Below are positions 1 to 64,000 of a DNA stretch of 64,000 bases, one piece after another. The first letter of the stretch is position 1. Each line of letters opens with the position of its first letter. The position numbers and the translations under genes were made by a program. Source of the stretch: Thalassovita sp. (GTDB lineage Bacteria; Bacteroidota; Bacteroidia; Cytophagales; Flammeovirgaceae). Below the pieces are notes generated by a model. That model ran no database searches. It was given only the letters and a program-made list of their open reading frames with translations, and was not told the DNA's origin. The DNA is taken from assembly GCA_002729595.1 (NCBI GenBank), contig PBYL01000192.1:62001-126000 (forward strand), in the 5' to 3' direction.

Positions 1-81
1 AGAGCCTGTTTGTGCAAATACAGATAAATTGAGAAATAAAAATGAGAAAAGAGTGAGTGTTGAATTATAGCGTTTTCGCAT
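1..81 (-). CDS. N-terminus of an exported protein, cut by the window edge
   Basis: An ATG at 81 opens a frame that runs off the left edge after 27 codons. The residues form a clear Sec signal peptide: a basic start (MRKRYNS), a hydrophobic core (LTLFSFLFLNLSVF) and an A-Q-T cleavage region typical of Bacteroidota. The mature protein lies outside the window, so no function can be given. It is divergent from the efflux operon that starts at 496. Confidence 0.6.
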   Translation of the reverse strand, partial: MRKRYNSTLTLFSFLFLNLSVFAQTGS

Positions 82-495
82 CAGTAGTCTTTTAATTGTT
101 AGTTCTAAATGTGTAATAATCTATTGCCAAAGATATGACTGTTCAATTCCTGTAAAAGACTATTCTAAAGTAATTTTTGCTAAAGTGAGCTTTGTTCTTA
201 CCGAATTATCCTCAACTAATTCTTTTTTAAACTAAATTAGTATACAGCTAATCCCTAATAGATACAGTAATACCAATTGATAGTACAACAATTAAAATTA
301 TTTAATATAATCAATATTTTTTAATAATTCATTTAAAGGATGTCCTGAATTGTTAAGTAATTTTTAATGTTTAGTTTTGAAACAATGGGATATTACAGTT
401 TTACCATTTATTTTTACAATGTAAAAAAGTGTGATTATTCTTAGTTTTGTTAGCACTATTTATATTCGGCAATCACAAATACATCAATCAGCATA
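82..495. other. Divergent intergenic region
   Basis: This AT-rich stretch lies between the leftward exported protein and the rightward TolC gene and should hold both promoters. A TAGTTTTG at 442-449 fits the Bacteroidota -7 consensus TAnnTTTG in the right place for the TolC gene, but no convincing -33 TTTG lies 19-21 bp upstream of it. No other structure was recognised. Confidence 0.35.
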
Positions 496-1881
496 ATGAG
501 TAAGAAATCTTTACTTGTTTTAATGACTATCATTTTAACAAGTTACCATGCATTTTCGCAAGAAGTGCTTTCTCTTAAAAAAGCTATTGATTTAACCGTA
601 AAGAATTATGGAACGATCAGAGCTAAAAAGCACTATTCCGAAGCATCATCCGAATTGGTTAAACGAGCCAAAAAAGCATACCTGCCTGATGTAAGACTAG
701 GAGCACGAAACGATTATGGAACCATTAATGGTTTGTATGGACCATCTTATGGTTTTGGTGGTTCGGGTTTGGCTTCTTCTGGCCCTTACTTATCCGAAGA
801 ATCGTGGAATGCGGCATTCGGTTCATTATACTTTACTAGTGTAAACTGGGATGTTTTCTCTTTTGGAAAGGCAAAGCAAAACATAAAAGTTGCTGAAGCC
901 GCAGCAGAGATTAACCAAAGAGATTTTGAGCAGGAGGTTTTTCAATATAAGGTAAAAGTAGCCGCAGCATATCTCAATTTATTGGCTGCCCAACAACTAG
1001 AAAGCTCTTATCAAAAAAACCTAGAACGTGCCGAAACATTTAAACAAATTGCCACCACTCGCGCATATAATGGTCTTATAGCCGGAGTTGATTCTCTACA
1101 AGCAAACGCTGCTTTTTCTAGTGCTAAAATTGCGTTAACTCAAGCAATTGTAAATAAAGAAGAACAGGCAAATCAGTTAGCAATTTTATTAAGCTTACCT
1201 CATCAAGAGTTTATATTAGACAGCGTATTTGTAAGCAAAATTCCATTGCTTTTGCAAGATTCTGTTTCTACTAAAAACCACCCAGTTTTACAGTGGTATC
1301 AGAGTAGAATCAAATACAGCGAGTCTCAAGAAAATTTTATTAAAGCTTCTTATTTCCCAACAGTCAGTTTGGTAGGTGTAATACAAACCAGAGGTTCTGG
1401 CTTTGGCCCTAATTACGCATCTGAGCAATTAGATTACAGTTCTGCTTATTGGGATGGCGTGCAGCCAAGTAGAGGAAATTATCTTTTAGGTGTAGGATTG
1501 TTCTGGAATTTGGCTCAACCTTTTAAACTTTCCAATCAGTTTAAGGCTCAAAAGCTAACCAGTACTGGACTACAAGAAGAATATAATCTGGCGAGTCAAC
1601 AAATTGAAGCTCAACTGGCGCTTTCAGATATCAAAATCAAAAATGCACTCGACAATTTTAGAGAAGCACCTATACAAGTAGATGCGGCTCATGAAGCATA
1701 CCTCAGACAATCTAAACTGTATGAAAACGGGCTTACTGATTTAAACACAGTAACTCAGGCTTTATACGCATTGGTGAGGGCAGAAACAGATAGAGATATC
1801 GCAAACAACAATGTTTGGCAAGCTTTGCTTTTGAAAGCTGCAGCAACCGGCAATTTTAATTTATTCGAAGATCAACTGTAA
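496..1881 (+). CDS. TolC-family outer membrane efflux protein
   Basis: This is the outer membrane channel of a tripartite efflux pump. The 461-residue protein starts with a signal peptide ending near AFSQ. The rest has the two long helical repeats expected of the family, for example the A-rich helices around residues 130-240 and 340-450, and its length matches TolC-like proteins. It is the first gene of a rightward operon. The permease gene starts 24 bp downstream and the adaptor gene follows. The gene order channel-permease-adaptor is common in Bacteroidota. The substrate cannot be told from sequence. The call to the family is firm; the specific pump is unknown. Confidence 0.9.
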   Translation: MSKKSLLVLMTIILTSYHAFSQEVLSLKKAIDLTVKNYGTIRAKKHYSEASSELVKRAKKAYLPDVRLGARNDYGTINGLYGPSYGFGGSGLASSGPYLSEESWNAAFGSLYFTSVNWDVFSFGKAKQNIKVAEAAAEINQRDFEQEVFQYKVKVAAAYLNLLAAQQLESSYQKNLERAETFKQIATTRAYNGLIAGVDSLQANAAFSSAKIALTQAIVNKEEQANQLAILLSLPHQEFILDSVFVSKIPLLLQDSVSTKNHPVLQWYQSRIKYSESQENFIKASYFPTVSLVGVIQTRGSGFGPNYASEQLDYSSAYWDGVQPSRGNYLLGVGLFWNLAQPFKLSNQFKAQKLTSTGLQEEYNLASQQIEAQLALSDIKIKNALDNFREAPIQVDAAHEAYLRQSKLYENGLTDLNTVTQALYALVRAETDRDIANNNVWQALLLKAAATGNFNLFEDQL

Positions 1882-1905
1882 GAATATTACAAACTAGCTT
1901 AAAAA

Positions 1906-4900
1906 ATGGATTTAATACGTTTTGCATTACGAAAACCCATCACTATTCTCGTACTAGTTGCCGGGCTTTTCTTTTTCGGTTACAAAGCGGTAAATAATAT
2001 AAAGATTGATATTTTTCCCCAACTCGATCTGCCTGTTATCTATATCTCGCACCCATACAATGGTTACACTCCTGAACAAATGGAAACCTTCTTCGGAAAG
2101 CGGTATGTAAACATCCTGCTATTCGTAAACGGTATCAAAGCCATCGAAACTAAAAACATTCAGGGTTTAACCATGATGAAAATTAGTTTCTATCCGGGAA
2201 CAGATATGGCTAAGGCTGCTGCCGAAGTAAGTGCTTTCTCAAACAGGCTACAAGTCGCCTTTCCTCCGGGTTCGAGTCCGCCATTTATCATTCGTTTTGA
2301 TGCTTCTACCCTACCAGTTGGGCAGCTTGTTTTAAGTAGCGATCAGCGCACGAACAATGAGCTGCTTGACATGGCGAATATCTACGTGCGATCTACATTT
2401 ACTTCCATTCCGGGTTTGGTGAGTTCACCACCTTTCGGAGGTAATGTGAGAACGGTGGTTATAAAAGCAGACCCGCGTTTGCTCCGTCAGCATAACTTAA
2501 CGCCAGATCAGTTAGTGGAGGCAATGAGATTGAACAACATCACTTCGCCTTCTGGTAATGTGCGTATTGGAGACACTAATTACATTTTGCCAACCAATAC
2601 ATTAATAGAAACGGTTGAAGATTTTCAGAACATCCCAATTTTTAAAGGAGGTGTTCAGAACCTTTATATGAGAGATGTAGCAACCATAGAAGATGGTGCC
2701 GATGTAACTTCTGGTTATGCCTTGGTTAATGGTCGTCGCTCGGTTTATTTGAGTATTGCAAAAAGTGCTGATGCTTCTACTTGGGAGGTTGTTCAAAACC
2801 TAAAGAAAGCCATGCCAGCCATGCAGGCGCAATTGCCAGAAGATGTTTCTCTGAGTTACGAGTTTGACCAATCTTCTTATGTAATTAACTCGGTAGAAAG
2901 TTTAATGCACGAAGGTATTATTGGTGCAGTTCTTACAGGTATAATGGTATTGCTTTTCCTTGGTGACCCTAGAGGTGCATTAATTGTGGTTTTAACCATT
3001 CCAACTTCTATTATTTCTGCTGTTTTGTTCCTCGACTTATTCGGGCAAACCATTAATATTATGACCTTAAGTGGTTTGGCACTCGCCATTGGTATTCTGG
3101 TCGATGAAAGTACGGTAACCATTGAAAATATTCACCAGCACCTCGATATGGGAAAACCCAAATCGCTGGCTGTTTGGGATGCTTGTAAAGAAATTGCCTT
3201 CCCTAAATTACTTATCTTATTCTGTATTTTAGCGGTATTTGCTCCAGCATTTACAATGACTGGCATCCCGGGTTCTTTGTTCTTGCCATTAGCATTGTCT
3301 ATCGGTTTTAGTATGACGATCTCGTACTTCCTTGCCCAAACTTTTGTGCCGATTATGGCAAACTGGTTAATTAAAGGAAAGCACGATAAAGAAAATGATG
3401 CTGAGGTTTTTGCTGATTCTCACATGGAAGACGAGGATGATACATGGAGCCAAAAAGCCATGTTAGTAGAAAGAGAAGACAGCAACATGGATGGCAAAAT
3501 AGATTTGATGGAACGACTGAGAATGCGTTACCTCAAGTTTATTAAAAGAATGATTCCATTCAGAAAACCAATTGTTGGAGCCTATATATTAATCGCTTCT
3601 GCTTTGGTTGTGTTGATGATTTCTTCAATTGGTCGAGATGTACTACCAAAAGTAAATAGTGGCCAGTTTCAGATAAGGCTTCGATTACCAGACGGTACAA
3701 GAATTGAAAGAACGGAAGAGCAAACCATTAAGCTTACCGAAGCAATTAAAGAATTAGTAGGTGAAGAAAACTTTTCAGTATCATCGGGTTATGTAGGTTT
3801 ACACCCGCAGTTATTTTCTATTAGCCCGATATTCTTATGGATGGCTGGCCCGCATGAAGCAGTACTTCAAGTAGCCCTTGCACATGGCTATGAGGTAGAA
3901 TTGGATGAGTTGAAAGATCAAATCCGAGAAATTGCTGCTGATATTAATAGCCAGATGACGCTTTCTTTTGAACCTATCGAATTAACAGATAAAATCTTGA
4001 GTCAAGGTTCACCGACACCGATCGAGGTAAGGTTCTCTGGAAGGGTGAAGAAAAACAATGAGGAATATGCCAAAAAGATAATTCCTGAGTTAAAGAAAAT
4101 TCCTTATTTGAGAGATATTCAAATTGGTCAGTCAATCAATTATCCTGTAATCAATATTGAAATAGACAGGATAAAAGCTGCCCAACTCGGAATTGATGTA
4201 AACAACATTGCTCGCTCGTTGGTAGCTTCTACTTCATCATCAAGAAGTACAGAAAAAAACGTTTGGATCGACTCGAAATCAAACAATAGCTACAACGTAC
4301 AGGTGCAAATTCCTGAAAGCAAGATGAATAGTCTTGAAGATATTTCTGAAATTCCATTGCTTAAAAATGCTGCAAGACCAGTATTAGGTGACATAGCTAC
4401 ATTTAAAAGAGGCACTTCATATGGCGAAGCAGACGATTTAGGAGCTATGCCAATGCTTACAGTTACAGCTAACATCAGTGATATCGATTTAGGTACTGCT
4501 GCTGAAGATGTACAGGAAGCTATTGACAGACTTGGAGAATTACCAAGAGGATTGAATGTAGAACTAATCGGTTTGAGTAAAACTTTGATTGAAACGCTAG
4601 ATAGTTTACAAAACGGTTTGGTTGTAGCTATTTTGGTAATCTTCTTAATGTTGGCTGCAAATTTCCAGTCTTTTAAAGTTTCTGCAATTGTATTGGCAAC
4701 TGTACCTGCTGTATTGTTGGGTTCTTTGGTGTTATTAATGCTTTTTGGCTCAACATTGAACTTACAATCTTATATGGGCATTATCATGTCAGTAGGTGTT
4801 TCAATATCTAATGCTGTATTGCTAATTACCAATGCAGAACAAATTCGCAAGCATTCGGGAGACGCATTCCTAGCAGCAGAAGAAGCAGCCGCACTTCGAC

Positions 4901-5172
4901 TAAGACCAATAGTTATGACAGCACTCGCCATGGTAGTAGGTATGATACCAATGGCTATCGGTATGGGTGAAGCAGGAGATCAGTCTTCTCCACTTGGAAG
5001 AGCTGTAATTGGAGGTCTAGTAGCATCTACCTTCGCCGTATTGTTTATTTTACCTCTCGCATTCGCTTGGGGACAAGAGAAAACAACTACTCAAAGTGTT
5101 TCACTCGATCCGGAAGATGAAGAGAGTATTCACTTCATACCCAACTTACATACAAAATCACCAAAAGTTTAA
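1906..5172 (+). CDS. RND efflux permease (AcrB/HAE1-like) with an EF-hand-like cytoplasmic loop
   Basis: Inner membrane proton-driven efflux permease of 1088 residues. It has the usual duplicated RND layout: TM1 near residue 10, a periplasmic domain, a TM cluster from about 335 with the LxxGILVDEST segment (around 390-405), then the second half from about 552 to 1060. The periplasmic loops and overall length fit the family. The loop between TM6 and TM7, cytoplasmic in RND proteins, is acidic. It carries DSNMDGKIDLME at residues 525-536, which matches the canonical 12-residue EF-hand loop at positions 1, 3, 5, 6, 8, 9 and 12. That is not a standard RND feature. The gene sits between the TolC and adaptor genes and is certainly co-transcribed with them. 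Substrate unknown. Confidence 0.93.
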   Translation: MDLIRFALRKPITILVLVAGLFFFGYKAVNNIKIDIFPQLDLPVIYISHPYNGYTPEQMETFFGKRYVNILLFVNGIKAIETKNIQGLTMMKISFYPGTDMAKAAAEVSAFSNRLQVAFPPGSSPPFIIRFDASTLPVGQLVLSSDQRTNNELLDMANIYVRSTFTSIPGLVSSPPFGGNVRTVVIKADPRLLRQHNLTPDQLVEAMRLNNITSPSGNVRIGDTNYILPTNTLIETVEDFQNIPIFKGGVQNLYMRDVATIEDGADVTSGYALVNGRRSVYLSIAKSADASTWEVVQNLKKAMPAMQAQLPEDVSLSYEFDQSSYVINSVESLMHEGIIGAVLTGIMVLLFLGDPRGALIVVLTIPTSIISAVLFLDLFGQTINIMTLSGLALAIGILVDESTVTIENIHQHLDMGKPKSLAVWDACKEIAFPKLLILFCILAVFAPAFTMTGIPGSLFLPLALSIGFSMTISYFLAQTFVPIMANWLIKGKHDKENDAEVFADSHMEDEDDTWSQKAMLVEREDSNMDGKIDLMERLRMRYLKFIKRMIPFRKPIVGAYILIASALVVLMISSIGRDVLPKVNSGQFQIRLRLPDGTRIERTEEQTIKLTEAIKELVGEENFSVSSGYVGLHPQLFSISPIFLWMAGPHEAVLQVALAHGYEVELDELKDQIREIAADINSQMTLSFEPIELTDKILSQGSPTPIEVRFSGRVKKNNEEYAKKIIPELKKIPYLRDIQIGQSINYPVINIEIDRIKAAQLGIDVNNIARSLVASTSSSRSTEKNVWIDSKSNNSYNVQVQIPESKMNSLEDISEIPLLKNAARPVLGDIATFKRGTSYGEADDLGAMPMLTVTANISDIDLGTAAEDVQEAIDRLGELPRGLNVELIGLSKTLIETLDSLQNGLVVAILVIFLMLAANFQSFKVSAIVLATVPAVLLGSLVLLMLFGSTLNLQSYMGIIMSVGVSISNAVLLITNAEQIRKHSGDAFLAAEEAAALRLRPIVMTALAMVVGMIPMAIGMGEAGDQSSPLGRAVIGGLVASTFAVLFILPLAFAWGQEKTTTQSVSLDPEDEESIHFIPNLHTKSPKV

Positions 5173-5194
5173 ATATATTTTAAGTACCTAAGTC

Positions 5195-6313
5195 ATGAGA
5201 CGAGTTTATCAGATTACCTTAATGTTTTTCATACTTTCAGCATTTCCAAGCTTGATGCAAAGCTGCACAACTGAAGATGCGAAAGGTGAAGGAATTGAAA
5301 AGAAAAAAGAAATTCCGGGTATTCCTGCTTTTTCTCTTACAAAAAATAGTTTATCAACCACAATCAGAATTCCAGGAGAACTGATTGCTTTCCAACAGGT
5401 GGATTTATACGCTAAAGTGAGCAGCTTTATTAACAAACTTCATGTGGATATCGGAAGTGAAGTTAAAAAAGGAGATTTGCTTGCCAGTATGGATGCACCT
5501 GAAATTAACTCTCAACTTGCTGCTGCAGAATCTAGGCTTAAATCTCAAGAAGCTATTTATCTTGCAAGCAAAGCTACTTACAACCGTTTGCTCGAAACCA
5601 GTAAAACCCCCGGCACCATTTCACCAAATGATCTTGAAATGGCAGATGCCAAACAAAAATCAGATTTAGCACAACTCGAAGCTGCTAAAGCTGCCCATTA
5701 CGAGATTATGGCGAATAAAAATTATCTGGAAATTAGAGCCCCATTTAACGGAATTATTACTGCAAGAAATGTAAGTGCCGGAGCCTATGTAGGCCCAACT
5801 GGGAAAGGATCAGATTCTCCTATTTTCACACTTCAACAACAAGATAAGTTGAGATTGGTGATTAGTGTTCCTGAGCAATACATTAGCTATTTAAAGAATC
5901 AAGATGAGGTAAACTTTACTGTTCGCTCTTATCCTAATGAAACTTTTAAAGCTAAAGTAGCTCGCTTAGCAGGTGCATTAGACAGCCGATTGAGATCACA
6001 ACGTACAGAAATGGACGTCGTCAACTCAGACAAAAAATTGCTCCCTGGAATGGTAGCCGAAGTTTCAATTCCATTGGTTTCTAACGGGCCATCTTTTGTA
6101 GTGCCATCAACTGCGGTACTTAACTCTACAGAAGGTGTTTTTGTAATTAAGGTGAAGGATGAAAAAAGCGTTTGGGTGCCTGTTTCTCTTGGTCAGAATG
6201 GAGAAGGTAAAACAGAAGTTTTTGGCAACTTAAACGAAGGTGATACGATTATTCTTAATGCCAGTGAAGAAATTAGAAACAATGGTGCTGTTAGCAAAGT
6301 AGATCTTTCTTGA
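5195..6313 (+). CDS. RND periplasmic adaptor (membrane fusion protein), lipoprotein
   Basis: This 372-residue adaptor joins the permease to the outer membrane channel. The N-terminus is a lipoprotein-type signal with Cys24 after LMQS. A biotinyl-lipoyl-like half follows (VDLYAKVSSFINKLHVDIGSEVKKGD, split here by description around residues 69-94), then a coiled-coil hairpin around 100-170. The second lipoyl half contains YLEIRAPFNGIITARNVSAG-type residues near 180-200, followed by a beta-barrel domain. It is the last gene of the operon, 22 bp after the permease, and ends just before a strong terminator. The family call is firm. Confidence 0.92.
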   Translation: MRRVYQITLMFFILSAFPSLMQSCTTEDAKGEGIEKKKEIPGIPAFSLTKNSLSTTIRIPGELIAFQQVDLYAKVSSFINKLHVDIGSEVKKGDLLASMDAPEINSQLAAAESRLKSQEAIYLASKATYNRLLETSKTPGTISPNDLEMADAKQKSDLAQLEAAKAAHYEIMANKNYLEIRAPFNGIITARNVSAGAYVGPTGKGSDSPIFTLQQQDKLRLVISVPEQYISYLKNQDEVNFTVRSYPNETFKAKVARLAGALDSRLRSQRTEMDVVNSDKKLLPGMVAEVSIPLVSNGPSFVVPSTAVLNSTEGVFVIKVKDEKSVWVPVSLGQNGEGKTEVFGNLNEGDTIILNASEEIRNNGAVSKVDLS

Positions 6314-6342
6314 TAAATTTTCTTTCCTTTTGACATGATAAG

Positions 6343-6368
6343 AGCTCACCGAGAGGTGAGCTTTTTTT
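6343..6368 (+). terminator. Rho-independent terminator of the efflux operon
   Basis: A perfect 8-bp stem, AGCTCACC / GGTGAGCT, with a GAGA tetraloop is followed by seven T residues. It sits 30 bp after the adaptor stop and overlaps the stop of the convergent gene ending at 6367. Confidence 0.92.
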
Positions 6369-7983
6369 ATTTCTTAGCGAGCATTTCTTCATCTTCTGCT
6401 ACTTGCACATCAAAGCCAGCAGTAACCACTTCATTATTAACTTTTACCTGCACCCAAATTCTATACTCACCCGCATTAGGAAAAGCATAAGGGAAAGAAA
6501 CTTCGTTTGATAGACCTTTTTCATCCATCATTTTCAAAATCTCAGAACTCATCGTCGTAATCTGATTTGGGCTGAGGTTTTGTAGTTTGCTCATGTCGTA
6601 ATTGTTCGAATCAAGCACAACACAAAGCGTAATATCATCACTAATTCTATTTGCCAACATTTCTTGCGCTGCCATAGAAATTGTACCTACCGGATGGAGG
6701 TGTATAAAAACAGAAGCATCTTTTTTGACAATGGCAGAATGACCCAACATACCCAAATATGGCTCAAGCACAACAGGTAAACTATTATCATCAGTAAGTT
6801 CAAATTTTAAAGATTCTATCTGACCTGCTTTGTAAACTTTCTCTTTATCTCTCACCCACTTCATTTGATAGCCCGCTACAGTTTTTTGAGTGAAATTTTC
6901 TGGGGTTTCGTAATGATAATAAGAATCATCACTATCTGATGAAGGGATGCTATCTATTTCTGTTTTGTTTGAAACCGGAATAATAGAAGCTGTTTCCATT
7001 TTGCCTGCTTCAATATCTACCGATGTTACCAATGTTTCATTCAATCCGCTTTGGTGAACTATATCTGCAAATAAATGATACTTGCCCAATGGTATTTCTG
7101 GCAGTTTTACATCATATGTAACAGAATCGAATTTTACCGGATGCAAGTGTGCAAAATTATCGTAGTCTCCATCACTCATCATAAATAAATGCACCAACTT
7201 GCCATGGTCTGGAATTAAATCTCCAGGTACTCTATCGAATCTTCCTTCGTCACCTAAGTGTAATCTCAGCACTTGGTCATCTTGCAATTGATTAACTTCG
7301 GCTGTCAATTGGATAGGCTTATACATGGTATTTTTGTAATAATCCTCTTCACTTTGCCACCACATTTTGCCCAAATAAATTATTCCTGAAAGCACGAATA
7401 ACATAGACACTCCTACTCCAATCGCCTTTCCTTTTCTTTTCTTGTTGATTTTTTCGCCTGGTGTAAGTGTAGCTTCGCCAGCACTTGTTCCCACAATGGT
7501 TGCTCCTCCGATAAAAAGAATTAAACCAAGTATCACTAAAATTACACCTGTATTTTCATCCAGTTCTAATTGAGCGGTTGCCAAAGCTGGTACAGGAATT
7601 ACGGTAGTACCTCTGCCTTGCATGCCATCTACAATAATTTTTACACTAGAAGAACCATTCGACATTAACCACAACTCACCGGCAAACAATGTCTCATCAC
7701 CTGCTACTTGGCTAGCAATATCTGGTTCGGGTGCATTTTCATCTCCATAGCGGAAATACACTGTTTGCATACTTACCTCATTAATCTCTCCTTCTGGTAT
7801 TCTCACAGAAACTTGAGCCAAACCCGGAACTACCTCTGGCGGCTGAATATTTACCAGTAATTTATAAGGACCCGCACTACCTTCAAACACAATATTAGGA
7901 CTGCCAACATGTGCTGAGCAGAACAGAAATATGCTAAAAAGTATACAGAAAGAAATGAGTCTTTTTCTCTTAATCATTTTCAT
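6367..7983 (-). CDS. Exported/membrane protein of unknown function, HLHP motif
   Basis: A 538-residue protein with an N-terminal signal peptide (to about residue 24) and a beta-rich exported domain (about 30-140). Two hydrophobic segments follow (about 145-165 and 190-208), then a large C-terminal exported region. The second half has two similar stretches containing FAHLHPV and FIHLHPV. This suggests a duplicated domain with histidine-based metal or ligand sites, as in CopC or YtkA-like folds; that is inference. It is translated directly after the 401-residue membrane protein, with 3 bp between them, so the two form an operon. No family name is claimed. A role in metal handling is possible but unproven. 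Confidence 0.6.
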   Translation of the reverse strand: MKMIKRKRLISFCILFSIFLFCSAHVGSPNIVFEGSAGPYKLLVNIQPPEVVPGLAQVSVRIPEGEINEVSMQTVYFRYGDENAPEPDIASQVAGDETLFAGELWLMSNGSSSVKIIVDGMQGRGTTVIPVPALATAQLELDENTGVILVILGLILFIGGATIVGTSAGEATLTPGEKINKKRKGKAIGVGVSMLFVLSGIIYLGKMWWQSEEDYYKNTMYKPIQLTAEVNQLQDDQVLRLHLGDEGRFDRVPGDLIPDHGKLVHLFMMSDGDYDNFAHLHPVKFDSVTYDVKLPEIPLGKYHLFADIVHQSGLNETLVTSVDIEAGKMETASIIPVSNKTEIDSIPSSDSDDSYYHYETPENFTQKTVAGYQMKWVRDKEKVYKAGQIESLKFELTDDNSLPVVLEPYLGMLGHSAIVKKDASVFIHLHPVGTISMAAQEMLANRISDDITLCVVLDSNNYDMSKLQNLSPNQITTMSSEILKMMDEKGLSNEVSFPYAFPNAGEYRIWVQVKVNNEVVTAGFDVQVAEDEEMLAKK

Positions 7984-7986
7984 ATT

Positions 7987-9192
7987 TTATCTTTTTACAG
8001 CTTTCATCCAGTTACCCCACCATAAACCAATTCTTGTTGAAAGCATTGTAATTACCAATGCCCAAGCCAAGCCTTTAACTAAACTAGCTGTGCCAGATTC
8101 TAACCAAGGGTAAAACTCGTTTCTGTATTTCCAATCTGGGTTCCAGTTATAAGCAACTGCATCGCCAATAAACATCCAGTTTTTTGCATAGTCGCTCAAA
8201 AGGAAAGCACCAAAATTCCATTGTGTAGCCAAAAAGCTAAAGAAGAAAATAGCACCCATACAAACTGCATTGAGCCAGTCATTTTTCATCTCAAACTTAT
8301 TTCTAAATAGATCGAGCAATACCGCCGGAATAATTAATAGATGTGGGAATTCATAAGGAACATAATTGGTAATCGGATTTACCACTGGGCCTAACTTTGG
8401 TGTTGCTGGGAAAAGTGGCAATAACCAAATCATGAATAATTGAACCGCCATGTAAAACAAGGCTGCTGTTGTTATCGGCATCTTTAAACCCGAAGCTCTC
8501 CCAGCCGATATTAAGAAAAGCGGATAAGCTGCACCACCAACTATATAAAATATAGAAGCATGACTATGATTAGGAGATAAATATTCTGAAAGTATAGTGC
8601 CTATAATGGCGGTAAGCATTCCAACTGTATAAACATACATTATTTGGACTAGCTTTACCTTTTTCTCTGCGATTAAACCATTTTCGGCTTGATAATTTTT
8701 AAGCGTGTTTTGATAAGAAAGTAATTGAATTACAGAACCAAGTTGTACCATAATCATCCCCATGGCCAACAATGTATGTGGCGGACTGAGGATTTCTACA
8801 TCTAAACCATAAGCATTGTGCCACCAATCGTCAAAAGGTGCTGAGGTTAACATAGCTAAAGCTCCCCAAACTAAAAACAGTGCGCTGAGTGGTGAGCGAA
8901 ATCCCCAAAACCAAACTGCTTTTTCTTTCTCTTGTTGGGTACCGAAAAATGTAGTTTTTATCATGAGGTAACCACCTCCGATGCCAGCCAACAATCCACC
9001 AAGGTAGATTAATAAATGTGGTGGGGAAAATAAACCATCTCTACCAATACTTAAGTGCCAAGAAATATCCCAGATTAAACCTGTAATAATACTTGTTGTT
9101 GCGATGAGAGCCGAATAGATGAACCATGGCATTTGCCACACAGAAGATGAAACAATACTCCTGTCAACTTTTTGGGAATAGGTTAATTCCAT
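7987..9192 (-). CDS. Polytopic membrane protein of unknown function
   Basis: A 401-residue integral membrane protein with about ten hydrophobic segments and no signal peptide. Distinctive residues are conserved-looking polar or aromatic clusters beside the membrane segments: WDISWH near residue 41, GRDGLFSPPHLLIY near 50-63, and FDDWWHNAYGLD-like residues near 120. Histidines and tryptophans at membrane edges hint at metal or cofactor binding, but no family was recognised. It is the first gene of a leftward pair; the next gene starts 3 bp after its stop. Function unknown; the reading frame itself is secure. Confidence 0.65.
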   Translation of the reverse strand: MELTYSQKVDRSIVSSSVWQMPWFIYSALIATTSIITGLIWDISWHLSIGRDGLFSPPHLLIYLGGLLAGIGGGYLMIKTTFFGTQQEKEKAVWFWGFRSPLSALFLVWGALAMLTSAPFDDWWHNAYGLDVEILSPPHTLLAMGMIMVQLGSVIQLLSYQNTLKNYQAENGLIAEKKVKLVQIMYVYTVGMLTAIIGTILSEYLSPNHSHASIFYIVGGAAYPLFLISAGRASGLKMPITTAALFYMAVQLFMIWLLPLFPATPKLGPVVNPITNYVPYEFPHLLIIPAVLLDLFRNKFEMKNDWLNAVCMGAIFFFSFLATQWNFGAFLLSDYAKNWMFIGDAVAYNWNPDWKYRNEFYPWLESGTASLVKGLAWALVITMLSTRIGLWWGNWMKAVKR

Positions 9193-9351
9193 AAATCAAT
9201 TTAATTTACTAGAAAACTCAGGATGAACTGTGATTGGTTGTCTTTAAAAAATGGTTAGTTTTTATCAATCTTTAAGTTATAAATTAATTTAAAAACATCC
9301 TATTTTGAGGGAGGGGCAAAATTGAAGGAATGAGAATTTTAATATAGGGAC

Positions 9352-9382
9352 AAAAAAAAGCCCCTTTTGACAAAGGGGCTTA
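9352..9382 (-). terminator. Rho-independent terminator of the cold-shock gene
   Basis: Read leftward, AAGCCCCTTT pairs with AAAGGGGCTT across a short GTCA loop and is followed by eight T residues. It lies about 30 bp after the stop of the cold-shock protein gene. Confidence 0.92.
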
Positions 9383-9414
9383 CCTAGAATTAATTATATA
9401 TATTAAATATTATC

Positions 9415-9606
9415 TTATGCAAGCTTAACATTAATAGCATTTAATCCTTTTCTTCCTTCCACTAATTCGAAAGTAACGTCATCATTCTCTCTGATGTCAT
9501 CAACTAAACCAGATACGTGAACGAAATACTCTTTGTCAGATTCAGAATCTTTAATAAAACCGAATCCTTTTGATTCATTAAAAAACTTAACTTTTCCTTC
9601 TTTCAT
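9415..9606 (-). CDS. CspA-family cold-shock protein
   Basis: A small single-domain nucleic-acid chaperone. From the ATG at 9606 the product is 63 residues (MKEGKVKFFNESKGFGFI...), the usual Csp length. It shows both RNA-binding motifs, KGFGFI (RNP1) and YFVHVS (RNP2). A longer frame opens upstream, but the extra residues (MSYYNLLQFFFI) do not belong to the family, so the internal ATG is chosen. A purine-poor AT-rich leader precedes it. The gene stands alone with its own terminator. Confidence 0.93.
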   Translation of the reverse strand: MKEGKVKFFNESKGFGFIKDSESDKEYFVHVSGLVDDIRENDDVTFELVEGRKGLNAINVKLA

Positions 9607-10186
9607 GATAAAAAAAAACTGTAATAAATTGTAATATGACACTAAGGTATGCGAAAAAGATGAGGAAAGTAAAATTTTTTACAAAAATATTTTAAAGTGA
9701 ATTTTTTTTTTACGATTTACAGGATTAAAAAAATATTTTATTAGATTTTTTCACGAATTCAAATTTTTTGCAAAGTAAGCCCTATTCCGAATTTTCAATT
9801 GTGAAAATTCGCTATGCCCTTCTTTTTTTTCTCTAAACAAGCACTTTTGCTACTATAAGTAGTATCATATGTATTTTCGCAGAAGAGAATTAATTAGTTA
9901 TTAAGCGAAAAAAAAGTTTGTGAAAAATTTATTTTTTAATTGAAGCTAAAAACAAATTTTTCAAAGCGAAATATTGTACTTTTTAAAGTTTTGAGGGACT
10001 AATTAAAATTCACTTTTGGATTGAACCTATATTTATTCGAAACAAAATTTTTTAAACAGTTTCCTTAAAAGAATGTAATTAATATAGCTAAGCCTTACTA
10101 TGTAAATTCTATCAGCCTCAGTATTGATTATTAGAAAGAATTAGTTAAGCTTGTTATCAAAAAAATAAGAAATTATCTAAACACAG
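9607..10186. other. Long AT-rich divergent intergenic region
   Basis: About 580 bp, very AT-rich with many A and T runs, separates the leftward cold-shock gene from the rightward CorA gene. Csp genes often have long 5' leaders that act as RNA thermosensors, so part of this may be transcribed leader. No specific cold-box or promoter was recognised, and no coding sequence is apparent. Confidence 0.3.
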
Positions 10187-11332
10187 ATGGCGAACAGTAT
10201 CAGTAAAACTCTCCAAAATACAACCAAGAAAATTAGACCTCCCAGACTCAACAGCTTAATAGGTGTATTTAACAGTAAAAACAGATCAGTAAATAAAGGG
10301 CTTGCTCCCGGTTCACTGGTTTTTATTGGTAACCGTAAAATGGATAAACCCAAAGTGCGGATTATCGATTACACCAACGAGCACTTTGATGAGAAAGAAC
10401 TTACCCTAGACGAACTCGATAAACTAGACGATTATAAAAATAGCAATACGGTAAGCTGGATAAACATAGATGGCTTACACGAAACCGAGCTTATAGGTAA
10501 AGTTGGTGAGATGTTCGATATACACCCACTTTTACAAGAAGATATTCTTAATACAGACCAAAGAGCAAAATTCGAAGATTTCGAAAACTATCTTTTTGTT
10601 ACTTTGAAGATGCTAAGCATTAACCGAGAAAATAACCATCTATCTAATGAGCAAATAAGTATCGTAATCCATAATAACTTTGTGCTCACTTTTCAGGAAA
10701 AAGAAGGTGATGTGTTTGATGCGGTGCGAGAGCGTATTAGGTTAAAAAGAGGGAAACTCAGAAATGTTGGTAACGACTATTTGGCTTATGCCCTGCTAGA
10801 TACCATCGTTGACAATTATATTTATTTGCTCGATCACTTAGGTGAGCATATTGAAGATTTGGAGATACAGTTGCTTAAAAAGCAGACCCAACAATTACTC
10901 AACAAAATCAACACATATAAACAGGAACTGCATTTTATATCTAAAGCAGTAAGACCTGTTAAAGAACTTATTAAAGATATAATTAGGTCAGAGTCTCCTA
11001 TTTTCCATAAAAAGACTTATCCGTATTTAAAAGATTTGCTGGATATAGCCACTCAGGCTACAGAAACCATAGAAACATTCAGGGAGGTACTTTCAGATTA
11101 TCTGAATATTTACCATACTGGTTTAAGTTCCCACCTGAATGAAATTATGAAGGTATTAACCATTTTTTCTGCCATCTTTATCCCGCTTACTTTTATTGCA
11201 GGTGTCTACGGAATGAACTTCGAACATATGCCAGAACTCCATTATAAATGGGGATACCCCGGAGTTTTAAGTCTTATGGGCATAGTCGGTTTTGCCATGT
11301 TCCTTTTCTTAAAATGGCGAAAATGGTTTTAA
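10187..11332 (+). CDS. corA: CorA-family magnesium/cobalt transporter
   Basis: A divalent cation channel of the inner membrane, 381 residues. The N-terminal two thirds form the soluble CorA funnel domain (about 60-310), and two C-terminal TM helices follow. The signature GMN sits at residues 342-344 in YGMNFEHMPE, at the end of TM1 as expected, and the chain ends with the basic KWRKWF tail. Standalone gene; the next gene is convergent with 16 bp between stops. The family call is firm; preference for Mg, Co or Ni is not determinable. Confidence 0.95.
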   Translation: MANSISKTLQNTTKKIRPPRLNSLIGVFNSKNRSVNKGLAPGSLVFIGNRKMDKPKVRIIDYTNEHFDEKELTLDELDKLDDYKNSNTVSWINIDGLHETELIGKVGEMFDIHPLLQEDILNTDQRAKFEDFENYLFVTLKMLSINRENNHLSNEQISIVIHNNFVLTFQEKEGDVFDAVRERIRLKRGKLRNVGNDYLAYALLDTIVDNYIYLLDHLGEHIEDLEIQLLKKQTQQLLNKINTYKQELHFISKAVRPVKELIKDIIRSESPIFHKKTYPYLKDLLDIATQATETIETFREVLSDYLNIYHTGLSSHLNEIMKVLTIFSAIFIPLTFIAGVYGMNFEHMPELHYKWGYPGVLSLMGIVGFAMFLFLKWRKWF

Positions 11333-11348
11333 CATTTTGTATCTAACA

Positions 11349-12386
11349 TTAATGATGGTGGTTGGAGCTTTGGTAGTGCTCTTTTATTAAATCTCTACCC
11401 CAGTCACCATCGTAATCTCTCCAAACTGTATGGATGTGGTTGGCATCGTTTTGCGTATTGTCAAACTCGATCAAAAAAGTCTTGCCTTGTATACAGTAGT
11501 AATGGCCTTCACCAAGTTTAGTCGCACCAGCCCAACCAAATTTAATCTCGTCTATTTCTTCCGTTTTTAATTGAGCCATTCTAGTTTCTGCCAGTTGTTT
11601 TGGCATGGCAGAAAGGTACTCATCAATCAATGTAAACAGTAAGTTTTGCTGTTGCTGATTCATGTCTTTAATCGCCAAACCATTGCCCGTATGCAAAGGA
11701 GAAATTTGTGGTTCTATCTCTGCCTGATTGGTACTTTGTATATCCCAAAAAGATTCTAGTTTGAAGATGGCTTTTTCTGCTTGAGATTTATCTAAAGAAT
11801 TAACCAGTTCCATCGCCAAATCTTCTTCTGCTTTTAAAGCTCTAAAACCTTTTCTCGGGCCTGCTTTTACTTCTGCCGGATTGGCACCATAAAACCTTGG
11901 GGTGTAAGACATTTTACCATCCACAATGGTAAAGTTGAGTGAAATATGATGCCCTTGAAAATTATATCCCCATAAAGTTTTGGTTGATGGATCGCCATAG
12001 ACAGATAAATAATATTGGTCATGATCGCGACGCTTTGGATCGTTTTCTATCACCGCCAACACATCTTCTAAACTGATAATGTCTTTTACTTTTTTATAAC
12101 CTTTTTCGCTGAGGTAAGACTGTAATAATTTATGCACCATCGCTTTTTGGCTATCATCCATTTCTTTAAGCGAAATGCCTGGTCGCTCCCAACTAGACCA
12201 AGGCAGATAGTGCCAGTTCATTCTGCTACTGTCTTCCAGAGACATATGAACCCGATTTCGCTTTTCCTCATCAAGGGAGTTTAAAAGAGCTAGGGCAATT
12301 TCTTCTGGTGTGTCTTCTTTGTTTAGCGCTAGAATTGCTACAAAAAGAGCAAAGAATAGAGGGATAAGGTAGATCAGTTTTCTCAT
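11349..12386 (-). CDS. DUF3500-family exported protein
   Basis: A 345-residue protein with an N-terminal hydrophobic signal or anchor (about residues 1-20). The body has the hallmarks of DUF3500: WGYNFQGHHISLNFTIVDG-like residues in the middle, FYGANPAEVKAGPR, LKAEEDLAMELV, and a C-terminal block with FDNTQNDANHIHTVWRD and GRDLIKEHY. These histidine- and asparagine-rich blocks look like an active or metal site, but the biochemical activity of the family is not established. It is convergent with corA and probably monocistronic. Confidence 0.88.
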   Translation of the reverse strand: MRKLIYLIPLFFALFVAILALNKEDTPEEIALALLNSLDEEKRNRVHMSLEDSSRMNWHYLPWSSWERPGISLKEMDDSQKAMVHKLLQSYLSEKGYKKVKDIISLEDVLAVIENDPKRRDHDQYYLSVYGDPSTKTLWGYNFQGHHISLNFTIVDGKMSYTPRFYGANPAEVKAGPRKGFRALKAEEDLAMELVNSLDKSQAEKAIFKLESFWDIQSTNQAEIEPQISPLHTGNGLAIKDMNQQQQNLLFTLIDEYLSAMPKQLAETRMAQLKTEEIDEIKFGWAGATKLGEGHYYCIQGKTFLIEFDNTQNDANHIHTVWRDYDGDWGRDLIKEHYQSSNHHH

Positions 12387-12531
12387 TTTCGATATTTACT
12401 AAAATTGTTAATTGATATTATAACAATATACAATATTAGTGAGAGAAATACGCCTGTTTGAGAAGGGAAAGTTCCTCCTTCAAATAGGTTTCTACCTCAA
12501 TTCGCATTTACACGTTCATCTCAAACCCTCA

Positions 12532-13200
12532 TCACAACAACTCAATGCTGTTTCTGCCCATTTTTATCATGCCTTTCTTTTCCATCTGCTTGAGTAATCT
12601 TGAGATTACTACACGGGTAGAATTAAGTTTTTCGGCAATATCTTGATGCGTGGTTTTAATGATATTTGAGTTCGTAGTTTCTGCTCGGTCTTTTATATAT
12701 TTAAGCAAGCGCTCGTCCATTTTCAAGAAAGCAATGCTATCTATGGTAGTAAGTAATTCTTGAAAACGTCTCTGGTAAATTTGCATCACAAAGCTTTTCC
12801 AACTTGAAAACTGAGACATCCAAGCATCCATATAATGCGATGGTACTTTTATCAGTTCTGTATCTTCTACTGCTAAAGCTTTTATGTGGCTGCGCTGATT
12901 TGCCATACAACAAGTAAGCGACATAGCGCAAGTATCTCCCGGTTGTAAATAGTAAAGAAATATCTCATTACCGTTTTCATCTTCTCTTATAATTTTGATG
13001 AGACCAGTAGTAATTAAAGGAACACTTTTAATAAAGTCTCCGATATCCATAAGTAATTCTCCTGCACGAACTTTTTTTACAACTCCATTTTCAGCTATAA
13101 GCGCTCTAAGCTTTGGCTCTGTTAATTGATAGAAGTGCCCTTGCAAAAGCTCTTCTATTTCACCTTTTGTAGTTATATCCATTATATATTTTGTAGCCAA
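12532..13200 (-). CDS. Crp/Fnr-family transcription regulator
   Basis: A 222-residue regulator with an N-terminal cyclic-nucleotide-binding-like beta roll (about 25-145) and a C-terminal winged HTH (about 150-222). The recognition region is THQDIAEKLNSTRVVISRLL. A pair of cysteines, TCCM, lies near residue 98, but there is no Fnr-type N-terminal cysteine cluster, so redox sensing is not supported. An alternative ATG seven codons downstream (MDITTKGE) is equally plausible. It lies downstream of and in the same direction as the SusC/SusD pair, separated from it by a terminator. Target genes unknown. Confidence 0.9.
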   Translation of the reverse strand: MATKYIMDITTKGEIEELLQGHFYQLTEPKLRALIAENGVVKKVRAGELLMDIGDFIKSVPLITTGLIKIIREDENGNEIFLYYLQPGDTCAMSLTCCMANQRSHIKALAVEDTELIKVPSHYMDAWMSQFSSWKSFVMQIYQRRFQELLTTIDSIAFLKMDERLLKYIKDRAETTNSNIIKTTHQDIAEKLNSTRVVISRLLKQMEKKGMIKMGRNSIELL

Positions 13201-13256
13201 TTGTTTGTCCTACCTAAAAAATCAATTTAAAGTTAAAAAAGTTTGGGTAGTTAATT

Positions 13257-13285
13257 GAAAAAAGCCAATCATAATTGAATGGCTT
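13257..13285 (-). terminator. Probable terminator after the SusD gene
   Basis: Leftward, AAGCCA pairs with TGGCTT across a 12-nt loop and a T-rich tract follows. It lies 30 bp after the SusD stop and separates the uptake operon from the Crp/Fnr gene. Confidence 0.65.
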
Positions 13286-13314
13286 ATAAAACATGATGAA
13301 AAAATATATCAGTA

Positions 13315-14706
13315 TTATTGATTTACTTCTGTCTTGCTGAAAATTCCCGGATCATCGGGTGCATTGCTATTGGCGTTTAATTCATCCTGAGAAACAATAA
13401 ACCTTTCTGGATACTGCGTAATCTCCGGCGTATTAAAAGGTATCGGAATAGCAATATCGGCATCTTCTTTTCTCAACCTTCTTGCATCATTAAAAGGAAT
13501 AAACTGACCATAACCCGACACATAGCGCTCTTCAATAATCTCTCTTAGTAAAGCCCTGTCTTTATCAATCCCGTCCGAATTTTCAATACCACCATTTTCA
13601 AAATCGGCTTCGTCGTATGATTCATATAATAATGTGCCTCCTGTGTTTGCCATGTTAAATGAAGCGCCTGAGTTTAAATAAGCTCTTAACTCATTGAGGT
13701 GTGTTAAACCTGTGGCAAAGTCTTCTGTTCTGGCGCCGGCTTCTGCCAAAATCAATAAATTTTCTTCGAATAAAATTAATGGTTGCGGTGTGGTTTGAGC
13801 TCCTACGCCTATTTCACCTGCGCCATCTGTACCATCGTAATAGAAGAAGTTAGCTCTTGCCTCTTCGTTTGTTTTGGCATTGTTTCTCGAATCAGCATTT
13901 TCAGGATCGAGTAAAGATTCAAAATAGGTTCCGATGGAAGTCATGTATCCACCACGCGCTTCGGCAAAGGAATACAACAAATTACTATCGCCATTGCCAA
14001 CAACTCCCGGTGGATAAAACTTCATAGAATTATCACCAGAAGAAATTCCATTTTGTGCAGCGGCATAGGCATCAGCATAATTTTTAGTTTGCAAGTAATA
14101 GCGAGCTTTTAATGTATAAGCTGCTTCTATCCATTTTTCGGGTGTACCTCCATAAAAAATATCCTGAGTATTAGAAACCGTAGCGGGAACAGATTCCAAA
14201 TTGATAATGGCTTCATCTAAAATACTTTGCAATTGTTGATACACGGATGACTGCGTATCGAATGCCGGATTTGCAATATCAGATACTACTTCTGAGTAGG
14301 GAACACTACCAAAGATAGAAGTAGCTGTTCCCACAACATGGGCTTCTAAAACTTTGGTTATTCCTTGCATCAGTCCATCATCCGGCAGACTTTCCCGAAT
14401 GACTCTCCCTTGGTTAAGCACACCTACATAAATGGCTTCCCAAGTATCATTGGCTTCTTCTGAAGTGATATTATAGGTGTAAAGACTTCCGTATAACAAA
14501 GTAAGACCTTTGTATTGCCCACTCCACATTGCCGAAATTCTCTGCATATGGCTCACTTGTACGGTAATGTCTGCCAGCATCATTCCTTTTAATAAAAGTT
14601 CTGCCGGCACATCTACTGGTTCGTTCGGATTTTGGTTGATGTCGTCCACCAAGTTTTCGCAAGAAATGGCAGATAAAATCAATATGGCTATTAAAATTTT
14701 TTTCAT
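13315..14706 (-). CDS. SusD/RagB-like nutrient-binding lipoprotein
   Basis: Surface lipoprotein that works as the lid of a SusC channel, 463 residues. The N-terminus is a lipoprotein signal (ILSAISCE, Cys16). The body has the helical TPR-like region typical of the SusD-like_2 group, for example the EKWIEAAYTLKARYYLQ helix and the conserved C-terminal block with NDARRLRK, IPFNTPEI and YPERFIVSQ. It directly follows the SusC-like gene with a 27-bp gap. No glycosidase sits beside the pair, so the imported substrate (glycan, peptide or other) cannot be inferred. Confidence 0.93.
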   Translation of the reverse strand: MKKILIAILILSAISCENLVDDINQNPNEPVDVPAELLLKGMMLADITVQVSHMQRISAMWSGQYKGLTLLYGSLYTYNITSEEANDTWEAIYVGVLNQGRVIRESLPDDGLMQGITKVLEAHVVGTATSIFGSVPYSEVVSDIANPAFDTQSSVYQQLQSILDEAIINLESVPATVSNTQDIFYGGTPEKWIEAAYTLKARYYLQTKNYADAYAAAQNGISSGDNSMKFYPPGVVGNGDSNLLYSFAEARGGYMTSIGTYFESLLDPENADSRNNAKTNEEARANFFYYDGTDGAGEIGVGAQTTPQPLILFEENLLILAEAGARTEDFATGLTHLNELRAYLNSGASFNMANTGGTLLYESYDEADFENGGIENSDGIDKDRALLREIIEERYVSGYGQFIPFNDARRLRKEDADIAIPIPFNTPEITQYPERFIVSQDELNANSNAPDDPGIFSKTEVNQ

Positions 14707-14733
14707 GTTGAAATTCTTTTATTTATCTGTCGA

Positions 14734-17700
14734 TTAATAATTCACTTTTACAGCAAAGAGATAAGACCTTGTACCCGGATTGGTGAAATAGTCTATACCA
14801 TATCCGTTACCCACACCAAATTGATTGGTTTCAGGGTCAACTCCCACTAGGTTAGTCCATAGTTTGAGGTTACGACCTGTGAGTGTGAAGACAACAGAAC
14901 TGAGTTTGGTTTTCTCTCTAAAACCCGGTGAGTTTAAAGTATAAGAAAGTGAAATTTCTCTTAGTTTGGTCCAAGTGCCTTTGTTAAGCGCAAACTCATT
15001 AATTACGGAGCTACCAAAACCTGCACCTCTGGAAGTATACCAAGCCTGATCTAGCAAAACAGGACCCGCACCAAAATCGGCAATATTACCTCTTACTGTT
15101 GAACCTGCTCCGAACACTTCGCCATTTACATTTCTCAGCTCCTGGGTTAGGGTAACTTCATTACCTACATCGGCATGGGTACCAAAGTTTTGAAGAATAA
15201 ATCTGGTTCTTTCGGCAAAATCTCCACCGTGGAAATGCTCAAACAAAACATTCAACGCCAAACCTTTGTAAGATGCTTTAAAGCCTAAACCTCCTCTCCA
15301 ATCTGGATTTGGGTCGCCAACTACTCCTTGGTCTGGTGCTAACTGAGGAAATCCATTATCGTCTAGATCGTAAGTGCCATCTTCGTTTCTAATTGCTCTT
15401 GAGCTATACAAAACACCAGACGGATAACCTACCACCGCTCTCGAAGAAATAGAACCACCCGGAGTATAGTCTATAGATTCGGTACCTTGCAAATCGAGTA
15501 CTTCATTTCTATTATTATTGAAATTTCCATAAATGCTCATACTCAAATCTGCTTTGCGCAAAAAGTTGTATTCTGCATCTAACTCGATACCCTTATTCTC
15601 CATGGTGGCAGCATTGGCATATTGATTATTAAAACCAGTAGTTGGTGCCTTGCCAACATCAATCAACAAATCTTCGATCTTGTTTTGGTAATAGGTAAAG
15701 CCAAGAATAATTCTGTTATCTACAAACCTTAAATCAGTGCCTATCTCCCATTCGGTTTTTACTTCTGGTTTCAGTTGAGGGTTTCCTTCATCATCGTTCA
15801 ACCTAAAGCCACCATCAAATAATTGAATATCTAAACCATCGCTATAGGCATAGTAAGAAAAACTCTCATAAGTAGTTTCAAATTTGTGCGGGTCTGGTTG
15901 CACACCCACTCTACCCCAAGAAGCTCTCAGTTTACCAAAAGAAAGAAAGTTAAGATTGCTTAGCGATGGCAACTCTGTAAACTGCCAAGCTACATCTGCC
16001 GATGGATAAAAGAAACCGCCATCAATGGTCGAAGCCACTTCATATGCACCCGATAGGTTTACAAATACCTGATTGTACAAATCGAAACCTAAGACTGAGT
16101 AAAGTCTGTTTGATCTGATAAATCTTCTGTCGTTTTCAATATCTGTGATGGATGGTGCGATTTCGAAATTAGGCAAATAAGAATCGAAAAGGAAAGACTG
16201 ATTTTCTATATACACACGCTTTCTCTTTCTATCATTTATGTTCCAGCCGACTGTAAAGTTGGTAGATATGTTATCATTTATATCAAAAAATGTTCGGGCA
16301 ATCGCATCAAAATTGTATTCGGTTTCCGTGTAAGTCTCATCTCTCAAACTACCATTTACCCTGTCTGCACCGGCTGTTCCTTTAGGGAAAAAATACACCC
16401 TGTTATCTGTATAAGAATCTACACCTCCTCTCAAAACCACATCTACAAAATCTAAAGGAGAAACCGTAATTTCTGAGTTTACTATAAACCTGTCTACCTT
16501 GGTATCACTTGTTTGTTGGTTTGTTGTCCAAAGTGGATTGTTGTAAATCGGGTTGAGGTTGTTGCCCAAATAGCGGCGGTAACTTCTATGTCTGTTTCTG
16601 TACGGATTGCCGGCATCATCGTAATATGTCCCGATATAATCAGTAATGTCGAAATCTGGTGCTCCACGAAGCAAACCAAGATACAAACCCGCCGTGTTAG
16701 AACTTTGCTGAATTCTGTTTGAAACTGATCGCGTATAACCCGCTTTGGTTTTCATACTAACATACTCATTAAAAGTGTAAGTGTTATTTAGCCTAAGGGT
16801 TGTTCTTCGGTAATCACTGTTTTTAATAATACCTTCTTGATTTAAATCTCCGATGCTAAAGAAGAAAGTAGCCTTTTCACTACCACCACTCAAGCTTAGG
16901 TTTTGCTCCAAGAAATTTCCATTTTTAAAAACATCATTGAAGTTATCATCTAAATAAGTTTCTTGAGAGTTTTTAGAGATGATGGGATAATACCTGTTTC
17001 CATTATCCGATTCAAAATATTCTCCGCTGGTATCAAGCTCATCGGCTGCTCCAGAGCGGTCTGCAATTTTATCTCCCCAAGAAGTAGAACTGGTTGGGCT
17101 ATAAACTCCACCTGAACCTTGGCCGAACTTATCTTGCAATGGGTGTCTTACATTAATTTCATCAATAGAATAGGTTGCTCCATAAGACACATTAATCTTA
17201 GAATTGAGCTTACCAGATTTTGTAGTAATTACAATTACTCCGTTTGCAGCTCTTGAACCCCACAATGCCGCTGCCGATGCTCCTTTTAGAATCTGCACAG
17301 ATTCGATGTCGTTGGGGTTAATGTCGTTTAGGCGAGATTGTTGAGACACACCACCATCTCTACTACTGCCTTCGCCATACAGGTTGGAGTTACTCACCGG
17401 AATACCATCTAGAATAATGAGCGGTTGGGTATCTCCCGAAATGGTATTTGTACCTCTAATTTGAATAAGTGAGCCAGCTCCCGGGTCACCATTCGAGCGA
17501 GAAATTCTCACTCCGGCTGCCCGACCTGCTAAGCCATTAATTAAACCAGATTCGCCAGAGCGCACCAAATCTTCTGACGAAACCTGCGCACTCGTGGCTC
17601 CTAGTTTATCTCTGTCTTCTTTAAAACCAAGAGCTGTAACTACAACCTCATTCATCTGCTGAATGTCTTCTTCCATAGTTACATTCATTACAGATTGGTT

Positions 17701-17955
17701 GCCCACTGCAATTTCCTGATTTTTATAGCCTATAAAGCTATACAATAAGGTAGCTTCTGCTGGTACTTCGAGCGAATACTTTCCATCGATGTTGGTGGTG
17801 GTACCTTTGGTAGTACCTTTAATAATCACATTTACACCCACCATCGGATTGTTGGTAAGGTCTTTAATAGTACCAGTTACCGTTCGGGTTTGCGCCAGTA
17901 AGTAATTACCAGAAAATAATAACCCGATCAGAATCGTAGTAAAAAATCTGTTCAT
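14734..17955 (-). CDS. SusC/RagA-like TonB-dependent outer membrane transporter
   Basis: A 1073-residue TonB-linked channel. After a signal peptide (cleavage near LLAQT) comes a carboxypeptidase-like beta-sandwich domain (about 25-105, VTGTIKDLTNNPMVGVNV...). The plug follows, with the SusC-type signature LIILDGIPV and the VQILKGASAAALWGSRAANGVI segment near 220-245, then the 22-strand barrel to the C-terminal aromatic residue. It forms an operon with the SusD-like gene. About 230 bp of AT-rich DNA upstream separates it from the toxin locus and should hold the promoter. No anti-sigma factor gene is adjacent. Confidence 0.95.
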   Translation of the reverse strand: MNRFFTTILIGLLFSGNYLLAQTRTVTGTIKDLTNNPMVGVNVIIKGTTKGTTTNIDGKYSLEVPAEATLLYSFIGYKNQEIAVGNQSVMNVTMEEDIQQMNEVVVTALGFKEDRDKLGATSAQVSSEDLVRSGESGLINGLAGRAAGVRISRSNGDPGAGSLIQIRGTNTISGDTQPLIILDGIPVSNSNLYGEGSSRDGGVSQQSRLNDINPNDIESVQILKGASAAALWGSRAANGVIVITTKSGKLNSKINVSYGATYSIDEINVRHPLQDKFGQGSGGVYSPTSSTSWGDKIADRSGAADELDTSGEYFESDNGNRYYPIISKNSQETYLDDNFNDVFKNGNFLEQNLSLSGGSEKATFFFSIGDLNQEGIIKNSDYRRTTLRLNNTYTFNEYVSMKTKAGYTRSVSNRIQQSSNTAGLYLGLLRGAPDFDITDYIGTYYDDAGNPYRNRHRSYRRYLGNNLNPIYNNPLWTTNQQTSDTKVDRFIVNSEITVSPLDFVDVVLRGGVDSYTDNRVYFFPKGTAGADRVNGSLRDETYTETEYNFDAIARTFFDINDNISTNFTVGWNINDRKRKRVYIENQSFLFDSYLPNFEIAPSITDIENDRRFIRSNRLYSVLGFDLYNQVFVNLSGAYEVASTIDGGFFYPSADVAWQFTELPSLSNLNFLSFGKLRASWGRVGVQPDPHKFETTYESFSYYAYSDGLDIQLFDGGFRLNDDEGNPQLKPEVKTEWEIGTDLRFVDNRIILGFTYYQNKIEDLLIDVGKAPTTGFNNQYANAATMENKGIELDAEYNFLRKADLSMSIYGNFNNNRNEVLDLQGTESIDYTPGGSISSRAVVGYPSGVLYSSRAIRNEDGTYDLDDNGFPQLAPDQGVVGDPNPDWRGGLGFKASYKGLALNVLFEHFHGGDFAERTRFILQNFGTHADVGNEVTLTQELRNVNGEVFGAGSTVRGNIADFGAGPVLLDQAWYTSRGAGFGSSVINEFALNKGTWTKLREISLSYTLNSPGFREKTKLSSVVFTLTGRNLKLWTNLVGVDPETNQFGVGNGYGIDYFTNPGTRSYLFAVKVNY

Positions 17956-18189
17956 AGGTATGGATTAGGGTTAAAAAAATAATTTGCACTAATAGGTTAA
18001 TTGTGCTGGTTGCTGTGTAGTAAATTGAGGCAATGCAAGTTAGAAAGGGCGCAATAAATTATGCATCACCTGTAAGGTGGTAAATTTTCTGATCGAAAGG
18101 CTACAAAAAGGTATAACAAAAATAAGTTTTTATTGTGTATATGTTGTTATGAATTACACTAAAAGTATTTTTTTATTGATGGAAGGATG

Positions 18190-18309
18190 AAATCTTTTAT
18201 AATACCACTTCCCCTAAAATAGGTGATTTTTTATTGAGAGGGATTTTTAGGTAGAATGCCCATAAACTAAAAAATCCTGCTAAATGGCAGGAATTACGCA
18301 GTGGTGAGA
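18190..18309. repeat. 120-bp direct repeat, copy 1
   Basis: This copy matches 18983-19102 at 118 of 120 positions; differences are T/G in AGGTGAT versus AGGGGAT and G/A in GAATGCCC versus GAATACCC. Together the copies bracket the gene at 18345-18899. The repeat contains a leftward terminator hairpin. A shorter relative of its central part recurs at about 25306-25340. Confidence 0.95.
18268..18291 (-). terminator. Leftward terminator within the 120-bp repeat
   Basis: Leftward, CCTGC pairs with GCAGG around a CATTTA loop and is followed by ATTTTTTAG. It lies downstream of the 18345-18899 gene and is the likely end of its transcript. Confidence 0.7.
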
Positions 18310-18344
18310 GGATATGCTTTACAAGTGGGTTTTCAGGTCAATAA

Positions 18345-18899
18345 TTATTCTTCTTTTAATATTAAGTCAACTACTTTAGATGTTTGAGGATATTTAATTG
18401 CATAGATAATAGGAACCGTATCTCCAATACTAAATAAATCGTATACTAATTTTTTATTCCCATTTACATCGGGCAATTTATCAAAAGAGCCTGAATATTC
18501 GATATCGTTCACGATGTATTTATAGTATATCCCTCTAAACTGACTTTGTCTTTCTATTTCTACTATAATTCCAATACTTCGTTTTGAATGATTTTCTAAT
18601 GAAATATTTTTAATATGTTCAGGTATATAAATACCTAAAACGAGAGCAATTAAAGAAATACTTAAACATATTATTACTATTAACTGCAATACAGTAAAAG
18701 AAACTCGATTTTTAATTTGAAGAGATATTCTTCTTATAACAATAAATGTACATGGCATGTATAAAAGAACCAAGATGAATATAGGTACAGAAGAAGCATC
18801 TCTATTTAAACCCTTATATATTAAGTATAAAGGTGTAGAAACATATAGTACTACTGAAAATATTAAAAATAAAAAATAATTTGTTTTAATTTCCTTCAT
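18345..18899 (-). CDS. Three-TM membrane protein, candidate immunity protein
   Basis: From the ATG at 18899 the product is 184 residues (MKEIKTNYF...). A longer frame reaches 18947, but its start overlaps a coding remnant that ends at 18886, so the internal ATG is preferred. Three hydrophobic segments (about 8-30, 38-57 and 68-95) precede a C-terminal soluble domain. That domain's pattern, RSIGIIVEIE, FRGIYYKYIVND, IEYSG and PIIYAIKYP, resembles the neighbouring 138-residue membrane protein at 20862. The gene directly follows a toxin-tip-like remnant, which is the position of an immunity gene. It lies between two nearly identical 120-bp repeats. Function is inferred only. Confidence 0.55.
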   Translation of the reverse strand: MKEIKTNYFLFLIFSVVLYVSTPLYLIYKGLNRDASSVPIFILVLLYMPCTFIVIRRISLQIKNRVSFTVLQLIVIICLSISLIALVLGIYIPEHIKNISLENHSKRSIGIIVEIERQSQFRGIYYKYIVNDIEYSGSFDKLPDVNGNKKLVYDLFSIGDTVPIIYAIKYPQTSKVVDLILKEE

Positions 18900-19023
18900 A
18901 TAATTCGACAACATCATAATTTTTATTGTGATCAAAAACCCATTCACTTACCTCATCTTCATTCTCTGTAATAGTAGAGATCAAATCTTTTATAATACCA
19001 CTTCCCCTAAAATAGGGGATTTT
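18886..19023 (-). pseudogene. Coding remnant ahead of the 184-residue gene (possible toxin tip)
   Basis: A 45-codon open stretch without a start codon ends at the TAA at 18888-18886 and overlaps the ATG of the next gene by 14 bases. Its last part (DLISTITENEDEVSEWVFDH, then a tyrosine-rich end) looks like genuine acidic protein sequence. It is best read as the surviving 3' end of a toxin gene translationally coupled to an immunity gene. Its upstream part lies within the 120-bp repeat. No domain is recognised. Confidence 0.4.
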
Positions 19024-19102
19024 TTATTGAGAGGGATTTTTAGGTAGAATACCCATAAACTAAAAAATCCTGCTAAATGGCAGGAATTACGCAGTGGTGA
19101 GA
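18983..19102. repeat. 120-bp direct repeat, copy 2
   Basis: Second copy of the repeat at 18190-18309, same orientation, 118 of 120 identical. The distance between equivalent points is 793 bp. It lies upstream of the 184-residue gene and also contains the leftward terminator hairpin. Confidence 0.95.
19062..19084 (-). terminator. Leftward terminator hairpin in repeat copy 2
   Basis: The same CCTGC/GCAGG hairpin with a leftward T tract as in copy 1. It would stop any leftward transcript arriving from the right, so the 184-residue gene probably has its own promoter between here and 18899. Confidence 0.6.
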
Positions 19103-19229
19103 AGTGATATGCTAGGTACGAGTGGAGAATGCTAACTGTGATTGAAGCTTATGTACTAAATTTTAGGACTAAACAAGCTTATGCTTTAAAAAAACAAATA
19201 ATTTAGATTTTAAATTATTTGATAATTCT

Positions 19230-20036
19230 ATGACTATAAATATTGAACAGGCGAAAAAAATATTTTTCCAACATTTTAACAAAAATGAAATTGATATTTT
19301 AAAATTTGAAGATTTTGAATGGGGTATTATTTTTTATTGGAATAGTAAAGATTATGTTGAAAAAGGTACAAACCTAATTTCAAATAACACACCAGTTTTA
19401 ATAGATAAAATAGATCAAAGTTTTCACTTTATAAATGATTTGGAAAATTTCGCAACGTTAGATCAGCAGTTAGAAAATTATAGAGTAATAAAAGGTTATG
19501 CCCATACCATTAAATTCCCACCAAAAGCTGATCTAAGTAATATGTCAGATATTGAAAAAGCTTTATATCTGATGAGATCTCGAGAGTTTATACAAATACA
19601 GCAAGCCATTGAGATTATAAATGAAAAAAAACTATTTAATCTAAATAGCTTCTTAAAATTACTTTACCCCAAATACGATAATGTTTTGGAAACTATTGCT
19701 AATAATATACTTAATTTAAAGGGGGAGTATATTTTAAATAATATTGCCTTAAAAGCAATTCCCTCTGAAATAAACATATTTAAAAATGATATTACAGGTA
19801 TATATATTCATGACTGTAAAATCGAAGAACTACCAAACGAGATCACCGATTTACATAATTTGAAATATATACTTGTTGAATTATCACCATTAAAAAAAAT
19901 ACCTTTTGATTTAAGAAAATTAAGAGAATTAGAATCTGTTAATTTAGTATTAACAAATATATCAGATTCTGATATCTCTAAATTTCTTTTACCTAAAAAT
20001 TGTAAGATAGAAATAAAAGGTAAATACCCTCAATAA
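19230..20036 (+). CDS. Imm35-like domain plus leucine-rich repeat protein, candidate immunity protein
   Basis: A 268-residue cytosolic protein. The first 85 residues resemble the Imm35/YrhB immunity fold: an N-terminal helix, FEWGIIFYWNSKDYVEKG, then NTPVLIDKIDQSFHFI. The C-terminal part (about 170-265) has irregular leucine-rich repeats such as IEELPNEITDLHNLKYI and LKKIPFDLRKLRELESV. It is one of only two rightward genes in the toxin locus (with the IS transposase) and has no toxin next to it on its own strand. That suggests an orphan immunity gene. The family assignment is from pattern and not from a search. Confidence 0.5.
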   Translation: MTINIEQAKKIFFQHFNKNEIDILKFEDFEWGIIFYWNSKDYVEKGTNLISNNTPVLIDKIDQSFHFINDLENFATLDQQLENYRVIKGYAHTIKFPPKADLSNMSDIEKALYLMRSREFIQIQQAIEIINEKKLFNLNSFLKLLYPKYDNVLETIANNILNLKGEYILNNIALKAIPSEINIFKNDITGIYIHDCKIEELPNEITDLHNLKYILVELSPLKKIPFDLRKLRELESVNLVLTNISDSDISKFLLPKNCKIEIKGKYPQ

Positions 20037-20040
20037 AAAA

Positions 20041-20166
20041 TTAAAGATTCAACAGTATCATCAACTCCCCCATTATGTTCGCCTTCATATCTTCTGTAAA
20101 TAAACTTACTCTATTTGCATCTAAAAGTCTATTTAATCTTTGTACTTTTGGATCGAGGAGTATTTC
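20041..20166 (-). pseudogene. Coding remnant, 41 codons
   Basis: A frame open from a TGA to the TAA at 20043-20041 encodes EILLDPKVQRLNRLLDANRV and continues to MGELMILLNL. Its composition is that of a real helical protein end, but there is no start codon and no room for a full gene. It lies between the Imm35-LRR gene (convergent, 4 bp away) and a short interspersed repeat. It is probably the 3' end of a lost gene. Confidence 0.4.
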
Positions 20167-20173
20167 TCATTGA

Positions 20174-20200
20174 TACGGAGCGAGTGCTACGCACCAGTGG
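20174..20200. repeat. Short interspersed repeat, intact copy
   Basis: TACGGAGCGAG-TGCTACGCACC followed by AGTGG. A second copy (TACGGAGCGAGACGCTACGC then ACCAGTGG) is split by the IS element at 22248-22263 and 23657-23679. Both copies sit just beyond the 3' ends of small genes in the toxin locus, like a module boundary. Confidence 0.75.
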
Positions 20201-20202
20201 AT

Positions 20203-20700
20203 TCATATTTTTCCTTTTAGATCTATTCCCTCAAGGTAGTCATTCCAAATTTTGTTTCTTGAGATAAAGTTTTTGGTTTTTTCGATTATCTCTGGATTAT
20301 TCGATTTCTGTCCAGTTCTGAAATGCAAAGCTGCTATATATGATTTTTGAATGTTCCCACTGTAAGAATCCAGATCGGCTTTCTTTGAAATTTCCTCCAA
20401 ACACGATAGTGATAGATTTTCGTTTAACCTTGTTAAAGCGAATGCGTATGCTTGAGCCTGGTAGAATTCATTAAGTTCTAAAGCCTGTTTACAAATTTGT
20501 TCAGTGAACCAATCGATTATCAAGCCTCCAATAACCGTTGCACCTACAACTCTATTTCTCCAAACTCGGTTGTCTAAAAAATCTTTCAAGTTTTGCTTAA
20601 AAGCTGGTGATTGAAGCCATGCAGATAGTTTTCCGTCTTGAATAATGTTGTCAGGTCGGTAGTAATAATCTACGATATAAAGCTGAATTAATTCGTTCAT
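20203..20700 (-). CDS. Hypothetical protein, candidate immunity protein
   Basis: A 165-residue soluble, helix-rich protein with no signal peptide or TM segment. Recognisable residues include YYRPDNIIQDGKLSAWLQSP and FLDNRVWRNRVVGATVIGGL near the N-terminus. I do not recognise a named family. The start is ATG at 20700, two bases after the stop of a 41-codon remnant that looks like a toxin end. This coupling is typical of toxin-immunity pairs. Function is inferred from position only. Confidence 0.55.
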   Translation of the reverse strand: MNELIQLYIVDYYYRPDNIIQDGKLSAWLQSPAFKQNLKDFLDNRVWRNRVVGATVIGGLIIDWFTEQICKQALELNEFYQAQAYAFALTRLNENLSLSCLEEISKKADLDSYSGNIQKSYIAALHFRTGQKSNNPEIIEKTKNFISRNKIWNDYLEGIDLKGKI

Positions 20701-20702
20701 AT

Positions 20703-20828
20703 TTAATCTTTCTTATAACTAGGATTTTCTATAAAATCACCAAATGAGTCATCTTTGTTTATAGGATAAGCCCCTCGAATTCTACTTGCTGAAATATTAA
20801 CAGGGGGAAAAATTCTACGCCTAGTACT
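20703..20828 (-). pseudogene. Remnant of a toxin C-terminus
   Basis: A 41-codon frame without a start ends with TAA at 20705-20703, two bases before the next gene's ATG. It reads STRRRIFPPVNISASRIRGA and ends in SFGDFIENPSYKKD. The upstream part is lost behind a TGA. It is interpreted as the tail of a toxin whose immunity gene is the 165-residue neighbour; no domain is identified. Confidence 0.45.
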
Positions 20829-20861
20829 TCAATTTATTTTTTGTTGGTATTCTACACTCAT

Positions 20862-21278
20862 TTACTCAAATAATTGCTTTACACCCCATAAAGATAATAA
20901 CTCTAAATCTTCCTTGTATACTCTTGTCATTGTATCTAAAGCTGTACTCTTACCTTGATATGGTCTATGAAATAAAATATAGTTATTGCTAGGGTTTTTT
21001 TCTGCATAAGCAACATAATATATTGCATTTTTAGCAAAAACATTAAGGTGTAAAGATTCTCGACCTTCTCCTTCATATTTTGTTTTGTCAACATAGAAGT
21101 GGTATTTGATACCTTTAGCTGTATATCCCTCTGTAAAACCTAATGTATATTTACCATTATCACTTATAGGTTTTGTCTGATAATAAAGTACTATTGTAAA
21201 AAAAAATATTCCTACAATACATATTAAGATAATTAGAAGTTTATTTCTCAGCTTTAGAATATTTAAAACTTTTTTCAT
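20862..21278 (-). CDS. Single-TM membrane protein, candidate immunity protein
   Basis: A 138-residue protein with one N-terminal TM helix (about residues 14-35, LLIILICIVGIFFFTIVLYY) and an extracytoplasmic beta-rich domain. The domain pattern, GIKYHFYVDKTKYEGEG then YYVAYAEKNPSNNYILF, is similar in type to the end of the 184-residue protein at 18345. Its ATG overlaps the stop of a LysM remnant (ATGA), which indicates translational coupling to a former toxin gene. A role as a membrane-anchored immunity protein is inferred from that arrangement. Confidence 0.55.
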   Translation of the reverse strand: MKKVLNILKLRNKLLIILICIVGIFFFTIVLYYQTKPISDNGKYTLGFTEGYTAKGIKYHFYVDKTKYEGEGRESLHLNVFAKNAIYYVAYAEKNPSNNYILFHRPYQGKSTALDTMTRVYKEDLELLSLWGVKQLFE

Positions 21279-21469
21279 TGTCTAGGAACTTTTAGTTTAT
21301 CGCCTGGATGAATCGTAGCATTTTGATTACCATTTTTATCTGTAAAAGTGTCAAGTTGGAGGTTCAAATTTAACTATGAATCAACAGAAACTCCTCTATG
21401 TTGCTGTCCAATACGCCATAAGTTATCACCCTTTTTGACAGTATAGTCTTCATAAAATAGTGGAGAAGA
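21275..21469 (-). pseudogene. LysM-domain remnant with an in-frame stop
   Basis: Leftward, this frame reads YEDYTVKKGDNLWRIGQQH and then, after one TAG, continues in the same frame to ATIHPGDKLKVPRQ and a TGA. Together these are the two ends of one LysM fold (YTVKKGDNLW at the start, PGDKLKVP at the end). In Bacteroidota, Rhs-type toxin tips can carry such domains. The internal TAG and missing upstream part mark it as a relic. Its stop overlaps the ATG of the 138-residue gene. Confidence 0.65.
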
Positions 21470-21484
21470 TCAGATGTTTTTTTC

Positions 21485-21919
21485 TTATTTGTATCTAGGA
21501 TCTATGCTTTCCCCCTTTTCTCTCCAATATTTCGCCTCTTTTTCTTTTCCCTCTTCCAATAAAACATTTGAAAGGTTATAGTGAATCAGATAAATTAGCG
21601 GGTAATCCTGATTTATTTCTAATGCAAAACGATAATATTCTTCTGCCTTTTTATTTTGACTAGATTGGTAGTATATATTTCCTAAATTGGCATAAAGCGA
21701 TATCTCACATGGATATTTCTCAATAGCTTTTTTTGATAGCTTTTCTGCTTTGGCAAAATTTTTATCAAGTTCTTCATTTTTAATGTCTCCTACAATTGAG
21801 TCTAAAATAGTATACTCATCTGTGCCATATTGAATAATTTGATCCTCACAATTATAGGATTTACTTTTGCAACTATTAATAAGTAGTAATATGATTATTG
21901 ACCTAAATAAGGTATTCAT
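21485..21919 (-). CDS. TPR lipoprotein, candidate immunity or scaffold protein
   Basis: A 144-residue lipoprotein: signal LLLINSCKS with Cys17, then about 2.5 tetratricopeptide repeats from residue 55 to 140 (AEKLSKKAIEKYP, SLYANLGNIYYQSSQNKKAE, then LIHYNLSNVLLEEGKEKEAK). It would sit in the periplasm or on the outer membrane as a protein-interaction module. It lies 41 bp downstream of a 71-codon remnant on the same strand, in immunity-gene position. An unrelated TPR lipoprotein role cannot be excluded. Confidence 0.6.
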   Translation of the reverse strand: MNTLFRSIIILLLINSCKSKSYNCEDQIIQYGTDEYTILDSIVGDIKNEELDKNFAKAEKLSKKAIEKYPCEISLYANLGNIYYQSSQNKKAEEYYRFALEINQDYPLIYLIHYNLSNVLLEEGKEKEAKYWREKGESIDPRYK

Positions 21920-21960
21920 TATTTATCTTTTTTTCTATATGGGTTAGCTATTTTACCTGA

Positions 21961-22176
21961 TTAACCTGTAGATCTTATTTTTTTTATAAAAGAATCCATG
22001 TATATTGCTCCTCCATGTATTGGAAGATCGAAAATAGTATCTTGGTTATTGGTAAACCTATCACTGTTAAACCCTTTATTATTACCTTTTTGTTCGCCAA
22101 ATTCTTCTCTCAAGAAACCTGAATTTGAGTCATGACTTTCATTATTTTTTTCGCTATTATCAGCATCAGGTGAGAC
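21961..22176 (-). pseudogene. Remnant of a toxin or Rhs C-terminus, 71 codons
   Basis: An open frame without a start runs from a TGA at 22179-22177 to the TAA at 21963-21961. The protein is polar and glycine/asparagine-rich (FLREEFGEQKGNNKGFNSDR) with a more ordered end (TIFDLPIHGGAIYMDSFIKK). It is probably the surviving tail of a toxin whose partner is the TPR lipoprotein just downstream. The domain is not recognised. Confidence 0.45.
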
Positions 22177-22252
22177 TCATTTCAACTTTTATTAGAGTAG
22201 CTTTTATACAAAATCCCAGTTCTTTTGATAACCTGTTATTGGTTTGGTACGG

Positions 22253-22263
22253 AGCGAGACGCT
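22253..22263. repeat. Target-site duplication, left copy
   Basis: AGCGAGACGCT directly abuts the left inverted repeat of the IS element and is repeated exactly at 23657-23667. The duplicated bases belong to the short interspersed repeat also seen at 20174. Confidence 0.9.
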
Positions 22264-23656
22264 CAATGCCGTCAACTTAAGCTGATAAAAGATTGTTATA
22301 ATTAAGTAATCGGTTTAAAAGATGGAAACATATTCTACTTTTTTTTTGAACTACTTAAATCTGAACTTTTTAGTGTTGACTTTCAAAAGCAACATAGTAT
22401 GAAGTCACAAGATTTTATTCGGAAACGACTGCTGGGCTTCTCACAAATAGCGGCTATTTTAATCAATCGGGTTGTAAAGAACCTCAGTATTGAAGTGAGT
22501 AATTTTTTTAACACCATTGGCAGTTATTCGACTTGCAGTAAACAAGCTTTCAGTAAAGCCCGCAAAAAGTTGAAGCATACTGCCTTTATGGCCCTGAATC
22601 GTAAGTATGTACAGGGATTTTATCAATCATCTTTGAGCAGTCTCTATCAAAACACTTATTATGTTTTTGCTGTTGATGGGAGTCTATGCCAACTTCCAAC
22701 TTCACCGGCTATAGTAAAACATTTTGGCCTTTGGAAGAATCATACTGATACGGGTATGCCCATGGGTAGGTCTTGTGTAGTATATGATGTGCTCAATCAT
22801 GTAGTAATTCAAGGAGTATTAGCGAGTAATTCAGAAAGTGAGCAAGACTTATTTCGGGTCATTTATCACCAAATTTCTGAGTGCCTGCCTCAGCTCAGTC
22901 CCAAAGTTATTTGGCTTATGGATAGAGCATATCCATCTTATGACCTATGTAAAACCATAGAAATGAACGGTGGTAGTTTCCTGATTCGTTGCAAGCGAAA
23001 TTTTTGTAAGGAGGTAGCGCAATTTGTAGCTTCTGATAAACTAGAAGATCGGGTAATTTTATCAGCAAAGGTTTGGTATACAAAAAAAGGTGTAAAAAAA
23101 GAAAGCATACATACTCAACCTTTAACCATAAGAGTTGTAAAAATTCCACTTTCTGGAGGTGAAATAGAATATTTGATAACCAATCTTGAACTACCTGCCA
23201 CAGAGCTTAAAATACTTTATGGTATGCGCTGGGGAATAGAAACTTATTATGATTACTTAAAGCATACACTAGAATTGGAAAACTTTTCCAGCAAGACTGC
23301 AGAAGGTATATTACAAGATTATCATGCCAGTTTACTTACCAGTAACTTAATCCAACTATTAATAACAGAAGCACAGCAAGAACTTGATGCACTAAAAGGA
23401 AAAAAAGGTAATAAATATCACTATCAAATAAACAAGGTAGTAGCCACAGGTATCTTAAGAGGAGAACTGATTAAGTTATTGTTTACTCAAAAAGATATAG
23501 CTTACCGATTGAGTCAACTCAAAGAGCAGATAAAAAGAAGTAAAAATGCTGTAGTACCCAATCGCTCCTTCAAAAGACATAAGCTTAAAAGAAGTAGGAG
23601 AAAGTTTCATCTTAATAAGAAAAAAGCACTATAAATGACTTAAGTTGACGGCATTG
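22264..23656 (+). mobile_element. Intact IS4-family insertion sequence, 1393 bp
   Basis: The element is bounded by perfect 18-bp terminal inverted repeats, CAATGCCGTCAACTTAAG at 22264-22281 and its complement at 23639-23656. It is flanked by an 11-bp direct target duplication and carries one full-length transposase gene. All three features fit the IS4 family, which makes 9-13-bp duplications. It interrupts a copy of the short repeat in the toxin locus. The intact ends and duplication suggest a recent, possibly still active, insertion. Confidence 0.95.
22399..23634 (+). CDS. IS4-family DDE transposase
   Basis: A 411-residue transposase. The catalytic triad is visible: Asp93 in FAVDGSLCQLP, Asp175 in WLMDRAYPS, and Glu281 in the family signature YGMRWGIETYYDYLK (Y-x2-R-x3-E-x6-K). 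The long spacing between the second Asp and Glu reflects the beta-strand insertion domain typical of IS4. The C-terminus is basic (RSFKRHKLKRSRRKF). The only gene of the element; its stop lies 5 bp before the right inverted repeat. It appears fully intact. Confidence 0.95.
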   Translation: MKSQDFIRKRLLGFSQIAAILINRVVKNLSIEVSNFFNTIGSYSTCSKQAFSKARKKLKHTAFMALNRKYVQGFYQSSLSSLYQNTYYVFAVDGSLCQLPTSPAIVKHFGLWKNHTDTGMPMGRSCVVYDVLNHVVIQGVLASNSESEQDLFRVIYHQISECLPQLSPKVIWLMDRAYPSYDLCKTIEMNGGSFLIRCKRNFCKEVAQFVASDKLEDRVILSAKVWYTKKGVKKESIHTQPLTIRVVKIPLSGGEIEYLITNLELPATELKILYGMRWGIETYYDYLKHTLELENFSSKTAEGILQDYHASLLTSNLIQLLITEAQQELDALKGKKGNKYHYQINKVVATGILRGELIKLLFTQKDIAYRLSQLKEQIKRSKNAVVPNRSFKRHKLKRSRRKFHLNKKKAL

Positions 23657-23667
23657 AGCGAGACGCT
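23657..23667. repeat. Target-site duplication, right copy
   Basis: Exact copy of 22253-22263. Joining the flanks with one copy removed rebuilds a short repeat nearly identical to 20174-20200. Confidence 0.9.
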
Positions 23668-23813
23668 ACGCACCAGTGGGGCTACTTATTACACGTAACT
23701 TTGGCTGGTGTTTTTTTTAGCTTTTAGTAAACAGCTGCTCTTTGATGGCAACTGTTTACTGCTTGGCTCAGGTTACAAACCTTGCTACTCATTCTTTCTT
23801 TGCAGTTTATAAA

Positions 23814-24185
23814 CTACAAAGAATTGGGACGAATATCTCCATTATGAATTAGTTTTTCTTCATAATCGCAAGCAGCTACTACTTTTTTCTTGCTGTTATC
23901 AAAATATTTTAAAAAAACATTTACAAATTGAATAAAATTTTCTGTAGTGAAAGAATCATTAAAATTTATCCATAATTTATAGGGAAAGTATAAAAAACCA
24001 TCATATTGATTTGAACTTTTTCTTAAATCAAAATCTTCATTCTCATCAAAATCAATTTCAATATTATGGTTTTTAAGATACAGTGTCTCATTAATCAAAT
24101 TCCCTTCAAACTTTTCATTTACGAACATAACAAGTTCATCTTGAGATGAAAAGTCAGCAATATATAATAAGCAAGTGGAGTCCAT
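23814..24185 (-). CDS. Putative immunity protein for the Rhs nucleotidyltransferase toxin
   Basis: A 123-residue acidic soluble protein. It contains an N-terminal alpha/beta start (CLLYIADFSSQDELVMFVNE), a central IEIDFDENEDFD block and a C-terminal KKVVAACDYEEKLIHNG. It starts 5 bp after the stop of the toxin domain, on the same strand. This is the invariant layout of polymorphic toxin-immunity pairs. No named immunity family is claimed. It is intact although the toxin is frameshifted. Confidence 0.6.
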   Translation of the reverse strand: MDSTCLLYIADFSSQDELVMFVNEKFEGNLINETLYLKNHNIEIDFDENEDFDLRKSSNQYDGFLYFPYKLWINFNDSFTTENFIQFVNVFLKYFDNSKKKVVAACDYEEKLIHNGDIRPNSL

Positions 24186-24190
24186 AAATA

Positions 24191-25277
24191 TTAATTTTTC
24201 GTTGTATTAATTTGTATTCCATTATCAAATTTACCTCCTCGTTTAATTATAGAAATATCTACTTTATTCACCTGTGGTGCTTTTTTTAATATATCATTTT
24301 TCAACTTTCTTAATATTTGTTTATAACCCACAACATCACCTGTAGTAATTTTTCCAGCTTCTAATGCTCTTTGTCCTGTTTTCCATTTGGCACTTCCAAC
24401 ATTTGCATTTCCAAAGGCAGCTTCCCATAGTTCATCAAATTTTTCAGGAGAAACTTTAATTCCTAAATCTAAATCAGAAGGGCTTAGCATTAGTAGCTTT
24501 ATAACTAGCTCTACTTCCTTGAGCAACAACATCATCTGATAAATCCCCAACTTGATCTTGAATTAACTTAGAAATACCACTCCATTCACCAGCGGTTAAA
24601 CTTTGAGGGGGAATTTCAGATGCATACATCGATCGCATACGTGAAGTAATAGCAGGAGCAAATTTACCCAATAAAGCCCCTGCTATAGATGTTGCAGAAT
24701 TTATTGTCATATATTTGAGAAAAGCCTTTTTCCCATCCTCGTTGGCTCCTCTTACAATGGCAGAACGTTCAGAGGGAGAGGCGTTTGCCAATAAGTCAAC
24801 TGTTCCCTTATCAACACTATATTTCATTAATGAAACATATTGCCAACCTCCAATAGGAACACCTGGCCCCATATTTCTATCCATTTCAAGTTCTACGCTT
24901 AAAATATATCTTTGCTTTTCATCTACATGTTTGACCTGTCTTCGTGTATTTCTATTTCCTTCAGTCCATGAATATTCAATAATTTGATTTTCATGGCTCA
25001 ATGTAATATAAGTATCTCCAGATCTATCTTGATATAATACATAATTATATTCTTCTGCCCCATCTAAATCAATAGCTACAATCGGCTTGTTCCCAGCGAA
25101 CTGATAGGGGGTGTACCAAGGATAGGAAGCTGATAGCGGATCGACACTCAAAAACTTTACAATAGCTGGGTTATAGATACGGAAGCCGTAATCTTGGATG
25201 AGCTGCTTGTTACCGAAGTCTTTATCATTTTCTTTGCCATTAAAACCGAAACGGTAACCTATACCACCCAACATCAT
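24191..25277 (-). pseudogene. Orphan Rhs tip with nucleotidyltransferase-like toxin, frameshifted
   Basis: Two overlapping frames form one broken gene. The first (25277-24474) opens with an Rhs-associated core: YRFGFNGKENDKDFGNKQ, then YGFRIYNP, FLSVDPLSASYPWYTPYQFA and AIDLDG. It continues into a linker and the motif QGSRASYKATNAK before a premature TGA. The second frame carries on with PSDLDLGIKVS, GSAKWKTGQRALEAGKITTGD and VDISIIKRGGKFDNG to 24191. Joined, they give GSRAS...PSDLDLGI, the GS-x(n)-DxD signature of nucleotidyltransferase folds. Removing one C from the CCC at 24480-24482 restores a single frame. The N-terminal Rhs repeats are absent, so this is a displaced tip. Confidence 0.75.
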
Positions 25278-25308
25278 TTTTATTAAGAAGAATACAGAAG
25301 GTATAAAA

Positions 25309-25337
25309 CTAAAAAATCCTGCTAAATGGCAGGATTT
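25309..25337 (-). terminator. Leftward terminator of the PepSY-like gene
   Basis: Leftward, AAATCCTGC pairs perfectly with GCAGGATTT and a TTTTTTAG tract follows. About 30 bp here are nearly the same as the centre of the 120-bp repeats at 18190 and 18983. Confidence 0.85.
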
Positions 25338-25372
25338 CTCAGTTTGTATTGATTAATGGATATGAATTTAAT

Positions 25373-25825
25373 TTACATCGATGGTGTAAATTTTTCTTTG
25401 CGGATTTCTTTTCCAGTACTATCGTAGAGATACATTACTTTCTCAATATCATTCTCTTTAGAAAGTAAAAATTGTCCTTGATGTTTTTTGCCTTGGAGCT
25501 CATAAACTTCAGAAGGTTCGTCTTCGCCAGTTGCTGCTCTGTATGCATCTAAAACTGCTTCTGGCAAAACTTCAGAAAAAGTTTCGTTACCTTTTTCTTG
25601 AATCGTACCTTCTAAATCTATTCTACAAAATTTAAATTCGTCTTCATGCTGGAAGAAGGCGATATAAACTTTTCCATTACTATTCCATTGCCATGGCTCA
25701 ACTTCTTCGCCATAAGCAGCAGTAAGGCTATTAAAAACCTTCGCCGGAATTGTATTTTCAGATTGAGCTCTGGCAATATATCCTCCCAGAATACACACCA
25801 GCATAATTAATGTGATTTTCTTCAT
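25373..25825 (-). CDS. PepSY-like exported protein
   Basis: A 150-residue periplasmic protein with a signal peptide (cleavage near ARAQS). The mature part has the repeated pattern of the small PepSY-like (BLIP-fold) proteins of Bacteroidota: PAKVFNSLTAAYGEEVEPWQW, NGKVYIAFFQHEDEFKF and VLPEAVLDAYRAATGEDEP, each followed by beta strands ending in EKVMYLYDSTGKEI. Such proteins are thought to bind or inhibit proteases, but the role here is unknown. Monocistronic, with its own terminator; divergent from the DUF5686 gene. Confidence 0.75.
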   Translation of the reverse strand: MKKITLIMLVCILGGYIARAQSENTIPAKVFNSLTAAYGEEVEPWQWNSNGKVYIAFFQHEDEFKFCRIDLEGTIQEKGNETFSEVLPEAVLDAYRAATGEDEPSEVYELQGKKHQGQFLLSKENDIEKVMYLYDSTGKEIRKEKFTPSM

Positions 25826-26181
25826 TTGTGTACTTTAAGTTATGCCTGTGATACGCCTTATTTTATAAAAGTCACCAGTGGAATTCAATAAATTTTTTGC
25901 TGTTTTTAAAGGCAATTCTTAGAGTAGAAATATCTCAAAAAATTTAGTCTTATCTAGTAATAAAGAAACAATTGGGTGTAGTTTTGACTAAGCCAAAATT
26001 TAGAACATTTATAAAAAAATTTTGTGAGGCAACCACTTCGTAACAATATGCATCTATAGGCAAAAAACCTTTTTAAATAAATAAGAGTATCTTTTAATTT
26101 AAGCTCATAAATAGTAGTAAATTAACTAAAACTTTAATTTTTCGGTGAAGGCACAATTGCTCTGAGCCCTAATTTTACTTT
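25826..26181. other. Divergent intergenic region, 356 bp
   Basis: AT-rich region between the leftward PepSY-like gene and the rightward DUF5686 gene. It must hold both promoters, but no clear -33/-7 pair was found. No coding sequence or repeat is apparent. Confidence 0.3.
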
Positions 26182-28833
26182 ATGAAATATTTATTTTTAC
26201 TCTCAATCCTAGTTTTTTCAGTCACACTTACAAATGCGCAGGGTATTAAAGGAAAGGTAACAGATTCCGAAGGTGCTCCACTTCCTTTCACCACCATTTA
26301 CATCAAGCAATTAGAAACTGGTACCAGCACTAATATGGAAGGTGAATATCAATTTAAGTTAAAACCGGGTACTTACGATGTGCTTTATCAATATTTGGGA
26401 TACGAAGCAGTACAGAAAAAAGTAGAGATTGCTAGCGACTTTCAAGTAATAGATGTGACTATGCAAACTCAGATAATCGAGCTTAAAGAAGTCCTCATAA
26501 AATCGAACAAAGAAGATCCTGCTTATGCTATTATGCGAAAGGCAATTGCGAAGAGTAAATTTCATACCTTGCAAGTTGATGCTTATAGTTGTAGGGTATA
26601 TGTAAAAGGTAGTGGCCGTTTAAAAGACTATCCTTTCTTTTTGAGAAAAGCAATAGAAGATGAAGGCATAGATACCACCACCACTTTTACTTCGGAATCT
26701 ATCAGTGAGGTTTCTTACGAAAGACCGAATACTGTTAAAGAAAAAGTGATTTCTGTGAGAAAAAATGGCGATGATAATTCTACCAGCCCGAACGGCTATA
26801 TTACTGGTAGTTTTTATGAGCCAAAAATAGTTTCTGCTATTTCACCACTTTCTCCAAGAGCTTTTGCATATTATAGGTTTGAATATGTTGGTACCTTTCG
26901 CGATAGAGATTACGACATAAATAAGATTAAAGTAATCCCCAGATCGAAGGGCGACGATGTTTTCGCAGGATATATTTTTATAGTAGATGATCTTTGGAGC
27001 ATACACAGCTTAAGCCTTAAAACTTATAAGCAAGGCATCCTTTTCCATATAGACCAAATTTATGGCCCGATTGAAGAAAAAGTTTGGTTACCACTTAGCC
27101 ACAAGTTTGATGTAACAGGAAAAATATTCGGTATCGAATTCGAATATAAATATCTGGCAACAGTGAGTGATTATGAAATTACCCTTAACCCAGATTTAGA
27201 AGATACCGAGATTGAAGTAATTGATGAGAAAACAGAAAAGGAACTTGTAGCAGCACTGGCAAAAGAAGAAGAGCTTTCTAAAAGAGTTGAAGAAGAACCA
27301 GATGTGGCTCTTAAAGAGCAGAAGAAATTTACCCGTAAAGAGCTAAAAAAAGTATTAAACGATTATGAGAAGCAGCTAGACGAAGCCGAGTCTAAAATGG
27401 ATACAATGAATGTAGAAATTGTATCTAATTACAGCATGACTATAGATTCGCTAGCTGGCAAAGATGAATCTTATTGGCAAGAAGTACGACCGGTTCCTCT
27501 AACAGAGATGGAAAAAAAGAGCTACGAGAAACTAGATAGCATAGCAGTAGCCGAAGAAACCGCTGCCAAAGATACCACCAGCACTGGCGATAAAAGGAAG
27601 TCTAAACGCAAAGGTAATTTCCATCCGGAAGATATATTACTTGGCACCACTTTTAAACTGAGCGATAAAACCAGGTTAGAATATAAATCACCTTTAACCA
27701 CAGTAAATTTTAACACCGTAGAAGGTTATGTTTTTGAAGTTCCACTAGAATTAAGAACCCGTTTCGAAAACTATAAGCGACTAAACTTTGAAGCTCGTGG
27801 AAGATATTCTTTTGCAAGAGAAAAAGTAAATGGAAAATTAACCGGTACCTATCAATATAAAAGAAAAGCTGAAGAAGGACAGCTTGTAATAGAAGGTGGA
27901 AGGTACATTAATCAGTTGAATGAAGAGCAACCTATCCATCCGATTATCAATGCTTTTTCAACTTTGCTATGGGAAAGGAATTACATGAAAATCTTTGAAA
28001 AAGATTATGTGAAAGCGACTCATTTCCAGAAAATAAAAGAAGGATTGGTTATTAAATATGGTGTTGAATGGGCAAGACGCTATCAGTTATTCAACAATAC
28101 TGATCATGTCTATTTTGATAAAGACAACAGAGTTTATACCCCTAATAATCCGCCAAATTTCGATTTATTAGATACGAGTTTCCCAGAGCATGAGGCATTT
28201 ATTTTCCATACAGATTTAGAATACTTGCCATTTCTCAAATATGTAATGCGCAATGGAAAACGCAGGCTAATTCCTAACTCATCACCTTTATTCAGGTTGA
28301 GTTATAGGAAAGGTATTAATGATGTTTTTGGTAGTGATGTTGATTACGATTTGCTCGAAGTAGGCTTTAAGCACCGTGTAAAAATTGGTGTTAGAGGTAG
28401 GTTAGATGTAAATGCTTTTGCTGGTAAGTTCTTGAACAACAATAGCCTCTCTTTTATAGACTTTAAGCATTTTCCAGGAAACCAAACAGTCTTACAAACT
28501 TCTGATCCGGTAAACAGCTATCGCCTGCTTGATTATTACTACTACAGTACGCAAGATCAATATGTAGGAAGTACCATGTTCTACCAGTTTAGAAAGTTTT
28601 TGCTTACTCAAATTTTCGAAGTGAGATTGGCGGGATTAAAAGAAAACATCTTATTCAATTATCTCAAAACAGATGCTTCGCCACATTATATGGAAGTGGG
28701 TTATAGCCTCGATAACATCTTTAGATTTTTTAGAGTAGAAGCTATTGCCTCTTTTGAAGATATGGAATATAAAGATTTTGGAATTCGAATTGGTATCTCA
28801 ACCAACATCGGAGAGTTATTCGATATTAATTGA
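26182..28833 (+). CDS. DUF5686 outer membrane protein with carboxypeptidase-like domain
   Basis: An 883-residue outer membrane protein. A signal peptide (cleavage near TNAQG) is followed by a carboxypeptidase regulatory-like beta sandwich (about 22-105, IKGKVTDSEGAPLPFTTIYI). Then comes DUF5686, which begins with AYAIMRKAIAKSKFH and runs to the C-terminal beta barrel. A charged coiled-coil-like insert (about 350-470) is rich in Lys and Glu. The chain ends with barrel strands. The family is widespread in Bacteroidota; its molecular function is not established. Monocistronic, followed by a terminator. Confidence 0.88.
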   Translation: MKYLFLLSILVFSVTLTNAQGIKGKVTDSEGAPLPFTTIYIKQLETGTSTNMEGEYQFKLKPGTYDVLYQYLGYEAVQKKVEIASDFQVIDVTMQTQIIELKEVLIKSNKEDPAYAIMRKAIAKSKFHTLQVDAYSCRVYVKGSGRLKDYPFFLRKAIEDEGIDTTTTFTSESISEVSYERPNTVKEKVISVRKNGDDNSTSPNGYITGSFYEPKIVSAISPLSPRAFAYYRFEYVGTFRDRDYDINKIKVIPRSKGDDVFAGYIFIVDDLWSIHSLSLKTYKQGILFHIDQIYGPIEEKVWLPLSHKFDVTGKIFGIEFEYKYLATVSDYEITLNPDLEDTEIEVIDEKTEKELVAALAKEEELSKRVEEEPDVALKEQKKFTRKELKKVLNDYEKQLDEAESKMDTMNVEIVSNYSMTIDSLAGKDESYWQEVRPVPLTEMEKKSYEKLDSIAVAEETAAKDTTSTGDKRKSKRKGNFHPEDILLGTTFKLSDKTRLEYKSPLTTVNFNTVEGYVFEVPLELRTRFENYKRLNFEARGRYSFAREKVNGKLTGTYQYKRKAEEGQLVIEGGRYINQLNEEQPIHPIINAFSTLLWERNYMKIFEKDYVKATHFQKIKEGLVIKYGVEWARRYQLFNNTDHVYFDKDNRVYTPNNPPNFDLLDTSFPEHEAFIFHTDLEYLPFLKYVMRNGKRRLIPNSSPLFRLSYRKGINDVFGSDVDYDLLEVGFKHRVKIGVRGRLDVNAFAGKFLNNNSLSFIDFKHFPGNQTVLQTSDPVNSYRLLDYYYYSTQDQYVGSTMFYQFRKFLLTQIFEVRLAGLKENILFNYLKTDASPHYMEVGYSLDNIFRFFRVEAIASFEDMEYKDFGIRIGISTNIGELFDIN

Positions 28834-28856
28834 TATTCATAATTGAATATATTTTT

Positions 28857-28887
28857 AAACCATCTGTATGCAAATGCAGGTGGTTTT
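28857..28887 (+). terminator. Terminator of the DUF5686 gene
   Basis: AAACCATCTG pairs with CAGGTGGTTT (one G-T wobble) around a 10-nt loop and is followed by TTATTCTTTT. It overlaps the stop of the convergent AI-2E-type gene. Confidence 0.75.
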
Positions 28888-29926
28888 ATTCTTTTCCTAA
28901 GATGGTAGCAACTCCTTGCAAACTATCGAAATGAGAGCAAACTAGTTTGATTACTGCCATACTCGGTACTGCTAGTATTAAACCGATTAATCCCCACAAC
29001 TGCCCAAATGCCAATAGGCCAAAAATTACTGCCATTGCATTGAGCTTAACTTCTGAGCCGACCACTTTTGGTGTGATGTAATTCCCTTCGAGAAACTGCA
29101 CTAGCCAGTAAATACCTACTACTCCGGCGGCATACCAAATAGAATCTTTCGTAACCAATGCCACCATTACCGGAAGCAAGCCCCCTACTACTACACCTAC
29201 ATAAGGTAAAACAGTTAGCAAAGCTGAAAACAAGGCAAGAAATACCGCATATTTTATTCCTAAGAGCAATAATCCAACGGTGTTTAATACTGCAATAATT
29301 CCCACAACTTTCATCAATCCGAAGAAATAAGATTGGATTGTGTCTTTCATCTCTACTAACATAGTATCAATTTCGTCATGCTTTTCTTCTGAGAAAAACT
29401 GTAGAAACCCTTTAATAAATTTATCTCTGTAAAGCAGAATTAAGAAACAGTAAATCGGTACCATTCCTAAAAATGAGATTACATCTGAAGTAACTCCCAA
29501 AGCTCTAGTAGCATACCTACCACCAGATGACATAAAGTTAGAGCTAATTTTCTTAAGATAGTTTTCTTGTTCAGATTGAGAAATACCAAACCAGTTACTC
29601 ACTGTATCGAGCAAATTGTCAAAGTCTTTTTGAATCTTACTTTCTATGTTGGGGAAATCGTTCAAGAAACTGTTGATCTGTGCAGAAAATAAATAGAACA
29701 ACAGCAAAATTGTTAGGGTAATAGTAACTAAAACCAGAACAATGGAAAGTACTCTACTTACTTTCCATGATTCTAGCTTGTCGCAAAGTGGTAAAAGTAA
29801 TACTGATATAAAACCCGAAAAAATTACCGGAGCTAGCAGTGCCTTTAAAAAGAATAAGGCTAAAATTACCACCACTACAATGAAGAGAATTTTACTACTA
29901 TAGTCTATTCGTTTGTATGTCTTCAT
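28886..29926 (-). CDS. AI-2E/PerM-family membrane transporter
   Basis: A 346-residue protein with eight hydrophobic segments arranged as in the AI-2E exporter/PerM family. Two N-terminal TM helices (about 10-40) come first, then an extended amphipathic region (about 85-145). The C-terminal half carries the family residues LPYVGVVVGGLLP and VVGSEVKLNAMAVIFGLLAFG. Family members include autoinducer exporters and Na+/H+ antiporters, so the substrate is not assigned. Monocistronic. Confidence 0.9.
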   Translation of the reverse strand: MKTYKRIDYSSKILFIVVVVILALFFLKALLAPVIFSGFISVLLLPLCDKLESWKVSRVLSIVLVLVTITLTILLLFYLFSAQINSFLNDFPNIESKIQKDFDNLLDTVSNWFGISQSEQENYLKKISSNFMSSGGRYATRALGVTSDVISFLGMVPIYCFLILLYRDKFIKGFLQFFSEEKHDEIDTMLVEMKDTIQSYFFGLMKVVGIIAVLNTVGLLLLGIKYAVFLALFSALLTVLPYVGVVVGGLLPVMVALVTKDSIWYAAGVVGIYWLVQFLEGNYITPKVVGSEVKLNAMAVIFGLLAFGQLWGLIGLILAVPSMAVIKLVCSHFDSLQGVATILGKE

Positions 29927-29981
29927 TGTTAGCTTGTAGGATTATTTGGTTTATGGCTTATGTGTTGTAATTGGTTAAGTG

Positions 29982-30338
29982 TTAGCTATTCTCAACTGGC
30001 TCTATACTCCTCTCCAACATTATTTCAATTTCAGGTAAATCGTTGGTAATCACACTCCAAATCATGTTGTGGTCAAGCTCTGTTTCCTGATTGTATCTGG
30101 CATTTCTAAAATTTGCCAAATTCTCATAGATGTTTCTGTTTTCTAACTCCACATCTGGTATGTTCAGAATTTCATAAGAAGCTTGCCCAACTTCTTGCAG
30201 TTGAGAATAGATTCTTTCTTTTAGTTGTTCGTTTCTCTCAAATTCCTCGTGGCTACTTGAATTTGCCTCAGTAAGAATTTCATTGATAATATGTAGAATA
30301 AATGTGTTGTGTTGGTTTAATTCTGGTTGATTGTTCAT
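29982..30338 (-). CDS. Hypothetical helical protein, 118 residues
   Basis: A small acidic, glutamine- and asparagine-rich soluble protein predicted to be mostly helical (TFILHIINEILTEAN, EQLKERIYSQLQEVG, NIYENLANFRNARYN). No signal peptide, TM segment or known motif. The frame is open and the codon use resembles its neighbours. It lies 55 bp upstream of the transporter gene on the same strand and could share its transcript. Function unknown. Confidence 0.5.
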   Translation of the reverse strand: MNNQPELNQHNTFILHIINEILTEANSSSHEEFERNEQLKERIYSQLQEVGQASYEILNIPDVELENRNIYENLANFRNARYNQETELDHNMIWSVITNDLPEIEIMLERSIEPVENS

Positions 30339-30631
30339 AGCTATATATTTTCTGGATACCCAAAACCAGAATTACACAAAATGTTTATGCAACTCTAGCT
30401 TGGATATTTTTCCGAAATCATTTTCTATATATCCTATAAAAGATTTATGCCAGAGCTGAAAGTCTTTTTCTATGAAATGAAATATGGAGGAATAATCAGT
30501 TTACTAGACTGTAAACCAGTTACTTATGTAAAGTGATTATTAAAACTGAAAATTGAGAGGCTACAAATCAAAAAATGGAAACCGTAGTGCACAATCACCA
30601 AGGTTGTAGAATTATTTCACAAATTAAACTC

Positions 30632-31444
30632 CTATAAAATGCCGCTTAAGTTATCGCGATAGTTTCTACTTGTCTTAATTTTTTCGCCATTACTCATAGT
30701 AGCTACAAACTCATTATTGAAATATGGTTCTAATTCTACTACATGATGCAAGTTGATAATGCTCGATTTATGCACCCTAATAAACTGTGCTGAGGGTAAA
30801 AATTGCTCCATTTTTTTCATGCTTTCCCTCACCAGATAAAAGCGCTCCTTTACATGAATTTTCACATAATAATCGTAAGCCTGCACCCAGATTATTTGCG
30901 AAAGATCAACAAAATAGATTTTGCCATCTGCCTTAATCACCAATCTGTTATTGATAATTTTATTATTACTACCACCTTCTGGTACAATCTGCTGAGGAGA
31001 ATTATTCGTTGCTTTTTCTTTTATGTCTCCAAGCAAACCTGTGAGGTTAGAATTTTCTTTGTTTTTTCTGTTGGCATAAATTCTTTTCTTGGCAAACTCC
31101 AAAGCTTTAAAAAATCGATCGTCTGTAAAGGGTTTTAGCAAATAATCTACCGCGTGGTTTTCAAATGCTTTTAATGAATATTGATCGTATGCGGTAATGA
31201 AAATAACTTCTGGCAAATTGGCTTCACTTAAACTACTCAGCACTTCAAAGCCATTGATGGAAGGCATTTGAATATCCAGAAACATTAATTCTGGTTGGTA
31301 CTCTTGCACTGCTTTTATGGCTTCGAGTCCATTTTTGCAAAGCGCCTTCACATTAATTTCTATATCTTTTTCTAGCAAAAGAGCCACACCTTCTCTTGCT
31401 TCTTTTTCATCATCTACGATTATTACTGCAATCTCAGCCATCAT
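30632..31444 (-). CDS. LytTR-family response regulator
   Basis: A 270-residue two-component regulator. The receiver domain (about 5-125) has the acidic pair Asp11-Asp12, the phospho-acceptor Asp57 in MFLDIQMP, and the conserved Lys in YLLKPF. A linker of about 35 residues follows, then a LytTR DNA-binding domain (about 165-270) with SQIIWVQAYDYYVKIHV and FIRVHKSSIINL. Its start overlaps the stop of the kinase gene by 4 bp (ATGA), so the pair is translationally coupled. Target genes unknown. Confidence 0.95.
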   Translation of the reverse strand: MMAEIAVIIVDDEKEAREGVALLLEKDIEINVKALCKNGLEAIKAVQEYQPELMFLDIQMPSINGFEVLSSLSEANLPEVIFITAYDQYSLKAFENHAVDYLLKPFTDDRFFKALEFAKKRIYANRKNKENSNLTGLLGDIKEKATNNSPQQIVPEGGSNNKIINNRLVIKADGKIYFVDLSQIIWVQAYDYYVKIHVKERFYLVRESMKKMEQFLPSAQFIRVHKSSIINLHHVVELEPYFNNEFVATMSNGEKIKTSRNYRDNLSGIL

Positions 31445-32547
31445 TTAACTATTTGAAATGGTAGAATAATTCTTACTAAAACACCTCCGGCATCATCAGA
31501 AACCTGAAACTTAAAACCGCCTTTGTACAACTGCCTGAGTCGATGCGCTGTGTTGGCTACACCAATGCCATTGCTACTCACCATTGTCCATTCTGGTGGC
31601 AAGGTGGAACCAGTGTTGAATACATCCAATACTACATCGCTATCGTGTTTTTTAATGGATATGCGGATAAGCTCTTCGCCAATACTAGAGGCAATGCCAT
31701 GCTTAAATGCATTTTCGACAATGGGTTGTAACAATAAGTTAGGCACCTTGCAAATTTTGGTTTCTTCATCAATATCAAACTCAATCCTCAACCGATCTTG
31801 ATACCTCACTTCTTCTATTGCCAAATATTTTTTTAGCAATTGAAGCTCCTCATCCAAACTCACAAATTGCCTGTTTTCACTACTTAATGAACTTCGCAAC
31901 ATATCGCTCAAACCCGAAATCATTTCCACCGCTTTATCATTGCTTTGCCTTCTCACCATCATGGCAATGGTATTTAATGCATTAAATAGAAAGTGAGGCT
32001 TTAATTGCATCTTTAATGTTTGCAATTGGTTTTTTACCAACTTCGATTCTAACTCTGCAGACCAATCGAACTGGTTTTTGTACCTACCATAAATATCTAA
32101 ACTGAGTAAGCCCGCAACAAAAATCACATAATAGATAAACCCTTGGTACAAATCCCACCAACTACTTAATGTAATTCCATATAGCTCTGCCCATTGGTAA
32201 GTTTCTTTTTCTAGAAATAGTCTTTCGAGTAAAACTGCATTTACACCACTAAAAAACTTGGCAGTAAAAACGAAGAAGCAAGCAAAGATTAAATGAGTAA
32301 TTATAAACAAACTTTTCCCCCACGATCTGGATGTGAGGTAAAGCCGAATTACCAAAAAACTTAACAACCAACAAGACAAGTAGTAGCTTCCCGGATAATA
32401 AATAAGCTGCTTAAAAGGATAACTTTTGCTTTGGAGTTGATACAGGTGTAAATCGTTAAAAAAAGCAGCAAAACAGAGTAATAGCCAGAAAAGAAAATTC
32501 CATCCGTAAAAGTTTTTTATGAAGAATATCCTTCTGGTTTCATGCAT
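31441..32547 (-). CDS. LytS-like sensor histidine kinase
   Basis: A 368-residue inner membrane kinase of the His_kinase (PF06580) type. About four TM helices (residues 15-150) carry no obvious sensor domain. The dimerisation/phospho-acceptor segment is LKPHFLFNALN with His185, and the ATPase has the N box PIVENAFKHG and a GIGVANTAHRL segment. It is the cognate kinase of the LytTR regulator encoded immediately downstream. The signal is unknown. Confidence 0.94.
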   Translation of the reverse strand: MHETRRIFFIKNFYGWNFLFWLLLCFAAFFNDLHLYQLQSKSYPFKQLIYYPGSYYLSCWLLSFLVIRLYLTSRSWGKSLFIITHLIFACFFVFTAKFFSGVNAVLLERLFLEKETYQWAELYGITLSSWWDLYQGFIYYVIFVAGLLSLDIYGRYKNQFDWSAELESKLVKNQLQTLKMQLKPHFLFNALNTIAMMVRRQSNDKAVEMISGLSDMLRSSLSSENRQFVSLDEELQLLKKYLAIEEVRYQDRLRIEFDIDEETKICKVPNLLLQPIVENAFKHGIASSIGEELIRISIKKHDSDVVLDVFNTGSTLPPEWTMVSSNGIGVANTAHRLRQLYKGGFKFQVSDDAGGVLVRIILPFQIVK

Positions 32548-32619
32548 ATTTTTAACGAAATATGTCTAAAAATATAAAGCTACCAATAGATAAGCAAAAT
32601 TTGATTTACAGACGGGGTT

Positions 32620-32838
32620 TTATTCCAATAGTCGGACGGTAACTGCATATAAATGTTTGCCAGCTTTAATTTCTACCTGACTGGTATTTTGCAATTCGCC
32701 TTTTAATATTCCGGGAATTAGAGCAGGATGGCCGGTTTTATTGAGCCGTTGGTTTAAGTCTTTTGAAAGTTTATCAAAGCTGGGAGTGACACAAAGTATT
32801 TGTTTTTCGGCATAATCTGCCAAAATGTAAATTTCCAT
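32620..32838 (-). CDS. Hypothetical protein, 72 residues
   Basis: A small soluble protein with mixed alpha/beta character (MEIYILADYAEKQILCV, then a helix FDKLSKDLNQRLNK and a C-terminal strand GKHLYAVTVRLLE). No motif recognised. The start is plausible and the stop precedes the kinase gene by about 70 bp on the same strand. It could be a real small gene; support is limited to open frame and composition. Confidence 0.4.
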   Translation of the reverse strand: MEIYILADYAEKQILCVTPSFDKLSKDLNQRLNKTGHPALIPGILKGELQNTSQVEIKAGKHLYAVTVRLLE

Positions 32839-32967
32839 CGCAGATATAAATGAGCATAGACAACAATGCTCTAATTTACATAAATTGCGATGGAAATTAA
32901 GGGATAACTAAATATTATAAATATTGTCAGATTCGATCTAAAACAATGTTTTCTCTATTCTGAAATT

Positions 32968-33987
32968 TTAGTGATCTAATAAATCTAAGTGATAGCGAGA
33001 AATAATGCTCTTCAACAGATTACCATATAATGGAGATGTTGCATAACCTACTCCACCATGTTTGCTCGATCCAATTTTGTCTGCCCAAGCTTCGTAGTTT
33101 TTGCCACCAGTAAACAGTTTGTAATATCTGCTGTTTGATGCTAAGAATATTGAGTGTGCTCTAAAAGATGCCCAAGGCGATCTGTATGCTTCAAAATTGT
33201 CTTTTACTAAACATTTGTAATAAGTCTTGCCATTACTTTTTATTAGTTTTTTGTTGATGATTTTATGTGCATTCTTTTTTGCTTCTTCAGCAGTGTAATA
33301 TTCAGTAGTAGTGCTTTTTGAGGTTTTGCCAGTTTTGTCTTTTATACCGAAATAGTTGTTGTGGATTATCCTTCTACCATAAGAAGTTTCGAGTGCTGCT
33401 TGCGCCAATGTAATGGATGCTGGCACATGAAATTTTGCCTGTTCCATTAATGCTGTTTCTAGCTTGTTAAGGTCTGCCGTGTCTGTAAAGAAATGATAAA
33501 CATGGCTAGCTGGTTTTACATTTCCGAGAATCATATTTTGAAAGAGCTCACTAATCTGCCTGTTAAGTGCAAGTAATTCTTTTGCGCTTAATTGGTCAGT
33601 TCTGCTCACACCTGCTTTGGTAGTATAGCTAAATATGAGTTTTTGCTTCTCAATTAAAAATCGTTTTCTAAGCTGATCTTTAGAAGTGCTCTCATTGTTA
33701 GATGCCAATAAAAACTCGTCGTTTTCAAAAACCTCTTCTGCGGTTAGTTTTTGCTCCGGTTCATTTTGGTAAATGTGATAAACCTTGGTTACCTGTTCGG
33801 GCGGGTTATCCGAATACCAATTCAAGTAGATAATTAACAATGCCAGAAACATTAACCAGCGATTGTTCAGGATGAAAAAGTTTTTTCCATCATTGTATTC
33901 AACATAAGCTCTCTTACCTGTAATACCAACACTTACAGGTTTCTTTTTGTAATTTACTACTGGTAAAGTAATCCTGAAATTTTTCAT
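32968..33987 (-). CDS. Glucosaminidase-domain peptidoglycan hydrolase
   Basis: A 339-residue membrane-anchored hydrolase. One TM helix lies at about 44-60 (LMFLALLIIYLNWY), with an exported linker and then a glucosaminidase (PF01832-type) domain from about 185. The domain shows FHVPASITLAQAALETSYG with the probable catalytic Glu, NNYFGIK, FEAYRSPWASFRAHSIFL, and the C-terminal WADKIGSSKHGGVGYATSP. It would cleave N-acetylglucosamine bonds in the cell wall. Monocistronic; an upstream AT-rich gap holds a nested inverted repeat at 34141. Confidence 0.9.
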   Translation of the reverse strand: MKNFRITLPVVNYKKKPVSVGITGKRAYVEYNDGKNFFILNNRWLMFLALLIIYLNWYSDNPPEQVTKVYHIYQNEPEQKLTAEEVFENDEFLLASNNESTSKDQLRKRFLIEKQKLIFSYTTKAGVSRTDQLSAKELLALNRQISELFQNMILGNVKPASHVYHFFTDTADLNKLETALMEQAKFHVPASITLAQAALETSYGRRIIHNNYFGIKDKTGKTSKSTTTEYYTAEEAKKNAHKIINKKLIKSNGKTYYKCLVKDNFEAYRSPWASFRAHSIFLASNSRYYKLFTGGKNYEAWADKIGSSKHGGVGYATSPLYGNLLKSIISRYHLDLLDH

Positions 33988-34140
33988 TTCTGCTCCTTTA
34001 AAAAATCTGACAACTACAGAAATTTTTATTAAAATTAAACAAGGGATTGACGAAAAAAATGCCTCCCTTCTATGGTAATTTTTGTTGTATTCTCTGATTA
34101 TCTCTGAATGTATATTCGAAGATACGAAATTAAATAATTA

Positions 34141-34183
34141 AATGTCAATATAATTAACAATTAATGTTAAAAATATTGACATT
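34141..34183. repeat. Nested inverted repeat between genes
   Basis: AATGTCAATA at 34141-34150 pairs exactly with TATTGACATT at 34174-34183. Inside it TTAACA pairs with TGTTAA. It lies 38 bp after the DUF389 stop and 150 bp before the glucosaminidase start. No T tract follows, so an operator or an RNA hairpin is as likely as a terminator. Confidence 0.6.
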
Positions 34184-34220
34184 CTATGTCTATTACCTGA
34201 GCAGATGTTGTTAAAAATTA

Positions 34221-35669
34221 TCAGTAAGATACTACCTCAACGTCTTTCTTTTTAAGCTTAACTTCAAGGTATTTTTCTATTCTATCTTGTTTCTGCTTCT
34301 TGTCGTAAGCTCTGTAAACAGATTTATCCCATTTTACCAGTGCTGTTACCACCTTTCTATTTCCTAGAGAATCGTAAGTTGTTTGATTTGTTCTGGCAAT
34401 AGCAAATTTTTCTACCTCAGGGAAAATCGCTTTAATCTCATCAGAAATTTCGTTGAATGGTAAACTGTCTGACATTACCATTGTTAACTCATTCTTTAGA
34501 CTATCAACTGCAGTAGTTTTTTTCACCATATCATTATTTTGTACTTGCTCCATGGCTGATACTTTCAATCTCAATTCTGTCATCTCTTCAGATAATTGCT
34601 TTCTTTCTTCATCTGGAGGAGCATCTGTTGGAGTAAGTTCGATACCCAATGAGTCTGGCACTGTAAAGCGTAAAAGTAAACTTTCTTTCATTTGCCTAAC
34701 CAACTTGTTTTGCAACCTACCCACTGAGTCTGGTGCAATATAGGAACCGAAGTAATAGACCTTGAGCGTACCCGTGCTATCATTATCAGCCCGATATGTC
34801 CATTGCGCACCTTTCTCTACATCATCATGAATGTTATCTTGGATAAATGACTTCAATACATTGCTTTCTGTAATGTTTTTTAATGAAGACATCAAGAATA
34901 TAAAACTTGGTATCATTAATAATGTCAAGAAAATATAACCATAGGTTGTTGCTCTTTTAGCTACAACTGGGTCAAGAATTTCAACCTGAGGGAATTTAAG
35001 AATTCTAACAATTACATATGTTGAAATACTAATTAATACAGCGTTTATAAAGAACAAGTAAAAAGCACCAAAGAATACCTCACCTCTACCTGTTGCCAAA
35101 CCAAAACCAGATGTACACAAAGGAGGCATTAAAGCAGTTGCGATAGCCACACCCGGTATAGCGTTGGTTTTGTTAGTTCTTGAACCAGCAATAATACCAG
35201 CCAAACCACCAAACAATGCCACTAAAGCATCTAGTGCTGTTGGGGTAATTCTGGCTTTCATCTCATCGGTGAAGTTACCAAATGGAGTGAAAGTAAAATA
35301 AACAATACTTACCATTAATGATAATGAAATTGCTACGGCAAAGTTTCTGAGCGATTTCATTAAACTGTCTCTGTCGTTAATACCAACAGACAAACCAATT
35401 CCTAAGATTGGCGACATTAATGGAGAAATAAGCATCGCACCGATAATAACTGCTGGTGAGTTAGTATCTAAACCGATACATGCTATAAAAGTAGAACATA
35501 TTAAAATCCAAAGGTTAGATCCTTCGAGCACTATTCCACCTTTAATACCACTTATGGTTCCTTCTACATCTGTATCATCTGCTAGACTTAATATTCTATT
35601 GATTACTTTTTTGATGTAGTTGAAAAGAGATTTAAAAGCTCTATTCCTTTCTTTTACTTCTTTGTTCAT
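34221..35669 (-). CDS. DUF389-family membrane protein
   Basis: A 482-residue protein. The N-terminal half has about six TM helices carrying the DUF389 signatures GIVLEGSNLWILICSTFIA, AVIIGAMLISPLMSPILGIG and NAIPGVAIATALMPPLC. The C-terminal half is a long soluble domain with coiled-coil character around residues 350-400, longer than the usual family core. Role of the family is not established. Monocistronic, divergent from the acyltransferase gene. Confidence 0.88.
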   Translation of the reverse strand: MNKEVKERNRAFKSLFNYIKKVINRILSLADDTDVEGTISGIKGGIVLEGSNLWILICSTFIACIGLDTNSPAVIIGAMLISPLMSPILGIGLSVGINDRDSLMKSLRNFAVAISLSLMVSIVYFTFTPFGNFTDEMKARITPTALDALVALFGGLAGIIAGSRTNKTNAIPGVAIATALMPPLCTSGFGLATGRGEVFFGAFYLFFINAVLISISTYVIVRILKFPQVEILDPVVAKRATTYGYIFLTLLMIPSFIFLMSSLKNITESNVLKSFIQDNIHDDVEKGAQWTYRADNDSTGTLKVYYFGSYIAPDSVGRLQNKLVRQMKESLLLRFTVPDSLGIELTPTDAPPDEERKQLSEEMTELRLKVSAMEQVQNNDMVKKTTAVDSLKNELTMVMSDSLPFNEISDEIKAIFPEVEKFAIARTNQTTYDSLGNRKVVTALVKWDKSVYRAYDKKQKQDRIEKYLEVKLKKKDVEVVSY

Positions 35670-35803
35670 TCAATTATTCTGATTATATGTTATGATGGTA
35701 AGACACACTTAATATTAAAAGTCACTGGTCATAAATAAAAATAATTCACAAAATGCTAAAATTTAAAATCTGCAAATTTGAAGTAGTTTAGATATTTTTA
35801 AGT

Positions 35804-36634
35804 ATGATGGAAACTCAACCTAGATTTTCATATACCGACCATAATGACCCTCTTTTAAAAAAGGGAATCATTCGACTTTTCGAATGGATATCTGGTAAGA
35901 AAGAGTTAGCTAATCGCTATGCGAAAGCACAACTACTTGTAAGGCACAATTGTTGGAATTTTTGGCGTGCAAGTTTACAAGCTTTAGAAATAAAGTTGAG
36001 TTTTGATGAATTTGCACTAAATAGTTTACCTCAAAACAAACCTTTAGTGGTTGTCGCTAATCATCCCTTTGGTATTTTAGATGGAATAATTATCTGTTAT
36101 TTGATTGAGCAAATCAGGCCAGATTTTAAGATAATGACAAATAGCATGCTTTGCCAAGCCAAAGAGATTAATCCATATTTATTGCCGGTCGATTTTGCCG
36201 AAACTAAAGAAGCCATGCAACAAAACCTGCAATCGAGAAAAGCAGCTTTGGAACATCTAAAAAATAATGGAACAATTATATTATTTCCGGGTGGAGGTGT
36301 ATCTACCACTCAAGGTTATAAAGGAAAGGCGATAGACTTCGAGTGGAAAACTTTTACAGCTACTTTAATCCACCAAAGTAATGCTGATGTTCTCCCCATC
36401 TTTTTTCATGGGCAAAATAGCAGACTGTTTCAATGGGTGAGTCAATTCAGTTTGACTTTAAGGCTGTCTTTATTAATACATGAGGCATGCAATAAAATTG
36501 GCAAGGAAATTAAAATCAATATTGGTGAGGTTGTTCCTTATCATTCTATTGCACACCTTAAAAATAAAAAAGTACTTACTGAATATCTTAGAGCACTTAC
36601 TTATAGTTTGGAGAAACCAAAAGAAATTGCTTAA
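35804..36634 (+). CDS. PlsC-like lysophospholipid acyltransferase
   Basis: A 276-residue acyltransferase. The catalytic block is NHPFGILDG at residues 86-94, a variant of the H-x4-D motif, and the substrate-binding block is ILFPGGGVSTT near 165. It probably transfers an acyl chain to a lysophospholipid or other lipid in the inner membrane; the exact acceptor is not determinable. The start ATG ATG at 35804 follows a clear AT-rich promoter region. It converges on the phosphofructokinase gene with only 2 bp between stops. Confidence 0.85.
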   Translation: MMETQPRFSYTDHNDPLLKKGIIRLFEWISGKKELANRYAKAQLLVRHNCWNFWRASLQALEIKLSFDEFALNSLPQNKPLVVVANHPFGILDGIIICYLIEQIRPDFKIMTNSMLCQAKEINPYLLPVDFAETKEAMQQNLQSRKAALEHLKNNGTIILFPGGGVSTTQGYKGKAIDFEWKTFTATLIHQSNADVLPIFFHGQNSRLFQWVSQFSLTLRLSLLIHEACNKIGKEIKINIGEVVPYHSIAHLKNKKVLTEYLRALTYSLEKPKEIA

Positions 36635-36636
36635 TG

Positions 36637-37731
36637 CTATTCTCCGAAAGAGATGCCAACTCCTTTAGCAGTTTTTAATAAATAAGAATCTAGATCGACA
36701 AAATTGTAAGACTTAGTAGCCTCTAATAAAGATACCTGAGTAATCTGGTTATTTTTAAAAGCGACCATTTGTCCGAAGTCACCATTCAATACCATTTCAA
36801 AAGCTTTTACTCCATATTGTGTTGCTAAAACTCTATCGAAAGCAACAGGTGTTCCGCCTCTTTGCAAATGACCCAATACCATTTCTCTAATATCCGCTGT
36901 GCAACCAGAAGCTTTTAACTCTGCAGAAAGTGCATAAGCTACACCGCCTAATCTCAAATTCTCATACCCAACTTCGTCGCTTGCTTTTGCTACAATGGTT
37001 CCTTCTTTAGGCATGGCTCCTTCTGCAACAACTACTACAGCAAAACCTTTCCCACAGTTATATCTCTTCTCAATTCGCTCCTGCACTTTTTTAATATCAT
37101 ATGGAATTTCTGGTATCAAACACACCTCCGCACCAGAAGAAATAGCTGCATGTAAAGCAATCCATCCGGCACTTCTACCCATTACTTCTAAAATCATAAC
37201 TCGGTGGTGGCTTTCCGCAGTAGTAACCAGTTTATCTACCGCATCACTCGCTTCTTGTACCGCCGTTTGGAAGCCGAAAGTATAATCCGTAGCAGAAAGG
37301 TCATTATCTATTGTTTTGGGCACACCTATAATTGGCAAACCTTTTTCGAATAAAGCATGACTAATTCTTTGAGAACCATCACCCCCAATTGAAATTACTG
37401 CATCGAAACCCATTGTTTTGAGTTTCTTTATCATTTCATCTGACCTATCTACAGCAGTCCACGAACCATCTTTATCTTGTACCGGCCAGCTAAAAGGACC
37501 ACCTTTGGTAGTGGTTTTTAATATAGTTCCTCCTTTTACATGTATGCCCGCAGTTGCTTTGTTATCTAATGGAATTATTTCTTCAGGATAATTTAACACG
37601 CCATTGTAAGCTTCCATACTACCGAAAACTTGCCAGTCTTCTTCTTGCAATGCTCTTTTTACGATTCCCCTAATTACCGCATTCAATCCGGGACAATCTC
37701 CTCCACCTGTTAGTACTAATACTTTTTTCAT
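36637..37731 (-). CDS. pfkA: 6-phosphofructokinase (ATP-type signature)
   Basis: A 364-residue glycolytic enzyme that phosphorylates fructose 6-phosphate. It shows the nucleotide-binding GGGDCPGLNAVIRG at 9-22, GGDGS at 116-120 and the catalytic PKTIDND at 138-144, with Asp142 as base. Gly at the GGDGS position points to ATP as donor. The Lys in PKTIDND is the residue seen in the PPi- and mixed-substrate subgroups, so this belongs to the G/K subgroup and not the classical PfkA one. Length fits. A core metabolic gene in the same window as a plasmid-type origin. Confidence 0.93.
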   Translation of the reverse strand: MKKVLVLTGGGDCPGLNAVIRGIVKRALQEEDWQVFGSMEAYNGVLNYPEEIIPLDNKATAGIHVKGGTILKTTTKGGPFSWPVQDKDGSWTAVDRSDEMIKKLKTMGFDAVISIGGDGSQRISHALFEKGLPIIGVPKTIDNDLSATDYTFGFQTAVQEASDAVDKLVTTAESHHRVMILEVMGRSAGWIALHAAISSGAEVCLIPEIPYDIKKVQERIEKRYNCGKGFAVVVVAEGAMPKEGTIVAKASDEVGYENLRLGGVAYALSAELKASGCTADIREMVLGHLQRGGTPVAFDRVLATQYGVKAFEMVLNGDFGQMVAFKNNQITQVSLLEATKSYNFVDLDSYLLKTAKGVGISFGE

Positions 37732-37918
37732 TTTAACTGGATCTATTGTTTATGAAAATTCTAAATTTTTCCTCGATTTAGATGAAATTTTAAATTCGAT
37801 TCAAGGTACTAAAATATTAATCAAAACAGGAACCTTTCGGTATTTAAGAGGTTATTCTTTAAGACAAAAAGCACTTTTCTGTCTAAAAAAATTATAAGTA
37901 ATTACAAAAGCTTTTGTT

Positions 37919-38782
37919 TTGATATTTTCCCGCGGAGTTTGGTATATGGTGTTGGCAATTTTCTTCTTTTCAACCATGGGTTTATTGGTTAAACTCATAT
38001 CACACATACCTGCAACCCAAATTGTTTTCTTTAGGTCTATTGTTTCTCTCACTATGAGTGTGGCTATGCTGCGCTATCAGAAAGTGAGTGTTTGGGGTAA
38101 TAATAAAAAGTACTTGGTGCTAAGAGGAATTACTGGTTCAATCGCCCTCATTCTTTACTTTACAACTTTGCAAAAAATACCATTTGCCAGTGCTGTTACT
38201 CTTGGTTTTATGGCACCTGTATTTGCTACTGTGCTTGGAGTTTTTATCGCCAAAGAAAAAGTATTTAAAATGCAATGGGTATTTTTTGGAATGGCATTTT
38301 TAGGTATTTATATGGTAGAAGGTTTTGACCCAAGAGTAAAATGGTGGTATTTTGTGATTGGCCTAATTGCATCACTATTTTCTGGCCTTGCTTATAATTT
38401 CATCAGAAAGCTAAACATTACAGAACATCCTCTAGTTATCATATTCTATTTTCCTCTGATCACTGCTCCAATTACCGGAATTTACTGCTACTTTGTTGAG
38501 TGGGTTCCGCCTTCTGGAGGCGATTTATTAATGTTAATTTTAGTAGGAATTGTAACCCAAATTGCCCAGTTTTTTATGACCAAGTCTTTGCAACTAGAAG
38601 CTATTTCTAAAGTAACCATATTAAGATACCTCAGTATTTTCTTCGCATTGTCTTATGGATACATATTTTTCAAAGAAACTTACGATTGGGCTGTATATTT
38701 GGGCATGGTGATTTCTATTGCAGGAGTCATCTTAAATCTCTGGTACAGAAATTATCGCACAAAACAACTATCTACTCAATAA
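37919..38782 (+). CDS. EamA/DMT-family transporter
   Basis: A 287-residue inner membrane protein with ten TM helices in two five-helix EamA repeats (about 5-135 and 145-285). Typical residues are ATQIVFFRSIVSL after TM1 and ASAVTLGFMAPVFATVLGVF in the first repeat, with YLSIFFALSYGYIFFKE in the second. Family members export metabolites or drugs; substrate unknown. The ATG at 37919 gives MIFSRGVWYM; the next ATG (37946) is also possible. Monocistronic. Confidence 0.88.
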   Translation: MIFSRGVWYMVLAIFFFSTMGLLVKLISHIPATQIVFFRSIVSLTMSVAMLRYQKVSVWGNNKKYLVLRGITGSIALILYFTTLQKIPFASAVTLGFMAPVFATVLGVFIAKEKVFKMQWVFFGMAFLGIYMVEGFDPRVKWWYFVIGLIASLFSGLAYNFIRKLNITEHPLVIIFYFPLITAPITGIYCYFVEWVPPSGGDLLMLILVGIVTQIAQFFMTKSLQLEAISKVTILRYLSIFFALSYGYIFFKETYDWAVYLGMVISIAGVILNLWYRNYRTKQLSTQ

Positions 38783-38917
38783 TTAATCATAAGTAAACCT
38801 GCAGATGTTTTAATTAAACCTGCAAAATGCTTATTTAGCAGAATATGCTTTTGATTAGTATGGATAATTGAGACCTATCAACTTACTTTGCTTTTTTTAA
38901 ACTTAATATCACAGAAG

Positions 38918-39838
38918 ATGACAATGAAACTAAAACAGCTACTTTTTGTCACACTTATAGGAATTTCATTCAACAGCTTTGGACAAACAAATACAACTGC
39001 AACCAGTGACACCAGTTATTGGGAAAAAGGTACCACAATCAGTTTAAATTTTAATCAAGCTGCTTTCAGTTCTAACTGGAAAGCCGGTGGTGTAAACTCT
39101 ATTTCATTTGGTGGTTTATTTAGTACTCGTGCTAACTATGCAAGAAACAAAACCACTTGGGATAATGCTTTCGAATTACAATATGGTGTTGTAAATAACG
39201 AAGGACAAAGTACTAGAAAAAGTGCCGACCGTATCTACTTTGATACGAAAGTTGGTCACAAAATATCTGACTCTAAGTGGAGTGTTTTTGGTTCTATGAA
39301 CTTTCTAACCCAGTTTACAAAAGGTTACGAATATGGAGAAGATGCTGTAACAGGTGATGAAACCAAAACACTAATCTCGAACTTTATGGCACCAGGCTTT
39401 TTAACCTTCGCTTGGGGTATGGAATATAAGCCTGTAGATTTCTTTTATGTAAGGCTATCACCATTTGCACCTCGTTTTACATTTGTAACTGACGATGAAA
39501 TTTTGGACAACCCTGAAACCAGTAACTACGGTGTTGAAGATGGAAGTCATGTAAGATCAGAATGGTTGGCGTTCCAATTACTTTCAGAACTGAACAAAGA
39601 TGTTTCAGAAAATCTGAACTTGAAATTGAGATACTTAATGTATGCTAACTACGAAGAATTTGCTGGTGATAAAATTGACCACAGACTCGATGCAATTGTA
39701 ACTGCAAGTGTTACAAAATACATCAACACCAGTTTAACACTTAACTTGTTATACGACTACGATCAAGACGATCAAATTCAGCTAGCACAAGCTTTAGCAC
39801 TTGGTTTCCAATACAAATTTGGTAGTGCTGCTAAATAA
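38918..39838 (+). CDS. DUF3078-family outer membrane protein
   Basis: The ATG at 38918 (MTMKLKQLLF) is chosen because it yields a normal signal peptide ending in NSFGQ; a TTG at 38888 would add ten unlikely residues. The mature part is a beta-barrel-like protein with the DUF3078 hallmarks YWEKGTTISLNFNQAAFSS and NWKAGGVNSISFGGLF near the N-terminus, and alternating strands to the end. About 306 residues, usual for the family. Role unknown. Followed by a strong terminator. Confidence 0.88.
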   Translation: MTMKLKQLLFVTLIGISFNSFGQTNTTATSDTSYWEKGTTISLNFNQAAFSSNWKAGGVNSISFGGLFSTRANYARNKTTWDNAFELQYGVVNNEGQSTRKSADRIYFDTKVGHKISDSKWSVFGSMNFLTQFTKGYEYGEDAVTGDETKTLISNFMAPGFLTFAWGMEYKPVDFFYVRLSPFAPRFTFVTDDEILDNPETSNYGVEDGSHVRSEWLAFQLLSELNKDVSENLNLKLRYLMYANYEEFAGDKIDHRLDAIVTASVTKYINTSLTLNLLYDYDQDDQIQLAQALALGFQYKFGSAAK

Positions 39839-39866
39839 TTCTACTGAATTTTTAAAAGATATATTT

Positions 39867-39900
39867 GAGGAAGTCTGCACTTAAGGCTTCCTCTTTTTTT
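39867..39900 (+). terminator. Terminator of the DUF3078 gene
   Basis: GAGGAAG pairs with CTTCCTC around a 13-nt loop and at least seven T residues follow. Confidence 0.9.
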
Positions 39901-40024
39901 TAAATTATCTCCGATTTTTAGCAATCTCAATAAAAATGTAGCAAATTTGAACCATATTTAGCCGGAAAATGAGCATCATTTCCTATATTTAAGTTTAAAC
40001 TACACTCAATACCATAATTTTTTT

Positions 40025-42439
40025 ATGCAGGATCTCAACGATTTTCTAGAATTGGAGATTTATCCGGTTGTTTACAACAGGCTGGATGTACTTTTACCAG
40101 AATTCGATTTGCAGTTCAGGCAGAAGTATTGGCAAAGTGCCAAAAATAACCTGCTTAAAACCGATGGTACAGAAGGTAGTTCGGGTGCTTCAGTTTATAT
40201 CTACGAAAACAGACCGGGCATATTAAAAAGCTACAAAGCTTCTGCCCCAAGCAGAAATTTGGCTTCTTACATTTGTGAAAGAGATGCTAAAGAATGGATT
40301 GAAGCGGTGAAGTTTCTGGCAGAATTTGCAGGAGTAACAGTTCCTCCAAATTCTTATAACGAAACTCCAGAAAGAAGAGAGCAGGCTAAAACTCGCGCTA
40401 AAGCCAGAGATGTTTGGCAAGAATTAGAAAGCTTTTTTCATTACTTGTTACAACACGATGCGGCTGCTAAAGATCATCTCAAATACTTAAAAGAAGAAAG
40501 AGGATTTTCTGATGATGATATAGATTTTACTGGCTTCGGTTATTATCCCGGTAAAGAGAGATGTGATGCCTATCTGCAAAGAAAAGGATTCGAAAATACT
40601 GTAATTAACTCGGTGCTTTCGTCTTTTACTGCTGATGAACGTTACAATCTGGCGATTCCAACCGGAGACCAATTAGGAAGAACTTCTGGTTTTATACTTA
40701 GAAATATAGAACCAAATGATAAAGGAGATAGGTATAGATATACTACTGGTTTCGAAAAGTCTAAACAGCTTTTTAACCATACAAATACCAATCAAAAATT
40801 TGGAGAGCCACTCATTTTAGTTGAGGGGCAGATTGATTCGAAACTCATCGAAGCCAGAGAGATTGGTAGGGCTGCATCAATTAATGGAAGCGACTTGTCT
40901 AAGCATCAGGCAGATTCCATTATTCAAGCAAAAGAAAAAGATATCATTATCGCTTTTGATGGAGACTCAGCAGGAAAAACGGCTACTTACAAAGCTATTG
41001 AAAAACTGCTCTCCTACCCCGAGAGCGAACATTTAAATATTCTGGTTGCAGAATTACCAGAAGGGTTAAAAGACCCCAACGATTATATAAAAGCACAAGG
41101 AACAGCATCTTTCAAAAAAATTATTGATAATGCGAACCCTTTGCATATTTGGTTAAACCTGCACATTATCGATGAAATTGCAGGTAAAAATGCACAGTTT
41201 CTCAGTACCATTCAGCAAGAGAAATACATAGAGCAAGTTGCACATTATGCTGCTTTAATTAAAAATCAGCTAATTCGCGGTCGCTTCATAGATGTTTTCA
41301 TGAAAAGCCATGGAGAGCATTCTGATGTTTCTCGACTTACTATTGAAGAAGCTGCCGCAAAACTGAGATACAACCAACAGGTTGAAGATGAGACCAAAGC
41401 GCTACAACAAGTAACATTGGAAGCTGGCAGAAAGCTGAGAGATGGAAAGTTGACAGAGGCCAAAACTCATCTAGAAAAATACCTTTCTCAATATACCAGT
41501 GCAGAGATTAGAGAAAAGGTTAAGCCTTACAGCTTTGATGAATTTCTAGAAGAAACTGCAAAAGAACCAGACGATTTAAGAACCGGAATTGATTCTTTAG
41601 ATCAGATCATCAGAATACCACAATCTGCAATTACTTTGATTGCAGCAAGACCTTCGCACGGTAAAACCAGCTTAATGCTCAATATGTTTTATAACATGAT
41701 TAAGCTTTACCCGCATAAAGAATTTTTCTTCTTTACCTATGAGGAACCTGCAAAATACCTTATGCTTAAAATTCTCAATAGAATTCTTTTTGAGGAATTT
41801 AGATTTGAGGCAGGGCTAAATTATCTTAGAAAATACCAAGCAGGTAAAAAAGAATACAACCAAGATGTTGAAAATGCCAAGAGAAAACTGGGCGATTTAA
41901 TCAATACCAAAAGATTGAATATTTTCAGTTTTAACTTAAATGATATTGAACTTGCCGAAGCGGTAAAAGCACAATATGTAAAAGATAGAACAGGAGCGGT
42001 TTACATCGACTATATTCAAAAAATTCCGGTTAACCAATCGGTAAAAGGCTACGAAGTAATTAAGCAAATTTCAAACACCATACTTAATAAAATTGCTGTT
42101 CCATTGCAGATTCCGGTAATTCTAGGAGCACAGTTTAACAGAGAAGCACGTGCCAGCAGAATTGGAGATTTGCACGCAGATATGTTGAGAGAAGGTGGTG
42201 ATTTGGAGCAAGATGCAAACACCGTTTTAGGTTTGTTAAACTACAACTTTGTAGAAGACAAAGAAGATGAGTTTGGAGTTCCTTTCAAAAAAGGAGAAGT
42301 AGCTCAATTAGATATTAAATCTCTAAAATACAGAAACGGAACACCGGGTAAAATTGCACACTTGGAGCTTCATGGTAAATACCAATTAGTTAATTCGCTA
42401 GAAAAGGTTTCTGCGCTCAATTATTTAAGAAGCGACTGA
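40025..42439 (+). CDS. Primase-helicase fusion (Toprim primase plus DnaB-like helicase)
   Basis: An 804-residue protein with the domain order of phage T7 gp4 and Twinkle. Residues 1-110 resemble a DnaG zinc-ribbon region but lack the cysteines, so zinc binding is unlikely. Residues 140-200 resemble the DnaG core (FHYLLQHDAAAKDHLKYLKE). A Toprim domain has Glu267 in LVEGQIDS and DGD at 312-314. After a linker comes a RecA-like DnaB C-terminal helicase with Walker A ARPSHGKTS (Lys547), Walker B VYIDYIQ and a QFNREAR...GDLEQDA end. It would unwind and prime DNA at a fork. It stands alone, about 7 kb from the iteron origin. Catalytic primase activity is uncertain. Confidence 0.88.
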   Translation: MQDLNDFLELEIYPVVYNRLDVLLPEFDLQFRQKYWQSAKNNLLKTDGTEGSSGASVYIYENRPGILKSYKASAPSRNLASYICERDAKEWIEAVKFLAEFAGVTVPPNSYNETPERREQAKTRAKARDVWQELESFFHYLLQHDAAAKDHLKYLKEERGFSDDDIDFTGFGYYPGKERCDAYLQRKGFENTVINSVLSSFTADERYNLAIPTGDQLGRTSGFILRNIEPNDKGDRYRYTTGFEKSKQLFNHTNTNQKFGEPLILVEGQIDSKLIEAREIGRAASINGSDLSKHQADSIIQAKEKDIIIAFDGDSAGKTATYKAIEKLLSYPESEHLNILVAELPEGLKDPNDYIKAQGTASFKKIIDNANPLHIWLNLHIIDEIAGKNAQFLSTIQQEKYIEQVAHYAALIKNQLIRGRFIDVFMKSHGEHSDVSRLTIEEAAAKLRYNQQVEDETKALQQVTLEAGRKLRDGKLTEAKTHLEKYLSQYTSAEIREKVKPYSFDEFLEETAKEPDDLRTGIDSLDQIIRIPQSAITLIAARPSHGKTSLMLNMFYNMIKLYPHKEFFFFTYEEPAKYLMLKILNRILFEEFRFEAGLNYLRKYQAGKKEYNQDVENAKRKLGDLINTKRLNIFSFNLNDIELAEAVKAQYVKDRTGAVYIDYIQKIPVNQSVKGYEVIKQISNTILNKIAVPLQIPVILGAQFNREARASRIGDLHADMLREGGDLEQDANTVLGLLNYNFVEDKEDEFGVPFKKGEVAQLDIKSLKYRNGTPGKIAHLELHGKYQLVNSLEKVSALNYLRSD

Positions 42440-42443
42440 TAGT

Positions 42444-43262
42444 TTATATACCAGAATCTGACAAACTTTGCTGTGCTGCTTTGATAGAGTTTCGTAAATC
42501 TTTATCCATCTCTGCATGGTCTAGATTTACATCTTCGAAGAATGCTTCTTTGATTTTAGCATTGGTTAAATCTGTTTCCATCAGATTCGTCTTTTTAAGC
42601 TGAGCACCTGAAAGTTCGGTACCAATTAATTTTGCCCGCCATAAACTAGCTCGACTCAAATTGGTATTATTCAATTTAGCATTCGAAAGATTTACTCCTC
42701 TTAACAAAGCATTTGAGAGATCTGCATTACTTAAATCCGCATCACTTAAATTAGAATAGCTCAAGTCTGCATTTCGCAAATCGGCATAACTTAAATCGGC
42801 TCCTTTTAGATTCGCTTTCACCAAATTTGCTTGATGTAAATCGGCATGAGCCAAATAGCAATTAGAAAGGTTTATTCTGCCATAACCTATTTTGTTCAGC
42901 CTTTTTATGTTACCCACAATTCTATACTTAGCTTCTTTTTCTTCCCAACCTCTAAAATCATCAATCTCTTCTTGGTAGCGCTCAGATTTTTGTTTCTTCT
43001 CTAAAAATTTATTGAGATAAGCTAAGAGCACACCAAAGACGAAAATGTCAAAAAGTAGGCCGTGAGCTTCTATAAGTATGTCTTTGCCATTAGTTGTTTC
43101 AAGATAACGAATATCTAAAACAGAGATAATTACAATCAAAAACAAACCCACCACAACAGTAATTCCGATTGGGGTTTGTATGAGTCTTAGTAGTCGTGAG
43201 TACTGAAGCTTTTGTATAGCTAAAACTCTATGGTACAATTTTCCGCGTCTTTTCAAAACCAA
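42444..43262 (-). CDS. Membrane-anchored pentapeptide-repeat protein
   Basis: A 272-residue protein. Two TM helices (about 30-50 and 68-86) and a charged coiled segment are followed by about 20 tandem A(D/N)LxX pentapeptides from 135 to 235 (for example SNCYLAHADLHQANLVKANL). These would form a right-handed quadrilateral beta helix. The short acidic C-terminus is helical. The cellular role of such proteins varies and is not assigned. Convergent with the primase-helicase gene, with 4 bp between stops. Confidence 0.88.
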   Translation of the reverse strand: MVLKRRGKLYHRVLAIQKLQYSRLLRLIQTPIGITVVVGLFLIVIISVLDIRYLETTNGKDILIEAHGLLFDIFVFGVLLAYLNKFLEKKQKSERYQEEIDDFRGWEEKEAKYRIVGNIKRLNKIGYGRINLSNCYLAHADLHQANLVKANLKGADLSYADLRNADLSYSNLSDADLSNADLSNALLRGVNLSNAKLNNTNLSRASLWRAKLIGTELSGAQLKKTNLMETDLTNAKIKEAFFEDVNLDHAEMDKDLRNSIKAAQQSLSDSGI

Positions 43263-43587
43263 TAAATATTCTTATTAGAAATATAGTAAATAGAAGTTAA
43301 TTTTTGTATTTGACTGACACTACACATTCAATGTTTTAAAGCAGTAATACGTTTATGTATGGCAAGGTATCCTAAGAATTGTACAATCCAAATATTGTAA
43401 AAATCTAAAATTAATGGAAAATAAATTCTATATCTTTAACTTAAGCTTCAAAAAATGCAATTTTACCGGCTGTTTTTTTGAATTATTCTTTCTATATTTA
43501 TATTTAACTAATTAATGGCACTATTGCTAATATTCTATTGTTGAAGTTGAACTATAATCGATCACAAGTGCTAAATAAAAATATCAC
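43263..43587. other. Divergent intergenic region, 325 bp
   Basis: AT-rich gap between the leftward pentapeptide-repeat gene and the rightward PAS kinase. No repeat, coding remnant or clear promoter was found. Confidence 0.3.
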
Positions 43588-45510
43588 ATGTTAATGAATA
43601 ATCACCATAATGAGCAATATAAAATTATTAAAACTAATCTAGATGCTATTATACAAGAATCACCTGTTCCATTAATTTTAGTCGACAGGCAACTGAATAT
43701 CTTGTTTGCTAATCGTAGTGCTGCTGATTTGTATGGTTACAAAATGGGAATGGCTGGTTTAAGCTTTCGTAGCTTACTAAATAAAAAACCAATAAATGAA
43801 GATCCAGAGTTCCTTTTTTCTGTAGAAGAACACAAACATCTTGATGAAACACTTATATATGTTGGCGTAAAATACTCAGAATATCAGTATGAAGATGAGC
43901 AATGTTACATTCTTCAAATAAACGATATATCTGAAGTAAAAAAACATCAACATAAAATAAAAGACCTCATTGAGCAGACGCATCTTTTAAGCGCTACTAT
44001 TTTAAAAAGCCAAAGTGAATTGCTCAGTAAAGAATCTAGATTAAACTCACTCTTACAATCTCAAAATAATTTCTTAATCAGGATTGACCCTGATGGTAAA
44101 TACACTTTTGCCAACTATAGCTTTCTGAGCAAGTTTGGCTTTAGAGAATCTGAATTACTTAAAAAAGAGCTTTTCCAGATTATTTATACAGAAGATAGAA
44201 ACATCTGTAAAGAAGCAATAAACTATTGCTTGCACAATCCGGGAAAGATAAAAACTGTAAACCTCAGAATATTCTTATCACAAGAACACATTGCTGTAAT
44301 TGAATGGGAGTTTTATGGGATTTTAGGAGCCGGAAATAAAATTACAGAAATACAGGCAGTTGGTAGAGACATCACCATAAACATTCATACCCAAGAAAAA
44401 CTGCAAAAAACATTAGCCTTGTTTACTTCTGTTTTTAATGAATCTAGTGATGCTTTGTTTATTGTAGACTCTGAAAATTCTACCATACTAGATTGTAATG
44501 ATAGATCGGTAACCTTGTTTGATTTTGAAAGCAAAGACGAGATTATTGGTAAGTCGAGCAACGAATTTGAAGTGAATCTTAGAAATCAGCTTAAATCTTT
44601 AAATTCTGGTGAGGGTGAAGAAATTAGTAAAGAACTTTTACTGAAATCTAACAAAAATGAGCATTTCTGGGGCTTGGTTGTTTCTAAAAACATCCCTTAC
44701 CTCAATGAAAAAATTACGCTTTTAAAAATTACTGATATTACGGAGAAGAAGAGAAAGGAAGAAGAAATTAGTGCACTTCTCAATAAAACATTGATCTACA
44801 ATCAACAACTTGAGACCAACAATAATGAGCTCAACAAGCTCAATACAGAAATGGATAATTTCGTGTATAGGGTATCTCATGATTTGAGAGCGCCAATCGC
44901 CTCTACCATGGGACTTGTAGATTTAGCAAAAGAAGAATCCAATCCTCAAAAAATACATCAATACCTCGATCTGCAACATCAAAGTCTGAGCAAACTGGAT
45001 GCTTTTATCCAAGATATTATGGATTACTCTAGAAACAACAGACAAGAAGTTGAAAAAGAAAATATTAACCTCAGAGATCTGATTAATCAGCAAATCTCTC
45101 AATTTTATTTTGGTAATGTTAAAGAAGAGATTGCTATCAATAACAATATCAGCGAAGACTTTAACATCATTTCTGATCACAGGAGGCTATCTGTTATTTT
45201 TGGTAATGTTTTGTCTAATGCAATTAGATACAGCAATACTTTAAAAACTCACTCTTATATAAATTTTGATGCAGAGCTAACAGATGAATTTATTTTTGTG
45301 ACTGTTGAGGATAACGGTATTGGAATTGCGGAAGAATATCTCGACGAAATTTTTAAAATGTTTTTTAGAGTAGGTGATGTTGGTAAAAATGGTTCTGGTT
45401 TAGGTCTTTATATTGTGAAAGAAACGCTAGAGAAGCTAGAAGGCTCAATTGAAGTCAATTCAACTTCTGGTAGAGGCAGTACTTTCACCATTAGGTTACC
45501 AAAAAATTAG
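43588..45510 (+). CDS. Orphan PAS-domain sensor histidine kinase
   Basis: A 640-residue soluble kinase with no TM segment. Three PAS-like domains lie at about 15-130, 150-265 and 275-395. A coiled linker leads to a HisKA domain with His431 in YRVSHDLRAP, then an ATPase domain with the N box NVLSNAIRY and the G boxes DNGIGI and GSGLGLYIVKE. It should autophosphorylate in response to a cytosolic ligand or redox signal. No response regulator is adjacent. It is clearly related to the kinase at 53518, which shares the HisKA and ATPase layout. Confidence 0.93.
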   Translation: MLMNNHHNEQYKIIKTNLDAIIQESPVPLILVDRQLNILFANRSAADLYGYKMGMAGLSFRSLLNKKPINEDPEFLFSVEEHKHLDETLIYVGVKYSEYQYEDEQCYILQINDISEVKKHQHKIKDLIEQTHLLSATILKSQSELLSKESRLNSLLQSQNNFLIRIDPDGKYTFANYSFLSKFGFRESELLKKELFQIIYTEDRNICKEAINYCLHNPGKIKTVNLRIFLSQEHIAVIEWEFYGILGAGNKITEIQAVGRDITINIHTQEKLQKTLALFTSVFNESSDALFIVDSENSTILDCNDRSVTLFDFESKDEIIGKSSNEFEVNLRNQLKSLNSGEGEEISKELLLKSNKNEHFWGLVVSKNIPYLNEKITLLKITDITEKKRKEEEISALLNKTLIYNQQLETNNNELNKLNTEMDNFVYRVSHDLRAPIASTMGLVDLAKEESNPQKIHQYLDLQHQSLSKLDAFIQDIMDYSRNNRQEVEKENINLRDLINQQISQFYFGNVKEEIAINNNISEDFNIISDHRRLSVIFGNVLSNAIRYSNTLKTHSYINFDAELTDEFIFVTVEDNGIGIAEEYLDEIFKMFFRVGDVGKNGSGLGLYIVKETLEKLEGSIEVNSTSGRGSTFTIRLPKN

Positions 45511-45607
45511 AGATGTTTTTTTGTTAATCCCTGTTCGCGAAGGCTGATAATCTTTAAAAAAAAATTAGAAGGTTTAATTAAAATCTTTAATTATTTAATT
45601 TCACCCC

Positions 45608-47866
45608 ATGAATAAGGGTATTTTTTTTTGTGTGCTATTCCTGATATTCTCTGCGTGTGATTCAGGAAATAAGAGAGAAAAAGAGGAGAATTTAAGCAAA
45701 TATGTAAATCCTTTTATTGGTACAGACGGCCACGGACATACTTATCCGGGAGCATCTTTGCCTTTTGCCATGGTGCAATTAAGTCCAGATAACGGATGGG
45801 AAGGTTGGGATTGGAGTTCTGGTTACCACTATTCAAAACCGCAGATTGTCGGGTTTAGCCATACACATTTAAGCGGAACTGGTATTGGAGATATGCTCGA
45901 TGTTTTGGTAATGCCAACACTCAGAGATGTTGTAAACGATACAACTGGCCAAGGTAGAGGTTTTATGCAAAGTTTCTTGTCTACCTATTCACATGCTAAT
46001 GAGCAGGCATCTCCTGGCTATTACTCAGTTAAATTCGACCAATCAGAAATATTTGCCGAAATGACCAGTACCAAAAGAGCTGGTTTGCATAGCTATACAT
46101 TTCCTAAAGGTGATTCTGCCACGGTGTTGATCGACCTTGCTTGGTCTGTAAACGATGATGAAGCTACAGATTCGTACATGTATGTTGAAGATGATTCATC
46201 AACGGTAGTCGGTTATAGATTTTCTAAAGGTTGGGCTAAAGATCAAAAAGTTTACTTTGCTGCTAAGTTTTCTAGAAAATTTGATCGATTTAAACTTGTT
46301 CGAAATGGGATCTTAAATAGAGGGATTAACGAAGTAAATGCAAAACACAGCACTGGTGCTTTTCACTTTGAAAACACTGAAAAACTACCCATTTTGTTAA
46401 AAATAGGTATATCATCGGTGAGTGAAGAAGCTGCCATCAAAAACCTAGAAAATGAGATTAAGGACTGGGATTTTGAAGCAGTAGTTAAGGAATCTAAAAA
46501 AGTGTGGAATGCTGAATTAGAAAAAATTTACATCCGAACACCAGACATTCAAGTAAAAACCAATTTCTATACGGCATTGTACCATTTGATGCAAGCACCG
46601 AATTTATATAGCGATGTTGATGGAAATTTTCGGGCAGTAAACAATCAGATAGTTAAAGCAGAAGGCTACGATAAGTATTATACTTTTTCACTTTGGGATA
46701 CATTTAGGGCAGCCCATCCCCTATTTACAATTTTTCAGCCCCAAAAAACAGATGATTTTATAGAATCTATGTTGAGTTTTTACGAAAACAATCCTGATTC
46801 TACTTTGCCAGAATGGGCACTTTGGGGAAATGAAACCAATACCATGATCGGTTACCACTCTACGCCAGTAATAGCAGATGCTTGGTTAAAAGGAATTAAT
46901 GATTTTAATGGTTTACTGGCGCTGAGAGCCATGAAAAATACGGCTAATAGCGATGTAGAAGGCTTACCATTTTACAAAGAATTCAAATATATTCCTGCTG
47001 ATAAACAAAAGGAGTCGGTTTCTAAAACACTTGAATATGCATTTGACGATTGGAGCATAGCCAGAATGGCCGAAAACTTTTCGGATACGGCTGCCCAAAG
47101 AATCTTCGATGAGAGAGCACAGTATTATAAGAATGTGTTTGATAAAGGAAGCAATTTTATGCGTCCTAAGCTGGAAGATGGCACTTGGAAAGAGAAAGAA
47201 TCTCTACTTGGTTCAGCAGAAAGTAATGATTACACAGAAGGCAATGCTTGGCAATATACTTGGTATGTTCCACATGATATCGATGGTCTTATAAACTTAA
47301 TGGGTGGAAAAAATGCTTTTGAAAAAAAGTTAGACTCTCTTTTCACCACTACCCCACCAGAAGAGCTAAGCAAAGAAATATCTGATATGTCTGGTTTTAT
47401 CGGGCAATATGTCCATGGAAATGAGCCAAGCCACCACATAGCTTATTTGTACAACTTCGTAGACAAACCTGAAAAAACACAGGAAAGAGTTAGGCAGATA
47501 ATGAAGGAGTTCTATAAGCCATCACCAGAAGGTATTATTGGCAACGAAGATTGCGGACAGATGTCTGCTTGGTACATATTTAGTGCTTTAGGTTTTTATC
47601 CAGTTAATCCAGTTGGAGGAGTTTATGAGTTAGGTTCACCAATTGTTCAATATGCAGAAATTGCTCTTCCCGATGACAAAGCATTCATTATCAGAGCACT
47701 CAATCAATCTGATGAAAATATCTATGTGCAATCTGTAACGCTGAATGGGAAAAAAGTAGAAGGGCATTCGATCACCCATGAGCAAATTATGGAAGGCGGA
47801 GAGCTCATTTTTGAAATGACGAATAGAATTATAAAATCAACTCAAACCCAGACATTATCTAGATAA
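45608..47866 (+). CDS. GH92 alpha-mannosidase, lipoprotein
   Basis: A 752-residue exported glycosidase of family GH92, exo-acting on alpha-mannosides of N-glycans or mannan. A lipoprotein signal (LIFSACDSG, Cys17) is followed by the N-terminal beta-sandwich domain with YVNPFIGTDGHGHTYPGASL and GFSHTHLSGTG. The C-terminal (alpha/alpha)6 domain has YTFSLWDTFRAAHP, the HGNEPSHHIAYLYNF region and NEDCGQMSAWYIFSALGFYP, all GH92 hallmarks. Length is normal. It lies alone, not beside the SusC/SusD pair, and its stop codon lies inside a palindromic terminator. Confidence 0.94.
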   Translation: MNKGIFFCVLFLIFSACDSGNKREKEENLSKYVNPFIGTDGHGHTYPGASLPFAMVQLSPDNGWEGWDWSSGYHYSKPQIVGFSHTHLSGTGIGDMLDVLVMPTLRDVVNDTTGQGRGFMQSFLSTYSHANEQASPGYYSVKFDQSEIFAEMTSTKRAGLHSYTFPKGDSATVLIDLAWSVNDDEATDSYMYVEDDSSTVVGYRFSKGWAKDQKVYFAAKFSRKFDRFKLVRNGILNRGINEVNAKHSTGAFHFENTEKLPILLKIGISSVSEEAAIKNLENEIKDWDFEAVVKESKKVWNAELEKIYIRTPDIQVKTNFYTALYHLMQAPNLYSDVDGNFRAVNNQIVKAEGYDKYYTFSLWDTFRAAHPLFTIFQPQKTDDFIESMLSFYENNPDSTLPEWALWGNETNTMIGYHSTPVIADAWLKGINDFNGLLALRAMKNTANSDVEGLPFYKEFKYIPADKQKESVSKTLEYAFDDWSIARMAENFSDTAAQRIFDERAQYYKNVFDKGSNFMRPKLEDGTWKEKESLLGSAESNDYTEGNAWQYTWYVPHDIDGLINLMGGKNAFEKKLDSLFTTTPPEELSKEISDMSGFIGQYVHGNEPSHHIAYLYNFVDKPEKTQERVRQIMKEFYKPSPEGIIGNEDCGQMSAWYIFSALGFYPVNPVGGVYELGSPIVQYAEIALPDDKAFIIRALNQSDENIYVQSVTLNGKKVEGHSITHEQIMEGGELIFEMTNRIIKSTQTQTLSR

Positions 47867-47877
47867 TGTCTGGGTTT
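47844..47877. terminator. 34-bp perfect palindrome, bidirectional terminator
   Basis: AAACCCAGACATTATCT is followed directly by its exact complement, with no loop bases. The GH92 stop TAA (47864-47866) lies in the right arm. It also lies 8 bp past the stop of the convergent phosphoesterase gene. T tracts are short on both sides. Confidence 0.8.
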
Positions 47878-47885
47878 ATCTATTC

Positions 47886-48740
47886 TTACAAATCAACCTT
47901 ATTAGTGTTTTGTATTCCTCTTGCCAATGGATTGCACTGGTATGTATGTACTTCAGTACCTCCTCTAACTTCTACAATTCTGTAGCCTTTGTATTCCTGC
48001 CCCCAACTACCTCCAAAATGCCCATCAAACAAATAGGTTTTACCACCAGAATACATTGCTTCATGATGGTCGTGATCGTGCCCATGAAAAATACAAGCAA
48101 CATTCTCATATGATTCGAGCATATCTGTAATTTCTTTACAGTCAATACCATTATCCACCCATTTCTTATGGGAGATGTGTAAAAAGACAAATACAGATTT
48201 TTTGCTTTTAAATAATTCGAGTTTCTCTTTTACAAAAGAAGCATCGGCACATAAATACTCTCCTTTCTCATTTGAGGTTGTGCAAAGAATAAATCCACTA
48301 TCCCCTTTTTCGAAACTGTGGTTAAATGGTATTTTAAATACTTCTTTCCATAATTCTTCACTTACCTTGTCGTGGTTTCCCTGTGTGGCATAATAAGGTA
48401 TTTTAAGGCCTTTAAAGTATTCGTTAGCTTCCTTTAGAAATTTGGGCTCATCGTGAATAATATCACCGTTAAACACGCAAAAATCCAAACCCTCATTTTC
48501 AGCTTCTTCGTTTAACCAAGTAACTATATTTCTATAGTACATTTTATAAGCTGTTCCTTTTTCACCAAAATGCCCATCAGATGCAACTGCGAATCGAATT
48601 ACATCAATCTTAGCATCATTGTTCTGTGTAGTTTCAGGTTTGCCAGCAAATACACCCGTTGGAGCTAAAACAGTCGGTACTCCAGCAGCTAAAGCGGCAG
48701 ATTTCTTTACAAAGTTTCTTCTTGAATTATTCTTATTCAT
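47886..48740 (-). CDS. Tat-exported calcineurin-like phosphoesterase
   Basis: A 284-residue metallophosphoesterase. The N-terminus is a Tat signal (SRRNFVKKSAALAAG, Arg7-Arg8) with cleavage near GVFAG. Metal-binding motifs are in order: ASDGHFG, FNGDIIHDEP, ATQGNHDK, LHISHK and GHDHDHHEA. It would hydrolyse phosphate esters in the periplasm; the substrate is unknown. Monocistronic, converging on the GH92 gene. Confidence 0.9.
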   Translation of the reverse strand: MNKNNSRRNFVKKSAALAAGVPTVLAPTGVFAGKPETTQNNDAKIDVIRFAVASDGHFGEKGTAYKMYYRNIVTWLNEEAENEGLDFCVFNGDIIHDEPKFLKEANEYFKGLKIPYYATQGNHDKVSEELWKEVFKIPFNHSFEKGDSGFILCTTSNEKGEYLCADASFVKEKLELFKSKKSVFVFLHISHKKWVDNGIDCKEITDMLESYENVACIFHGHDHDHHEAMYSGGKTYLFDGHFGGSWGQEYKGYRIVEVRGGTEVHTYQCNPLARGIQNTNKVDL

Positions 48741-48897
48741 TATAGCTTTTATGGAAAGTGAAATTTTAAAAGCTCAAAATACTATCTGTAATCGAATGAA
48801 TAAAATCTTGGGTATTAATAAATAAGGAACTTAAACTATTACTTTAAGCAAATACATTTTATTGGGAGAATTATTAGAGTAGATCAAAAGTAAAATT

Positions 48898-48959
48898 TAG
48901 TCATAACCCCATTAAATAAAAATGACTAACACCATTCGGAATTAGTCATAAGTCTTTGA
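48898..48959 (+). repeat. Two half-iterons outside the main array
   Basis: TAGTCATAA occurs at 48898-48906 and again at 48943-48951, 45 bp apart. Each is the first nine bases of the 17-bp iteron, and the copies then diverge (CCCCATTA and GTCTTTGA). An inverted TTAGTCATTT lies between them at 48920-48929. They precede the main iterons by about 700 bp, across the lipoprotein gene. Confidence 0.5.
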
Positions 48960-48995
48960 TTTTAAGAAATTAAATTTTGACCTCTTAAAGTGGTT

Positions 48996-49466
48996 TTACT
49001 TCTCTAATATTTCTACTAAAACCGTCTTGGTATCAGCCGTATCAATTAAGCTAGGGAAAGGAGTAACTGCTTTTAATACAGCCATGTAGCTTTTATCATC
49101 CAAGTCAAAATCTACTGTATCTTGAATCGTGTAGCCTTCTGGATGCCCTTCACTAGAACAATCTCCTATACAAAAGACTAATTCCAATTGCTCATCTGAC
49201 TCATTACTTTTAATCTTGCCATTCACTTTGGCATTGCCTGCCCAAAAACAATTGGCATTTTCTGGACATCGAGAATCTGAAACAGACTGCAAAGTAAACT
49301 CTAATGCTGCATTAGTAGCTTTAGCTATAACTTTGCCACTGGTTTTATATTCCAGTTCAAACTCTTCTCCTATTTTAATTTCAGTCGTATCTGGATTTAC
49401 TTGATCATCTTTACAACCAAAAAATACAAGAAAAATAATTAAAAAGTTAATTGACCTCATTATCAC
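48996..49466 (-). CDS. Cys-rich lipoprotein of unknown function
   Basis: A 156-residue lipoprotein with signal IFLVFFGCKDD (Cys18) and a beta-sandwich-like mature part. The motif DSRCPENANCFWAGNAKV plus a second cysteine pair (FCIGDCSSEGHPEGY) suggests two disulfides. The SRCPxxxxCxWAG pattern recurs in small Bacteroidota lipoproteins of unknown role. ATG at 49466 is used; an ATG two codons later is equivalent. It lies just outside the replication module and probably has no part in it. Confidence 0.75.
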   Translation of the reverse strand: MIMRSINFLIIFLVFFGCKDDQVNPDTTEIKIGEEFELEYKTSGKVIAKATNAALEFTLQSVSDSRCPENANCFWAGNAKVNGKIKSNESDEQLELVFCIGDCSSEGHPEGYTIQDTVDFDLDDKSYMAVLKAVTPFPSLIDTADTKTVLVEILEK

Positions 49467-49515
49467 ATTTTTCTTACTACACGAAACTCTAATTAGATTT
49501 GCTGCACTTACTTTT

Positions 49516-49550
49516 AATTCGGATAAACAAAAAAAATGTTTTTCCGAATT
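49516..49550. repeat. Inverted repeat at the left edge of the origin region
   Basis: AATTCGGATAAACA pairs with TGTTTTTCCGAATT (13 of 14) around seven A residues. It sits about 95 bp before the first iteron. Confidence 0.7.
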
Positions 49551-49611
49551 ATTAATTATATAGATTCTATTATCTATATATATTATATAAAAGAAAATTT
49601 GATCATAAATA

Positions 49612-49852
49612 TCTGTAAATCAGATATATACAACCGACTCTAACTTCACAACTACACCCCTTATTAGTCATAACTACATACTATTTTAGTCACAATTACT
49701 ACTAATTCTAGTCGTAACTAATCCCCTTTTTATTCATAAGTACACCTATCGCTAGTCAAAACTACACCCATTCAAATATTGATATACAGTATTGAGTCTT
49801 CATTATATGCGATTTTAAGAGAGTTGAATATATAACCTTCTGTAAATCAGAT
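49612..49852. repeat. Duplicated TCTGTAAATCAGAT flanking the first iteron block
   Basis: The 14-bp sequence occurs at 49612-49625 and 49839-49852. Each copy is itself palindromic at its ends (TCTG...CAGA). The two copies bracket the six left-most iterons (49643-49769). Confidence 0.75.
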
Positions 49853-50368
49853 TGATACATTAAATTTTGAATAATTCAATAGTTTAGTCACAAGTACACC
49901 CTTTGTAGTCAGAAGTCATAATGACTATGTTTTTTATTAATAGTCATAAGTACACCCATTATAGTTATATGTTAGATTTTCTTGTTTTCAAACTTTAGTC
50001 ATAAGTACACCCTTTATACTGAAACTACTAATTTTAACTTGCAAAAGCTTTAGTCATAACTACATCCCTTTTCATTCATATTAATTTGTTAGGTTCAGTT
50101 TCTTATCTTAAAAAGTGTGTCTGGAGGACTTAGAGCTAGTTTTAGTCATAAGTACACCCTATTGTAGTCATATTGATTTAAACCTACACAGTCATAAGTA
50201 CACCCTTTAGCATATTTTTTCTAAATTTTTTAAAAAATTTGCATAGTCATAAGTACACCCAATAATAGTCAATACTATATCCATATTTAGTCGTAAGTAC
50301 ACCCTTTAATAGTCACAACTACACCTAATAGCAGTCAAAATGAATATATTTTAGTCACAAGTACACCC
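49643..50368 (+). repeat. Array of about 16 iterons, 17 bp each, all one orientation
   Basis: The consensus is TAGTCATAAGTACACCC. Exact copies start at 49941, 49996, 50143 and 50244. One-mismatch copies start at 49885, 50189, 50288 and 50352. Two- to five-mismatch copies start at 49643, 49665, 49687, 49709, 49731, 49753, 50051, 50266 and 50310, with weaker traces at 49906, 50073, 50165, 50332 and 50371. The first six starts are exactly 22 bp apart, as are 50244-50266-50288-50310-50332, and several other gaps are 55 bp (2.5 periods). All copies are on the + strand, upstream of the Rep gene. Confidence 0.95.
49914..49926. repeat. Inverted half-iteron
   Basis: AGTCAT-A-ATGACT, the iteron head facing its own complement, is the only head-to-head arrangement found in the array. 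Inverted half-iterons often serve as Rep dimer sites; here it lies about 540 bp from the HTH gene. Confidence 0.55.
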
Positions 50369-50450
50369 ATTTGTCATAAATAGTGTAAATTTTACCATAT
50401 TTGGAAATATCATTCATTATATTCATATTTATTCAAAATTTAAGCTTGCC

Positions 50451-50657
50451 ATGCCTCACAGGATAAATACAGAGATAGCAAAAGCATTTTTTGAACTACA
50501 AAAAGAATTGCCATTCGTGATTAGGTCATATGGTATGACTAAGTCATATATCGTGAGAGAAACCGGGATACCCAGAACAACTTTTGATCGCAAAATAAAG
50601 GAAAGAAAGTTTACTGCGGATGAAATGATTCGGATTTGTGAGGTAATTAACCGATAA
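50451..50657 (+). CDS. Small HTH protein of the replication module
   Basis: A 68-residue protein with a helix-turn-helix core (MTKSYIVRETGIPRTTFDRK, then a following helix TADEMIRICEVI) like Cro/XRE-type or transposon-type DNA binders. It starts 63 bp after the last iteron trace and ends 12 bp before the Rep gene, so the two share an operon. It probably represses rep or helps at the origin. The role is inferred from position. Confidence 0.65.
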   Translation: MPHRINTEIAKAFFELQKELPFVIRSYGMTKSYIVRETGIPRTTFDRKIKERKFTADEMIRICEVINR

Positions 50658-50669
50658 AAGATTATTGAC

Positions 50670-51659
50670 ATGCAAGAAAAATATATTCACTATCCGGATA
50701 AGCTCCTCAAGATCGAAACCAGGCAACAGGTTAGACAACTTTCTTTGTACGATGAAACAGGAGCACTTGAAAGTAAGAATGCTCTTAAGATTAGTAAGTC
50801 AATAGAACGAGTACTAAACCTAAATGAAAAAGGCGGAAAATACTCTATTGAGTTTCCACCAGAGATAGAGCAAAAAGTACCAGAAAAATACCGAGCAATT
50901 ATTACCAAAGAGCTTAGTGCGAATGAGGTAAGGGTTTTGACTGCTATTGTTAAAATGGCTCAAGAAGCTCGCTTTTTTGGTAAGCTTAAGCATTACGAAG
51001 ATATCGAAAGAGCCTATTTTGTATTTAGTCTATCTGAACTTTACGAAAACAGTGGAGCTAAAAAGATTAATGGCAAATTCAATCCTAAGCAAAGAGAGTT
51101 AATTCGTGAGGCAATACTCAATTTGCATAGAAAAGAGTTTGTAATTCCTCGTGAATATTTAAGCAAAGACAAGAAAACAAGGATTAAAGAAATTTCTATC
51201 TCCCCTCTTGTACAATTACATAAAGTACAACAACTCGAAACGCTTTCGGGTGTAAAAAAAGGAACCTTCTTTAAGATTACTATTGATTCCGTTTTCTTCG
51301 ATTTTACTAAAGAAAATAAGAACACCTATTTCAATTTGCCAGCGAACTTAAACAAACGTTTAAGAGAGATAAATACTGGCAGACCTAACAGTGGAGTAGA
51401 GTTATTTATAAAGTGTCTTTATCAGGCATCGCATTGTGCAAAGGCGAGAACTATTGAATATGGTTACCAACGTCTTTCAGAAATAATGAGACTTGAAAGG
51501 TACAAGGAAAACAACAACCATAGCCGAATTAAAAAGACAATTGAAAAAGCATTTAGCACTGCTATGAAGCTTTCTATTATTAGTGATTGGAAAGAAGACA
51601 TGGGTGCTTACGGTGAAAAAAAATTCATCCTATTCCTTACCGAAACAGATAACAAGTAA
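50670..51659 (+). CDS. rep: Replication initiator, Rep_3-like
   Basis: A 329-residue protein that probably binds the upstream iterons to start replication. The layout fits a two-winged-helix initiator: a first domain around 80-200 (ELSANEVRVLTAIVKMAQEA, then YFVFSLSELYENSGAKKING) and a second around 225-325 (LNKRLREINTGRPNSGVELF, then IEYGYQRLSEIMRLERYKE). A basic C-terminal helix follows. The assignment rests on fold pattern and context, and no database match was run. It follows the HTH gene closely and ends in a strong terminator. Confidence 0.75.
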   Translation: MQEKYIHYPDKLLKIETRQQVRQLSLYDETGALESKNALKISKSIERVLNLNEKGGKYSIEFPPEIEQKVPEKYRAIITKELSANEVRVLTAIVKMAQEARFFGKLKHYEDIERAYFVFSLSELYENSGAKKINGKFNPKQRELIREAILNLHRKEFVIPREYLSKDKKTRIKEISISPLVQLHKVQQLETLSGVKKGTFFKITIDSVFFDFTKENKNTYFNLPANLNKRLREINTGRPNSGVELFIKCLYQASHCAKARTIEYGYQRLSEIMRLERYKENNNHSRIKKTIEKAFSTAMKLSIISDWKEDMGAYGEKKFILFLTETDNK

Positions 51660-51663
51660 AGGT

Positions 51664-51690
51664 GCAGGATTGATTCTCCTGCCTTTTTTT
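51664..51690 (+). terminator. Terminator of the rep transcript
   Basis: GCAGGA pairs with TCCTGC around a 7-nt loop and is followed by C and seven T residues. Confidence 0.9.
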
Positions 51691-51793
51691 GTTTTTTTAC
51701 ATATCCAAAAGAATCATTTTACTCCCCTCTTTTTTTTCTACTTATTCACTTAATACTGATATTATTCGTGTGACATTATAAACATCAATGTTT

Positions 51794-51819
51794 ATTGATA
51801 TTAATCAATTAATATCAAT
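51794..51819. promoter_or_regulatory. Perfect 26-bp palindrome, candidate partition or operator site
   Basis: ATTGATATTAAT-CA-ATTAATATCAAT has 12-bp arms around a CA centre. The right arm, ATTAATATCAAT, recurs at 52208-52219 just before parA. An overlapping ATCAAT...ATTGAT pair lies at 51784-51799. Confidence 0.6.
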
Positions 51820-51927
51820 GTTAATTTGTATTGACTATGTTTATAATGAATATCGAATAATATATAAAAACATTAATATTAAATAGTTTATATGAGAGTG
51901 AATAGTGTAGAAAGTTTAATACCAATT

Positions 51928-51949
51928 AATATTCTTATTAAAGAATATT
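51928..51949. repeat. Perfect 9-bp inverted repeat in the centromere region
   Basis: AATATTCTT-ATTA-AAGAATATT. No T tract follows. It lies between the two ATTAATATCAAT-type palindromes and has a different sequence. Confidence 0.55.
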
Positions 51950-52207
51950 CATCAGAATAAACTTCTAATTAAAGCGATTAAACTATCTAGGATGTATAAT
52001 TAGATATTATTGAAGAAAAAATCCTTTAAATCGCTTAATTATCACCTTTTTATAAGCTTTCATTTAACTATTTGATATCTGTAGTTAACTAATTTAGTTG
52101 GTAATATATTTAATATCAAAAAACATCAGTAAACAACAATGAATTACTATGAATATACATTAATACTTTTTAATATTGTGTATATATTTAATCATCAATA
52201 TAAACTA

Positions 52208-52225
52208 ATTAATATCAATATTAAT
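52208..52225. promoter_or_regulatory. Palindrome adjoining the parA start, candidate operator
   Basis: ATTAATAT-CA-ATATTAAT ends 8 bp before the parA ATG. It shares ATTAATATCAAT and the CA centre with the palindrome at 51794. A protein bound here would block the promoter or ribosome site, as expected for autoregulation by the small partner protein. Confidence 0.6.
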
Positions 52226-52233
52226 CACTTAAC

Positions 52234-52983
52234 ATGGAAATCATTGCTATATCAAATCAGAAAGGAGGAGTAGGTAAAACTACATCGGTGAGTGCTATCA
52301 GTGAAATACTATCGAAGTCAGGAAAAAAAGTAGTAATGATAGATCTTGATCCACAAGCAAACTTATCTAAAGGTCTTGGCATAGAAAAACCAGAATATAC
52401 GATTCAAGGTGTTTTGTTTGATGAGTATGGAATCGAAGAAGCAGTTGAAGCAATAAATGACAATTTGTTACTAATACCTTGTACTAAAGCACTTGCCAAT
52501 TTCGAAATTGAAATGCTCAATGAAATTGGGAGAGAGTATATTCTTAAAAACAAAATAAAAGCATTAGAAGGGCAGTGCGATTATGTTATTTTAGATAGTC
52601 CTCCAAGTTTGGGCTTACTTACGATTAATGCACTTTCGGCAGCAGAGTCTGTGTATGTTCCAATACATGCTCAAAAATATAGTCTAGATGGTCTTCACGA
52701 AGTGCTTGAGACAATCGATAAAGTAAAAGAATTTATAAACCCTGGGTTAAAGTTTAAAGGAGCATATTTTAATCAATACGATCAGCGTAAGCTTTTGACT
52801 AGAGCATTAACAGAAGAGGTAAAAGAAATGGTAGGAGAGGAGATGCTATTAAATACATTTATAAGAGTAAATGTGGCTTTGCAAGAAGCTCCAACTTTAG
52901 GCAAAAGTATATTAGAATACGCACCAGAAAGTAATGGCGCAGTTGACTTTAAAAATCTTACAGATGAAATAATTAGTAGATAA
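52234..52983 (+). CDS. parA: ParA-family partition ATPase (type Ib-like)
   Basis: A 249-residue ATPase that should drive segregation of the replicon on the nucleoid. It starts directly with the deviant Walker motif QKGGVGKTT (residues 9-17), followed by LDPQANLSKGLG and VILDSPPSLG. There is no N-terminal HTH domain, so it belongs to the small type Ib group, where the partner protein and not ParA represses the operon. It is followed 42 bp downstream by the small RHH-like gene. Palindromes upstream fit a type Ib centromere. Similarity to chromosomal Soj proteins is lower in context, since no parB of the large type is present. Confidence 0.92.
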   Translation: MEIIAISNQKGGVGKTTSVSAISEILSKSGKKVVMIDLDPQANLSKGLGIEKPEYTIQGVLFDEYGIEEAVEAINDNLLLIPCTKALANFEIEMLNEIGREYILKNKIKALEGQCDYVILDSPPSLGLLTINALSAAESVYVPIHAQKYSLDGLHEVLETIDKVKEFINPGLKFKGAYFNQYDQRKLLTRALTEEVKEMVGEEMLLNTFIRVNVALQEAPTLGKSILEYAPESNGAVDFKNLTDEIISR

Positions 52984-53025
52984 GTCGGAGTATATTTTTT
53001 AGGAGCAATTAATACTAGTTAAATT

Positions 53026-53445
53026 ATGGAGAAAAAAACCACAGATTTATTCAGAAAAGCAAATACAAGAAGGTCGGAACGCCATCCGCTTGATAACTTT
53101 AAGAAGGACAATAACGAGGAGCAGGAAGAACAAGAAGAAGCAGTAGTCAATACTCCAGTAAGAGAAACGCCAAAAATGAGAGAGCCAGAACCTGAGGTTG
53201 AAGATAAACCAGTAAGGCAGTCATTTTTGCTTGATTACGAAGTGATGGAGAAGATTAAAGATATTGTGTATTATGAGCGCAGAAATGGTAATTTTGAATA
53301 TAGTCAGAAAGATGCGATATCTGATGGAATTAAAGCCTTAATAGATTCAAAAGGTGATGTACCTCAAAGACCAGAAGCAGAAAGAGCGAAAGAAAAACAC
53401 AGAAGCGATAGAATTAAAAAGGCAAAGCGGAAATCTAGATTTTAA
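53026..53445 (+). CDS. Small RHH-like centromere-binding partner of ParA
   Basis: A 139-residue highly charged protein. The N-terminal basic segment (FRKANTRRSERHPLDNF) could contact and stimulate ParA. An acidic linker follows, then residues 63-107 with a ribbon-helix-helix pattern: strand VRQSFLLD, helix YEVMEKIKDIVYYERR, helix SQKDAISDGIKALID. A basic tail (KKAKRKSRF) ends the chain. The position directly after parA is that of the type Ib ParB/ParG-like protein. No sequence family was confirmed; the fold is inferred. Confidence 0.65.
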   Translation: MEKKTTDLFRKANTRRSERHPLDNFKKDNNEEQEEQEEAVVNTPVRETPKMREPEPEVEDKPVRQSFLLDYEVMEKIKDIVYYERRNGNFEYSQKDAISDGIKALIDSKGDVPQRPEAERAKEKHRSDRIKKAKRKSRF

Positions 53446-53517
53446 TTGAGTACATGTTGTTATAAAATCAAAAAAATACCTATTATTGAATAGCTAACTT
53501 ATCTGAACCGACATTTT

Positions 53518-55407
53518 ATGGGAAATGCGAATACGGATATAGAAATATTCAAAATTCTTCTTAATGAATCTCCGGATGCGATTTTCCTTACCAATACCAC
53601 AGACTTGGCAATTGAGTATTGTAATGATAGTGCTGTGGAAATGTTTGAGTTCGAATCCCAAGATGATTTTATAGGTAAGTTTGGTCAGAAGTATCATAAT
53701 ACGCCACTCACACCAGAAGAAAGTACTGCCATTAGAGAAACGGTTAGCAACAATGGTGTTTGGAAAGCCGAATATGAATACATAACAAATAATGGCAATA
53801 CATTTTGGGGAGCAATTACAATTAAAAAGTTAGAAGTTGGTGATAAGTCTTATCGCAGTATAAGAATAGAAAATATCACTGAACATAAACTGGATAAAGA
53901 GAAAGCTGCACAAAGTAGTTATTATTTAGAGCAGTCTTTAGAGGCACTTCCTGCTTTTGTTTACATGATTGACAAATCGTATAATATATTATATGCAAGT
54001 AGGGAGTTTAAAAACTTCTATAAAAAAGTAAAGCATCATGAGTTAAATAAGATCTCAAATATTTTTGAGGTTGTTAGTGAGAGCAATAAGTCTAAAAGAT
54101 TAGCTTACTTCGAAAAAGGTTTAAAAGGGGAGGAGTTTAAGATTTTTGAGGAAAATTTAGTTGATGGTGCTATTCGCAGTTATGAAATACACTTTATTCC
54201 TATTAAAGATGGAAATAAAGTGGAAAATCTGTTAGTATTCATTTTTGATGTTACTGATTTTACAACTCAAAAATATCGACTTGAAGAAAGTGAGAAGAAG
54301 TATAGGCTATTAGCAGATCATTCTTCAGATATAATTTTTCTTCTCGATGCCAAAATGAATTTCTTGTATTTTAGTCCATCAGTAGAAAAGGTATTAGGAT
54401 ACAAGCCAGACGATGTAATCACTCTTAAGATGAGTGATATACTAACTCCTGACTCTTTTAGAGATGTTATTAAAACTCATAAGGAAGTTAAGAGTGATAT
54501 CATCAAAACCAAATTGCAATTTGTTAAAAAGGATAGAAAAGTAATTTGGGGAGAGAACCATGCTTCGGTAATTAAAGATAGAAATGGTGATATAACAGCT
54601 TACTTGGTAATTACAAGAGACATTACTAAGGAAAAGAAAAAGGAGCAATCTCTAAACGATCTAAATCAAAAGCTTTTAAAGCTAAATGCCAGTTTAAGCC
54701 AAAGTAATGAAGAACTCGATCGCTTTGTTTATCGGGTTTCACACGATCTTAAATCGCCATTAAACTCAGTACAAGGTTTGTTGTCTTTAATTGAAAATGA
54801 AACTAATCAACAGTCTAGGCAAGAGTTTATCGATCTTACAAAAAAGAGTATTAATAAGCTTCAAGAGTTTATAAAAGAGATTTCTGAGCTCTCCAGAAAT
54901 GCACAGCAAGAGATACATCCAGAATCGATAGATCTTCAAACATTCTTTACTGAGCTAATCGAGAGTCAACAATTTTCTGAAGAGGCCAAAGACATTAAAT
55001 TCTTAATAGAAGTTGATCAAACTACTTCATTCTATAGTGATAAAACTCGATTATCTATTATTCTAAATAACCTGATTTCTAATGCCATTAGATACAAGCG
55101 CACTTATAATGTGTCTAGTGAAATTAAACTCACTGCAAAGGTAGAAGAGAAGCAAGTGCAAATTGAAGTTTATGACAACGGGCAAGGAATTTTAAAAGAA
55201 CATATCAGCAAGATTTTCAATATGTTTTATAGAGCAAATCAACATAAAGCTGGCTCTGGTCTCGGGCTTTATATTGTAAAAGAAATATTAGATAAGTTAG
55301 AGGGAAAAATAAGCGTAGAGTCTGAAGCTGGAGTTTATACAAAGTTTATAATTACGCTTAAAAATATGGTTGATGTAAACCAAAATAAAAAACATCATAA
55401 AAAGTAA
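53518..55407 (+). CDS. Orphan PAS-domain sensor histidine kinase (paralogue of 43588)
   Basis: A 629-residue soluble kinase with three PAS-like domains (about 5-125, 135-255 and 265-375; the third has FRDVIKTHKEVK and VWGENHASVIKDRNGD-like residues). HisKA follows with His409 in YRVSHDLKSP. The ATPase carries NLISNAIRY, DNGQGI and GSGLGLYIVKE. No TM segment and no neighbouring response regulator. The C-terminal half is clearly related to the kinase at 43588. It follows the partition genes by 72 bp in the same direction but probably has its own promoter. Confidence 0.93.
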   Translation: MGNANTDIEIFKILLNESPDAIFLTNTTDLAIEYCNDSAVEMFEFESQDDFIGKFGQKYHNTPLTPEESTAIRETVSNNGVWKAEYEYITNNGNTFWGAITIKKLEVGDKSYRSIRIENITEHKLDKEKAAQSSYYLEQSLEALPAFVYMIDKSYNILYASREFKNFYKKVKHHELNKISNIFEVVSESNKSKRLAYFEKGLKGEEFKIFEENLVDGAIRSYEIHFIPIKDGNKVENLLVFIFDVTDFTTQKYRLEESEKKYRLLADHSSDIIFLLDAKMNFLYFSPSVEKVLGYKPDDVITLKMSDILTPDSFRDVIKTHKEVKSDIIKTKLQFVKKDRKVIWGENHASVIKDRNGDITAYLVITRDITKEKKKEQSLNDLNQKLLKLNASLSQSNEELDRFVYRVSHDLKSPLNSVQGLLSLIENETNQQSRQEFIDLTKKSINKLQEFIKEISELSRNAQQEIHPESIDLQTFFTELIESQQFSEEAKDIKFLIEVDQTTSFYSDKTRLSIILNNLISNAIRYKRTYNVSSEIKLTAKVEEKQVQIEVYDNGQGILKEHISKIFNMFYRANQHKAGSGLGLYIVKEILDKLEGKISVESEAGVYTKFIITLKNMVDVNQNKKHHKK

Positions 55408-55429
55408 AATATGCTTCTTATGATGTTTT
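55389..55429. terminator. Hairpin between convergent genes
   Basis: AAAACATCATAAAAAG pairs with CTTCTTATGATGTTTT at 15 of 16 positions around a 9-nt loop. The kinase stop (55405-55407) lies in the loop. It probably ends the kinase transcript and, from the other side, the oxygenase transcript. Confidence 0.7.
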
Positions 55430-55439
55430 AGTAAATCAA

Positions 55440-56087
55440 TTATAAAATCAAGCTATCGAGCATCCAGCCAGTTATGCTATATCTTTCAGTAAAAACAGGC
55501 ATCACTTCATGTTCGATTAAATCACTTCTAAAACAAACTAATTTGCCACATTCAGGAAAAATATCTGTATAGAGCTCTTCATTCCCAATTTCATGATAAG
55601 CTCTAAAAGCGCCGCCATAATCTGGTAACCAAGATTCATTAAGATAACATACAAAAGTTAATACTCTAGTTTTTGTATGCTGATGCTGATCTAAGTGCTT
55701 TTTGTAAAAAGAACCAGATGGATATATAGCAAAGTGACATTCAATATCTTGTATCCCTAAATACAAACCTCTTTTCAGTTTGGTTTTTAAATTGTCTATT
55801 CTTTCGAGAAAATTAAGTGTTTCAGGGAAAGCAGAATTTTTATCAATCCATTTAATATAATCACCACGAATTCTTTCTGCTACTCTGTAATTATCGTTTT
55901 TGCCAATACCTGCCGGTCTCATCACCTCATTTTCATAGGCATTGTTTGCAATATTTTTTAAAGCAAGAGTCTCAGTAAAACTTAAAAAGTTTTGGATTAC
56001 ACCGAAGCCTTTGTTAGCAATATCATCAATTAATTGTTCAATTGGATCAACATTGGCTTCTTCAAAAGCTGATTTTTCAAGCAACAT
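55440..56087 (-). CDS. 2OG-Fe(II) oxygenase, prolyl-4-hydroxylase-like
   Basis: A 215-residue dioxygenase. The metal and cosubstrate residues are visible: His131 and Asp133 in YKKHLDQHQH, His193 in SDLIEHEVMPV and Arg202 in FTERYSITGW. The double-stranded beta-helix core lies from about 110 to 212, with VLTFVCYLNESW and GGAFRAY. It would hydroxylate a protein or small molecule with 2-oxoglutarate; the substrate is unknown. Last gene of a leftward run of four. Confidence 0.88.
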   Translation of the reverse strand: MLLEKSAFEEANVDPIEQLIDDIANKGFGVIQNFLSFTETLALKNIANNAYENEVMRPAGIGKNDNYRVAERIRGDYIKWIDKNSAFPETLNFLERIDNLKTKLKRGLYLGIQDIECHFAIYPSGSFYKKHLDQHQHTKTRVLTFVCYLNESWLPDYGGAFRAYHEIGNEELYTDIFPECGKLVCFRSDLIEHEVMPVFTERYSITGWMLDSLIL

Positions 56088-56151
56088 TTTTATACCAGTT
56101 AAAAGTAAAATACATTAGCTGGTACGTGGTAATTTTAAAAAGTCACATTTT

Positions 56152-57219
56152 TTATTCGAATATTCCCAAATGCAGAATTCTTGCTCCTGCTGGACTTACA
56201 GGATTACTGCTTTTCCCTATTACAATTCCATTTTCTGGAGCAAAATAAGTTTGTTTTACCTCACCAAATGAATCATACAGAATTGCTATTTTTTGACCTT
56301 TTTCTATGCTTTGATTTACATCTGGAAGAACTTCTAAAATACCTCCTGCATCTGTATATATCCAGTAAGATTTAGAACAGCGCACGACTGGATGTTTAGG
56401 CGCAGCCACATGAATATTTAAGATTTTAAGGTAGGCTAAAGTATTCTGAATACCTATAATCCCAGCTTGTTTCATGTCTTCTTGAAAAACCTGAGGATTA
56501 CCCAGTTCGATTGTAATGCATTTGATATTGTTCGCAGCTAAAGCACTTCTGAGTGTTCCGTCAGCATTGGCAGTACTCGCAGTTTTTCCATTTAGAATAA
56601 TCTGTGGATTTTGTATTTCGGCCATTTTAGCAAGAATAGGGTCTTGTAGATCAGCCCGAACATAATGGGAATTAACTCTGCCAAAACTGGCTGTATGCAG
56701 ATCAATTACATAGTCACAGATTCCTTTAAGCTTTTCAAGTAAATGGTATGCATAAAACTGACTCTCATTGCCATTCGCCTTTCCGGGCATGGTTCTATTT
56801 AAATCAGTTTGATCTGGGAATAATCGGTTATTATCTTGATATGCAGGAACGTTTGTGATTGGAATGGCAATAATAGTTCCGCTCATCTCAGCAGGGTTTA
56901 CAGTATTTATTATGTGATGGATAACAGGAATACCATTTAACTCATTGCCGTGAATTGCTGCATTAATGGCAAGAACAGGTCCATCATTAGCTCCTTTTAA
57001 AATAACTACTGGAATGTTTATATCTTGACCAAGTCCATCTTCTGAAATTTTAAGCCAGTAATTATTCTTGGTTCCGGGAGATATACTTTCCAAATCAATT
57101 GTGTTGATATGTGGTATTGATTCAGAGTTTTGAGAGAAGGAAGGGTTGAGTAAAAAATAAAATATGCCAAAGCAGATAATAGCTTTGGCCATATTAAAGA
57201 AGTTAAAAAGCTTGTTCAT
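56152..57219 (-). CDS. Succinylglutamate desuccinylase/aspartoacylase-like M14 protein, exported
   Basis: A 355-residue zinc enzyme of the AstE/AspA group. A signal peptide (cleavage near PSFSQ) is unusual for cytosolic family members and suggests action outside the cytoplasm. The zinc ligands His90 and Glu93 are in NAAIHGNELNG and His175 in VIDLHTAS. A C-terminal lipoyl-like segment (GQKIAILYDSFGEV) is present. It would cut an amide bond in a small acylated amino compound. It starts 3 bp after the PPK2 stop. Confidence 0.85.
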   Translation of the reverse strand: MNKLFNFFNMAKAIICFGIFYFLLNPSFSQNSESIPHINTIDLESISPGTKNNYWLKISEDGLGQDINIPVVILKGANDGPVLAINAAIHGNELNGIPVIHHIINTVNPAEMSGTIIAIPITNVPAYQDNNRLFPDQTDLNRTMPGKANGNESQFYAYHLLEKLKGICDYVIDLHTASFGRVNSHYVRADLQDPILAKMAEIQNPQIILNGKTASTANADGTLRSALAANNIKCITIELGNPQVFQEDMKQAGIIGIQNTLAYLKILNIHVAAPKHPVVRCSKSYWIYTDAGGILEVLPDVNQSIEKGQKIAILYDSFGEVKQTYFAPENGIVIGKSSNPVSPAGARILHLGIFE

Positions 57220-57222
57220 TAT

Positions 57223-57978
57223 CTAAGTCGGTTGAAATTTTGAAAGTATGTTGTCATTTACTTCCAAAGATACACCGGAACAACCTTTTTCGTCATAATC
57301 TACCATATTAATTACGTAACGAATAGCCTCAATTCTAGCAGAAGTTTTGTTGTTTCCCTGAATGATGATCCAAGGAGCATTTTCAGTGTGTGTTCTGCTA
57401 AACATGATCTCCTTATGTCTAGTAAATTCATCCCATTTACTTTGAGCTAGCATGTCTACCGTACTGAGTTTCCATTGTTTTAATGGATTAATTTTTCTCT
57501 GTTCTAGTCTGTGCTTTTGCTCATTAATACTAATTGAAAACCAGAATTTTACAAGTATGATACCATCTTCGATTAACATGTTTTCATACAATGGTACTTG
57601 TTTCATAAACCTCTCATATTGATCTGGAGAGCAAAAACCCATTACAGGTTCAACAACAGATCTGTTGTACCAACTTCTGTCAAAGAATACAATTTCACCG
57701 GGGTTCGGTAGGTGTTTCGTATATCTTTGAAAATACCATTGTCCTTTTTCGACTTCAGTAGGTTTTGGCAGCGCAACAATTCTCATGGCTCTTGGATTAA
57801 GAAACTGAGTGAATCGGAGTATAGCACCTCCTTTACCAGCAGTATCTCTACCCTCAAAAATGATAGCCATCCGCTTATCGTTTTCCTGAACCCATTTTTG
57901 TAATTTTACTAACTCAATTTGCAGTTTTTCCAACTCAATGGCATTAGGACTGCCAGGAATAAAATCGTCTTCGATCAT
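57223..57978 (-). CDS. ppk2: Polyphosphate kinase 2
   Basis: A 251-residue PPK2-family nucleotide kinase that transfers phosphate between polyphosphate and nucleoside di- or monophosphates. It has Walker A FEGRDTAGKGG at 41-51, Walker B VFFDRSWYNRS with Asp100, the lid region QRKINPLKQWKLS and the C-terminal MFSRTHTENAPW. Single-domain, normal length. It follows the PLP-enzyme gene by 17 bp and is followed by the aspartoacylase-like gene after 3 bp, so it is inside an operon. Preferred nucleotide not determinable. Confidence 0.95.
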   Translation of the reverse strand: MIEDDFIPGSPNAIELEKLQIELVKLQKWVQENDKRMAIIFEGRDTAGKGGAILRFTQFLNPRAMRIVALPKPTEVEKGQWYFQRYTKHLPNPGEIVFFDRSWYNRSVVEPVMGFCSPDQYERFMKQVPLYENMLIEDGIILVKFWFSISINEQKHRLEQRKINPLKQWKLSTVDMLAQSKWDEFTRHKEIMFSRTHTENAPWIIIQGNNKTSARIEAIRYVINMVDYDEKGCSGVSLEVNDNILSKFQPT

Positions 57979-57995
57979 TGATTAAATTTTTAAAC

Positions 57996-59054
57996 TCAGC
58001 TGTTTTTTCCGGTAAGTATCGCTACAAATCGGTCGTTTTCCAAAGAAGCTTTTTGGTGATGTTTAATAATAGCTATTAGCCCGGCAGTAGATGCAGGTAA
58101 AACTTTTAAGCCTTCTTTTTCACCAAGAATTCTTGCATATTCTATCATGCTTTTATCGCTAATATTTTCTGCCCAACCATTGGTGCTTCTAATCGCTTGT
58201 AAAGCTAAATCTCCATCAAAAGAATGCCAGTTAATAAGCGGTTCGTTAACTATAGTTTCTTTGATATTTTCTGGTTGTAGGTCTTCGTAATTTTCTTTGT
58301 TCTTTAAAAAAGAATGAACAATAGGGTTTTTCTTGTAAGAAGAACCTGCGACCATTATCGGCATTCTAGAAGTTTTACCTCTTCTATATAATGAACTAAA
58401 TCCTTTATAAACACCAGCTAGTACAGTTCCATTTGAAACTGGTACAGCAACAATTTTTGGGGCATCTCTTAATTCATCATAAATTTCATAGGCAATGTCA
58501 GCATAAGCTTTTAGCTGAATGGGTGTGTTTGCACCACCAGGGTTTGCATCGTACCAATCATTTACCTTTGCAGATTCATTAGAGATTTCAACCGCTTTCT
58601 CATAATCACCTGGAGTTCTAATAATATTAGCTCCAAGTTCTTCCATCTCAGTTACTCTTTTTGTGTGGTAGTGTTCAGGAATATGAACAAAGCATTTTAA
58701 TCCGGCTAATCTTGCAGCCAAAGAAACAGATACACCATAATTACCACATGTTGCTACACTTAGTGCATCGTAACCACGTCTAAGTGCATCATGACATTGG
58801 GCAAAAGCGATTCTGTCTTTTTGCGTACCAGTAGGATTATTTCCCTCAAACTTTAAAAATAGTTGGCGGATTCCACTTTCTCTTTCAATGCTTCTTGCTC
58901 TTACTAGGGTTGTATCACCCACTTCAGAGTCGATAATGTCTTCAAAAGCTTCTAATCTCTCTTCAATTATTAACTCTTTATCCAACACAGTTTCTACTTG
59001 TGGGTAAAGCTCTGAAGGAAGATTATAAACACTGTTTTTTATGAATGTTGTCAA
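57996..59054 (-). CDS. PLP-dependent enzyme, threonine-synthase-like fold type II
   Basis: A 352-residue fold-type-II PLP enzyme. The Schiff-base lysine is Lys79 in NNPTGTQKDRIA, the phosphate or substrate loop is ATCGNYGVSVSLAARLAG, and the PLP phosphate loop is PVSNGTVLAG. It resembles threonine synthase and other amino-acid lyases, but the reaction cannot be fixed by eye; threonine synthase, cysteine-synthase-like or racemase activity are possible. First gene of the leftward run with PPK2, the aspartoacylase-like gene and the oxygenase. Confidence 0.8.
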   Translation of the reverse strand: MTTFIKNSVYNLPSELYPQVETVLDKELIIEERLEAFEDIIDSEVGDTTLVRARSIERESGIRQLFLKFEGNNPTGTQKDRIAFAQCHDALRRGYDALSVATCGNYGVSVSLAARLAGLKCFVHIPEHYHTKRVTEMEELGANIIRTPGDYEKAVEISNESAKVNDWYDANPGGANTPIQLKAYADIAYEIYDELRDAPKIVAVPVSNGTVLAGVYKGFSSLYRRGKTSRMPIMVAGSSYKKNPIVHSFLKNKENYEDLQPENIKETIVNEPLINWHSFDGDLALQAIRSTNGWAENISDKSMIEYARILGEKEGLKVLPASTAGLIAIIKHHQKASLENDRFVAILTGKNS

Positions 59055-59122
59055 AATTAAATTATTCTAAGGTTTCAGTTTATTAAGTTAATAGCAAAGA
59101 CGAAAAGTTTCAAGAAAGTCAC

Positions 59123-59157
59123 AAAAAAACCTGTTCTTAATAAAAAGAACAGGTTTT
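59123..59157 (-). terminator. Terminator of the large T9SS-secreted protein gene
   Basis: Leftward, AAAACCTGTTCTT pairs exactly with AAGAACAGGTTTT around a 6-nt loop and is followed by more T residues. It lies about 25 bp after the stop at 59181. Confidence 0.9.
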
Positions 59158-59180
59158 GTATTTTATGAGAGTAAGTTCGT

Positions 59181-62100
59181 TTACCTCTTCAAGAATTTAT
59201 AAGAATATATATTAGTATTATATCTTATTTTAAGAATGTACATTCCAGATTGTAAACTGCTTACATCTAATGATTCTTCGAGTATACCATTGGTTTTATC
59301 AAGAGTGATTTGATTAACCATTTTACCAGTTACATCAGAAACTTCGAAATGATATTTACCAGTTTTATCATTATCAATATTAATAGACATTTTATCAGAA
59401 ACTGGGTTTGGATATATATTGATACCTTCAGCAATCAGTTCTTCGATTCCTAATGGTTCATCAGCTTCATCAAGAATATTGATAGTAAACACTTTTGAAA
59501 CTACCCCACCATTTTTATCATCAGCCTGAATTTCAATCTCATAGATTGATTTTAGTTCATAATTAAATTTAACTTTAGCTAATAATTTATGATCGTCTAT
59601 TTCAAAGTAATTCGAACTTTCATCATCTATTAAAGTAAACTGATGAGAATCGTTATCAACATCTTCAACATCAATATGAGCGACTTCTACTCCAATCTCA
59701 TTATTTTCAGTAATTGTATCTTTACTGATTGTTAAATTGTAAGGAGCATCGTTTACAGCAGAATAACTTAAAGTAACAATACCTGCTTGTGCAGAAGATT
59801 TAAGACCGTTTGAAACATAGTATTCAAAAGAAGTCTCACCATACCAGTTGGAGTCTGGTACAAATATCAAGTTATCCAGTTCACCAGTCAATATTTCAGC
59901 ACCTTCAGCTACTTCAACAGCATCTAACATAAGTTTACCTGTATCTGGTAGTGAAGTGATCTTTATTTCGATTAGGCTCTCAGTTGTATCAACATCATAA
60001 TAGCTATCTTCAAAATCAGCCAGACTTAATTCAATTATATTATCTTCATCAGCTTTTTTAGTGAAGTTACCAGCAGTAGGCAAATCCTCATCTAAGAAAA
60101 TAAATGTAACAGTGTCAAGAGCTTCTGTATATTGTAAAGGAGCTTGATGATCATTTACAAGATAAAGTATTAATTGATGTTGACCAGTTGGCACTTCGTC
60201 AAGATCATAAGAACCTGTCATATTATACAAGGTTACATAATCCTGATTGTCGAGTTGTAAGTGAGCATGATCGTAAATTGCAGTAGATCCTGATACTTCG
60301 TAAGTCACGGTGAAATTACTTGAGTATATCTTCTCATTATCAGAAGGATAAGTAATTTTAATAGATGGCTTGTCTTCAGTATTGTATACTACAAAAGATA
60401 CGGAAGTATAAGCTTGAGCATTTGTAAGCAAAGTATCACCAACACCAATCAATTCAATTTTCACTTCGTGTGCACCAGTACTTACCTCATCAAAAGTATA
60501 ACTACCACTTAAATCAGTTACTACTTCAGGAGTTTCTTCATCTAATGTGATTTGCATACCTGCAATTGCAGATTGATTACCATACAAGGTATAATCTATA
60601 GCAAAAGAAGTATCAAATACATTTTCCTGATTTTGTGGAGAGGTAATTACCACACCAGGTTTTGAACTTTCATCTTGAGAGTAAACAATATCAAAAGTGA
60701 TTGTTTTAACAGCTTCATCTGTAGTTAGAGGAAGGTTATGGCCTAAAGCTACTGATGCTGTGACAGTATGTGTTCCTGGAGTTAAATTCGTAAATATGAA
60801 TGATGAATTATCAAGATCATGTGCATATTTAGTCGGATCATCATCTAGCTGGAAGAAAATATGATCATAAGAAGTCTCATCACCAAATAAAACATATTTT
60901 ATCTCAGCATCTGGCCCTTCAATTTCTTCTCCCGGATCAGGTGAAGTAATAATAATACCAGCATCCATTGTATCATTTGTGGTAATTTCTAGAGTATTAC
61001 TACTTTCGGATGTAGCTCCAGTATTATCATATGCTATTACATAGAAATCATAATCTGTGTTTGCAGTAAGACTGCCAACCGTATATTTTGTTTTTTCAGT
61101 AGTAGCAACTACAACACCATCTTGATATATTTCATAGTAATCAATTCCATCCATGTCACTGGCGCTTGTCCAGTTAAATGTTACAGTTCTGTCTGTTATT
61201 TTTGATTGAGATAACACAGGAGTAGTTGGAATATCTGCTGATATTTTTACTAATTCAATATAATCGAGTGCACCATAACCAGCATTTGCTTCAATTTCTA
61301 GATAATGTATTCCTTGATTTAAGTAAACTTCACTAGAAGTCATAGTGCCCCAATAAGAACCACCAAGATCTGAACTTGGTCCAACAATAGTACTATCTAC
61401 ACCAGTGAATGTTATTTCCTCATCATCTAGATAGTACTTATATCCATTGGGCCAATAACTATTATTCTTTACTGAATTACCAGAACGTACTTGAGCATTT
61501 ATAATAAAATTACCTGGAGTAAGTATAGCATTGGCAGTTTCAATATCAATAGCAATTTTAATTCTATCTCCTGTGTCAAATAATCCAACAGATTTTTCTT
61601 GACTATTGAAGGTTGAATATGCAAGCCCAATATTGTTTGATCCTTCATCAGTTACTATTTCATAATAATCTTCGGCTTCTAAAAATGAAGATTCTACTAA
61701 TTCGAAAACTGCGGTAAGAGTTGAATTAGAAGATGGGTTTGTATAAATATGAGTACGAGATTTTCCATCAGACCAAGACTTAAATGCATATTTCTTACCA
61801 TCGAGATCTTGTGGAGAAACTGCAGTAATTTCTGTTTGGAAACCAATTAACTCATCAAGTGTATAAGGGGTAGTTCTTGGTTGATTAGCAACTGTCAATT
61901 TTAAACCAGAAGGTTCAGTTTGGAAAGCAATATTTGCCTTTTCTGGACGAACTGTTACTGATTCACTTGTAGAAATACCATCTTCGTCAGTTACCGTAAG
62001 TGTAAAAATATAACCTGTATCATCATGGTAACTATGGCTACCATCACTTGAGATAGTATATGTTCCTGAAATGTCTTTATATGCACTAACACCTGGGTGT

Positions 62101-63698
62101 GTGTGATCATCATGCAAGAACACTATTTCCCAAGAGTAGTTTGAGGCATCAAGGTCACCATCATCAGTTGCAGAACCAGAAAAATTAATTATATCACCTG
62201 CAACAAATGTAGAACCATCTGCTGGAGAAGTAATAGTAACAACAGGAGGTTCACCAACTGTTATAGTGATTTCATCTGAAAATGATTTTTCACCACCGAT
62301 ACTAGTTACTGTTAATCTTGCTGCAAATGAACCTTTACTTGTGTAAGTATATGTTGGGTTTTGGTCAGTACTGGTATTGCCATCACCAAAATCCCAAGAA
62401 TAAGTAAGAGGAGTATTATCACCAATAATAGCAGCACCAGTAAAGTTAACTTCTAAAGGAACTCCCCCAGTAGTAACATCCGCAGAAGCTGTAGTAATTA
62501 CTGGAACAGCGGTACCTGTATAAGTAATTTTTTTAAGGAGACCATTTGTGAAATCTGCTATATCAAGATAGTATATTGAACCATCTATACCTTGTATTAG
62601 TGAAACAACACCTTTTTTACCAGTTGCCGGTCTAAACACAATAGGTTCACCAACAGGCATCATGTCATCATCTAGTTCTAGATACTGAATCCAGCTTTGA
62701 GCATAATCTGAGAAGAAATATACTCCCTGATATTCAGAAGGGTAAGTGCCATTTCTGTAGATAAAACCACCAGTAATAGAATTACCTCTACCTGGTTTAT
62801 GAGAATAAGTATAAACAGGATCATCGAAAGTTGCATTTTCACAAGCACCGTTCTCATCTCTACCAGATTCACCACAGTCAGGCCAGCCATAGTTAGCACC
62901 TTTTCTGCCATAGTGTATATCTTCCCAAGCATGATAATGGTCATTACCACCAACTTCACCTATTATAAAAATGTCCGATTCTTCGTCGTAATAACCTCTA
63001 AAAGGGTTTCTTAAACCCCAAGCATAAATTTCTGGAAGTTCACCGTTTGGTCCGGTTTCAGCGCCATTGTTATAAAATGGGTTATCAGCTGGAATAGAAC
63101 CATCAGTATATATTCTATATAGTTTTCCTTGCTCTAAGGTGTTGTCTTGAGTTTTATTCTCTTGGAACATGTCACCAACAGCAAAATACATAATACCTTC
63201 ATCTGAAATATCCATTGCACCACCGAAATGGTAAAGTTGACTTTCAGGATCATAAGAATATGTAGTTTCCCAAAGAACATATTCGCTATCAGGGTTAGCA
63301 GTATTACCAGAACTCGTAAACCTAGAAATTCTTACGTGATATTCTGTAGTTGTATGATAAATGTAGAAGTAACCATTTGTTTCATAGTTTGGGTCAAGCG
63401 TGATTGAAAGGATACCTCTTTCATAACCAGATTCAACATTTGGAACTGTCATGAAAGTGCTTTTTGTAACATTACTAGGGTCTACCAGATAGATATCTCC
63501 AGCTTTTTCCGTCACTAATATCTTACCGTTTGGAAGAGCCACCATATCTGTAGCAGTACCTAGACCTGAAACAACCAATTGGTCAGTAAAATCATCTGGA
63601 ATGAAGTTAGAATGATTGGCTAAGACGTAAGCATTTAAACCAAAAACATTTGATAAAATGCAGATTGTAGTAATGAAAACCAGTTTAGTTGATTTCAT
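59181..63698 (-). CDS. Large secreted multidomain protein: sugar-dehydrogenase-like propeller, PKD, CBM6-like, FN3, Ig repeats, T9SS tail
   Basis: A 1505-residue secreted protein. After a signal peptide comes a PQQ-dependent glucose/sorbosone-dehydrogenase-like beta propeller (about 35-415; SGLGTATDMVALPNGKILVT, then YAWGLRNPFRGYYD). Two PKD/Ig domains follow (about 420-605; WDFGDGNTSTDQNPTYTY), then a carbohydrate-binding CBM6-like region (about 675-815), FN3 (about 820-905), three tandem Ig-like repeats of about 95 residues (each starting with an ITSP/ITYP block), and tandem-95/cadherin-like modules. The end is a type IX secretion sorting domain (INIYPNPVSDKMSIN to IYSYKFLKR). It probably acts on or binds polysaccharide at the surface. 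Catalysis of the propeller is not proven. Confidence 0.88.
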   Translation of the reverse strand: MKSTKLVFITTICILSNVFGLNAYVLANHSNFIPDDFTDQLVVSGLGTATDMVALPNGKILVTEKAGDIYLVDPSNVTKSTFMTVPNVESGYERGILSITLDPNYETNGYFYIYHTTTEYHVRISRFTSSGNTANPDSEYVLWETTYSYDPESQLYHFGGAMDISDEGIMYFAVGDMFQENKTQDNTLEQGKLYRIYTDGSIPADNPFYNNGAETGPNGELPEIYAWGLRNPFRGYYDEESDIFIIGEVGGNDHYHAWEDIHYGRKGANYGWPDCGESGRDENGACENATFDDPVYTYSHKPGRGNSITGGFIYRNGTYPSEYQGVYFFSDYAQSWIQYLELDDDMMPVGEPIVFRPATGKKGVVSLIQGIDGSIYYLDIADFTNGLLKKITYTGTAVPVITTASADVTTGGVPLEVNFTGAAIIGDNTPLTYSWDFGDGNTSTDQNPTYTYTSKGSFAARLTVTSIGGEKSFSDEITITVGEPPVVTITSPADGSTFVAGDIINFSGSATDDGDLDASNYSWEIVFLHDDHTHPGVSAYKDISGTYTISSDGSHSYHDDTGYIFTLTVTDEDGISTSESVTVRPEKANIAFQTEPSGLKLTVANQPRTTPYTLDELIGFQTEITAVSPQDLDGKKYAFKSWSDGKSRTHIYTNPSSNSTLTAVFELVESSFLEAEDYYEIVTDEGSNNIGLAYSTFNSQEKSVGLFDTGDRIKIAIDIETANAILTPGNFIINAQVRSGNSVKNNSYWPNGYKYYLDDEEITFTGVDSTIVGPSSDLGGSYWGTMTSSEVYLNQGIHYLEIEANAGYGALDYIELVKISADIPTTPVLSQSKITDRTVTFNWTSASDMDGIDYYEIYQDGVVVATTEKTKYTVGSLTANTDYDFYVIAYDNTGATSESSNTLEITTNDTMDAGIIITSPDPGEEIEGPDAEIKYVLFGDETSYDHIFFQLDDDPTKYAHDLDNSSFIFTNLTPGTHTVTASVALGHNLPLTTDEAVKTITFDIVYSQDESSKPGVVITSPQNQENVFDTSFAIDYTLYGNQSAIAGMQITLDEETPEVVTDLSGSYTFDEVSTGAHEVKIELIGVGDTLLTNAQAYTSVSFVVYNTEDKPSIKITYPSDNEKIYSSNFTVTYEVSGSTAIYDHAHLQLDNQDYVTLYNMTGSYDLDEVPTGQHQLILYLVNDHQAPLQYTEALDTVTFIFLDEDLPTAGNFTKKADEDNIIELSLADFEDSYYDVDTTESLIEIKITSLPDTGKLMLDAVEVAEGAEILTGELDNLIFVPDSNWYGETSFEYYVSNGLKSSAQAGIVTLSYSAVNDAPYNLTISKDTITENNEIGVEVAHIDVEDVDNDSHQFTLIDDESSNYFEIDDHKLLAKVKFNYELKSIYEIEIQADDKNGGVVSKVFTINILDEADEPLGIEELIAEGINIYPNPVSDKMSINIDNDKTGKYHFEVSDVTGKMVNQITLDKTNGILEESLDVSSLQSGMYILKIRYNTNIYSYKFLKR

Positions 63699-64000
63699 TT
63701 GATTGAATTTTTTGAGGATTTAATTATTTAAATAACATGTTTAATGTGGATAGTAGAGTATAGACAAAAATTAAAAAACAATCAACGTGGGGCAAATTTA
63801 TTACATATGAAATTAAAATCTCTTAATAAGAGGGTAATAGGATTTAATTCTTTAACTTTTGTTATCATTGAGAAACTTTTTTTAGTACAAAACCTTGAAA
63901 AAACATTAATTTTCCAATAAAAAGGCTTTTGATATACGTGTTCACCAAATAAATAACCAATATTAATGAATACACTACATTTATATCTTGCTAAGGAAGT
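63699..64000. other. Right-edge intergenic region
   Basis: AT-rich sequence upstream of the large secreted protein and should hold its promoter. An ATG at 63966 opens a short rightward frame (MNTLHLYLAKE) that runs off the window; it is too short to call as a gene. Nothing else was recognised. Confidence 0.3.

Follow-up and report, generated by a model that had tools for sequence, protein, structure and literature searches.

The window (the whole stretch of 64,000 nucleotides analysed here) very probably contains the origin of an iteron-controlled replicon, as one of a set of ten or more in this genome, which have a core in common and whose initiators have diverged together with private iterons. 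The array of iterons, the fold of the initiator, the set of paralogues, the shared core, the geometry and the covariation between initiator and iteron are computed results (features in Table 1). A plasmid-type iteron origin had already been proposed in an earlier sequence-only reading of this DNA, and the proposal is supported by the fold, by arrays upstream of the paralogous genes, by the joint divergence of arrays and initiators, by the core and by the nearby ParA gene.

Table 1. Features of the putative origin region and its surroundings, in window coordinates.
Feature	Position	Strand	Remarks
Isolated iteron	25974..25990	-	Same sequence as the copy at 49753; lies between divergent genes
Conserved AT-rich origin core	49535..49633	+	Ends 10 bp before the first iteron; nhmmer/cmsearch model
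Palindromic AT-rich stretch of the core	49550..49592	+	Conserved compared with the sister species
IHF-like box AATCAGATATATA	49618..49630	+	1 mismatch to WATCARNNNNTTR; inference only
Regular iteron block	49643..49769	+	Six iterons at exact 22-bp steps; paralogues with the same geometry
Irregular iteron block	49885..50368	+	Eleven iterons, mostly better matches to the consensus
Small Cro/C1-type HTH gene, 68 aa	50451..50657	+	Pfam HTH_26 just below the cut-off; upstream of rep
Replication initiator Rep, 329 aa, predicted tandem winged helix	50670..51659	+	AF2 model, Foldseek
Codons for residues 282, 283 and 286, start of the WH2 recognition helix	51513..51527	+	
Terminator-like stem-loop 3' of rep	51664..51682	+	
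ParA partition ATPase	52234..52983	+	Pfam AAA_31, E=2.6e-54
Small gene adjoining parA	53026..53445	+	Homologues near parA in several paralogous loci

When up to 3 mismatches to TAGTCATAAGTACACCC are allowed, the window contains 15 matches, of which 13 are found within 49665-50368, all of them on the + strand; in shuffled sequence the mean is 0.15 and the maximum 2. Scanning with a weight matrix at a cut-off of at least 8 bits identifies 17 same-strand (+) iterons with starts from 49643 to 50352. The sequence-only reading had counted about 16 + strand copies with the first six at 22-bp steps, and the matrix returns the same six (49643, 49665, 49687, 49709, 49731 and 49753). The irregular copies start at 49885, 49941, 49996, 50051, 50143, 50189, 50244, 50266, 50288, 50310 and 50352. 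The earlier reading put their steps at 22 or 55 bp; the matrix gives a second 22-bp run (50244-50310) and four steps of 55/56 bp, and the remaining steps are 132, 92, 46 and 42 bp. Degenerate traces had also been suggested at 50073 and 50165. These are weak, with about 5.7% and 1.7% of window positions, respectively, scoring equally well, and the trace at 50165 retains TAGTCATA. The idea that the region is a partly decayed 22-bp tandem array is unsupported: in 11 of 12 arrays it is the irregular copies, and not those of the regular block, that come closer to their consensus (Wilcoxon p=0.0015). The window array is bipartite and not decayed, a regular origin block being followed by a second one that is irregular and scores higher. 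Occurrence of the consensus at many unrelated genomic sites would have refuted an iteron origin. This was checked genome-wide, and the consensus hardly occurs outside the window array: contig C24 has a related dialect, and there are a few scattered matches. One isolated iteron, a near-exact copy, lies 23.7 kb from the array, which recalls the distal sites that titrate RctB; the homologous region of the sister species is without it.

The core directly upstream of the iterons is common to nearly all of these loci. A profile of about 100 bp was built from 17 cores and then searched in the remaining loci, where it gave no match in a reversed-sequence control. The core is present in all but one of the short-type array-bearing loci at E≤1e-3 and on the strand of rep (the match in Fd_C28 is weak), and in G000, G001, G011 and G012 each initiator locus has a single one. 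The first iteron follows at a fixed distance of about 10 bp past the end of the core, once differences in the end of the model match are allowed for; a few loci have a first copy that is weak or was missed by the finder, and in the window the first copy is that at 49643. The plan shared by the loci consists of a core with an IHF-like box at its end, in most cases four to six iterons with a step of 21-22 bp, and then irregular iterons. In Fd_C29 and G012_C252 most iterons are on the far side of the core. In a subfamily of long Reps (390-440 aa; L076, L092, L093, L100, L080) the array lies downstream of or beyond rep and is inverted relative to the gene, and so does the core, where found.

The AT-richest 60 bp in the window begins 90 bp before the first iteron, and in 17 of 23 arrays it is located 60-160 bp before it. 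An AT-rich region therefore adjoins the iterons, as an iteron-controlled replicon requires, judged by AT-richness and position only. The palindromic stretch within the core is probably the DNA unwinding element, but melting was not measured. Exact WATCARNNNNTTR occurs in 11 of 26 cores compared to 1.9% of shuffles; the cores are homologous, so these are not independent observations. DnaA boxes (TTWTNCACA) are absent upstream of the window rep and scattered elsewhere.

The initiator gene is not recognised by profile searches. Rep has no match in Pfam or NCBIfam and no useful match in PHROGs, and specifically none to Pfam Rep_3 (PF01051/PF21205; Rep3_N/Rep3_C) at E≤0.01. When four relatives were scanned at E≤1 there was again no Rep3 match, while true Rep_3 proteins of a Persicobacter plasmid scored strongly alongside. 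Searching PDB sequences with Rep alone or with its profile returned nothing meaningful. An AlphaFold (AF2) model built from an alignment of 32 relatives (mean pLDDT 88.4, pTM 0.89) was compared with the PDB by Foldseek, and here the top list consists almost wholly of mini-F RepE54, together with domains 2-3 of RctB (5tbf); many of the matched RepE54 structures are bound to iteron DNA. The matches have an E of about 1e-3 and an identity of about 12%, with a TM score (target) of about 0.6 for RepE. According to the model, Rep is folded as two winged helices in tandem, like other iteron-binding initiators, and from the matches to RepE54 and RctB it would work like an initiator of that type. Rep represents a new, sequence-divergent family of initiators outside the Pfam Rep_3 profile and restricted to a few Cytophagales. 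The assembly from which the window comes (7.99 Mb in 487 contigs, 77.7% complete) has Rep matches on twelve contigs, some of them fragments; there are 7 matches in the sister species, 13 in the isolate Flexithrix dorotheae DSM 6795 and 7 in another relative. No match was found in other genomes of the family or in a 390-genome sample of the order, a phylum-wide search added a single distant match, and viral contigs searched with the Rep profile gave none.

Arrays are found upstream of 29 complete short-type Reps and of the truncated own_C106 gene, and nearly every complete paralogue of this main type has an array directly upstream. Their scores are 31-124 compared to 10-19 in shuffles, with up to 23 copies per array. 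Eight short-type arrays, the own_C365/own_C69 array and the own_C388 array give at least ten distinct origins in the genome of the window, and the same way of counting gives twelve in Flexithrix dorotheae. The genes on own_C106 and own_C243 are probably two halves of one gene, since they match one and the same Flexithrix Rep, with 85-92% identity each. A further Rep fragment (L077:7392-7793; G000:C76) lies inside a contig that has no array and is probably a pseudogene; from its residues, an iteron of AGCC type would be expected. All four genomes are drafts, so a separate molecule for each origin has not been shown. The window rep is 93% identical in the sister species, which retains the same iteron dialect. 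The 155-kb contig of the window and the Flexithrix contig with the orthologous rep share, at the set threshold, only rep and three genes, and no conserved chromid is shown between them. SSU rRNA, which might have revealed an rrn operon on such a replicon, was sought in the four genomes without a match in any.

ParA homologues are found near most of the initiators, and the product of the small gene adjoining parA is possibly the centromere-binding partner of ParA, a function that is inferred. The small HTH protein encoded upstream of rep is a possible copy-control repressor; tblastn finds homologues near rep in several other loci, and many array-bearing loci are without one. Further away, 8 kb from the origin, a gene at 40025-42439 encodes a fused primase (Toprim)/DnaB-type helicase, and on Flexithrix contig C6 a 64% identical homologue of this fusion adjoins a long Rep. 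The contig also carries a 6-phosphofructokinase gene (36637-37731), for which no further family match was found in the same, incomplete genome. In the sister species the orthologue of this gene is on one contig with a homologue of the window gene at 26182.

When the iterons of all loci are placed in register, there is hardly any variation at bases 3 and 5-11 (GNCAWAAGT), and bases 1, 2, 4 and 12-17 vary between replicons. Within a genome, the matrices do not recognise each other's arrays, except for one partial case (G001_C529 on G001_C240, 0.18), whereas orthologous arrays of different species are recognised by each other's matrices at 0.40-1.00. The distance between Reps correlates with the distance between their iterons (Mantel r=0.68, p=2e-4), also when pairs with more than 70% identity are left out (r=0.51). 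As far as can be judged from such comparisons, arrays and initiators diverge together: the core is common to all origins, the iteron sequence appears private to each, and cross-recognition is nearly absent in silico. This orthogonality was assessed using sequence matrices only.

Part of the divergence can be assigned to single residues. The covariation set consisted of 20 Rep clusters at 80% identity, one of which has a gap at residue 283, and the tree used in the tests was built without the tested columns. In the Rep model, residue 283 closely precedes the WH2 recognition helix (285-300), and it follows base 4 of the iteron: Asn goes with T in 12 of 13 cases, His with C in all 5, and Gln with A in 1. 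On the tree, all four independent Asn/His pairs agree with base 4, and the five changes of residue 283 all fall on branches where base 4 changes, making this the top-ranked of 5100 residue-base pairs. The tree-aware p of 5e-5 is uncorrected, and it fails a strict correction for 5100 pairs unless the recognition helix is used as a structural prior. Asn-A (opposite T4), His-G (opposite C4), Gln-A and Arg-G are pairings usual for DNA-binding proteins. The rule was then applied to two held-out long Reps, Fd_C20 and own_C365. Both carry Gln283, and their array, put in register by core geometry, shows the expected A4 and C5; its base 2 is mixed T/C. Two other long Reps, own_C388 and G001_C137, have Arg283 with G4, in a register that rests on the CAnAA core alone.

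The fit is looser at the two neighbouring positions. Arg286 goes with C5 and His286 once with A5; Asn, Lys or Ser at 282 goes mostly with A2, and Arg or Gly with C2. There are also exceptions. Fd_C28 has Asn283 yet A4 (its base 3 differs too), and two orthologues are without residues 281-284. The weaker 282 rule is broken by G012_C325 (Lys282, C2) and Fd_C20 (Arg282, T/C2), and in Fd_C6, own_C388 and G001_C137 Arg286 is missing although C5 is apparently kept. Two other signals were rejected: covariation at base 9 (residues 9 and 82) comes from a single clade, and residue 136, conspicuous against the 3' half in the distance test, shows no co-change with base 13 on the tree. Residues 282, 283 and 286 are candidate readers of bases 2, 4 and 5, for which no binding data exist. 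No matching account was found in the iteron-recognition literature, as far as open-licence papers are concerned.

In the mechanism proposed here, binding, melting, the role of IHF, titration and compatibility are inferred. Monomers of Rep would bind the 17-bp iterons via their two winged-helix domains. Once the regular 22-bp block is filled and a DNA-bending protein sits at the IHF-like box, the AT-rich core would melt and replication would start. The irregular, better-matching copies nearer the gene may titrate Rep or pair with it and thereby limit copy number, a role modelled on the inc/control iterons of P1, F and Vibrio ori2; for IHF, too, resemblance to known origins is the only support. 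Initiators that have diverged with their own iterons would not need to cross-talk, and part of the specificity may be read by residues 282, 283 and 286, with Asn283 for T4, His for C4, Gln for A4 and Arg for G4. Whether this code at 283, together with changes at 282 and 286 and in what WH1 reads, has let one family on one core split into about 20 mutually orthogonal replicon types, at least ten of them coexisting per cell, is a question on which the chances appear about even.

The array could also be nothing more than an autoregulatory operator of the rep operon, with the true origin elsewhere. Rep proteins often act as repressors of their own genes, and the iterons do separate the core from the rep operon. 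However, a shared AT-rich core that keeps a constant distance to the first iteron is the layout of an origin and not of an operator, and the largest arrays exceed what an operator needs. In the two loci mentioned above the copies are mostly beyond the core, and in the long-Rep loci core and array are downstream of rep and inverted; an operator alone is for these reasons improbable. A further protein that might read the iterons is the small HTH protein instead of Rep, given that its gene lies between the array and rep and has relatives close to rep at other loci. This is scarcely credible when many loci have an array and no such gene, and when the sequence of the iterons varies with the distance between Reps and with residues of Rep.

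It is also conceivable that the locus is the decaying, disused relic of an integrated plasmid. The spacing is irregular, ordinary metabolic genes are found on the same contig, and the assembly is a draft. Against this, the Rep and HTH genes are intact, the closely similar rep of the sister species keeps the same dialect, and the irregular copies match the consensus better, not worse, so that a relic is quite improbable. A functional origin of an iteron-controlled replicon remains the preferred reading.

The coexistence of related replicons is an old question in the evolution of plasmids and multipartite genomes. The puzzle is that initiator and repeats must change together while function persists throughout, and sister origins with private iterons suggest a way in which related replicons in one cell may avoid interference. 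With about 20 diverged initiator-iteron pairs on one core, often with orthologues in at least two species, such change becomes readable and open to testing with point mutants. Should the residue-base rule be true, iteron specificity would be predictable from the protein sequence. There is also a practical side: Pfam and NCBIfam miss the Rep family, which makes it invisible to current plasmid typing, and multi-replicon genomes of this clade are therefore probably under-called.

An iteron replicon on the ori2/P1 plan is of an already known kind. The divergent family of initiators is new, and what stands out is the number of dialects that coexist on one core and a testable residue-base rule. In Vibrio cholerae ori2, head-to-tail 12-mer iterons 10-11 bp apart are combined with an AT-rich region and an IHF site, and there is a separate inc region with further iterons, as well as titrating iterons tens of kb away (PMC6090056). 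The loci described here resemble the ori2/RctB system in the tandem winged-helix initiator predicted for them, the regular iterons, the AT-rich region, the IHF-like box and the further block of iterons. The two-block layout of ori2 is present, while the division of the blocks into origin and control is inferred by analogy. They differ in having 17-bp iterons, in the lack of a DnaA-box match in the window origin, in that no 39-mer class was recognised (a second class of sites was not searched for systematically), and in having about ten paralogous origins per cell, each with private iterons. The 39-mers of ori2 are inhibitory sites, and its once-per-cycle timing is set by crtS. Iteron plasmids such as P1, F and R6K (Rep_3, e.g. 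RepE) are similar in the fold, in direct repeats of 17-22 bp by rep and in a nearby ParA. Unlike these, the family does not match Pfam Rep3_N/Rep3_C and has many coexisting dialects on one core.

The rrn plasmids of Persicobacteraceae (pPPrrn, JZB09-Plasmid16) carry a divergent homologue of the window Rep that is annotated as hypothetical. Their replication has been assigned to annotated initiators (PMC10645730), and these are Pfam Rep_3 proteins, unlike the window Rep. In NZ_AP025304.1 (3659-4936; L108) and CP012859.1 (L109:4554-5864) the homologues of Rep lie beside Rep_3 genes and are 77% identical to each other; a published note describes the annotated repA of two Persicobacter species as being without similarity to each other. 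In the Rep_3 origins of Persicobacter plasmids (L108:6283-6314, L109:6135-6200), iterons of 21-22 bp are preceded, at about 10 bp, by a core tail like the one described here, GTAAC..TGATTATCA..GTTAC, and the core may therefore be read by a host factor and not by Rep.
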